DNA from: an uncultured Chitinophagales bacterium
GTDB taxonomy: Bacteria; Bacteroidota; Bacteroidia; Chitinophagales; JAHDHT01
Reading direction: 5' to 3'
Length of the DNA stretch: 35,199 nucleotides
Assembly (NCBI GenBank): GCA_938023075.1
Contig: CALHDG010000282.1
Coordinates: forward strand, 1 to 35,199
Below are positions 1 to 35,199 of this stretch, piece after piece (the first letter of the stretch is position 1; each line of letters starts with the position of its first letter). A program made the position numbers and the translations under genes. The notes beneath the pieces were generated by a model. It searched no databases and was not told the origin of the DNA. It worked only from the letters and a program-made list of their open reading frames with translations.

Positions 1-1
1 A

Positions 2-892
2 GGAGTGATTACACAAAATGATGGCAGTGCCTCTGCCGGACAATTTGTAACTAATTTCCACGATGATGGTGACAAAATAACCGTAACTGCTCCATTGGAA
101 AATGCCGGTATGTATCAACTAAAAGTGGGCTACCGTTCCAATAGTGGCGAAAAGAAAAATGACCTTTACTTAAACGGGATGTTTTTGGGTAATATCGAAT
201 TTATGCAGTCTGATGATTTTACAGAAATGACGGTTGGCGATTTTTATTTTGATGCCGGGCAAAACACCATAGAATTTATTAAAAGTTGGGGTTGGATGGA
301 TGTTGATTATTTTGATGTAGTGGCTGCCTCAAATCAAAATGCCAATAGCAGCAATAATTTTTGTGCGCGCACTATTGAAATTGGTTATGAACCAACGGCT
401 AACTTTTACCGGGCGGGTACTATTAATTCTGATGCTGTTATTTCAGCAAACCAATCAATAGAGTTTATTGGGGTAGATGCTGTTAATTTAAATGATGAAT
501 TTGAAGTTGAGCAAGGTGGAGAATTTAGCACGGGCATTATAGGTTGCGGTGAAGAGGTTACCTGTAATGATAATAGATATATTAGCCATACCGTTTTGAA
601 TATTACCAACCAATCCATACAATTGAGAATAGAGACTGCCCAAAATATGCCCTTGCGTTTGAGCTACTATCCATCGGCAACTCCTTCGGCTGTTCAACAT
701 CCCTTATGTGAATATTCGTTTACCTATGGTGCCAATGGAAATGAGCATGTACAAACCTTATCAGGATTGAATGCAGCTACCGAGTACACTATTATTCTTC
801 AAAGCTCAACCGATGTGGTAAATGGTTATTCCGATTGCCCTGCTATGCGTTGGGAAGCTATTGCTTGCCCCTTTCAAATTACTACTGAGTAG
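2..892 (+). CDS. Secreted carbohydrate-binding protein, C-terminal part (5' end outside window)
   Basis: The reading frame is open to the left edge, so the first GTG (position 5) is probably not the true start and the N-terminal part is missing. Counting from that GTG, residues about 10-106 form a CBM6/CBM35-like beta-sandwich (a segment ending GWMDVDYFDV, as seen in modules attached to mannanases and similar enzymes). Residues about 118-183 resemble the '3-coathanger stack' beta domain common at the C-termini of secreted Bacteroidota proteins (FEVEQGGEFSTGIIGC). The last 110 residues are an unassigned beta-rich segment with three Cys. No catalytic domain lies inside the window; it may sit upstream. 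Inferred role: binding polysaccharide outside the cell. A strong terminator follows 28 bases after the stop, so this gene is transcribed separately from the next one. Confidence 0.7.
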   Translation, partial: GVITQNDGSASAGQFVTNFHDDGDKITVTAPLENAGMYQLKVGYRSNSGEKKNDLYLNGMFLGNIEFMQSDDFTEMTVGDFYFDAGQNTIEFIKSWGWMDVDYFDVVAASNQNANSSNNFCARTIEIGYEPTANFYRAGTINSDAVISANQSIEFIGVDAVNLNDEFEVEQGGEFSTGIIGCGEEVTCNDNRYISHTVLNITNQSIQLRIETAQNMPLRLSYYPSATPSAVQHPLCEYSFTYGANGNEHVQTLSGLNAATEYTIILQSSTDVVNGYSDCPAMRWEAIACPFQITTE

Positions 893-919
893 TTAGGTAA
901 ATAAACTAAATGACGTTTT

Positions 920-966
920 CCAGACATGACATTTCTCTAAAGAAATGTCATGTCTGGATTTTTTTT
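920..966 (+). terminator. Rho-independent terminator of the CBM protein gene
   Basis: A perfect 17-bp inverted repeat (arms 920-936 and 941-957, loop CTAA) is followed by A and eight T (959-966). The upstream flank AATAAACTAAATGA is shared with the hairpin at 5945-5990, so both belong to one small family of terminators. Confidence 0.88.
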
Positions 967-1259
967 ATAGGATATTTGTTAAAATATTAAGATCATACTC
1001 AAATTAACTTAAAAATTTTTATCTTGTAAGTAAATTAAGAAATGACGGAAAAATTAATATACGAACTATGATAAAGTAATTTTTTAAAAGTAGAGGTGAA
1101 AACATAGTTTCAGTAGATATAAGACAAAGCATTTCAATCTCGAAGTTTTAGAAAAAAATTGCAAAGTCAGGAAGTTAATCTATTTCTTTCATTCCTTATT
1201 GTAAAAACCATTTAATCATCAATAAAAAGGGTTACGACCCCAATTTAAAAAAATAAGAT
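967..1259 (+). other. Gene-free AT-rich leader region before the DUF5060 protein gene
   Basis: No open frame of convincing quality is present. The stretch must carry the promoter of the downstream gene, but I see no clear TTG-N20-TAnnTTTG pair. A short GC-richer inverted repeat (GGGTTACGACCC, about 1228-1240) lies some 20 bases before the ATG. Confidence 0.4.
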
Positions 1260-4200
1260 ATGCAAAAATTCGCAATTAGATCAACCTTCATTTTATGTTT
1301 TTTAGTTTTTTCAATTACAATCAATGCACAGACCATTTCTGGAGAATTGAAAAAATGGCATAAAATAACCCTTGAATTTACAGGACCTTCATCTTCTGAA
1401 ACCAACCCAACTAATCCGTTTTCAGATTATGCTTTACAAGTCAATTTTATAGGTGCCAACAAAACCTACACAGTTCCAGGATATTTTGCGGCTGATGGAA
1501 ACGCTGCTGAAACCAGTGCTACAAGTGGTAATAAGTGGCATGTTCACTTTACCCCACCCGAAACCGGACTTTGGAATTACACAGTCTCTTTTAAACAGGG
1601 AACAAATGTTGCTATCAATGGCGGTGGTACAGGTGTAGAATCCATAGATGACACATATGGCTCATTTGATATAGCAGACACAGATAAAACTGGAGATGAT
1701 TTGCGGGCTAAAGGCAGAGTTGAATATGTAGGCGAGCATTATTTACAATATGCAGAAACTGGGGAATGGTTTATTAAAGGTGGCGCAGATGCTCCGGAAA
1801 ACACCTTAGCCTACGAAGACTTTGACGAGGTACCTAACCGGGCAAATCGTCGAAAATCCTGGGCACCCCATCAGCAAGATTACCTGGCAAGTGAAGCATC
1901 CAGCTATACATGGCAAAATGGAAAAGGAAGTGAATTGTTGGGCGTTATTCGATATTTATGGTCAAAAGGGCTTAATGCATGGTCGTTTTTAACCTTTAGC
2001 TTAGCAGGTGATGACCACAATGTATTTCCACATCTTTTAAAGGTAAACGTAAACACCTATAGTGGCTATACATCAATAGATGACCAATGGAATTTAGGGG
2101 TGCATCACGACAGGTTTGATGTATCAAGACTGGCTCAGTGGGAACGTATTTTTGAGTATGCTGACACGAAAGGAATGTATCTTCATTTTAAAACACAAGA
2201 ATATGAAAACGATCAAAGAATGGATGGTGGAGCTTTAGGTAGAGAACGAAAATTATATTACCGGGAACTTATCGCCCGCTTCAGTCATCATTTAGCACTC
2301 AACTGGAATGTTGGTGAAGAAAACCAAAACACCGATGCCCAAAGAAAACAATTTGCAGACTATTTGTGGAATATGGATCCCTACAGAAATAATGTGGTCA
2401 TTCACACTGTTCCAGGTGAAAAAAATATTGTTTATACACCATTGTTAGGCAATCAATCAGAATATACTGGACTTTCTCTACAAACAAATAATCCTACTTT
2501 TAATGAAGTTTTTTCTGATGTGGATGAATGGGTAGTAAAATCAAGAAACGCCGGAAAAAAATGGGTTGTAGCTGTTGATGAACCTGGCAGTGGAACATTA
2601 GGCATTGATGTTGATCCTAACGATAAAGATATTGTTAGAGCAAAAGTTAACTGGGCTACATTTTTAGCAGGAGGTGCCGGTATAGAATATTATTATGGTG
2701 CTGAAACAGGTTGTACCGATTTAACGTGCCAAAATCACAGAACAAGAGCTCAAAAATATACTCAATTATCACATACCTTAGACTTTTTTCAAGATCACTT
2801 TCAACAATATTTACCAAATGTTATTGAAGATCGAGCTATAACTTCTGCTACTAATGACTATGTGCTCTCGAAACCTGGAGTTGCTTATGCGGTCTATAGT
2901 CCTGATGGTGCAACAACTAATATTAATTTGCCTGCTGGAGATTGGAGCGTACAATGGTATAACCCAAGAACTGGGGTAATGACAAATATAATTAATGACG
3001 TTGCCGGTCAACTCATCCCGCCAAACAATAATGATTGGGTTGGACTGATTACTCAGTGCACCAACAAAATCTTATTTGTAAGAGGTGGATCAGGATCGGG
3101 CGGCTTTCTGGATGGTGGATCAGATGATCAATTAGCAGATATTTATGATTATTCTACCACTAATCCTAATTGGGGATGGGGAGAATTTTCAAATCTTTTG
3201 ACAGGATTAGGTTATGAAGTAGAGCAAGTAGAAGAAACATTTGTTCCAAATTGTGGAAAATGTAATGGCGCAATAGATTTCACAAATATTGATCTTGATG
3301 AATATGATCTAATCGTTTTTGGTTCTAATAATGCGCTTTATCGGTATGAAGAGACAGGAATAGCGTATGTTGATGCAGTTGAAAATTATATTAGAACTGG
3401 TGGAGCTGCCTTGTTTTTGAGCGATGCAAATTTTGGATCTGATTGGTGGGATGCACCATACTCTGATCAAGGTTTTTTAGATAGGTTTGGTTGGGAGATG
3501 AATCAGGATGCAGGAACTTATGCTATAGATGCTTCGGAATTCCTTGATCCTACTCATCCTATTTTAACAAACGTAACTTCCTTTGATGGAGAAGGTGTAT
3601 CTCCGATAACGCTTGTAAATAATAATATTCCTGGTGTAACAAGTACCATACTAGCAAGAGCGGAAGGTTCAGTAAGAAGAAACACTGGTTTATATGGAGG
3701 CTTAGGACCCATAGAAAATATTACAAACAACGATGCTGCATTAATTGTTGCCACGGTAGATCAAGGACGAATTGCTGGTCACTACGATAGAAATACATTT
3801 TTTAACCTAAATGGCGCAGGTACAAATATTAACAGGCTATCCAATATGCAATATGCTACCAACTTAGTTCAATGGTTAACTGGTGGTTGTGCTGCTCAGC
3901 CTGTTCCAATAAACATTCCCTCAACTGTGCAGGCAGAAGATTTTTCCAGTCAGTCTGGTACTATTCAAATTGAACCAACGGCAGATACTGGTGGTGGTTC
4001 AAATATTGGCTTTATTCAAAATGGTACTTATACTAAATACGACTTAAATGTTACTCAAGCAGGTACTTACGACTTGTGTTTTAGAGTGGCTTCCAACTCA
4101 AATGGGGGTACAATTAATGTATATTTCGATGGTATTCTTAAAACATCAATACCTGTAACTAATACAGGCGGGTGGCAAAGTTGGCAAACCGTTATTGGTT

Positions 4201-5801
4201 CTATCAATTTAACTGCTGGTGTACAAACTATGACCCTTGAATTTACAGGTGGCGCCGGAGGTTTGATGAATGTCAACTGGGTGAAATTTGATAATAATGC
4301 AGACATTTATTTTCAACTGGTAGATGCCAATACAGATCTTGTGATTAGAAATCTTGTACAAGGCGAAACCATCGATTTAACGGTAGATGGTACAGATTTA
4401 AACATTATAGCAGTAACCAATGGTCCTGTAGGAAGTGTTCGATTTGGCTATGATGGAAATACTAATTTTATTACAGAAAGTGTAGCTCCTTATGCGCTTG
4501 CTGGAGATAGTAATGGAGACTATAATTCGTGGACACCTACAGAAGGATACCATGAAATAACTGCAAGTTCCTATCAAAATAGTGGGGCAACTGGTGCTTT
4601 AATAAATTCTGTTACTGTAGGATTTTTTGTTATAGAAAGCTGTGCTAATAATGGTCAGGCTTGTAACAATGCAGGCATCTTTTTGCAACTAGTAGATGCC
4701 AATACAAATATTGTGATTAGAAATCTTGTACAAGGTGAAACTATAGATTTAAGAGTAGATGGTGCCGATTTAAATATTGTAGCAGCACTAGCAAATGGTC
4801 CTGTAGGAAGTGTTCAATTTGGTTATGATGGAAATACCAATTTCATTACAGAAAACGTTGCTCCACATGCGCTTGCCGGCGATAGTAATGGAAACTACAA
4901 TTCATGGACACCTACTGTTGGTTTTCATACAGTAACCGCAAGCGCCTATCAAAATAGTGGGGCGTCTGGTGCTTTATTGGGTTCTGTTACCAATGGATTT
5001 TTTGTTATTGAAAGCTGTGCTGCTAATGATCAAACTTGTAATAATGCCGGCATCTTTTTGCAACTAATAGATGCCAATACAGATGGTGTGATTAGAAATT
5101 TGGTAGATGGCGAAACCATAGATTTAACAATAGACGGTACAGATTTAAATATTGTAGCGGCATTAGCAAATGGTCCTGTAGGAAGTGTTCGATTTGGTTA
5201 TGATGGAAATGCTAATTTCATTACAGAAAACACTGCTCCGCATGCGCTTGCTGGCGATAGTAATGGAAACTACAATTCGTGGACACCTACGGTAGGTTTT
5301 CATACAGTAACCGCAAGTGCTTATCAAAATAGTGGAGCCTCTGGTGCTTTTTTGGGTTCTGACACCAAAGGATTTTATGTGATTGAAAGCTGCGCTACCA
5401 TTGGGCAGGCTTGTAATGATGCAGACCCATGCACGGTTAATGACACATTTGATGCCTCGTGTAATTGCGCTGGCACATTTACGGATACAGACAATGATGG
5501 TATTGCAAATACCTGTGATAATTGCCCTGCTATATCAAATACAAATCAAACCGATACCAATTTGAACGGAAGTGGTGATATATGTGAAACTCAATGTCAG
5601 CCAATTCATGTGCTTAGTGGCAATTATCCATCTACAAGTGTATTAGAATTTAATGCTCAAAATACGATTGAGAGCTCTAGCCAAAATGAAAGTGGTTCAA
5701 ACATTAGCTATGAAGCCGTAACCCGTGTTCAATTGAAAAGTGGATTTAAAATTGAAGCAGGCGCTACTTTTCGTGCCTATAATTTGGGTTGTACTCCATA
5801 G
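1260..5801 (+). CDS. Large secreted DUF5060 glycoside-hydrolase-like protein with ThuA-like, CBM6-like and tandem repeat domains
   Basis: Residues 1-24 are a signal peptide (cleavage after INA). Domain order from motifs: a DUF5060-like beta domain (about 28-140); a TIM-barrel-like region (about 155-530) with NWNVGEEN (348-355) and VAVDEPGS (437-444), whose acidic residues are candidate catalytic groups; a collagen-binding-2-like cap (about 530-605, WYNPRTG); a ThuA/GATase-like domain (about 613-880, DLIVFGSNN, GGAALFLSDANFG); a CBM6-like domain (about 882-1011); three near-identical repeats (1016-1389); a TSP3-like calcium-binding stretch (DTDNDGIANTCDNCP); and a 3-coathanger-type C-terminal domain ending in a final Cys. 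This architecture fits an extracellular polysaccharide-degrading or binding enzyme; the substrate cannot be told from sequence. No type IX secretion C-terminal domain is evident. The fusion of a ThuA-like domain is unusual. A palindrome (5848-5890) and a terminator (5945-5990) follow. Function is family-level inference; the gene call is certain. Confidence 0.85.
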   Translation: MQKFAIRSTFILCFLVFSITINAQTISGELKKWHKITLEFTGPSSSETNPTNPFSDYALQVNFIGANKTYTVPGYFAADGNAAETSATSGNKWHVHFTPPETGLWNYTVSFKQGTNVAINGGGTGVESIDDTYGSFDIADTDKTGDDLRAKGRVEYVGEHYLQYAETGEWFIKGGADAPENTLAYEDFDEVPNRANRRKSWAPHQQDYLASEASSYTWQNGKGSELLGVIRYLWSKGLNAWSFLTFSLAGDDHNVFPHLLKVNVNTYSGYTSIDDQWNLGVHHDRFDVSRLAQWERIFEYADTKGMYLHFKTQEYENDQRMDGGALGRERKLYYRELIARFSHHLALNWNVGEENQNTDAQRKQFADYLWNMDPYRNNVVIHTVPGEKNIVYTPLLGNQSEYTGLSLQTNNPTFNEVFSDVDEWVVKSRNAGKKWVVAVDEPGSGTLGIDVDPNDKDIVRAKVNWATFLAGGAGIEYYYGAETGCTDLTCQNHRTRAQKYTQLSHTLDFFQDHFQQYLPNVIEDRAITSATNDYVLSKPGVAYAVYSPDGATTNINLPAGDWSVQWYNPRTGVMTNIINDVAGQLIPPNNNDWVGLITQCTNKILFVRGGSGSGGFLDGGSDDQLADIYDYSTTNPNWGWGEFSNLLTGLGYEVEQVEETFVPNCGKCNGAIDFTNIDLDEYDLIVFGSNNALYRYEETGIAYVDAVENYIRTGGAALFLSDANFGSDWWDAPYSDQGFLDRFGWEMNQDAGTYAIDASEFLDPTHPILTNVTSFDGEGVSPITLVNNNIPGVTSTILARAEGSVRRNTGLYGGLGPIENITNNDAALIVATVDQGRIAGHYDRNTFFNLNGAGTNINRLSNMQYATNLVQWLTGGCAAQPVPINIPSTVQAEDFSSQSGTIQIEPTADTGGGSNIGFIQNGTYTKYDLNVTQAGTYDLCFRVASNSNGGTINVYFDGILKTSIPVTNTGGWQSWQTVIGSINLTAGVQTMTLEFTGGAGGLMNVNWVKFDNNADIYFQLVDANTDLVIRNLVQGETIDLTVDGTDLNIIAVTNGPVGSVRFGYDGNTNFITESVAPYALAGDSNGDYNSWTPTEGYHEITASSYQNSGATGALINSVTVGFFVIESCANNGQACNNAGIFLQLVDANTNIVIRNLVQGETIDLRVDGADLNIVAALANGPVGSVQFGYDGNTNFITENVAPHALAGDSNGNYNSWTPTVGFHTVTASAYQNSGASGALLGSVTNGFFVIESCAANDQTCNNAGIFLQLIDANTDGVIRNLVDGETIDLTIDGTDLNIVAALANGPVGSVRFGYDGNANFITENTAPHALAGDSNGNYNSWTPTVGFHTVTASAYQNSGASGAFLGSDTKGFYVIESCATIGQACNDADPCTVNDTFDASCNCAGTFTDTDNDGIANTCDNCPAISNTNQTDTNLNGSGDICETQCQPIHVLSGNYPSTSVLEFNAQNTIESSSQNESGSNISYEAVTRVQLKSGFKIEAGATFRAYNLGCTP
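4305..5423 (+). repeat. Three tandem intragenic repeats of about 373 bp
   Basis: Units begin at 4305, 4677 and 5052 and encode 124-125 residues each, starting (I)xFLQLVDANTD and ending FxVIESC. Units 2 and 3 are almost identical in DNA over long stretches, for example the coding for NGPVGSVxFGYDGN and DSNGNYNSWTPTVGFHTV. Unit 1 is more diverged. This suggests recent in-frame duplication or gene conversion of an Ig/cadherin-like adhesive domain. Confidence 0.9.
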
Positions 5802-5847
5802 TTTTCAAAAAAGCGACTGAATTTTTACTACTATTGAAGATTGTCGT

Positions 5848-5890
5848 CCACCAGACCTGACAGGTTTTTAAAACCTGTCAGGTCTGGTGG
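5848..5890. repeat. Perfect 20-bp palindrome, copy 1 (AGACCTGACAGG type)
   Basis: Arms 5848-5867 and 5871-5890 are perfectly complementary around TTA. No T run follows on the plus strand. The core AGACCTGACAGGTTT ... AAACCTGTCAGGTCT recurs at 31033-31065, also just past the stop codon of a large surface-protein gene. It may work as a bidirectional terminator or RNA-stabilising hairpin, or be a short dispersed repeat. Confidence 0.85.
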
Positions 5891-5944
5891 GTAAATTTGT
5901 ATTGAAATTGGCTCGGATAAGGCGAATAAACTAAATGAGGATTT

Positions 5945-5990
5945 TTCATAAATGACATTTCTTTGAAAAAATGTCATTTATGAATTTTTT
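5945..5990 (+). terminator. Rho-independent terminator after the DUF5060 protein gene
   Basis: A perfect 16-bp stem (arms 5945-5960 and 5969-5984) with an 8-base loop is followed by TTTTTT (5985-5990). Its flank AATAAACTAAATGA and arm core AATGACATTTCT match the terminator at 920-966. Confidence 0.82.
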
Positions 5991-6014
5991 AAATACGGGC
6001 GAGGTTTCAAGTTT

Positions 6015-6136
6015 AACCCTGATAGGAGCGGTTATGCTATTTTGCAGGGCTGGCTTTTGAAGCATAGCAATAGCATTTGAGCGGATAGCAGGCTGCGCGT
6101 TTGCAGATGCCTCAAGAGTCTCGTTTCAAAAAAAAA
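6015..6136 (-). repeat. Dispersed intergenic hairpin repeat, copy A
   Basis: Read on the minus strand this goes from a T9 run and GAAACGA through CCTGCTATCCGCTCAAAT to a stem-loop (arms 6034-6041 and 6069-6076) and then ATAACCGCTCC. Copies B (21611-21712) and C (28968-29085) have the same frame with different stem sequences. It lies between the convergent DUF5060 protein gene and iolD. No protein is encoded. Confidence 0.7.
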
Positions 6137-6195
6137 TAATTATGCTTTTATGAAAGGTATTCAAAAAATTTGAACATTTATTTTCTCATCAATAC

Positions 6196-8067
6196 TTATA
6201 AATAATAACGCTGCTCTGCCTTCTTACTTTTTTCATATTCTTTGCGTTTTTTTTGTACGGCTTTTTGGGTAGATGTTGCTGCAATTGGAACTTCCCACCA
6301 AGCATTGTAGCCGGGTATGGTTCTTTCCAATTCTGTTTCAATGTATACCATAGTAGTTCTGTCGGTATTTTTCGCTTTTTTCAAGGCTTCTATCAATGAG
6401 GTTTTATCGGTTGCTTTGAAAACGTGCGCACCCAAACTTTCGGCGTTTTTGGCAATATCTACCGGAAGGATGTCGCCATTTAGTTGTCTCGATTTTTCTT
6501 CCCTGAATCTGTATTTTGTACCAAAGCGTTTGTTTCCAATTGATTCGGAGAGTGAACCAATACTTGCAAAACCATTATTATTTGATAGTACAATGATGAG
6601 CTTATAGCCTTCTTGAATAGAAGTAACAATTTCGTTGTTGAGCATCAGATAGCTGCCATCGCCGCAAAGTATATAAACTTCTTTATCGGGTGCGCCCATT
6701 TTTGCCCCTAAGCCGCCGGCAATTTCGTAGCCCATACAAGAGTTGCCATACTCTACATGAAAACCCAAGGGATTTTTGGTGCGCCATAATTTGTGCAGAT
6801 CGCCGGGCATACTACCCGCCGCACAAACTACTATATCATTAGCATCCATAAAATCGTTCAACACCCCCAACACGGCACCTTGATGAATAGGTGGTTTTTC
6901 ATCATTGGCTTCTTTGTAAATTCGTTGTACTTCTTTTTCCCATGCTGTATTTAAGCGGGCAATTTTGTTTCGGTAAGATTTGCTGACTTCATAGCCTCTC
7001 AACAATTTGCTCAACTCCTGCAAGGTAACTTTGGCATCGCCTTTTAATGGTAAGCCGCCTAATTTAAAAGCATCCATATTACAAACATTAATATTAATAA
7101 ATTGTACTTTAGGATTTTTGAATATAGATAATGAACCCGTTATAAAATCGCCGTAGCGTGTTCCAATGCCAATCACCACATCTGCCTCATTGGCTATTTC
7201 AATGGCACCTTTTGTACCGGTTGCGCCTAAGCCACCAAGCGCATAAGGTTTATCGTAATTAACTGAACCTTTACCGGCATAGGTTTCACCCACCGGTATA
7301 CCTGTCTTTTTTGCAAATTTATTTAATATATCTTCGGCTTCACTATATAGCACCCCGCCCCCCGCAATGATTACTGGTTTTTTTGCTTTTTGAATGATGT
7401 CTGCCGCTTTCTTTAGCAATTCCATGTCGGGGCGGTTTCTGGCGATGTGCCACAATTTGCTTTCAAACAGATGCGCCGGAAAATCAAATGCTTCTGCTTG
7501 TACATCGTGAGGCAAGGAAAGGGTAACGGCTCCGGTATCAGCCGGAGAAGTGAGCGTTCGCATAACTTGAGGCAAAGATTGAATGAGTTGTTCGGGGCGG
7601 TTAATTCTATCCCAATATTTTGAGACGGGTTTAAAACAATCGTTCACAGAAATATCTGGCGATAGGGGATGCTCCACTTGCTGCAACAACGTACCGGCGC
7701 ATCGGGAAGAGAAATAATCACCGGGCAATAACAAAACGGGTAGGCGATTAATGGTAGCTGTTGCCGCACCGGTTAACATATTGGTTGCTCCTGGACCAAT
7801 GGAAGTAGTGCAGGCAAAGGTAGATAAGCGTTTGTTAACTTTAGCATAAGCTGTTGCTGTGTGTACCATTGCTTGCTCGTTACGCGTTTGGTAATAGGGT
7901 AATTTTTCGTATTGATGTAATGCCTGACCAATACCGGCAACGTTGCCATGACCGAAAATGCCAAAGCACCCGGTAAAAAATTTATGTACTTTACCATCGC
8001 GCTGCACATACTGTTGATCTAAGTATTGAATAATGGCTTGGGCTGTTGTTAATTTTATATTTTTCAT
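6196..8067 (-). CDS. iolD: 3D-(3,5/4)-trihydroxycyclohexane-1,2-dione hydrolase (IolD)
   Basis: The protein is a thiamine-diphosphate-dependent enzyme of the acetolactate synthase superfamily, 623 residues, close to the usual IolD length. IolD opens the ring of 3D-trihydroxycyclohexane-1,2-dione to 5-deoxy-glucuronate in cytosolic myo-inositol catabolism. Visible features: N-terminal ThDP domain with GCFGIFGHGNVAG and the conserved Glu in RNEQAM; TTSIGPGATNM; a central domain with KPVIIAGGGV; and the ThDP/Mg motif GDGSYLMLNNEI with NNNGFASI downstream (about residues 470-510). IolD is favoured over acetolactate synthase by the FGIFGHGN motif and the C-terminal NAWWEVPIA. No other iol gene is in the window, so it is either a lone gene or separated from its pathway. 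The ATG at 8067 is the natural start; no clear -7 box was found. Confidence 0.92.
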   Translation of the reverse strand: MKNIKLTTAQAIIQYLDQQYVQRDGKVHKFFTGCFGIFGHGNVAGIGQALHQYEKLPYYQTRNEQAMVHTATAYAKVNKRLSTFACTTSIGPGATNMLTGAATATINRLPVLLLPGDYFSSRCAGTLLQQVEHPLSPDISVNDCFKPVSKYWDRINRPEQLIQSLPQVMRTLTSPADTGAVTLSLPHDVQAEAFDFPAHLFESKLWHIARNRPDMELLKKAADIIQKAKKPVIIAGGGVLYSEAEDILNKFAKKTGIPVGETYAGKGSVNYDKPYALGGLGATGTKGAIEIANEADVVIGIGTRYGDFITGSLSIFKNPKVQFININVCNMDAFKLGGLPLKGDAKVTLQELSKLLRGYEVSKSYRNKIARLNTAWEKEVQRIYKEANDEKPPIHQGAVLGVLNDFMDANDIVVCAAGSMPGDLHKLWRTKNPLGFHVEYGNSCMGYEIAGGLGAKMGAPDKEVYILCGDGSYLMLNNEIVTSIQEGYKLIIVLSNNNGFASIGSLSESIGNKRFGTKYRFREEKSRQLNGDILPVDIAKNAESLGAHVFKATDKTSLIEALKKAKNTDRTTMVYIETELERTIPGYNAWWEVPIAATSTQKAVQKKRKEYEKSKKAEQRYYL

Positions 8068-8831
8068 ATTGGTTTTTATTTTTTTATATAAGAATTTGCT
8101 TTATAATACATCACTATAGCTTTTTTCTTTTAAAGAAGTCTACCGAAGTATGGTAATAAATAACCCAACCTTTTTCTTTCGAAAAAGCCCACCTACCGAA
8201 GTATCGGTACAAGCGCTTCACAAGTGAAGGGGAATTAGTTCGGCTTACGTTTATTTTTTGTGAATTATTGATCGTTAAAATTAAGGAATTATTTTAATAT
8301 TTAAAAGTCGCCCCTTTTCCGGTCGCTCCTAAATAACCAAATTTTTCCAAATCCATTTTTTTAAACTCTCCTAATAATGAAGAAAAAATAAATGTTCAAA
8401 TTTTAGCTAAGAGATTTTTTGATATACAAGTTAAAAAACACAGGCTTAGTGGTGCTAAGACGAGTATTTTTAATGAAGTAGATCGGAAAATCTCAAAGGT
8501 ATAAATGGACAGTTATATTTGAATTATCCCTTAATGTTTTCAATGATCAAAAATTAGAACGAATCTGTTGCCTAATCCAATTGCTGACTATATTATGTAA
8601 AAGTACCCAACACATTTATTTAAACAATGTATATAATATGCTATATAAATTAAATGTTGCTTGTAGCAAAATTTTTATTTATGCCTAAAAATAATGATGT
8701 TCAATATTTAAAAAGGAGTGCCTGTTAAATTAAAGTAGATGATGGACAGAAAAATTACAGGGCAAGGTTTTAAAGATTTAAAAAATAGAGGAAACAATTA
8801 CGTGGTAAGTTTTTATTGCTTGCTACATTAA
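8068..8831. other. Gene-free region of about 760 bp between iolD and the S41 protease gene
   Basis: No ORF here shows convincing coding character. It contains repeat debris: CTACCGAAGTATGGTA at 8140-8155 and the palindrome TACCGAAGTATCGGTA at 8194-8209; a hairpin CTTTTTC/GAAAAAG at 8170-8187; and a palindrome CTTCACAAGTGAAG near 8217. The part 8640-8820 could be a decayed gene, but no family is recognisable. The iolD promoter should lie near 8068-8130. Confidence 0.5.
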
Positions 8832-10175
8832 CTAATTCCGTAAATAACTCAAAGTATCATTTTTATAATTAACAAAGTGAACGCTATTCACCGCATTCCA
8901 AAAATTTCGCTTGAAAAAAACCTTTGTAAATTGATAATCATCTAACACAAAATGATCGTTTTGATAGGGTGACATTTTTGTATGGTATCTGCCCTTCTTT
9001 ATAAAATAGAGTGCATCGTTTTCTACAACAAATTCTAAATATCCATACTTGCCGGCATACTCAGTAAGTTTAACGGATTGATGATTGTAAAAGGTAGATT
9101 CGATTGCTTTCAAAATACCAGTATACAAATACTTTTTTTTAGGGTGTGGATTTTTACTCAATAAATCGGAAATAGCCAAATGGTGCACATTTTCGATAAT
9201 GTTGTTTGATTGCTTTACAATATCGGGCTGTATACCTTTGCCCTCCCAATTACTAAAACTGGTTGGTCCTAAAATTTCTGAAAAAGGTAACAGCAAAGAA
9301 AAACCGTTGTTTAAAATTTCCATCCGGCAAGCGTGTGCACCACCCCAAGTTTTCGAACCAATTACTCTGGCTCTTTTATTTTCTTTCAAGGCTGTCGTCA
9401 ACACCTCGGCAGCAGAAGCGGTTTCTTCACTAACTAAAATATACAAAGGAATCCGTTTCAAATTTTGGGGTCCGTCTTGATGTTCTACCGGATAACGAAT
9501 CTTTCCTTCTTCAGGCAAATTTCTAAAAAAAATAGTAGAGGTATCGGCACAAAAAAAACTGCCAAGCCAACTGGTGGTATTTACGTGTCCTCCAGAGTTG
9601 TGCTGTAAATCAATAATTAAGGCATCCACATTTGCCATAAATTGCATAGCGGCTTCAATGGTTGGTTTGGCATCTTCTAATTTTGCGAAATGACTAAACT
9701 TTAAATAGCCTACATTACCGCTTAAAATTTCCAGTTTGCTAAAATCGTAATTGTAATCTTTTACAGCGTCTTTATATTCTTGATAAGCTTCATAGTATTG
9801 AATGTCGTTCCAATTGTCTCCCTTTCGCTGCTCATATTTTAACCGGTTAACCATTGTGGTATCGTGATGTACTACCAAATGTTTGTCGTTAAAAGCAGTT
9901 TGTAAATTATCAGTCAATACCTGTGCAAAATAGTTGGCTATTGTTATATCATCATAGTTAAATTGAACTACTTCGTGCAACTTAGTGTCAATATTATTAG
10001 CATTCACATAATGTTGCCGGATGAGTTGTTCAATCTGTTCAAGTAATTGATTTTTTTCACTGTCGGTAATCCTAGCCTCTGTAGCATTAATATAATTTGA
10101 TGAATCATCTGCCGGTTGAAACACGCACGAAGATGCACTGACCATTAACCATAGCAAGCCTAATACAGTATACAT
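8832..10175 (-). CDS. S41 family C-terminal-processing-type protease, lipoprotein
   Basis: I place the start at the ATG at 10175 (447 residues), because the GTG 24 bases upstream (10199) lies only 4 bases from a -7 box (10204-10211) and would be at or before the transcript start. The N-terminus MYTVLGLLWLMVSASSC is a lipoprotein signal (lipobox SASSC), predicting an acylated, envelope-attached protein. The S41 core shows ALIIDLQHNSGGHV, then LYILVSEETASAAEVLTTA, with the candidate nucleophile Ser in TASAAE, and RARVIGSKTWGG, with the candidate general-base Lys. No PDZ domain is obvious, as in the tricorn/IRBP-like S41 branch. The last 120 residues form a small beta domain. The substrate is unknown. 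It appears monocistronic. Confidence 0.85.
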   Translation of the reverse strand: MYTVLGLLWLMVSASSCVFQPADDSSNYINATEARITDSEKNQLLEQIEQLIRQHYVNANNIDTKLHEVVQFNYDDITIANYFAQVLTDNLQTAFNDKHLVVHHDTTMVNRLKYEQRKGDNWNDIQYYEAYQEYKDAVKDYNYDFSKLEILSGNVGYLKFSHFAKLEDAKPTIEAAMQFMANVDALIIDLQHNSGGHVNTTSWLGSFFCADTSTIFFRNLPEEGKIRYPVEHQDGPQNLKRIPLYILVSEETASAAEVLTTALKENKRARVIGSKTWGGAHACRMEILNNGFSLLLPFSEILGPTSFSNWEGKGIQPDIVKQSNNIIENVHHLAISDLLSKNPHPKKKYLYTGILKAIESTFYNHQSVKLTEYAGKYGYLEFVVENDALYFIKKGRYHTKMSPYQNDHFVLDDYQFTKVFFKRNFWNAVNSVHFVNYKNDTLSYLRN

Positions 10176-10203
10176 TTTTTTGGTAAGATGCCTATACACT
10201 CTT

Positions 10204-10211
10204 CAAAAGTA
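10204..10211 (-). promoter_or_regulatory. Putative -7 box of the S41 protease gene
   Basis: The minus strand reads TACTTTTG, matching the Bacteroidota TAnnTTTG consensus, about 29 bases before the ATG at 10175. No TTG was found at the -33 position, so only half of the promoter is supported. Confidence 0.45.
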
Positions 10212-10319
10212 AGATACTTTTTTAGGTTTTGTTGCCGCTCATCATAAAAATATTATTAGTATAAAAATTGTAAAATATTTATATGTATATGATTGATAAA
10301 AACTAGAAAATAAATTTAA

Positions 10320-10352
10320 AAATACTTGCCGAGTGCTTGCTGGCTGCGGCAA
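10320..10352 (-). terminator. Probable terminator of the DUF1571-hydroxylase operon
   Basis: Stem TTGCCG/CGGCAA (10326-10331 and 10347-10352), GC-rich in an AT-rich spacer, followed on the minus strand by GTATTTTT. It sits about 150 bases past the hydroxylase stop. The rest of the 10212-10503 spacer shows no gene. Confidence 0.5.
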
Positions 10353-10503
10353 TTTTTATTGACTTTAACAGCATTTGATGTTCTGGTTAACTGACCGTAT
10401 TAGCTTGACTAAGTGCTGTGTAAAAATTGCACTTTGCATATTTGAAAGTTGATCTCTATTGTTTTATAAATGAAGTTACTCTGCTGTCTACCTGTGTCAA
10501 AAG

Positions 10504-11124
10504 TCACTCAAAATCAGTACCGCTCCATTCATCCCATTGGGTAGTAATAAAACCGAAACATTTATCATTATCTTTAAAGTGATGTTTTAGATGATGTTTT
10601 TTCAACTTCATAAACCACTTATTATTAAAGTGATGGTTATGGGCAGCAAAATGCATCCATTCGTATACCACATAAATAATAATTAACGACATTAATATAG
10701 GGTAGCAAAATACTGCACCAAACAACAAACGGCAAAGCCCATAAAACATGAGCCCGCCCAACAAACTCAGTAACGGCGACATTAGCACAAAACGATTATC
10801 GTTTGGGTATTCATGATGTATCCAATGCGTTTTATATAAAAATTGACGAAGTATTTTATTGCTTGGATTTGCGTGCAACACAAAACGATGAAGCAGGTAT
10901 TCAAAAATTGTCCAAAATGCTAAAGCACCGGCAAAAGAAAGTAAATATTGCCACCAATAGATATCTAAAAAATATATACTGTAAACCTGCAAGGCGATAA
11001 TAATTGGAATATAGATCAAGTAAATTGACCGTGGATGTTCAATTAATGGTGGATTAAAAAAACTTTTACCTGGTATGGGTTCTATTCGTTCTATTTTAGA
11101 TTGGTACAATTTTTTGTTTGACAT
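10504..11124 (-). CDS. Sterol desaturase / fatty acid 2-hydroxylase family membrane protein
   Basis: This is a di-iron membrane hydroxylase of the FA2H/sterol desaturase superfamily, 206 residues from the ATG at 11124; a GTG at 11133 is the alternative start. Histidine clusters are in the expected order: EYLLHRFVLH, HWIHHEYPND, HFAAHNHHFNNKW and KKHHLKHHFKD. They would ligate the two irons at the cytoplasmic face, between about four membrane segments. Known relatives add a hydroxyl to fatty acyl chains, including 2-hydroxy acids of sphingolipids. Many Bacteroidota make sphingolipids, so modification of a membrane lipid is a reasonable inference. The start lies 12 bases after the upstream stop, so it is probably co-transcribed with the DUF1571/LysM gene. 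Confidence 0.88.
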   Translation of the reverse strand: MSNKKLYQSKIERIEPIPGKSFFNPPLIEHPRSIYLIYIPIIIALQVYSIYFLDIYWWQYLLSFAGALAFWTIFEYLLHRFVLHANPSNKILRQFLYKTHWIHHEYPNDNRFVLMSPLLSLLGGLMFYGLCRLLFGAVFCYPILMSLIIIYVVYEWMHFAAHNHHFNNKWFMKLKKHHLKHHFKDNDKCFGFITTQWDEWSGTDFE

Positions 11125-11136
11125 ATTCAGCACTTT

Positions 11137-11982
11137 TTAAAATTCATATTCTTCAAAGCCGGGTTCAAACTCATTATCAGCAAAGCTCTTCCGTATAACT
11201 AAATTTCTAAATTCATAGCGTTCAAATAAGCCTTTGTCATCTTCCATTAATTGATAAACCGGCAAATAGTTAGCTGTGTCTATATAAATGGTTGATTTTG
11301 GAGAATACGACGTAGGTACTTTAATAGTCATGCCCGGCTTTACATCCCAAAAATCTTTGACCGTTTCATTTAATTCTATAATAGAATATTCACTTATTTT
11401 CAATTTGTAGCACAAGTCAAAAATATCTTCATTTTGTTGTACGGTATAAGATGTAACACCTGCCGTCGGATCAATAATTTCCAATACATAGCAAGTCTTA
11501 TTATTCCAATTGGTGGTTCCTTTTAATTTAAAGACCTGTTCAAAATCATCACCTGCTCGTTTAATTGCACCTTTCACTACATCTTTAAAAAAATCAAAAC
11601 CAATATTGCTTAAAATATGATGCTGATTATCTAAAAGGATAGAATTGGTTTGCTTAATTTTTAAATTGGGCACCAAAAACATATTGGGGTTAATATAAAC
11701 CTTGTTGTTAAAAATTTCGGGGTTGTATAAAATTTCGGCTCCTTCATTTGGAGTAACGGCTTTTAAATAAAATTTTTTAGGATTGATACTAACCTTTAAC
11801 CTCAATTGATTTTGATGATTCCGCTTAGCAAACCGTTCTTCCGAATAAAAATCACATTCAAAATAAGGCGTAGTCTCAATAGCATGAATCATTTTTTCAA
11901 TTACGGCTTTGGTATCGGTATTTTGCGCTAAGGTTAGATTTATCCAACACATTGCAGCGATCAATAAAAATGTTTTATCCAT
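11137..11982 (-). CDS. Secreted DUF1571-family (LolA-like) protein with an embedded LysM domain
   Basis: The start chosen is the ATG at 11982 (281 residues), giving a clean signal peptide MDKTFLLIAAMCWINLTLAQ. An upstream start at 12030 would translate a GC-rich hairpin. The mature protein looks like DUF1571, a LolA/VioE-type half-barrel fold (YSEERFAKRN; the segment GAEILYNPEIFNNKVYINP). A LysM-like module (YTVQQNEDIFDLCYKLKI to MTIKVP, about residues 190-235) is inserted between two strands of that fold, after CYVLEIIDP and before IYIDTANYLPVYQ. LysM modules usually bind peptidoglycan N-acetylglucosamine. Inference: a periplasmic lipid- or envelope-handling protein held at the cell wall. 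It precedes the hydroxylase with a 12-base gap. Confidence 0.75.
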   Translation of the reverse strand: MDKTFLLIAAMCWINLTLAQNTDTKAVIEKMIHAIETTPYFECDFYSEERFAKRNHQNQLRLKVSINPKKFYLKAVTPNEGAEILYNPEIFNNKVYINPNMFLVPNLKIKQTNSILLDNQHHILSNIGFDFFKDVVKGAIKRAGDDFEQVFKLKGTTNWNNKTCYVLEIIDPTAGVTSYTVQQNEDIFDLCYKLKISEYSIIELNETVKDFWDVKPGMTIKVPTSYSPKSTIYIDTANYLPVYQLMEDDKGLFERYEFRNLVIRKSFADNEFEPGFEEYEF

Positions 11983-11995
11983 ATTTTTTATAACG

Positions 11996-12031
11996 AAAAA
12001 ATTTGCCGGGCATGTATACAAACCCGGCAAA
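11996..12031 (-). promoter_or_regulatory. Terminator-like hairpin in the leader of the DUF1571-hydroxylase operon
   Basis: On the minus strand a 9-bp GC-rich stem TTTGCCGGG/CCCGGCAAA (12023-12031 with 12002-12010), 12-base loop containing TGTATACA, is followed directly by a T run (11996-12001). The whole structure sits 13 bases before the ATG at 11982. It has the form of an intrinsic terminator or attenuator. Confidence 0.6.
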
Positions 12032-12340
12032 CCAAAATTGAATAACTATAGATAGATACATTAAAACTACTTAAAATTATTTAACATTTCAAAATCCCTC
12101 ATGATATTTTTTCAACAATTAGTATATTAAAATAAAATTTAAATCTTTGTATTTTGTTTAATAAAGTTTTTTACATCTATTTTAATTATATCATTTAATA
12201 TTATTTTTATATAATAATAATTTTTAATGTAAAAAATGTAGATTTTGATTGGGGAGTCGTTTATGTTTACACCGCTTTATTTTCAATTGAATACCTTAAT
12301 TTATGTTGAAACCCAGCTATAGTATATTGTGATTAGATCA
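12032..12340. other. Very AT-rich gene-free spacer
   Basis: This is a long A/T stretch with no ORF between two minus-strand hairpins, the terminator of the giant gene and the leader hairpin at 11996-12031. If transcribed from its own promoter it would give a leader or small RNA ending at the latter hairpin. I found no convincing promoter. Confidence 0.4.
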
Positions 12341-12389
12341 AAAAAAAATTCGTGACTGAACTTTATTTGACTGTTCTGCCACGAATTTT
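12341..12389 (-). terminator. Rho-independent terminator of the giant surface-protein gene
   Basis: A 10-bp stem (arms 12380-12389 and 12345-12354, AAAATTCGTG type) with a 25-base loop ends in a run of T on the minus strand. It begins 34 bases past the stop codon at 12423. Confidence 0.72.
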
Positions 12390-12422
12390 AATGTTAATTA
12401 TCGTTTTTAATCTATTTTGCGA

Positions 12423-15400
12423 TTATCTACTTAATTTAAGGTTGTAATTTAATGTACTACTCGTTATTTTTATAGCACCCAAACTCATCATCAGTAAACA
12501 TAAAACAATCAAACCCCATTGCGAAAGGGTAGGTATTGCTGGAACATCACAATCATTTGCAATCATAGTAAAAACCGTTTCACAATCTGTTTCTTCATCT
12601 ACCGAAAACATCATAGTAACTGTATTGTTAGCTGCTGTTGCAGGGAAGGTGTAGGTATCTCCATCATTACCCATCATTCCATCTCCTGCTGTCCAAGGTC
12701 CAGTGCTGCTTACCGTTACCGTTATTGTAACTACATCATCACTGCCATCTTGTGGTGTATCATTATTATCACAAACAATTTCGCTTACTTCGGCAGAAAT
12801 GCTGCAGGTTACAGGTTCAGTATCATCTGCCATAAAATCGGTTCCATCTGTATCATCATTAGTTAGATCATCATCAATTGTAAAAGGTTTAGGTCCGGTT
12901 TCTCCATTCGCATCGGTATAACAAGTTGGTAAATTAGCTGTTAACTCGGCTGTATAATCTCCGCAAGGGTAGGCTGTTGGAGAAGAATCGTACACCCCAT
13001 TGGCATCTGTAGTTAAAGTAGTTACAACCGCACCCGTATCATCATAAATGGTAACAGTAATACCCGCAATAGCACAACCGGTTGGTGGAATAACTGTTCC
13101 CGAAATTTCATCTTCGCAAGAAACCGGCATGCCTTCAAAATCCGTTCCGTCTGTATCATCATTATTCGGGTCATCATCTATGGTAAAAGGCTTAGGTCCT
13201 GTTTCTCCATTGGCATCGGTGTAACAAGTTGGCAAACCAGCAGTTAATTCAGCAGTATAATCGCCGCAAGGATATGTTGTTGGCGTAGAATCATAAACTC
13301 CATTAGCATTTGTAACAAGTGTAGTAACTACAGTACCCATATCATCATAAATAGTAACTGTAATTCCAGAAACTGCGCATCCCATTGGAGGAATAACTGT
13401 ACCTGAAATTTCATCTTCACAAGGCACTTCTTCTGAACAGGTGGCAGGTGCTGCAGCCATCATCATACCAGCACATCCGGCATCGTCTGCATCTGTAAAA
13501 TTAACTGTTACATTACCACCGGCTATTGGGTAGGGACCATAAGAAACCGTGGTGCCATAAGCAATACCAGTATTTCCCTGATCATCATTAAAGGTATTGG
13601 TTGCTGCAGGATCGGTATTGTTACCATTAACCACTATATCAAAAGTATAGGTATCATCACTGGCATCTTCAGGTGTACCATTATCATTGCAAACAATATT
13701 GGTTGCCATTTCTGGTATGATGGAACAGTTTGGTTGGCAAGTATCGCAAGCTGGTATGGGTTCTTCTAAAGCGGTAAGCTCGGTAAACAAGCATTCTGCC
13801 GGAGCATTGGTAAATAGTGTGCCATCTAAATAATTGACCGAATAGGTTATACTTCCTGGAACAGGCGGACAGCCATCTTCCGGATCAACCGTTATTACAT
13901 CAAAAATATCTAAATCACAATCACCTGTACTGATAATCTCAGGATAATCTGCTGGGAGTGGACAATTATCTACTGCTGGTATTACTTCGTAACTAAATTT
14001 ATCTAATGATGGGTAGATTGTTGTTACAGCTGTTCCGTTAAACAATGGAGTTCCATCTATTGAACAGAATAAATCTATTGTAAAATTTTCTTCAATTGGC
14101 ACACAATCAATAATTGCACTTGAATTGAACTCACTACAATAAATAGTGTTCATACCATCTCCACTAACTGTTAAATTAGCAAAAGTCCCAAAATCTCCAT
14201 TTATATTAATTTGTGTACCTATGGCATTAGCTTCATCACCTTCTTCAAATTCTATACAAATTTCCAATACACCACCTTCGCAAGTGTTTTCTGTAAGGGT
14301 TACATTTACAACCGGGTTTGGACAAGGGCAAGTACTGCAACCTGGTTGAGGCAATATAATGGATGCCGGAAAGCCATCGCAGGCAAAGGCACTTATATCT
14401 AAAGGATTAAAATTATTATCTAAATAATCTAAAAAGACTTCTGTTTCCCCATCTGTTGGAGGGCATCCATCAACCGGATCTGTTACAACTACAGAAGTGT
14501 TGGAAAATACAAAACAAGGTGGTTGATTGTTTGGCGGACCAACAAAAGGAGGGAAACCACAACCACCAGGAAATACCATGTATTGAAAATTAGCTGGATC
14601 AGGAGCTACTAATATTTCTGGAGTTATACCATTGCTTGCTGTTCCGTCAATTGTACATTCAATTTCAAAAGGTACTTGAACTGGCTCAAAACTACAGCCA
14701 TCATTTACTAAAGGCAAATCAAAACATAATTGACTCTCGCCAGCTACAGCATCTACTCCATTTATATTTACCTGAGCATCGCTTTCAAAAGGTGCATCAA
14801 AAGTTACGCACACTTCGGTTATATCGCCAGTACAAAATGGGCCTGAATCTGCAACAGAAACCTCAGTTGCAACAGGGCAACAATTACTGCATGCGGGTAT
14901 TGGTTCCTGTCCACTTATTTCAGTAGTATCAAAACAATCAGGGGCGTCACTTGCATCAAAACCAAAATCAACTATCCATTCTACTAAACCATCGCTACCT
15001 GCTGGGCAGGCAATGGGGTCGGCTGGAGTAAGGGTTGTAGTCAATTCGCCACAACCTGGTGGATTAATAACCGGTGCTTCGCCACAAACAATGGCTGGTT
15101 CAATTTCTGGAATAAATGGATCAATAGGTGGATATATGGTAATGGAACCGACAGGAATGCTTGTTCCAATAATTTCGAAGTTATAAGGACATCTTAATTC
15201 AAGAAATAAATCGAAGAGTGTTGGTGCGCAAATACTATTGGTAAATGGAAAAAATGCGAAAGTATTGGTTAATGGATCACCAGGAAAAATCTGATTAAAC
15301 CCAAAAAAGTTTCCTGTGGCATCTGTAAGGATAATTAACAAACCATCGGGGTCAGGTATCATATCAACCGTTACTGTAAAATCAACTGGTTGATTGCTGC

Positions 15401-18400
15401 AGGCTGCTTCTGGCAAAGTAGAATCAAAAGTAGCTGTTGGTCCTTCACCAATACAACTACAATTTTCATCTAAAACATCGTTTACTGTGCAAGGGTTGTT
15501 ATCATCACAAGGATCGCCAGGATTACCCGCACATGCAAAAACCGGTTCTGTGCCTTCTATTGGGAAGGCATAGCAGTCCGGAGGATAATCAAATCCAAAA
15601 TCAACTGACCAACTTACCTCAGTATCTTCACCACCACAACCGGGCACAGGAATTGGGTCTGGGTCAAGCACAATAGTTCCGCAAGGTGCAGGTGTAATCA
15701 TCAAATCTTGAACACAAGGGATACTTGGTGTTATGTTAGGAAAAAAGTTAAACGGATCTGGATAAACGAGCAGCGTACCTAATGTGCCTGATGCTAATAT
15801 GCTACCATCATCTGGGCATTGAATTTCGTAAGTAAAAGTTTGATCTTCTGGCTCACAACCTGACGTAAACGGAGAAATTAAAGGAAATATGGTAGTTGGA
15901 TCGCCTGGATTGTGCACATCAAAACCTATATTAAAACCATTATTATCGAAAGTTAAGATGAAATAAGTGCCGAAATCTGCTCCAATACCAGTAATATCTA
16001 ACTGATAAGGAACACCGTTATAAGGGCAAACTTCGGTAGGAAAATCAGTTGCAGTAGCCATTAAATCTAAACAAACGTTTTGGCAGAAAGTGCCATCGCA
16101 AGGACAATCAATTAAACAAGGCGGAATTGGGGCTTGACCAGAAAGTGGATCGGTAAAACAAGCCGGTGCATTGGTAATATCAAATGGAGGAACGATCAGA
16201 TAACTTATAAAACCGGCAACCGGAGCATCACAGTCATCTACCGGAGGTACATTTTCAATAATATCTAAAGTTTCACCACAATAACCATTTATATTAATAA
16301 CAGGTTCAGATTCGCAAGGTATACCAGGCTGAATAAACGGTGTGAAATTAAATGGATTTGGATAGATGGTAACCGGACCAACCGTAACCGGTGTACCAAT
16401 AATTGAAAAGTCATAAAAGCATCTTAATGTAAAAGTATAGGTTTCCTCTGACACAGTACAAAAATCATAATAGTAATAATAATAATCGAACAAGTCAACT
16501 GTTAATGGGAATGCTGTATATTCATCAATAAAAATTGAGCTAACTAGAAAGCCATTTTGATTAGTCACCTGCAGTTCATAAAATTGACCAGGAGGTATTG
16601 CACCGGTAAAATCAACATTTATCATTATAGGCTCACCCTGGCAAGCAGCAACTGGAGCATCTGTAATAACAATTTGAGGTAATTCTTCTACTACACATGT
16701 ACAATTTTCATCTAAGGTGCCTTCACCCAAACATTCGGTAAAGCAAGGGTCTCCCGGATTATCAGGACAACCAAAAACGGTAAATTCTCCCATTACAAAA
16801 CTGGCGTCGAAACAATCTGGAGCATCGGCTATATCAAAACCTACATCAACAGTCCATGTAACTATTTGATCTTCTGAACCTTCGCCACATTGTGGGTTTG
16901 GAATGGGTTCGGGATCAGTTACAACCGTACCGCAAGGAGCCGGTAAAATGGTAGTTCCGGCACCACAAGGTTGCCCTTCCATTATTTCAGGAAAAAATAA
17001 AAATGGTTCAGGATAGACGGTAATATCACCGAGTGTGCCAGATGCTAAAAGTACGTATTCGTAAGCACAAAATATTTCATATTCTAAAGTATAGGTTACG
17101 GGTTCACAATTTACTCCCGGACCATAAAAAAATGGAAAAATATCAAAAGTAGTTGGATCACCTAATTGATGAAAAAAGCCATCTACTTGATTACCATTAA
17201 AAATAATATCACCAAAATAAGTTGCTGTAGAAGCACCTTGTCCGGTTACTTCTATTGAAATCGGGTCACCTCCATAGGTGCATACGGTTTGTGGTAAGCC
17301 GGCAGCGGTTACCATTAAATCGGTACAAGTACCGCTGCAAAAAACACCGTCGCATGGGCAATCTTCTTCGCATGGTGCTATAGGAACTTCACCTGCAAAA
17401 ATATCAGAGAGACAATCTGGTGCATTCGTTATATCGAAGCCGGGGTCAATTGTATAGTTTAGGATACCAGGTGTTAAATTCTCACAGTCATTAATCGGTT
17501 CAATAATCTCTCCAGTTATTACTGTTCCACAAATGGAAGGTTCAATTGTAGGAGGTACACCACATTCAGGCGAAGGCGTAGTAAATACATCAAAGAAAAA
17601 GGGTGCCGGATAAATTGTTATCGTTCCTAAATTTTCAGTAACAAACTCTCCTGTTTCAAAGCAATTGTATTCCAAAGTAAGCACGTCATCAAAAGGTTGG
17701 CATATATCATCATAATTATAAAAGATATCTAACGTAAAACATACTTCATTGGTTGCAGGATCACTAGATATTGGAAAACCGAAACCTCCACTAGCAGAAG
17801 TTATAAACATTCCATAAATATCAATAGCGGTAATGTCACCATCAAAAGTGAGACAAAAGCTATTATCCGGGCTGTATCCACCGCAAATTCCAGTGGGTAT
17901 ACCATCTGCTAATGGACGAGGGCAGCAAGGTTCAGCAAAAACACAGCTTCCGTCATCGCAAACAGCCGTTTCGCTAAAGTTACAAGCTGTGGCATCTGTA
18001 CAACCAAATTCCAACTCTGTACAAGGCACTTCAAGTTCATCATTAAAATTGAAAAAACAATATAAAGCATCGGGAAAGGGGTTGAAGTCATAAGATAATG
18101 TACCGGGCTGTTGCGTTTCGCAATCTCCATCTGTACCGGCAACTCCTTCTATTGGTCCGTCGCAAATCGTTCCATCAAACGCTACCAAAGTAGCCGAGCC
18201 ATTTTCGCCTTCAGCACATCCGGGTTCAACTACTTCAACCATTAACTGCGGGTATACTGTGTAAGTACCTAAATCAACCACATCTAATTCTTCACCAGTG
18301 TATGGACAAATAATGATCATTTCAAATGAAACTTCAACTGCTTCACAACCTTCTACCGAATTTGGCATTAAGTCTGCAAAACCAAAGCCATAATCATCGC

Positions 18401-18650
18401 CAAAACCAAAACCTTGAGAGCCATCAGTACCAGTAACGATAATATCATAGAATTCACCCATTGGCGGACCGTTAGTTATGATGTTTAGTTCTACAAAAGC
18501 TCCATAATCACCACATATTTCTGGTCCATAAAATGGGAAGAAATCTACCCCAGCATAATTACTGCATTCTGGCGGAGGCGGTGGTGGTTGAGCACTTAAT
18601 TGGATAATTAATAAACTTAGAGATAAAACAAATAACAATTTAAATTTCAT
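12423..18650 (-). CDS. Giant secreted Cys-rich acidic repeat protein, Lys/Arg-depleted, with an IPTL-CTERM-like tail
   Basis: 2075 residues. A signal peptide (MKFKLLFVLSLSLLIIQLSA) is followed by a Pro6 stretch. About 1,600 residues contain eight units of roughly 190-215 residues, each marked by a TIYPxPFxF-like strand (near residues 129, 345, 542, 761, 960, 1170, 1346, 1542), then CG, DPxPIP, VDFGFDIxxAPDCF and PIPAC-CPCDG signatures. Residues about 213-235 carry GCTDATACNFSETAVCDDGSC, a motif frequent in Bacteroidota surface proteins. Two SdrB/Cna-B-like domains (CEDEISGTVIPP ... GVYDS) follow, flanked by two copies of a CNDNGTPEDASDD-type domain. The C-terminus is IPTLSQWG, a hydrophobic segment and a short basic end, resembling IPTL-CTERM sorting tails. 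Between signal and tail I count only about six Lys/Arg, with many Asp, Glu and Cys. Likely a disulfide-stabilised surface structural or adhesive protein; function unknown. Its upstream neighbour is divergent, so it is a single-gene unit. Confidence 0.85.
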   Translation of the reverse strand: MKFKLLFVLSLSLLIIQLSAQPPPPPPECSNYAGVDFFPFYGPEICGDYGAFVELNIITNGPPMGEFYDIIVTGTDGSQGFGFGDDYGFGFADLMPNSVEGCEAVEVSFEMIIICPYTGEELDVVDLGTYTVYPQLMVEVVEPGCAEGENGSATLVAFDGTICDGPIEGVAGTDGDCETQQPGTLSYDFNPFPDALYCFFNFNDELEVPCTELEFGCTDATACNFSETAVCDDGSCVFAEPCCPRPLADGIPTGICGGYSPDNSFCLTFDGDITAIDIYGMFITSASGGFGFPISSDPATNEVCFTLDIFYNYDDICQPFDDVLTLEYNCFETGEFVTENLGTITIYPAPFFFDVFTTPSPECGVPPTIEPSICGTVITGEIIEPINDCENLTPGILNYTIDPGFDITNAPDCLSDIFAGEVPIAPCEEDCPCDGVFCSGTCTDLMVTAAGLPQTVCTYGGDPISIEVTGQGASTATYFGDIIFNGNQVDGFFHQLGDPTTFDIFPFFYGPGVNCEPVTYTLEYEIFCAYEYVLLASGTLGDITVYPEPFLFFPEIMEGQPCGAGTTILPAPCGTVVTDPEPIPNPQCGEGSEDQIVTWTVDVGFDIADAPDCFDASFVMGEFTVFGCPDNPGDPCFTECLGEGTLDENCTCVVEELPQIVITDAPVAACQGEPIMINVDFTGAIPPGQFYELQVTNQNGFLVSSIFIDEYTAFPLTVDLFDYYYYYYDFCTVSEETYTFTLRCFYDFSIIGTPVTVGPVTIYPNPFNFTPFIQPGIPCESEPVININGYCGETLDIIENVPPVDDCDAPVAGFISYLIVPPFDITNAPACFTDPLSGQAPIPPCLIDCPCDGTFCQNVCLDLMATATDFPTEVCPYNGVPYQLDITGIGADFGTYFILTFDNNGFNIGFDVHNPGDPTTIFPLISPFTSGCEPEDQTFTYEIQCPDDGSILASGTLGTLLVYPDPFNFFPNITPSIPCVQDLMITPAPCGTIVLDPDPIPVPGCGGEDTEVSWSVDFGFDYPPDCYAFPIEGTEPVFACAGNPGDPCDDNNPCTVNDVLDENCSCIGEGPTATFDSTLPEAACSNQPVDFTVTVDMIPDPDGLLIILTDATGNFFGFNQIFPGDPLTNTFAFFPFTNSICAPTLFDLFLELRCPYNFEIIGTSIPVGSITIYPPIDPFIPEIEPAIVCGEAPVINPPGCGELTTTLTPADPIACPAGSDGLVEWIVDFGFDASDAPDCFDTTEISGQEPIPACSNCCPVATEVSVADSGPFCTGDITEVCVTFDAPFESDAQVNINGVDAVAGESQLCFDLPLVNDGCSFEPVQVPFEIECTIDGTASNGITPEILVAPDPANFQYMVFPGGCGFPPFVGPPNNQPPCFVFSNTSVVVTDPVDGCPPTDGETEVFLDYLDNNFNPLDISAFACDGFPASIILPQPGCSTCPCPNPVVNVTLTENTCEGGVLEICIEFEEGDEANAIGTQININGDFGTFANLTVSGDGMNTIYCSEFNSSAIIDCVPIEENFTIDLFCSIDGTPLFNGTAVTTIYPSLDKFSYEVIPAVDNCPLPADYPEIISTGDCDLDIFDVITVDPEDGCPPVPGSITYSVNYLDGTLFTNAPAECLFTELTALEEPIPACDTCQPNCSIIPEMATNIVCNDNGTPEDASDDTYTFDIVVNGNNTDPAATNTFNDDQGNTGIAYGTTVSYGPYPIAGGNVTVNFTDADDAGCAGMMMAAAPATCSEEVPCEDEISGTVIPPMGCAVSGITVTIYDDMGTVVTTLVTNANGVYDSTPTTYPCGDYTAELTAGLPTCYTDANGETGPKPFTIDDDPNNDDTDGTDFEGMPVSCEDEISGTVIPPTGCAIAGITVTIYDDTGAVVTTLTTDANGVYDSSPTAYPCGDYTAELTANLPTCYTDANGETGPKPFTIDDDLTNDDTDGTDFMADDTEPVTCSISAEVSEIVCDNNDTPQDGSDDVVTITVTVSSTGPWTAGDGMMGNDGDTYTFPATAANNTVTMMFSVDEETDCETVFTMIANDCDVPAIPTLSQWGLIVLCLLMMSLGAIKITSSTLNYNLKLSR
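12833..13423 (-). repeat. Tandem pair of SdrB/Cna-B-like coding repeats
   Basis: Two copies with a period of about 303 bases (about 12833-13123 and 13136-13423). Each encodes EISGTVIPP, ITVTIYDD, NGVYDS and GDYTAELTA, then YTDANGETGPKPFTIDDD and DDTDGTDF. The only Lys residues of this part of the protein are the two in GPKPF. Confidence 0.85.
16467..16484 (-). repeat. In-frame triplet repeat encoding Tyr6
   Basis: Six consecutive Tyr codons (TAT x3, TAC, TAT x2 on the minus strand) at residues 723-728 of the giant protein, inside an otherwise normal repeat unit. This is a microsatellite that could change length without breaking the frame. Confidence 0.8.
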
Positions 18651-18778
18651 AATGTTATATATTTTTAGTTTGCATTTTCAAGATTATATAGCTTTGCTAC
18701 TTTAGTAGACAGTAAATAAAAAGGATAAGGTTGGTATGAGTGTCATTTTTTATGATTTTTTTAGAATTAAAAATAAAG

Positions 18779-18786
18779 TAAATTTG
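18779..18786 (+). promoter_or_regulatory. Putative -7 box of the nitroreductase gene
   Basis: TAAATTTG matches the Bacteroidota TAnnTTTG consensus and ends 42 bases before the ATG at 18829. The -33 position (about 18755) is T-rich without an exact TTG. Confidence 0.45.
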
Positions 18787-18828
18787 CGGTTAGTAATTTA
18801 AACATAATTAATCTACAAATAAATAAAA

Positions 18829-19401
18829 ATGAAACGAGAAATTGAAACAATCAATCAAATAATTGATAAGCGGCAATCTACTTTTCCAAAAGATTACATT
18901 AGAAAAGAAATTCCGAAAAGAATTATTGAGCAAATATTGGAAAATGCCAATAAAGCACCAACACATAAATTAACGGAACCTTGGCGTTTTAAGGTTTTGC
19001 AAGGTGATTCGAAAATAAGATTTGGTGAATTTTTACAGCGTAAATATAAAGCAACGCAAACAGCATTTCTTCAAAAAAAATACGACAGTTTAAAACAAAA
19101 GACTGAACAGGCTGATTGTATAATACTGGTTTGTATGCAAAGAGATGCCACTGAAAAAATACCTGAATGGGAAGAAATTGCCGCTGTTGCCTGCGCTATT
19201 CAAAATATGTATTTAACCTGCACGGCTTATGAAATTGGTTGCTATTGGAGTTCGCCTAAATTGATGCCCTATTTTGGTGAGTTTCTACCCTTCAATCAAG
19301 GCGAAAAATGTTTGGGTGTGTTTTATATGGGCTATTGTGATAAAGAAACGCTTAGAACTAAGCGAAATGCTGTTCATTTAAAAACGGAATGGTATAAATG
19401 A
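18829..19401 (+). CDS. Nitroreductase family protein
   Basis: 190 residues, typical of the compact YdjA-like nitroreductase branch, which are cytosolic FMN flavoenzymes that reduce nitro or related substrates with NAD(P)H. Visible signatures: the N-terminal helix with IIDKRQSTFPKDY; NANKAPTHKLTEPWRFKVL, the FMN-binding PTHxxxxPWRF motif (about residues 43-60); EEIAAVACAIQNMYL; and the C-terminal IGCYWSSPKLM and GVFYMGYCD. The physiological substrate is unknown. It is divergent from the giant gene and convergent with the M43 protease gene, so it is probably a single-gene transcript. Confidence 0.9.
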   Translation: MKREIETINQIIDKRQSTFPKDYIRKEIPKRIIEQILENANKAPTHKLTEPWRFKVLQGDSKIRFGEFLQRKYKATQTAFLQKKYDSLKQKTEQADCIILVCMQRDATEKIPEWEEIAAVACAIQNMYLTCTAYEIGCYWSSPKLMPYFGEFLPFNQGEKCLGVFYMGYCDKETLRTKRNAVHLKTEWYK

Positions 19402-19492
19402 GTAATAGACGATAGCGTGTAAAACAACAAGCATAGCAATATCTCAAAAACAAAAGCTATCTATTTACAATATTCTAGCAATTCATTAATCT

Positions 19493-20812
19493 TTACCTAT
19501 TAGCCTCAGCCCCAAGCCTGTGCTCCACATTCGTAAAAAAACTATCTCCATAAAATACAATTGTTCCCTTTTTTAAACCAAGTTGCTTTACTAATTCAAC
19601 ACCTTTCCATTGGTTGCCACAGCGGTTAAAAATTTTGCTGTTGTTTAACACCAAGCGAGCACCAGGATGTAATTGAATACGACTGCCAGCGGGCATAGAA
19701 AGGGCACAGTGAACAACCAATTCAGCATCTTTTTGAAGTATCAAATTGCCCTGTACATCTTTTCTGCTAAGCCAATCTACTTTTTGGTTGGGTTGAATAG
19801 TAATGGTTTTGTCGGCACGGTAAGTACACCAATCGGCACGCGTTACTTTGCGTTGGCTAGAGTTTTCTTTGCTAATGTTGTAATGCATTCGGGCAATTTG
19901 ACAAGGCGTTAAGGCATTGCTGTAGCGGTTATAATCCATTATATTATTAGAGATCAACCCATCACAAGGTGGCTTGCCGGTTTCGCCCCAGCAATTGCTG
20001 TGTATCGGGGTGTCTTCACAACCATCGTTGCGCGTCCAAGAGTGTAGCAAACCCAACGAATGGCCAATTTCGTGATTGAGCGTATTGGCAGCAAACCAAG
20101 CACCTTTACTTACTTTACCGGCTTTGGTTTGTTGATATTCGTAATAGCTGTTAGATACTTTGGTATAATATGATTTTCCAATTCCATTCGATGAGTTTTT
20201 ATACGTGTTGGATAAAATGCTATCCGGGTGATGTTCCACCATAAATATATTCAATACTTTTTCTTTTTGAACCCCAAATTTATCGTATACCGCATCGGAG
20301 TATAAACCGTGGATGCCTCGTTTGTCTTTATGATTTAAATACCAAATGCTTGAATCTTGATGAAAGTAAATACCGGTATCGTTTGGCTTCGATGCGTGTG
20401 GTGTAATCACATATTGTATTTGTATAGGCAAAACAGGCGTCTCGTTATCTTTAGGTAAATGCATTTTATTATTTTTCAGCAGTTTTTGATTGGCATGCCA
20501 TATTAAATCTTTAGCAAAGGTAGTCCCTTCTTTTTCATTAAAATTATATTGCCGGTTAGGATGGTCGATAAAATGCACATTAACTTTAATGTATTTTGTG
20601 GGTAGAAATTCTGGGTGAGCCAAGTCTGGCTGGTAGTTTAAGGGCTCTTTACAAGGGCTTTTTGTGCTAGTATTTAAGCCAGGATAAACGCCACTTTTGT
20701 TTATAACATCCTTTTGGTTGGCGTACACAATAGATTTGGTAACCGCACACGAAAAATTTGTTAACAAAAAATACAATATAGTATAAGAAATAACTTTTAG
20801 AATTGGTTGCAT
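19493..20812 (-). CDS. Secreted M43 (pappalysin-like) zinc metalloprotease
   Basis: The start chosen is the ATG at 20812 (439 residues); the frame also opens with a TTG at 20824. The N-terminal hydrophobic stretch (VISYTILYFLLTNFSCA) is an export signal. The metzincin zinc site is LNHEIGHSLGLLHSW (HExxHxxGxxH, near residue 250), with DGCEDTP behind it and the Met-turn NNIMDYN, all as in M43 pappalysin-like peptidases. The C-terminal 110 residues look like the beginning of a beta-helix (ITIQPNQKVDW, LVVHCALSMPAGSRI, IFNRCGNQWKGVEL), as seen in other Bacteroidota proteases, but the protein stops at EANR without a recognisable sorting domain. Divergent from the TPR lipoprotein gene, from which it is only 58 bases away, so the promoters overlap. 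Confidence 0.86.
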   Translation of the reverse strand: MQPILKVISYTILYFLLTNFSCAVTKSIVYANQKDVINKSGVYPGLNTSTKSPCKEPLNYQPDLAHPEFLPTKYIKVNVHFIDHPNRQYNFNEKEGTTFAKDLIWHANQKLLKNNKMHLPKDNETPVLPIQIQYVITPHASKPNDTGIYFHQDSSIWYLNHKDKRGIHGLYSDAVYDKFGVQKEKVLNIFMVEHHPDSILSNTYKNSSNGIGKSYYTKVSNSYYEYQQTKAGKVSKGAWFAANTLNHEIGHSLGLLHSWTRNDGCEDTPIHSNCWGETGKPPCDGLISNNIMDYNRYSNALTPCQIARMHYNISKENSSQRKVTRADWCTYRADKTITIQPNQKVDWLSRKDVQGNLILQKDAELVVHCALSMPAGSRIQLHPGARLVLNNSKIFNRCGNQWKGVELVKQLGLKKGTIVFYGDSFFTNVEHRLGAEANR

Positions 20813-20838
20813 AAAAATTATCAATTTTAATATCTTTG
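20807..20838 (+). promoter_or_regulatory. Promoter of the TPR lipoprotein gene
   Basis: TTG (20807-20809), a 21-base spacer and TATCTTTG (20831-20838) match the Bacteroidota -33/-7 pattern. The -7 box ends 32 bases before the ATG at 20871. The promoter overlaps the start region of the divergent M43 gene. Confidence 0.6.
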
Positions 20839-20870
20839 CAGCAAAGTAACCATAAAAACAATTGAAAGTT

Positions 20871-21506
20871 ATGTCATTTTTATATCAATTAAAAAATATT
20901 AGTTTATTTTTAGCTATTGCCCTTTTTGCATCGTGTGTAAATGGAGGGGAAGAATCATCTACCGGCACGCAAAATACGTCTACCAAACCTGCGGTACCTG
21001 TAAAAACGGTTAGTCAAGAATTATCTGGTGCCAGTATAGAGGAAATTAAAGCGGCAATTACCAAAGCTGAAACCGAATTGTATGGTTCTGATAAAAACAA
21101 TTTAGAATTTGATAAAAACAAAGCCCAACGATTAGTTGATACCTATAATGTATATACCAGCAAAAATTCTGACGGTGCAGAAACCGCTAATTATTTATTT
21201 AAAACAGCCGAAGTATTGCGTTCGTTGCGTAAGTTTAATGAAGCCGTTGGGGTATATAGTAGAATCAGCAAAGAATTTCCAGATTATGAAAAAGCACCAC
21301 ATAGCTTATTTCTAGAAGGTTTCAGTTACGAAAATGACTTAGGCGATACCGCTAAAGCCAGAATCCGTTATAAAGATTTCATTGAAAAATTTCCGAAACA
21401 TGAATTAGCGGACGATGTTCAGTTTTCATTAGATAACCTTGGTAAATCTCCAGAAGACATTATTAAAGGTTTTGAGAAGAATAGAGAAAAAGCTAAAAGC
21501 GAATAA
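20871..21506 (+). CDS. TPR-containing lipoprotein (YbgF/BamD-like organisation)
   Basis: The ATG at 20871 is preferred over the in-frame TTG at 20862 (211 residues). The N-terminus is a lipoprotein signal with lipobox LFASC (Cys about residue 22), so the protein should be lipid-anchored in the envelope. A Thr/Ser-rich linker follows. Residues about 100-205 contain TPR-like helical hairpins (ETANYLFKTAEVLRSLRKFNEAVGVYSR; KAPHSLFLEGFSYEN; YKDFIEKFPKHELADDVQFS), arranged as in YbgF/CpoB and BamD. These proteins act as periplasmic scaffolds, but the exact partner cannot be told. Motifs are split here only for reading; the repeats are continuous. Its own promoter is visible. Confidence 0.8.
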   Translation: MSFLYQLKNISLFLAIALFASCVNGGEESSTGTQNTSTKPAVPVKTVSQELSGASIEEIKAAITKAETELYGSDKNNLEFDKNKAQRLVDTYNVYTSKNSDGAETANYLFKTAEVLRSLRKFNEAVGVYSRISKEFPDYEKAPHSLFLEGFSYENDLGDTAKARIRYKDFIEKFPKHELADDVQFSLDNLGKSPEDIIKGFEKNREKAKSE

Positions 21507-21533
21507 CTCAAATTTCGGTAACAAAGTTTATGT

Positions 21534-21565
21534 TTGAAATGGTGATTAAAAATTTATCATTTCAA
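21534..21565 (+). terminator. Possible terminator hairpin after the TPR lipoprotein gene
   Basis: Arms TTGAAATG and CATTTCAA (21534-21541 and 21558-21565) form an AT-rich 8-bp stem. There is no strong T run, so termination activity is uncertain. Confidence 0.35.
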
Positions 21566-21610
21566 CAAGTTTATATAATTCGTTATCACTAACATCGCCT
21601 TCAATTTTTT

Positions 21611-21712
21611 TTTGAAGCGAAACTTTTGAGCTTAACAACAACACCCGTCCTGCTTTCCACTCAAATGTTGCGCTTGGCTTCAGGGCTTTGCTGCAAGCAA
21701 CATAACCGTTGC
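21611..21712 (+). repeat. Dispersed intergenic hairpin repeat, copy B
   Basis: The order is TTTGAAGCGAAAC, then CCTGCTTTCCACTCAAAT, a stem ATGTTGC/GCAACAT (21665-21671 and 21697-21703) and ATAACCGTTGC. This matches copy A on the opposite strand (6015-6136) and copy C (28968-29085), but with a different stem sequence that still pairs. The direct repeat starting at 21702 is attached to its end. Confidence 0.7.
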
Positions 21713-21948
21713 AATTCTATCTAAGTGTCTTTCGGCATATTGAATGTCATTTATTTATACATTAAAAATAATTCAACCTTCAACCTTCATTATTCGTTAT
21801 TCATTAAATGGTCAAAAAAAAATATATCGAATATCGAACACCCAATTTTGAATGACGAATTTTTCCATTCGAAAAACAACACTTAGCTGTTAAACAACCC
21901 AATGCACTTTAGTGCTGTTGGCTTGGAAATCGGGGCTAATTTGCAAAC
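21702..21948 (+). repeat. Direct intergenic repeat of about 250 bp, copy 1
   Basis: This segment, from ATAACCG..CAATTCTATC to GGAAATCGGGGCTAA, recurs at 29077-29340 in the same orientation with roughly 85-90% identity by eye and a few indels. It encodes no protein. It contains short palindromic words (ATATCGAATATCGAAC, CGAATTTTTCCATTCG). It fills most of the 490-bp spacer between the convergent TPR lipoprotein and NCS1 permease genes. Confidence 0.85.
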
Positions 21949-21997
21949 TTCGGTTCTTTGTTGATAGAAAAAACAAAGGCTTTCGAAAACAGGAAAC

Positions 21998-23710
21998 TCA
22001 GTCATTATAATCAGGCTTTATTGGGTAACCCTTAGGCATTAATACATAATACAGCACAAAAGAAACCCCAAAACCAATAAACCAACTTAGGGTATACAAT
22101 ACTTCTAAAGCGGGTACAATGTAGCCAATTAATGCTACGGCAACACCAACGAATAAGGCAATTATGGCAGCCGTGTTAAAACCATTATTGTACCTAAAAA
22201 TACCATGTTCTTTATAAAGTTCTTCTAAGTCAACTTCAGTTTTTCTAATTAAAAAATAATCGGCTAACATTACCCCTAAAACGGGTCCCAATAAACCACT
22301 AACCATCAATAACAGAGGAATAATTTTATTCATTAACCACCAAGGGCAAATGATAATGCCAAAGATGCCGGTAATTATACCACCCGTTCTAAACGAAATG
22401 GCTTTAGGTTTTAGGTTAGAAAAAGCATTAGCCGGGGCAATAACATTGGCGGCAATATTGGTGCTTAAGGTGGCAATAATCATAAATATTTGAGAGATGA
22501 TCACTACCATTGGATTATCGAATTTAGCCAATAACGAAACCGGGTCCCAAGGGGCATCTTGTCCTAACAAAATATCATCAAAAATAATAAAGGCGGCTGC
22601 CGTTACAAAAATACCCACAAAAGAAAAGAGCATCATAGTGCCCGGCAAGCCGATAAACTGTCCGGCAATTTGTGCTTTTTGGGTGGCTGCATAACGGGTA
22701 ATATCTGCAATACTAAGCGACATGGTTGCCCAAAAACCGACCATAGCCGTTAAAAATAAAATATACTTCCAAAATTTAGGTTGGTTTGAATTTGGCGGAT
22801 TGATGGTAGCTACTTTTGATAGCACAAAACCGTTAGCTGTTTTTTTTCGAAGTTGAACGGCTAAGTTGTTGGCATATTCCTCTGCCACCGGAATAACCGC
22901 TCCTTTAAGTGGAAACCAAGCACCTTCATTACCATTAATTGTAAATTTAAATTCATCCGCTTTAATGTGTCCGTTTTCATCAACTGCCGGATTGAGGTTG
23001 AGTTGATACCCTTTGCCATTGGTTTGTTTTTCTAAGTAAGGAGAAGCCAGGTTTTGACTTTTGCTCAATACATTAGCCATTCCACCGGCATTCATCGCAC
23101 CCCAACCAATTAAAGCTAAACCCATAAAAATTAAGATGGGAGCGGCATATTGTTCGAGAAAGCGAATACTTTCGGTACCCTTCCAAATAAAATACATATT
23201 GATTAACCAAAAAATGCCAAAACCAATAAATTTGCCCGTGCTTAAGCCCTCTACTCCTACTGAGCCCGTTAAGGCATTGTAAATGGCATAGATGGCTAAA
23301 CCGCCAATCCAGGTTTGAATGCCAAACCAGCCACAAGCCACCAAAGCCCTAACAATTGATGGAAGGTGTATACCAAAAATGCCAAATGAAGACCGCCCGA
23401 TAACCGGAAAAGGAATACCATATTTTACACCGGCATGTCCGTTTAATACCATCGGTATGGTAATAATTAAATTGCCCAAGCCAATAATTAAAAGCGATTC
23501 TAACCATGTTAAACCACCTAAAATCATTAAAGAAGCTAACATATAGGTTGGTATACAAACCGCCATGCCAACCCACAGCGATGCTAAGGACCACATTGAC
23601 CAAGTCCGTTCTTCCGGTGGAACGGGTGCTAAATCTTTGCTATATAAATCAGAGTTTGAAACATCTTCATTTAATTGAACAATATCGTTGTGTCTATTTT
23701 CATGCATCAT
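21998..23710 (-). CDS. NCS1 family nucleobase/cation symporter
   Basis: 570 residues with about 12 predicted membrane segments. The family is nucleobase:cation symporter-1, which imports cytosine, purines, uracil, allantoin, hydantoin or thiamine across the inner membrane. Seen: the N-terminal DLAPVPPEERTWSMWSLASL, characteristic of NCS1; PTYMLASLMILGGL; KYGIPFPVIGRSSFGI; GWFGIQTWIGG; MSLSIADITRYA; and LGPVLGVMLADYFLIR. The family is certain, the substrate is not. Odd feature: about 100 hydrophilic residues (about 212-310, from LSKSQNLAS to NSNQPKFWKY) are inserted between two membrane segments, which explains the length above the usual 430-500. A -7 box lies only 6 bases before the first ATG; a second ATG follows immediately (23707). 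Confidence 0.9.
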   Translation of the reverse strand: MMHENRHNDIVQLNEDVSNSDLYSKDLAPVPPEERTWSMWSLASLWVGMAVCIPTYMLASLMILGGLTWLESLLIIGLGNLIITIPMVLNGHAGVKYGIPFPVIGRSSFGIFGIHLPSIVRALVACGWFGIQTWIGGLAIYAIYNALTGSVGVEGLSTGKFIGFGIFWLINMYFIWKGTESIRFLEQYAAPILIFMGLALIGWGAMNAGGMANVLSKSQNLASPYLEKQTNGKGYQLNLNPAVDENGHIKADEFKFTINGNEGAWFPLKGAVIPVAEEYANNLAVQLRKKTANGFVLSKVATINPPNSNQPKFWKYILFLTAMVGFWATMSLSIADITRYAATQKAQIAGQFIGLPGTMMLFSFVGIFVTAAAFIIFDDILLGQDAPWDPVSLLAKFDNPMVVIISQIFMIIATLSTNIAANVIAPANAFSNLKPKAISFRTGGIITGIFGIIICPWWLMNKIIPLLLMVSGLLGPVLGVMLADYFLIRKTEVDLEELYKEHGIFRYNNGFNTAAIIALFVGVAVALIGYIVPALEVLYTLSWFIGFGVSFVLYYVLMPKGYPIKPDYND

Positions 23711-23716
23711 ACCTCA

Positions 23717-23724
23717 CAAATATA
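23717..23724 (-). promoter_or_regulatory. Putative -7 box of the NCS1 permease gene
   Basis: The minus strand reads TATATTTG, a perfect TAnnTTTG match, 6 bases before the ATG at 23710. Such a transcript would begin at or very near the start codon (leaderless or nearly so). No TTG is found at -33. Confidence 0.5.
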
Positions 23725-23841
23725 TTAAAAATAAGGTTTGATTTTTTTTGATCCGGGATATTTGTATCTTTTTTACTTATTACATATGCAAGATATGATG
23801 AACTTAGTTGTTGTTTTGTCAATAGACAATTTTATGTAGGA

Positions 23842-24663
23842 TTAGTCTTTTGTTTCGTAGCGTAATTGTTGTATTTCTGATTGTGTCAATGCCGTAGCTT
23901 GTATAATCATTGAATCATCTAAACCCATAGCAATCATTTTTTTTGCAATAGTTTGGGTTGTTTCATTTCTTTCTTCTTCGCGCTCAATAGCAATCACTTC
24001 TCTTTTCATGACTTCTATTTTTGCCATTTCCCATTCTTCGGGTGTTACCTTATTCATATTGGCAATTTCGGTTACCCGTTTTACACCGGCGTTTTCCAAA
24101 TTAATATTGGGGTTTGCTGGGTTGTGAATGCTTTCATAAATTAGATCTAACCAATCCCTGTAATTTCGCGGAGTGGTTTCACCTTTATAATTCGGGTTTA
24201 AGTAAATCAGTTCGTGATTAAATATTTTTCGTTCAATGCCCTTAATATTTCTCGGATTTAGCGTTGAAATCAAAACCTCATCTTTATAAATTTCATGAGT
24301 TTTTTTGTTGATTTTATAAGGAGCGGTTATAATCACGATCGTATAAACGGTCTTATCTACTAAGTAATTATCAGAGCTCCTTTGTTGTTCGGTAATAGCT
24401 TGTAAATGATAGTGTAAAAAACGATCAAAGTTATGATCATACTCTACTTTTTGTATTTCAATTATAATTCTCTTTTTAGGGTCTTCAGCAAAAATATCGT
24501 ATTTAAAATTGATATGACCAACCTTTGGTTCAAAGGCTTTTTCGGTTTCTATTTTTTCTGGTTCTACTTCAATGCCTATAATATCTTTTACAAATGCCTT
24601 AAACACCATTTTATCGGTAAACGCTTTTTTAAAAAACACCTCGTTATCTAATCTGGCTAACAT
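23842..24663 (-). CDS. Rpn family PD-(D/E)XK nuclease / putative transposase
   Basis: 273 residues. Similar to the Rpn/PD-(D/E)XK 'transposase' family (PF12784-like), proteins that cut DNA and promote RecA-independent recombination in studied members. Seen: the N-terminal ARLDNEVFFKKAFTD, the nuclease core NFKYDIFAED followed by RIIIEIQKVE (candidate Asp, then ExQ catalytic residues, about 55-75), then HYHLQAITEQQ and YTIVIITAP. The C-terminal third is a charged helix (REVIAIEREEERNETTQ) ending in a short helical domain. No terminal inverted repeats or target duplications flank it, so it looks like a resident gene and not a moving element. It is divergent from recN; each has its own -7 box. 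Confidence 0.85.
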   Translation of the reverse strand: MLARLDNEVFFKKAFTDKMVFKAFVKDIIGIEVEPEKIETEKAFEPKVGHINFKYDIFAEDPKKRIIIEIQKVEYDHNFDRFLHYHLQAITEQQRSSDNYLVDKTVYTIVIITAPYKINKKTHEIYKDEVLISTLNPRNIKGIERKIFNHELIYLNPNYKGETTPRNYRDWLDLIYESIHNPANPNINLENAGVKRVTEIANMNKVTPEEWEMAKIEVMKREVIAIEREEERNETTQTIAKKMIAMGLDDSMIIQATALTQSEIQQLRYETKD

Positions 24664-24683
24664 TCAATATACAATTTATGGTA

Positions 24684-24691
24684 CAAATTTA
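24684..24691 (-). promoter_or_regulatory. Putative -7 box of the Rpn nuclease gene
   Basis: TAAATTTG on the minus strand, 20 bases before the ATG at 24663. No clear -33 element. Confidence 0.45.
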
Positions 24692-24762
24692 ACTCAAAAT
24701 AGGGTTTTTTCATTTGTATTAAAGAAATTAAGACCACAACCTAAACAATTAAGCATTATGTT

Positions 24763-24770
24763 TAAATTTG
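24763..24770 (+). promoter_or_regulatory. Putative -7 box of recN
   Basis: TAAATTTG ends 13 bases before the recN ATG, implying a very short 5' leader. No LexA-like operator palindrome is evident beside it. Confidence 0.5.
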
Positions 24771-24783
24771 CAATCAATAGTAT

Positions 24784-26481
24784 ATGCTGCAACAGTTACA
24801 TATAAAAAACTATGCGTTAATTGATGAACTCAACGTGAAGTTTGGTAAAGATTTAAACATCATTACCGGCGAAACGGGTGCCGGTAAATCGATTATTCTG
24901 GGTGCCATCTCCTTAATTTTAGGACAACGTGCCGATACGGGTGTGTTAAAAGAGGCTGCCAAAAAATGTGTGATTGAAGGCACCTTTCAAATTGAGCAGT
25001 ACCAATTAAAAACTCATTTTGAAGAATTGGAATTAGATTATGATGTGGAAACCATTATAAGGCGAGAAATTTTACCCTCTGGAAAAAGCCGGGCTTTTGT
25101 AAACGATACACCAGTTAATTTAAACACCTTGAAAAGTTTAAGCAATCGCCTTACCGATTTAAACACACAGCATCAAAAATTTAGTATTGCCGAAGCTGAT
25201 TATCAATTATATATGTTAGATGTATTGTCGGGACATTTGAAAAAAGTAACACAGTATCAGCAACAGTATGCACAATATCAACAAAACAAAAAACGATTGG
25301 CACAATTAGAAGCCACCTTAGCTCAACAACAAAACGAAGCGGATTATGTCAATTTTCAACTAACCGAATTAAATGAAGCTGCCTTAGAAGACGAAAACGA
25401 ACAAGATCACATAGAAAAAGAACTCAAAATAATAGAAAATTTAAAAGACATTGGTGCTGTTGTAGAACAAATTGACCATAGCATTTTAAGCAGTGAGCAA
25501 AATATGGTAGATGTGTTAAACCAACACATCAATCAATTGAATAAACTAAAAGCAGTTAACCCAAATTTTGGTACTACTGCTAAACGGTTAGAAAGTATGG
25601 TGATTGAATTAGAAGATATTGTAAACCAAAGTAACCAATCGCACGCAGCTGTACCCGTTGAACCGGGCAGAGCACTTGACATACAAAACCGTTTAAACAC
25701 CATTTATAAACTACAAACCAAACACAATGTAAAAACTGTTGCTGAATTGATAGATTTAACAGCCCAATTGAACCAACGGGTAGGCAATTCAGCTGATTTA
25801 GAAGCAGAAATTGAACAATTAGAACAAGGGCTCATAAAAGAGGAAAAAACACTGTTTGATGTAGCAAAAACCCTTTCAAAAAAAAGAGCCACTACAGCCA
25901 AAACTTTTGAAAAACAGTTACAAGCCGATTTAAAACAAGTGGGTTTGAGTAGTGCTCAAATTGTGTACAGCAATCAACTGAACGAAACGGAATTAAACCC
26001 AAATGGTATAGATAATTATAATTTGTTGTTTAGTGCTAACCCTGGCAGTGCGGCAAAAGGTATTAAGCAAGTGGCTTCGGGTGGAGAGCTTTCGCGGTTA
26101 ATGTTGTGCATTAAAAATTTATTAGCAGATAAAGTGGCTTTACCAACCCTTATTTTCGACGAAATTGATGCCGGTATTTCAGGCGATGCGGCTAATATGG
26201 TTGCTCAAAAAATTGACGAGTTATCTAACAAACATCAGGTGATTTGTATTACTCATTTGCCGCAAATGGCAAGTAAAGGTACGCATCATTTTGAGGTGTA
26301 TAAAGAAACCATAGGTAGCGACACCTTTACCCGCATTAAGCAAATTGAGCAAGATGAACGAGTACAAGCCATTGCTAAATTATTGGGTGGCAGCACTACT
26401 GGTGAAAAGGCAATTGAAAACGCGAAGGAGTTGTTATACCAACTTGATTATAAAATTGATGAAAAAAATGAGCAGTATTAG
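24784..26481 (+). CDS. recN: DNA repair protein RecN
   Basis: 565 residues, the normal length of RecN, an SMC-like ATPase that acts in cytoplasmic double-strand-break repair by holding or tethering DNA ends before recombination. Visible: the N-terminal MLQQLHIKNYALIDEL, Walker A GETGAGKSI (about residues 30-38), Arg-rich IIRREILPSGKSRAFVND, a long Gln/Leu-rich coiled coil (about 155-385), the ABC signature ASGGELSRLML, and Walker B TLIFDEIDAGISG followed by the His-switch region ICITHLPQMA. All nucleotide-binding elements are intact. A small gene of unknown role follows 70 bases downstream and may be co-transcribed. Confidence 0.97.
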   Translation: MLQQLHIKNYALIDELNVKFGKDLNIITGETGAGKSIILGAISLILGQRADTGVLKEAAKKCVIEGTFQIEQYQLKTHFEELELDYDVETIIRREILPSGKSRAFVNDTPVNLNTLKSLSNRLTDLNTQHQKFSIAEADYQLYMLDVLSGHLKKVTQYQQQYAQYQQNKKRLAQLEATLAQQQNEADYVNFQLTELNEAALEDENEQDHIEKELKIIENLKDIGAVVEQIDHSILSSEQNMVDVLNQHINQLNKLKAVNPNFGTTAKRLESMVIELEDIVNQSNQSHAAVPVEPGRALDIQNRLNTIYKLQTKHNVKTVAELIDLTAQLNQRVGNSADLEAEIEQLEQGLIKEEKTLFDVAKTLSKKRATTAKTFEKQLQADLKQVGLSSAQIVYSNQLNETELNPNGIDNYNLLFSANPGSAAKGIKQVASGGELSRLMLCIKNLLADKVALPTLIFDEIDAGISGDAANMVAQKIDELSNKHQVICITHLPQMASKGTHHFEVYKETIGSDTFTRIKQIEQDERVQAIAKLLGGSTTGEKAIENAKELLYQLDYKIDEKNEQY

Positions 26482-26551
26482 CATAATCCGCCCAAATAAG
26501 CATATTCTATTAATTGAATAAGATAACTAAATTTATTGCATTATATCAATT

Positions 26552-26905
26552 TTGAAAAAAGAAAGAACCGAAAAAGAGATTCATATTGAACACCGCTGGC
26601 AAGATCTTTTATACGAATTAAAAGGTCGTTTTGGCAGAAAACCCGATTTGCAAAGTCTGTTGTTTTTAATTGGAGTACAAGAGCTCAATCAAATTGGAAA
26701 AGAATTTACTAAAGAAGAAAAGCAAGATTTGATGCATATAGCCATTTGCAAACTGCTTAGTTCTAGAGGTTTCTACACCTTAGAATTTACTGATGAAGAT
26801 GGCTGGCCCCACTACCGAGCCGTAAAAGAGCATCCAGATTTAAACTTGGCAGAGCAAGAGTTTTTCTTAAAACAATTAATATTGGAGTATTTTGATATGA
26901 TTTGA
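26552..26905 (+). CDS. Small conserved-looking hypothetical protein downstream of recN
   Basis: 117 residues with a TTG start at 26552: no ATG occurs in frame until the middle of the protein, and a stop precedes at 26528. The sequence is charged, soluble and mostly helical (EKEIHIEHRWQDLLYELKGR; LQSLLFLIGVQELNQIGKEF), with a Cys and a Trp-Pro-His motif (DEDGWPHYRAV) in the second half. Codon use resembles the neighbours. I do not recognise a named domain. Its position after recN suggests co-transcription but proves no DNA-repair role. Confidence 0.75.
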   Translation: MKKERTEKEIHIEHRWQDLLYELKGRFGRKPDLQSLLFLIGVQELNQIGKEFTKEEKQDLMHIAICKLLSSRGFYTLEFTDEDGWPHYRAVKEHPDLNLAEQEFFLKQLILEYFDMI

Positions 26906-26959
26906 AATGCAAAATTCCAAAACTACAAATCCCAAATTTCAAAAAATTGATTGACCAGT

Positions 26960-27337
26960 ATGGAGGCAATTGAAGATTTTATTTATCGGTACGAAGGTGA
27001 ACAGAAAGCAATCTTGCTGTATTTCCATCATTATTTATATGAGCAATTAGAACTCACTCCAAAAATCAAATTTAAAATCCCATTTTATTATCGCAAAAGC
27101 TGGATTTGTTATTTAAACCCCATCAAACCAAATGGTATAGAATTGGCTTTTACACGCGGTAATGAATTATCGAATGCACAAGGCTTATTGCAAACAAAAG
27201 CACGTAAGCAATTTAGTGGTATCACTTTTCATACTGTAAAAGAAATTCCGTTTAAAGCCATTGATGAAATTGTGCAAGAAGCTATTTTGTTAGATGAACA
27301 AGTGCCCTATGCTTCTAAACGTAAGAAAAATAAATAA
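26960..27337 (+). CDS. DUF1801 family protein (YdhG-like)
   Basis: 125 residues from the ATG at 26960 (an in-frame TTG at 26951 is less likely). The fold signature of DUF1801 is present: an N-terminal helix region (IEDFIYRYEGEQKAILLYFHH reduced here to its core YEGEQKAILLYF), then IKFKIPFYYRKSWICYLNP, and a C-terminal helix after TVKEIPFKAIDEIVQEAI, ending in a Lys-rich tail. Members are small cytosolic proteins; a role in iron handling has been proposed for some relatives. It is 54 bases after the preceding gene in the same direction and converges with the lytic transglycosylase gene 45 bases away. Confidence 0.85.
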   Translation: MEAIEDFIYRYEGEQKAILLYFHHYLYEQLELTPKIKFKIPFYYRKSWICYLNPIKPNGIELAFTRGNELSNAQGLLQTKARKQFSGITFHTVKEIPFKAIDEIVQEAILLDEQVPYASKRKKNK

Positions 27338-27382
27338 TGAATCTATTTTAAAACAAGATTATGCAAATTCATATAATTACGG

Positions 27383-28315
27383 CTAAATCGGCACTTTTAC
27401 CTGATAAGTCTTCCGGCTTTTGTTCGTCAACTTATTGTCTCTCAACCAAGGATTGTAAAATTTCAATAATTTGTAATTCATCTGGTTTTTAAAAGCAAAA
27501 CTCGCTAAATCACTAATCGGTTGATTTACTTGAACTTCTTTAAAAGGCACCGGCGGATACTTATCAGCATCGGTAATTTTAAAACCATATTGCGATGGGT
27601 TTTGAATAATTTCTTTAAATGCCAAAATACGGGGTAAATACCGGCTGGTTTCTGTATTCAGTAATAAGTCAAAATATTTAATATTTCGTTGCCGGTCCAC
27701 CTGTTTTTGCAAACCATTAATGCCCATATTATAAGATGCTGCTGCCATAGTGTAGGAGCCAAATTTTTCTTTTGCCTTTTTAAAATATTTACACGCTGCC
27801 CTAGTTGATTTTTCGATATGATAGCGTTCATCTACTTCGCTGTTCACTTCTAAACCATAACTTTGGGCAGTTGCTTTTAAAAATTGCCAATAACCTTTTG
27901 CACCGGCAGGCGAACCCACCAAATCAAATCCACTTTCTGCTAAAGCCACATATTTAAAATCTTCAGGAATATCATTTTCCCGTAAAATTTGCTCAATTAC
28001 CGGAAAAAAGCGATGCGATAATTTAATCAATCGCAAGGTATTAGAATGCCAATAAGTATTGGTCATTAGCTCTCGGTCAATCCGTTCACGCACTTCAAAA
28101 TCGTGTAAAGGCACACTCTCGCCGGCAAAAGTCATGTGCGAAGGCAAGGTTAACGGATATACGTTAAACTCAATATTGTTGGGCGAAACTGCCGGTGGTT
28201 GCGCCGCACTTAAGGCAAAACCTTTTTTACTAACATTGCTGCTCAACAAAATTAAAATAATTACACCTAAAACACCCAATACACCAAACACGTTTAAGTA
28301 GGTTACCTTTTTCAT
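27383..28315 (-). CDS. Membrane-bound lytic murein transglycosylase
   Basis: 310 residues from the ATG at 28315; the frame also opens with a TTG at 28318. An N-terminal membrane anchor contains a Gly-Val repeat (FGVLGVLGVIILILL). The SLT/GH23 domain spans about residues 95-235, with the catalytic Glu in ALAESGFD, then SPAGAKGYWQFL, and MAAASYNMGINGLQ with the AYN-like motif. These enzymes cut the MurNAc-GlcNAc bond of peptidoglycan with formation of anhydroMurNAc, in the periplasm. The last 60 residues (SDLASFAFKNQMNYKLLKF ... YQVKVPI) resemble a degenerate LysM, as in MltD. The gene follows the DUF2480 gene by 11 bases, so they form an operon. Confidence 0.9.
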   Translation of the reverse strand: MKKVTYLNVFGVLGVLGVIILILLSSNVSKKGFALSAAQPPAVSPNNIEFNVYPLTLPSHMTFAGESVPLHDFEVRERIDRELMTNTYWHSNTLRLIKLSHRFFPVIEQILRENDIPEDFKYVALAESGFDLVGSPAGAKGYWQFLKATAQSYGLEVNSEVDERYHIEKSTRAACKYFKKAKEKFGSYTMAAASYNMGINGLQKQVDRQRNIKYFDLLLNTETSRYLPRILAFKEIIQNPSQYGFKITDADKYPPVPFKEVQVNQPISDLASFAFKNQMNYKLLKFYNPWLRDNKLTNKSRKTYQVKVPI

Positions 28316-28326
28316 CAACTTTTAAT

Positions 28327-28839
28327 TTAATTTTTCGTTCTTTTAAAAATAGGTACAGTAGAACAAGGTTCTCCGTACATGATACTTTTTGCCGTGCCTT
28401 GTAATTTATTGATTAATGCAATATATACTTCGGTGGGTACCTTTGCGCCACAACCTTTAATCACAATTTTGGCATCTATATAGTCTTCCTCCAATAATTG
28501 TTCCACAGCTTCTAAAAAAAGCAATTTTGTCAATTCTTTTTCTGTGCAAAAATATAGTTGGTTGGTAAATGGCTTTAAATAAGTAGCCACCAACATAGGT
28601 GCCCATTGAGGTATTAAAGCCTCATTGGTACAAGTAATGGCTACTGCTTTTTCGCTGTATTGAGCCCAATCGTGTTGTTGCAAAGCTGCTCTAAATTCTT
28701 TTTCTTTCAACAACATTTCTTTATATAAAAATGCCTTCATATCAAAAATAGCATAATGGTTAGCCTTAGGCTTAAATTGCTCCGGATTAATGGTAATTAA
28801 ACCACTTTTAGCCACTCGATTTACAATAGTACTTTCCAT
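28327..28839 (-). CDS. DUF2480 family protein
   Basis: 170 residues. It matches the Bacteroidota-specific DUF2480 family pattern: SGLITINPEQFKP, FDMKAFLYKEMLLKEKEFRA (its second half EKEFRAALQQHDWAQY), VAITCTNEALIPQWAPML, VIIKG-like KIVIKGCG and the C-terminal KSIMYGEPCSTVPIFKR. It is a soluble cytosolic protein with a conserved Cys near each end. No function is established for the family. It is first in an operon with the lytic transglycosylase, the only functional hint. A -7 box lies 51 bases before the ATG. Confidence 0.88.
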   Translation of the reverse strand: MESTIVNRVAKSGLITINPEQFKPKANHYAIFDMKAFLYKEMLLKEKEFRAALQQHDWAQYSEKAVAITCTNEALIPQWAPMLVATYLKPFTNQLYFCTEKELTKLLFLEAVEQLLEEDYIDAKIVIKGCGAKVPTEVYIALINKLQGTAKSIMYGEPCSTVPIFKRTKN

Positions 28840-28889
28840 AAATTACTCATGTTAACTTAAACGAGAAAATCCTCGCTGATGTTACCTCA

Positions 28890-28897
28890 CAAACATA
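28890..28897 (-). promoter_or_regulatory. Putative -7 box of the DUF2480-transglycosylase operon
   Basis: TATGTTTG on the minus strand, 51 bases before the ATG at 28839. The leader would include a small hairpin CGAG-GATTTT-CTCG (28862-28875). Confidence 0.5.
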
Positions 28898-28967
28898 AGA
28901 TTTTAAATTGAGACGGAAGTTTAAATTTTACACGTGTTATTTAACGACAACTTCATCCAATTATTGG

Positions 28968-29085
28968 AAGCGAAACGGCAGAAGAATTTATGAAAGGTAG
29001 TCCCGCTTTCTGCTCAAATACCATTTTGCCAACGCTTCAATGCTATGCAAAAATGGTATAACCGCTCAAAAATGGTATAACCGCG
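28968..29085 (+). repeat. Dispersed intergenic hairpin repeat, copy C
   Basis: GAAGCGAAAC, then CCCGCTTTCTGCTCAAAT and a 10-bp stem ATACCATTTT/AAAATGGTAT (29018-29027 and 29050-29059), followed by AACCGC. The right arm with its flank is duplicated: CAAAAATGGTATAACCGC occurs at 29048-29065 and again at 29067-29084. It corresponds to copies A (6015-6136) and B (21611-21712), with a different but still pairing stem. Confidence 0.7.
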
Positions 29086-29340
29086 CCAATTCTATCTAAG
29101 TGTCTTTCGCCATTTTGAATGTCATTAATTTATACATTAAAAATAATTCAACCTTCATTATTCATTATTCGTTAATCGATATTCGTTATTCATTAAATGG
29201 TCAACCAAAAAATATCGAATATCGAACACCGAATTTTGAATGACGAATTTTTCCATTCGAAAAACAACATTTAGCTGCTAAACAACCCAATGCACTTTAG
29301 TGCTATTGGCTTGGAAATCGGGGCTAGATTGCAGACAACT
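29077..29340 (+). repeat. Direct intergenic repeat of about 250 bp, copy 2
   Basis: Same orientation and content as 21702-21948, with a slightly longer block around the ATTCGTTATTCATTAAATGG motif. Together with copy C it forms a composite unit matching 21611-21948. It occupies the gene-free region 28898-29444; no protein-coding potential is seen here. Confidence 0.85.
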
Positions 29341-29444
29341 GGTTTATTTAAAACCTAAAAATTGTACTCGCCAATACAACGTAGTGAAGATTATAAATAT
29401 AGCCTCGATTATAATAGAAAGCACTCCCACAATCAAGGTACACG

Positions 29445-29478
29445 AAAAAAGGTGTGCCTATTTTTATAAGCACACCTT
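29445..29478 (-). terminator. Rho-independent terminator of the Bax-inhibitor-1 family gene
   Basis: A 9-bp stem AAGGTGTGC/GCACACCTT (29449-29457 and 29470-29478) ends in six T on the minus strand, 38 bases after the stop codon at 29516. Confidence 0.8.
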
Positions 29479-29515
29479 CTAAAATTATTTTATTTTCAAT
29501 TAAATATGTACAAAA

Positions 29516-30235
29516 TTAATCACTAGAACTCATACTCATAAATATGCGCAATACATACCAGAATAATAGCATTAACGAAGCAAACAAGCCTAACGAAGCC
29601 GCTACATATTGATCTTGATGATAACCATCTAATATTTTTGAGGTCTGATACAAAATAGAAGCTCCTGCCAATAAAACCATCGCAGCAGAAAAAATAACGC
29701 CTAAGTTAAATCCAAAAATTACCGAGACTACAATTAAGCCCAAAGCTACCATGCCTCCAATTGCTATTGCCGACCGTAGAAACGAAAAATCTTTACCCGT
29801 AATAAAAACCACAGCGGTTAAGCCAGAAAATAGGAACAAAGTCATAATACCTGCTTTTGGAATTATTCCAGCATCACCAGAATATTGCATCGCAATATAC
29901 ATAAGTGGTACAAAAATTAAAGCTTGTGCAACCACGTACAACAACAAGGCTCCATATTGAGCAGTTCTATTAGTTGATCGATGTGCCCAACGCTCTGCCA
30001 TAGTGGTTACAAACATAAAGCCACCAAGCACTACAAGCCATTGCCAGCCTTGTGCTACACTTAAGCCTACTTTTACCACCGCCGGTATGCTTAATAAAAG
30101 GGCTTCAACACCCACAAAAAGTAAAACAGATAAGGCTACGTGCATATAGGTTTTCTTAATAAAATCGGCACGCACTGCTGCACTTTCTTGATTAACGGAT
30201 ACTGCTCCGTTATAGGTTTGTTCTATTTGATTCAT
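29516..30235 (-). CDS. Bax inhibitor-1/YccA family membrane protein
   Basis: 239 residues with seven predicted membrane segments, typical of the bacterial BI-1 (TMBIM) family. Seen: a soluble N-terminus ending RADFIKKTYMHVALSVLLF; GGFMFVTTMAERWAHRS; GALLLYVVAQALIFVPLMYI; AGIMTLFLFSGLTAVVFITG; and the C-terminal TSKILDGYHQDQYVAASL, with Asp residues in the place of the pH-sensing pair of characterised members such as BsYetJ. Characterised relatives conduct Ca2+ across the membrane or interact with the FtsH protease; which role applies here is unknown. It has its own -7 box (30266-30273) and terminator, so it is monocistronic. It is divergent from the CD225 gene. Confidence 0.93.
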   Translation of the reverse strand: MNQIEQTYNGAVSVNQESAAVRADFIKKTYMHVALSVLLFVGVEALLLSIPAVVKVGLSVAQGWQWLVVLGGFMFVTTMAERWAHRSTNRTAQYGALLLYVVAQALIFVPLMYIAMQYSGDAGIIPKAGIMTLFLFSGLTAVVFITGKDFSFLRSAIAIGGMVALGLIVVSVIFGFNLGVIFSAAMVLLAGASILYQTSKILDGYHQDQYVAASLGLFASLMLLFWYVLRIFMSMSSSD

Positions 30236-30265
30236 AATTTTTAAATAATGTCTTTTGTCGATTTA

Positions 30266-30273
30266 CAAATATA
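30266..30273 (-). promoter_or_regulatory. Putative -7 box of the Bax-inhibitor-1 family gene
   Basis: TATATTTG on the minus strand, 30 bases before the ATG at 30235. A TTAG replaces TTG near the -33 position. Confidence 0.5.
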
Positions 30274-30328
30274 CCATACTTACTTAACTAATATGGTTTT
30301 TTTATTTTTATTGGAAATAAATTAGTTG

Positions 30329-30336
30329 TAGATTTG
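30329..30336 (+). promoter_or_regulatory. Putative -7 box of the CD225-DUF2752 pair
   Basis: TAGATTTG ends 28 bases before the ATG at 30365. A TTG at 30311-30313 is only 15 bases upstream, closer than the usual 19-22. Confidence 0.45.
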
Positions 30337-30364
30337 CCCTTTTATTAATCAACATAAAAAGATT

Positions 30365-30639
30365 ATGGATAGTTCAACAACAAACGGCATTGCGCCCAAA
30401 AATTATTTAGTCGAATCAATTTTAGTAACTATATTTTGTTGCTTGCCTCTTGGTATTGTAGCATTGTTAATGCATCTAAAGTAAACTCCGCTTTTGAAAA
30501 TGGAGATATTGAAGGGGCAAACAGAGCAGCTGCCGAAGCCAAAAAATGGGTAAAATACGGTTTTATTGCAGGTATAGTGATTGCTGTGTTATATGGTGCA
30601 TTTTCCGCTATTACGTTAATGGGTATTGCGCAAGCTTAA
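30365..30639 (+). pseudogene. CD225/dispanin family membrane protein gene broken by a one-base frameshift
   Basis: From the ATG at 30365 the frame reads MDSSTTNGIAPKNYLVESI, then the CD225 first membrane segment (LVTIFCCLPLGIVA), and then runs into a TAA after LLMHLK. One frame over, the rest of the family continues directly: IVNASKVNSAFENGDIEGA, KKWVKYGFIAGIVIAVLYG, to the stop at 30637-30639. The family pattern is CCLPLGIVAIVNASKV, so one base (an A in GCA-ATT) is missing at about 30463. The two halves together give about 92 residues, the normal size for bacterial CD225 proteins, which have two membrane segments and no settled function. The cause may be a real mutation, a sequencing error or, less likely, programmed frameshifting. 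The downstream DUF2752 gene overlaps its end by 14 bases. Confidence 0.82.
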
Positions 30640-31021
30640 ACTTGTTTGTTTCGTCTTTGTGTTAGGATGTATACTTTTTGTATATAGAATCTATTCGCCG
30701 GGTGAAACTAATTTTTTTCCTACTTGCCCTTTTTATTATCTCACTGGATTGAAATGTGCCGGTTGTGGTTCGCAAAGAGCACTTCATTGTCTGCTTAACT
30801 TAAATATATCAGGAGCAGTTTACTATAATATTTTTATGGTGATGTCTATTCCATATTTAATAGTCGCTTTCACTTTGGATTTAGTAAAACACCGATCTAC
30901 TAATTTGTCCAATATCAGAAACCTCGTTTTAGGGCAGATAGTGGTCAAATTTTTCCTAATACTTATCTTGTTTTTCTGGGTTGTCCGAAATTTCTTTCCT
31001 GAAAATTGGTATTTGTATTGA
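30626..31021 (+). CDS. DUF2752 family membrane protein
   Basis: 131 residues with a TTG start at 30626, the only usual start between the preceding in-frame stop (30617) and the family core. It overlaps the CD225 frame by 14 bases, suggesting translational coupling. The DUF2752 signature FPTCPFYYLTGLKCAGCGSQ is intact, with three Cys (CPxY...CxGCGSQRA), followed by two or three membrane segments (VMSIPYLIVAFTLDL; FFLILILFFWVVRNF). Function is unknown. In Bacteroidota CD225 and DUF2752 are commonly adjacent or fused, so a shared membrane role is a reasonable inference. Confidence 0.87.
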   Translation: MRKLKLVCFVFVLGCILFVYRIYSPGETNFFPTCPFYYLTGLKCAGCGSQRALHCLLNLNISGAVYYNIFMVMSIPYLIVAFTLDLVKHRSTNLSNIRNLVLGQIVVKFFLILILFFWVVRNFFPENWYLY

Positions 31022-31032
31022 GGTAACCCATT

Positions 31033-31065
31033 AGACCTGACAGATTTTTGAAACCTGTCAGGTCT
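31033..31065. repeat. 15-bp palindrome, copy 2 (AGACCTGACAGG type)
   Basis: Arms 31033-31047 and 31051-31065 pair with one mismatch (A at 31044). The core is identical to the palindrome at 5848-5890. It lies between the convergent DUF2752 and DUF4874/DUF4832 protein genes, so it may terminate transcripts from both sides. Confidence 0.8.
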
Positions 31066-31119
31066 TGAGCATATAATTTGTATGTTTTTATTTTATAGAG
31101 CAGTCAGCAGATCTTACTA

Positions 31120-34100
31120 CTACTCACACTCCTCAATATAAGCACTAAAATTTGTTAGTGGGGGCGTACTAAAGCCATTGTTTAACTGTATTAATTGACC
31201 GGCTTTATATCGTTCATTAGTAGTGCTATTGATTAAATTGGCAGAAGATTTAAGCACATCATAGGCTTGATGAAAATTGATGCCGTTCTGATGAAAAAAC
31301 AGACTTAAGTTATTGGTAGATGGCTCATAAGAAAAGGCTTGTTCAGCAACCGGGATAAAACTGGTTTCTGCCCAATTCGCATCAAAACTAGAAGCTGCTA
31401 TTTGAATGGTTCCGGTAATATTACCCAACAGATATTTTTGCACCGATAGCTCTATCCCATACTTTGAGGTAATCATATTTACGGCTCCAATTGGTAGCCA
31501 ATCCCAACTTACGCCATTGCCTTGATAAACGAACAAGTCGCCCTGATCAATTAAATAATTAAAACCGGTTAAAGACCAATTGCTATCGGTATATTCATTA
31601 TTACCTAAAGCATCATTATCCGTATCAATAAATACTTGTTGATATACATCCATATTGCCTTCTAACAAAATGTATAATAATTCCGATCCGTCTGAAATTT
31701 TGAAAGATTGTAAATTGCTACTACCCGTATGTTGAACGGCGTGATTGATATGCAACCACTGCCCGGTATCTCCATTAATGGTTAAGCAAGCTGGTTTAAT
31801 ATTGCAAAGGTCTTTGGTGCCCATTAAGTAATTTAAACTTGCGTTGCCTTCTGGTATGGCACCTGTTTCATGATAATCAACATTTAAACTAGAAGCTGCA
31901 AAACTTATACTATTAGATAGATTAGACAGTTGATTTTTTTGAACCGAAATTTCCAATACGTTTTCAGTTATAGAATGGCTTACCGTACCTATTGATGACC
32001 AACTCCAACTTACACCATCTCCATTGTAAACGAATAACTCGCTGTTTTCAATAAGATAGTTGAAACCGGCATACTCCCATTGGCTGTTGTTATAGCGATT
32101 TAAAGTTGAACTGTTTACATCAGAATTCAGGTAAATTTGATTATTCACATCTAAACCACCTTCAACATAAAATAAGAGTTCATTACCATTATCTGCTACT
32201 TTAATATGCGTTAAACTACCCGATTTTGCATAGGCATAGGTTGTCAAATTATTCCATTCATTCGCGTTTCCATCAACGGTAATGCAATTATTATTTGTGC
32301 GTTTATTGCTTGAATCTTTAACATTTTCAATTGGTGTTGATGCAATAACGTATTTTGTATTTAAATGAATTTCTTTTTCATTATTAACTGTTTTTTGAAC
32401 TATCTGACCACAAGAATTATTACTTGACATTTGATAGGAAATGCCAGTTGCACTATTAGCCGGTAACTTACCTGCTGCTATCCAATTACTATTATAATAA
32501 TACCCGGCAACCTTTATCGTAGAACTTAAGGGTTCTTGAAATGTAGATTTTGGAATGCGGAATTCTAATACATTGTTGTTGCCAAAGTTTCTTTCAATTT
32601 CGCCTAGAAACTGCCAGTCCCAACTGTTTCCATCTCCTACATATTTATGTAAGGTGTTGAACTCCATCATATAATTAAAGCCACTGTTGCTCCAATCGGT
32701 TGCTCTAAATTCATTGCTTCCGTTAGTATTGTTATCCGTATCAAAAAATATTTGTGGGGTATGATTTAAGATGCTTAAGTTTCCTTCAATTAGCACAAAT
32801 AAATCTTGCGCATTATCGGTTACTGTTAGTTTTTTTAAAGTTGCAGTATTGTTTGAATAGGTAGTAGTTAAAGTTTGCCACTCATTACTATTGCCATCTA
32901 TCATAATACAAACATCAGGTTCAACACAAGGGTTTGAGGAGAACGGTTGATAAGAAGCCCCAAAATTACCAGAAGCAGGAAGGTAAGCCGTGCCACTCCA
33001 AGCAGCATTTAAAGTTTTGGCACCAATAGAAATATTGGCATTAGAAAGTGCATTAAACAAATATTTGGGAACCATGAGTTCTAATCCGTTCGCCGCTTCA
33101 TTTTGAGGGATAGCACTAATGGGTGACCAAGCCCAATCCCACGAATTGGTTGAAACATATTTAAATAGCGTACCGTTTTCTAGCATATAATTGAAGCCGG
33201 TTTGCTGCCAGTTGCTGCTTAAATACTCGCTATCGTTATTGTTCGATCTGACGGAGTTTCCATCGGTATCTATAAATATTTGATAATGATTTCTTAATGT
33301 ACCAGACAGATGCAAGTAAATATGACCGGCATCATCTGCCGCTTTTAGGGTACTTAACTCTGTGCTATTGGCTGTCCTCAGTTCTATAATACCATTCCAA
33401 TCGGTAAAATTGCCATCAATGTCAATACAATTGTTGCCCATTGGTGGTGGGGGCGGCGGCGGTGTGTTTTGTATACTAATGGTATGATTTAAATTGTTGT
33501 AGCCGGTATTGGCATCCCAAACATCTATATTATTAGATAGTTTATTGGCTAACCGAATGCTGTATGCCGGGTTGTTTCTAATGCTTTCTGTAGTTTGATT
33601 TCGTTTAGATAAATCAGCAATATGCAAATACATACTATAATCACCAACACTAACAGAAGCCGGTAAATTGAACCTTAAATTTAAAGTATGATTTCCACTC
33701 GTCCATCTTCTGCTGTCCGCATCATCTCCATAAACTTCAATCGGATTTAAAAAAGCTCCAGTTGAATTGTTTTTTAGCATCATAAATAAAGTACGTTTAT
33801 TAAATGGAGCGGCAAAACCATTGTTGTCTAAATTTAAACTAAAATTTACAATATCGCCCTGCTGCGCCACCTCTTGAAACTGCCCGTTGTTTAACACAAA
33901 ACGGTAACCTAAGCGTGTTTTAATTTCATCTAGGCAATTGCCATCTTCCCAATCGTTATTTACATAATAACTATAAGCACTATTTAAGAAAGACCAATTC
34001 ATGAGTTCCATTTCGGCAACGGCTTGCCCACCCTGCGAAGCACAATTGTTGTATGGATTGTTGCCATCTGCACAAGTTTCGCCACCAACAGCCACATAAT

Positions 34101-35055
34101 CTCCTTCATTGTTTGCATAGGCTCTCCAAAAATCTTTATTGGTGCTATCGTTCATATCATAACCCAAATAGGTACCTACATCATCGGGCGATGATAAAAA
34201 GCAATCGTTTTGAAAACCAATTCGATTAGCATATTGAGGATGTTGTTGTAAAAACTTATATCGCATTTGCGGGTACCTTACTTGCACCATTCTACTTTCG
34301 GGTAAAGCATCTAACAAAGCTTTTAATACATTAATACGCGCTTGCCAATCATCACTATCTAAATAGCCTTTTCCATTTGGCGAGGAATCTCCAAAATAAT
34401 CGGTATAGTATTGCTCCCCCCAAACACCTATAAAACCATTTTGAACCAGCATAATTACATCTTCATTATTGCGGAAGTAAGGTGCTAATTGTTGAATATG
34501 CCGGGTTACCCAAAATTCAGAGGCATCTCCATACTCGCAAACGCAGACATTAGCAGTTGGTATTCTACCATTACAATTTGGTGGACTTTCCCCTTCTCCA
34601 CAAAGAGGCGTATTTAAGATGTATGAAAAACGCAACACCATACGAACGCCCGCATTTCTTGCCCGGTTAAAATCAGTTTGAATTTTGCTTAAAAAAGAAC
34701 TATCAATATAAGAAGATCTAAAATCATCTAATACATAATGACGTAATATTACGCTGTTGTTGGTCTCGTAAGACGGGTTAATACTATTAAATCCCGGCGA
34801 AAAGGGGTTACCTGTTCTTCTGTCTCTTAACTGATTTTCGTTTAAGGATAAAAAATTGCCGGGTGTGTCGTACCAGTATTCGCTATCGTAGGGAAAATAA
34901 AAGCCCCGGTCAGGATTCATAAAATGATCATAAGATTCATTATAGAACACATTTTGAGTAAAACCCTGTAAAGCAGTTATTAAAAAGCCAGTAAGTAATA
35001 CTATTTTGAAAATTGCGTAGAATAGATTCTGTTGAAGTTGTAGCTTCTTTTTCAT
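31120..35055 (-). CDS. Secreted DUF4874/DUF4832 protein with four repeated beta domains
   Basis: The ATG at 35055 (1311 residues) is preferred over a TTG at 35073, because a TATATTTA box at 35079-35086 would place the transcript start near 35072. A signal peptide ends at GFTQN. Residues about 30-190 match DUF4874 (NPDRGFYFPYDSEYWY; VILRHYVLDDFR; GVRMVLRFSYI) and about 190-520 DUF4832 (GFIGVWGEQYYTDYFG; YRFVLNNGQF), together a TIM-barrel-like region of probable glycan-active type. A Pro7 linker (near 540) leads to four copies of a 155-165-residue beta domain (CIDIDGNFTDWNG ... QIFIDTDGN ... GFNYMLENGTLFKY ... WDWAW), resembling DOMON/CBM9-type carbohydrate-binding sandwiches. A C-terminal 3-coathanger-type segment ends the chain. 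Likely an extracellular carbohydrate-active or binding protein; substrate unknown. Confidence 0.82.
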   Translation of the reverse strand: MKKKLQLQQNLFYAIFKIVLLTGFLITALQGFTQNVFYNESYDHFMNPDRGFYFPYDSEYWYDTPGNFLSLNENQLRDRRTGNPFSPGFNSINPSYETNNSVILRHYVLDDFRSSYIDSSFLSKIQTDFNRARNAGVRMVLRFSYILNTPLCGEGESPPNCNGRIPTANVCVCEYGDASEFWVTRHIQQLAPYFRNNEDVIMLVQNGFIGVWGEQYYTDYFGDSSPNGKGYLDSDDWQARINVLKALLDALPESRMVQVRYPQMRYKFLQQHPQYANRIGFQNDCFLSSPDDVGTYLGYDMNDSTNKDFWRAYANNEGDYVAVGGETCADGNNPYNNCASQGGQAVAEMELMNWSFLNSAYSYYVNNDWEDGNCLDEIKTRLGYRFVLNNGQFQEVAQQGDIVNFSLNLDNNGFAAPFNKRTLFMMLKNNSTGAFLNPIEVYGDDADSRRWTSGNHTLNLRFNLPASVSVGDYSMYLHIADLSKRNQTTESIRNNPAYSIRLANKLSNNIDVWDANTGYNNLNHTISIQNTPPPPPPPMGNNCIDIDGNFTDWNGIIELRTANSTELSTLKAADDAGHIYLHLSGTLRNHYQIFIDTDGNSVRSNNNDSEYLSSNWQQTGFNYMLENGTLFKYVSTNSWDWAWSPISAIPQNEAANGLELMVPKYLFNALSNANISIGAKTLNAAWSGTAYLPASGNFGASYQPFSSNPCVEPDVCIMIDGNSNEWQTLTTTYSNNTATLKKLTVTDNAQDLFVLIEGNLSILNHTPQIFFDTDNNTNGSNEFRATDWSNSGFNYMMEFNTLHKYVGDGNSWDWQFLGEIERNFGNNNVLEFRIPKSTFQEPLSSTIKVAGYYYNSNWIAAGKLPANSATGISYQMSSNNSCGQIVQKTVNNEKEIHLNTKYVIASTPIENVKDSSNKRTNNNCITVDGNANEWNNLTTYAYAKSGSLTHIKVADNGNELLFYVEGGLDVNNQIYLNSDVNSSTLNRYNNSQWEYAGFNYLIENSELFVYNGDGVSWSWSSIGTVSHSITENVLEISVQKNQLSNLSNSISFAASSLNVDYHETGAIPEGNASLNYLMGTKDLCNIKPACLTINGDTGQWLHINHAVQHTGSSNLQSFKISDGSELLYILLEGNMDVYQQVFIDTDNDALGNNEYTDSNWSLTGFNYLIDQGDLFVYQGNGVSWDWLPIGAVNMITSKYGIELSVQKYLLGNITGTIQIAASSFDANWAETSFIPVAEQAFSYEPSTNNLSLFFHQNGINFHQAYDVLKSSANLINSTTNERYKAGQLIQLNNGFSTPPLTNFSAYIEECE
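31320..33432 (-). repeat. Four divergent coding repeats of the DOMON/CBM9-like domain
   Basis: Units begin (minus strand) near 33432, 32912, 32288 and 31795, each at C(I/L)xx(D/N)G(N/D)xxxW. Each contains IDTD or an equivalent, WxxxGFNYLIExGxLFVYxG and WxWxxIG. They are clearly homologous but well diverged, unlike the fresh repeats of the DUF5060 protein. Unit 2 and unit 3 are separated by a longer linker (KTVNNEKEIHLNTKYVIAS). Confidence 0.85.
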
Positions 35056-35078
35056 GTTTAAAATATTGATCAATTAAA

Positions 35079-35086
35079 TAAATATA
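35079..35086 (-). promoter_or_regulatory. Possible -7 box of the DUF4874/DUF4832 gene
   Basis: TATATTTA on the minus strand, one base off TAnnTTTG, 23 bases before the ATG at 35055. Further upstream a hairpin CTATCTT/AAGATAG (35115-35121 and 35126-35132) could be an operator or the end of a neighbouring transcript. Confidence 0.35.
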
Positions 35087-35199
35087 AGTGAAAAATGTGC
35101 GTGGCGTTTAAATACTATCTTATGCAAGATAGGTTTTAGAGGTGAAAGGGTTGCTTTTAGATGGATATTTTTATTTATATATTATACTATTTATTTAGT

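Follow-up and report, generated by a model that had tools for sequence, protein, structure and literature searches.

Why should an exported protein of some two thousand residues contain almost no lysine or arginine? This question is raised by a single gene in the window, by which we mean the whole stretch of 35,199 nucleotides that was analyzed. The initial annotation had placed the gene correctly at positions 12423 to 18650, and it lies on the minus strand.

A 2,075-residue protein with six basic residues in its ectodomain

An exact count of residues 22 to 2037 (2,016 amino acids) gives three lysines (K1551, K1820 and K1921), three arginines (R245, R743 and R1153) and two histidines, and the six Lys and Arg match all six sites originally named. 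The hundreds of acidic residues and many cysteines that had been noted amount to 194 Asp, 127 Glu (321 Asp/Glu) and 114 Cys, and the net charge of the region is approximately -315. The C-terminus runs from the IPTL motif into a membrane helix (IPTLSQWGLIVLCLLMMSLGAI) and on to K2061, K2072 and R2075, which are, together with K2 and K4 of the N-terminal signal peptide (MKFKLLFVLSLSLLIIQLSAQ, read by eye), the only other Lys and Arg residues in the protein. For 2,016 residues, 223 Lys and Arg would be expected at the cytosolic rate of this genome, 93 at the rate of its T9SS cargo and 23 if homologous non-IPTL segments set the rate, and the Poisson probabilities of finding six or fewer are 2e-86, 5e-32 and 2e-5, respectively. 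Since Lys and Arg make up 9-17% of most neighboring proteins (4-8% in a few exported or membrane proteins), base composition has no causal role, as had been argued; codon third positions are AT-rich, as they are in the genome. The expectation that the protein would be nearly invisible to tryptic proteomics also holds: no tryptic peptide of 7-35 residues is produced, and the four fragments are 721, 410, 398 and 487 residues long. Cleavage at Asp/Glu is predicted to cover approximately 65% of the protein.

Judged from its sequence, the protein is a Sec-exported protein with eight Cys-rich Ig-like modules, two SdrD_B domains and an IPTL-CTERM tag (Table 1). The expected cleavage site of the signal peptide region is a Gln, in line with the Q-rule for Bacteroidota signal peptides as outlined in PMC10653852. 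An AlphaFold2 model of module 4 has a mean pLDDT of 83 and is beta for the most part; a fold search with it matched nothing more specific than generic Ig-like folds (best E 0.004, TM approximately 0.3), and a sequence search of solved structures gave no useful match. PF17210 matches two stretches with 39 bits against a gathering score of 29.7, indicating that these belong to the SdrD_B family. Neither RTX families among the Pfam matches at E <= 1 nor T9SS C-terminal domains (TIGR04183, TIGR04131) among the NCBIfam matches at E <= 1 were found, and the protein is thus identified neither as an RTX protein nor as T9SS cargo.

Table 1. Features of the gene for the 2,075-residue protein, with positions in the window.
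Feature	Residues	Positions	Strand	Remarks
IPTL-CTERM exported protein	1-2075	12423..18650	minus	6 K/R in residues 22-2037
Signal peptide region	1-21	18588..18650	minus	MKFKLLFVLSLSLLIIQLSAQ; read by eye
Cys-rich module 1	22-242	17925..18587	minus	GCTDATACNF...DDGSC motif
Cys-rich Ig-like module 2	243-442	17325..17924	minus	
Cys-rich Ig-like module 3	443-655	16686..17324	minus	
Cys-rich Ig-like module 4	656-862	16065..16685	minus	
Cys-rich Ig-like module 5	863-1070	15441..16064	minus	
Cys-rich Ig-like module 6	1071-1260	14871..15440	minus	
Cys-rich Ig-like module 7	1261-1445	14316..14870	minus	
Cys-rich Ig-like module 8	1446-1640	13731..14315	minus	
Domain 9	1641-1740	13431..13730	minus	Also present in giant surface proteins throughout the order
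SdrD_B / carboxypeptidase-regulatory-like domain, copy 1	1741-1842	13125..13430	minus	K1820 (GPKPF)
SdrD_B / carboxypeptidase-regulatory-like domain, copy 2	1843-1945	12816..13124	minus	K1921 (GPKPF)
Domain 12	1946-2038	12537..12815	minus	
IPTL-CTERM motif and membrane helix	2039-2060	12471..12536	minus	IPTLSQWGLIVLCLLMMSLGAI
Basic tail past the helix, and stop	2061-2075	12423..12470	minus	KITSSTLNYNLKLSR; K/R return here

The C-terminal tag, the sorting signal of the exosortase XrtH, is recognized by PF18203 with 25.5 bits (cut-off 20.8; 32.0 bits in the genome search), and TIGR04174 scores 17.6 bits, under its cut-off of 20.5. The genome encodes 26 IPTL tails, along with three exosortases resembling XrtH, of which one (C224) scores 90.8 bits against the TIGR04177 cut-off of 86 and the others score 84.2 and 76.3. 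The midcut-by-XrtH family (NF033207) was considered and rejected, having scored 17.9 bits against a cut-off of 45; scores are 17-20 bits for relatives whose C-terminus is longer, and only their IPTL part matches.

Depletion across the tagged proteins of this and related genomes

The trait is not peculiar to the 2,075-residue protein; approximately 26 tagged proteins form a class with the same property. We compared compositions within 40 regions of this genome, centered on contigs that carry IPTL or T9SS tails. The median Lys plus Arg content was 0.3% for the 24 IPTL open reading frames (range 0.0-4.0), compared with 5.4% for T9SS cargo (Mann-Whitney U test, P = 5e-9), 9.4% for other signal-peptide proteins and 11.0% for the rest. 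Exported proteins of this genome are thus not low in basic residues as a whole. Close repeat homologs of the 2,075-residue protein contain 0.5-2.1% Lys and Arg, and the depletion is conserved in them rather than replaced by an ordinary content in the same repeats. Relative to cytosolic proteins, Lys is down 34-fold in the tagged proteins, and Arg and His are each down 7-fold. Glu is also reduced (3.7% versus 6.4%), leaving Asp as the sole enriched acid, and low-acid IPTL members (6-7% Asp plus Glu) are equally free of Lys and Arg. These figures speak against strong negative charge or calcium binding as the driver, as initially proposed; the 2,075-residue protein contains no DxDxDG calcium motif.

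Similar values were obtained for 28 IPTL proteins in four related genomes, with median Lys plus Arg contents of 0.23% (G001), 0.33% (G487), 0.20% (G477) and 0.47% (G510). Profiled over 52 IPTL proteins, this content is approximately 0.5% before the tag, 0 in the motif and helix, and 12% after the helix. These compositions show that the depletion characterizes XrtH-tagged proteins as a class, both here and in the four related genomes. Named genomes were first searched with the 2,075-residue protein itself, which gave no match, and their IPTL proteins were found by a motif scan.

Selection against basic residues and its possible causes

Comparison with an ortholog of 45.8% identity revealed 1,045 differing positions, and Lys or Arg is gained or lost at only 6 of them (0.57%), compared with 14.7% in cytosolic and 3.6% in T9SS controls. 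R743, R1153 and K1551 are kept in the ortholog. Together with the contrast between the tagged class and both T9SS and other exported proteins, this supports the initial proposal of selection and indicates that continuing selection against Lys and Arg gains maintains the depletion. The contrast also holds with the fold controlled: the median Lys plus Arg content of the M43 metalloprotease catalytic domain is 0% in 8 IPTL proteins versus 4.4% in 27 non-IPTL proteins (P = 1.8e-4), and the IPTL domains retain the HExxHxxGxxH zinc motif, including its catalytic histidines. We assign a probability of roughly 0.6 to the reading that the protein is a giant XrtH-tagged envelope or surface protein, one of a class that has lost Lys, Arg and His N-terminal of the tag, across unrelated folds, with selection maintaining the loss.

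As for the cause, we tentatively favor selection against positive charge after Sec translocation. XrtH would cut at the tag, and the ectodomain would be released or transferred to the cell surface or to an exopolysaccharide-rich matrix. Cationic patches would stick to polyanionic partners in the envelope or matrix, such as LPS, exopolysaccharide and extracellular DNA, either during passage or once anchored, and large extended proteins are the ones whose patches would do so. Freed of such patches, the ectodomain would act as a stalk or adhesin that is non-stick and stiffened by disulfides. A selection of this kind, linked to the sorting route, seems to have molded an entire surface proteome. 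Several observations count against this explanation. In other genera and phyla, IPTL proteins contain 1.7-3.5% Lys plus Arg, and the route alone thus does not force the content to near zero. The trait is not exclusive to the route either, since giant T9SS type-B proteins reach 0.10-0.15% in genomes that lack IPTL tags (G662, G570). Domain type carries part of the depletion, and three M43 domains without an IPTL tag are also near zero in Lys and Arg. The stronger loss of Lys than of Arg in this genome is not predicted by pure charge avoidance.

A stricter proposal, which we regard as rather unlikely, is that in this Bacteroidota lineage all cargo of the XrtH/IPTL-CTERM route must be "cation-free", such that any fold, enzymes included, would lose Lys, Arg and non-catalytic His from its released ectodomain because something route-specific (exosortase transfer, a putative outer-membrane exporter or the anionic matrix) rejects positive charge.

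Domain history offers an improbable alternative, in which a low Lys and Arg content is intrinsic to Ig and SdrD_B modules of this type, rich in Cys and in Asp, Thr and Pro, and IPTL proteins happen to use them. Common domains do link 19 of the 24 IPTL proteins, Cys content is anticorrelated with Lys plus Arg in exported proteins (rho -0.63), and homologous aligned segments from non-IPTL proteins are themselves low at 1.16%. However, the corresponding IPTL segments contain 0.25%, which is 4.6 times lower still, and unrelated folds with the tag are depleted as well, including a beta-helix (0.67%), a low-acid family with no Pfam domain (0-1.2%) and the M43 domain.

We give similarly little credence to protease resistance, suggested in the initial annotation, by which Lys and Arg would have been removed as targets of trypsin-like, Lys-specific or Arg-specific proteases made by the organism itself, by predators or by neighbors. 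Tryptic sites are essentially absent, with 15 of the 24 IPTL proteins lacking any tryptic peptide of 7-35 residues; depletion is greatest in long exposed proteins; and the same proposal was made for Lys/Arg-poor Roseobacter RTX proteins (PMC3933643). However, His, which is not a trypsin target, is down as much as Arg, and T9SS cargo, which presumably faces the same outside, retains approximately 5% Lys and Arg. Nor are the residual Lys and Arg protected by Pro in the next position (8/247, or 3.2%, against a background of 3.3%).

Somewhat less probable again is a kinetic explanation, in which positive charges slow Sec or an outer-membrane exporter and have for that reason been lost from very long cargo. 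Transport through SecYEG is limited by positive charges (PMC9110029), ABC secretion is blocked by them (PMC9223453), and Lys plus Arg content falls with length in exported non-IPTL proteins (rho -0.44) and in T9SS type-B proteins (rho -0.60), the long ones being generally low. On the other hand, there is no such trend among IPTL proteins (rho 0.07), of which those of 315-433 residues are equally depleted, and the Sec step is common to T9SS cargo. Moreover, this explanation predicts that Arg would be lost first and Lys favored, but Lys/(Lys+Arg) instead falls from 0.70 in cytosolic to 0.33 in IPTL proteins.

We consider it quite unlikely that lysines were removed because they would compete as amines when an XrtH-cargo thioester is handed to an amine acceptor. 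Exosortases have been proposed to act through a Cys nucleophile and to pass their cargo on to some further nucleophile (PMC1569441), and of all residues Lys shows the strongest depletion in this genome (log2 -5.2 versus -3.0 for Arg; confidence interval of the difference -3.4 to -1.2) and is lost more than Arg in genome G041 and Portibacter too. However, Arg and His are also depleted, the order of Lys and Arg is reversed in GC-rich genomes, and T9SS cargo, some of which a sortase-like enzyme likewise transfers, still has 3% Lys. An effect of nitrogen economy or of biased base composition can be virtually dismissed: Lys, Arg and His are nitrogen-rich and rare here, but Asn is undiminished (6.6% versus 6.4%) and Gln merely halved, third positions resemble those of the genome, and most neighbors are Lys-rich.

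Relation to known systems and implications

The 2,075-residue protein resembles known IPTL-CTERM/XrtH cargo (PF18203, TIGR04174, TIGR04177) in its signal peptide, IPTLSQWG motif, helix and basic tail, in the presence of XrtH in the genome, and in being one of numerous proteins that carry the tag on differing domain architectures. Unlike such cargo elsewhere, in which Cys is mostly lower, the proteins here have 2.6-6% Cys, 0.2-0.5% Lys and Arg, and almost no His. PEP-CTERM/EpsH cargo also carries an exosortase-type tag and was described as a cohort with "fewer basic residues" and more Thr (Haft et al. 2006, PMC1569441), but there Cys is 0.4% and Ser and Asn are raised, whereas here Cys is approximately 5%, Ser and Asn are unraised and basic residues are nearly absent. 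The Roseobacter RTX proteins (PMC3933643) are likewise secreted, poor in Lys and Arg, refractory to tryptic proteomics and conserved in this trait among homologs; however, they are another kind of protein, with one basic residue per 59 at best and approximately one per 30 in others, compared with one per 336 here. Giant T9SS type-B (Bac_Flav_CTERM) proteins of Saprospiraceae and relatives share Cys-containing repeats, domain 9 and, in the largest, the near absence of Lys and Arg, but they use another sorting signal and their depletion is length-dependent, not class-wide (medians 0.7-3.7%). Lysine deserts (PMC10169902, PMC10665810) are also conserved Lys-free stretches under selection, but they are explained by ubiquitylation or pupylation, whereas the proteins considered here are exported and have lost Arg and His as well. 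The lower basic content of PEP-CTERM cargo has been known since 2006; the almost complete loss of basic residues along a single sorting route seems to be new.

Folding proteins and a zinc-motif enzyme domain essentially without Lys and Arg would be of interest for protein design. A whole surface proteome would be invisible to trypsin or Lys-C proteomics and, with so many of the tagged proteins yielding no usable tryptic peptide, IPTL-CTERM proteins are probably under-reported in biofilm and community proteomes, for which Glu-C, chymotrypsin or non-specific digestion would be a remedy. To our knowledge, little is known about exosortase action on cargo past recognition. A compositional rule that stops right at the sorting signal, applies to unrelated folds and is upheld by selection would provide a handle on the exosortase step.

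Composition of the window protein

The giant exported protein described in the initial annotation is encoded by a genuine open reading frame, which starts with ATG, specifies 2,075 amino acids and contains no internal stops. Residues 22-2037 include 3 Lys, 3 Arg, 2 His, 194 Asp, 127 Glu and 114 Cys; the six Lys/Arg (K/R) are exactly those that the annotation had listed, and elsewhere K/R occur only in the signal peptide and in the tail at the C-terminus. The expected number of K/R is 223 at the genome's cytosolic rate (P(<=6) = 2e-86), 93 at its rate for type IX secretion (T9SS) cargo (P(<=6) = 5e-32), and 23 at the rate of homologous non-IPTL segments (P(<=6) = 2e-5).

The tail (final 37 residues, IPTLSQWGLIVLCLLMMSLGAIKITSSTLNYNLKLSR) is an IPTL-CTERM tag (PF18203, 25.5 bits versus a cut-off of 20.8), the presumed recognition signal for exosortase XrtH. 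The Cys-rich modules, eight in number and each about 200 aa long, share eight invariant columns, six of them Cys; the protein also contains two SdrD_B domains, one additional small domain and, at residues 1641-1740, a domain widespread in giant proteins of the order. An AlphaFold2 model of module 4, with the sister modules as the alignment, is mostly beta (mean pLDDT 83), and Foldseek returned only generic Ig-like matches to it (best E 0.004). A nearby M43/reprolysin-like metallopeptidase has an ordinary K/R content (11.7%). Two further giant exported proteins of the window, one with CBM6, CBM35 and DUF5060 and the other with DUF4832 and DUF4874, are low but not extreme (K+R 5-6%).

The genome (6.1 Mb, 97% complete) encodes 26 IPTL tails and three XrtH-like exosortases, one exceeding the XrtH cut-off and two falling slightly under it. 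Directly after each exosortase gene lies a membrane-protein gene, and no convincing family match was found for these three companions. The C241 exosortase is paired with an IPTL protein encoded just upstream, whose C-terminus is longer.

Features and loci (G000, the window's own genome; G001, G477, G487 and G510, related genomes; C, contig; L, locus)
Feature	Genome	Contig or locus	Positions	Remark
IPTL-tagged window protein	G000	window	12423-18650	minus strand
M43/reprolysin-like metallopeptidase	G000	window	19493-20824	
Further giant exported proteins	G000	window	1260-5801; 31120-35073	
XrtH-like exosortase and companion gene	G000	C224 (L079)	17149-18422	companion 219 aa
XrtH-like exosortase and companion gene	G000	C241 (L088)	2534-3712	companion 202 aa
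XrtH-like exosortase and companion gene	G000	C34 (L090)	48540-49895	companion 233 aa
M43 protein with IPTL tag	G000	C106 (L075)	39116-42814	
T9SS type-B protein	G000	C27 (L094)	92655-108140	5,161 aa
IPTL family of 400-490 aa	G000	C287; C199; C27	15384; 30881; 9245	
IPTL family of 400-490 aa	G477; G487	C32; C75		
Longer-C-terminus IPTL proteins	G001, G487, G477, G510	L130-L132, L320, L359-L378		
Ortholog of window protein	G487	C75 (L317)		

Basic residues by protein class, fold and secretion route

We compared classes among ORFs drawn from the window and from forty regions of its genome; tags, signal peptides and classes were assigned using regular expressions and simple rules as well as models. 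Median K+R was 0.3% (range 0-4.0) for IPTL proteins (n = 24, non-independent because 19 have domains in common), 5.4% for T9SS proteins (n = 29; only listed TIGR04183 matches in sampled regions qualified, so some T9SS cargo is counted in other classes), 9.4% for the remaining signal-peptide proteins (n = 99) and 11.0% for all others (n = 257). The IPTL and T9SS classes differ (P = 5e-9), and K+R among these IPTL proteins showed no length dependence. Relative to the mostly cytosolic "other" class, pooled IPTL proteins are 34-fold lower in Lys and 7-fold lower in both Arg and His; Glu is lower (3.7% versus 6.4%), Asp higher (9.6% versus 5.8%) and Asn unchanged. A low-acid IPTL family (D+E 6-7%) is depleted nearly as strongly as acidic members. 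With high confidence, K/R depletion is shared by IPTL proteins as a class. In the IPTL family of 400-490 aa, where no Pfam domain was found, acid content is ordinary, and a long Lys-rich N-region closes in an LLSYSAL-type hydrophobic stretch beyond which K/R are nearly absent.

Ahead of the IPTL motif, K+R is about 0.5% across 52 IPTL proteins; it is zero inside motif and helix and 12% immediately past the helix. Relatives carry about 95 extra residues past the tag, with membrane segments and ordinary K/R. This domain is conserved (LPFDxxIFRK...IGFxICFAIYGAIF..DIIGVxIAGPVFAYLIHLL), the match to NF033207 is limited to the IPTL part, and it looks like an undescribed midcut-type C-terminus.

Aligned homologous segments within the genome have K+R of 0.25% in IPTL versus 1.16% in non-IPTL proteins, the latter being higher for 28 segments, lower for 6 and equal for 10. 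Since the non-IPTL segments are low yet above their IPTL counterparts, domain type accounts for the depletion partly, not wholly. The cleanest test of fold versus route is the M43 metalloprotease domain, with a median K+R of 0% on IPTL proteins (n = 8) versus 4.4% on non-IPTL proteins (n = 27; P = 1.8e-4). On IPTL proteins it retains the zinc motif HExxHxxGxxH and its His content. Three non-IPTL M43 domains are likewise near zero, on proteins whose tails, judged by eye, are T9SS, dockerin-like and unclassified. A beta-helix IPTL protein has 0.67%. The lysines of L075 lie mostly in an N-terminal stretch ahead of its catalytic domain, possibly a propeptide, and the rest is K/R-poor.

The depletion is not absolutely specific to the IPTL route. 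T9SS type-B giants from two genomes without IPTL tags, L324 (G570; 4,113 aa, 6 K/R, 0.15%) and L329 (G662; 4,157 aa, 4 K/R, 0.10%), are equally depleted on a different secretion route. T9SS-B fragments have medians of 0.7-3.7% per genome, long proteins being lowest; L094 includes a K/R-free stretch of 2,634 residues. More distant IPTL proteins are milder (1.65% and 3.1% in genomes G041 and G044), with 2.2% in other Bacteroidota and 3.5% in other phyla against a background of 11%. The stronger depletion falls on Arg in GC-rich genomes and on Lys in AT-rich ones.

PEP-CTERM cargo was reported to be reduced in basic residues, very low in Cys and raised in Thr, Ser and Asn, and LPXTG proteins to resemble it (Haft et al. 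2006, PMC1569441). Roseobacter RTX proteins were shown to contain few K/R (1 in 59) and to be poorly accessible to tryptic proteomics (PMC3933643). In the open-licence literature we found no report of route-wide, near-complete loss of basic residues, and the only work found naming IPTL-CTERM deals with a Methylomirabilis S-layer protein (PMC8671808).

Conservation in related genomes

Whether homologs are also depleted had been posed as a check in the initial annotation, and they are. In four related genomes (MAGs, 69-83% complete; one from the same family, three from another family of the order), IPTL proteins (n = 28) have K+R medians of 0.23, 0.33, 0.20 and 0.47%. An ortholog in G487, from another family, is 45.8% identical to the window protein over 1,927 aligned positions, keeping three of four aligned K/R (R743, R1153, K1551) and matching 103 of 115 Cys. 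Its C-terminus, CSDCGND, is neither an IPTL nor a T9SS tail; this may reflect a frameshift, an assembly error or a secreted form.

Between these orthologs, K/R is gained or lost at 6 of 1,045 differing positions (0.57%), and all IPTL pairs together give 1.3%. Control pairs from the same genomes give 14.7% ("other"), 3.6% (T9SS, three pairs only) and 0.5% (signal-peptide, two pairs). Selection against K/R is thus still acting on these proteins.

Candidate causes of the depletion

A mechanism has to explain why Lys, Arg and His are all lost while catalytic His and Asn are retained, why the boundary is the tag, why short cargo equals long, why Lys loss exceeds Arg loss, and why high acidity is unnecessary. 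Positive charge may be avoided after translocation owing to contact with a polyanionic envelope and matrix. Competition by amines at the exosortase would account for the Lys excess, which charge avoidance alone does not, but leaves the loss of Arg and His unexplained. Resistance to proteases likewise fails to explain His loss, and Pro-shielding of residual K/R is absent. Sec transport kinetics (PMC9110029) predict that Arg is lost first and that loss follows length, but Lys is lost further here and short and long IPTL cargo are equal. We favor positive-charge avoidance past translocation, because it accounts for most of these facts and because exosortases are associated with exopolysaccharide (PMC1569441); tentatively, at a probability of roughly 0.4, it would be the cause of K/R loss in these proteins.
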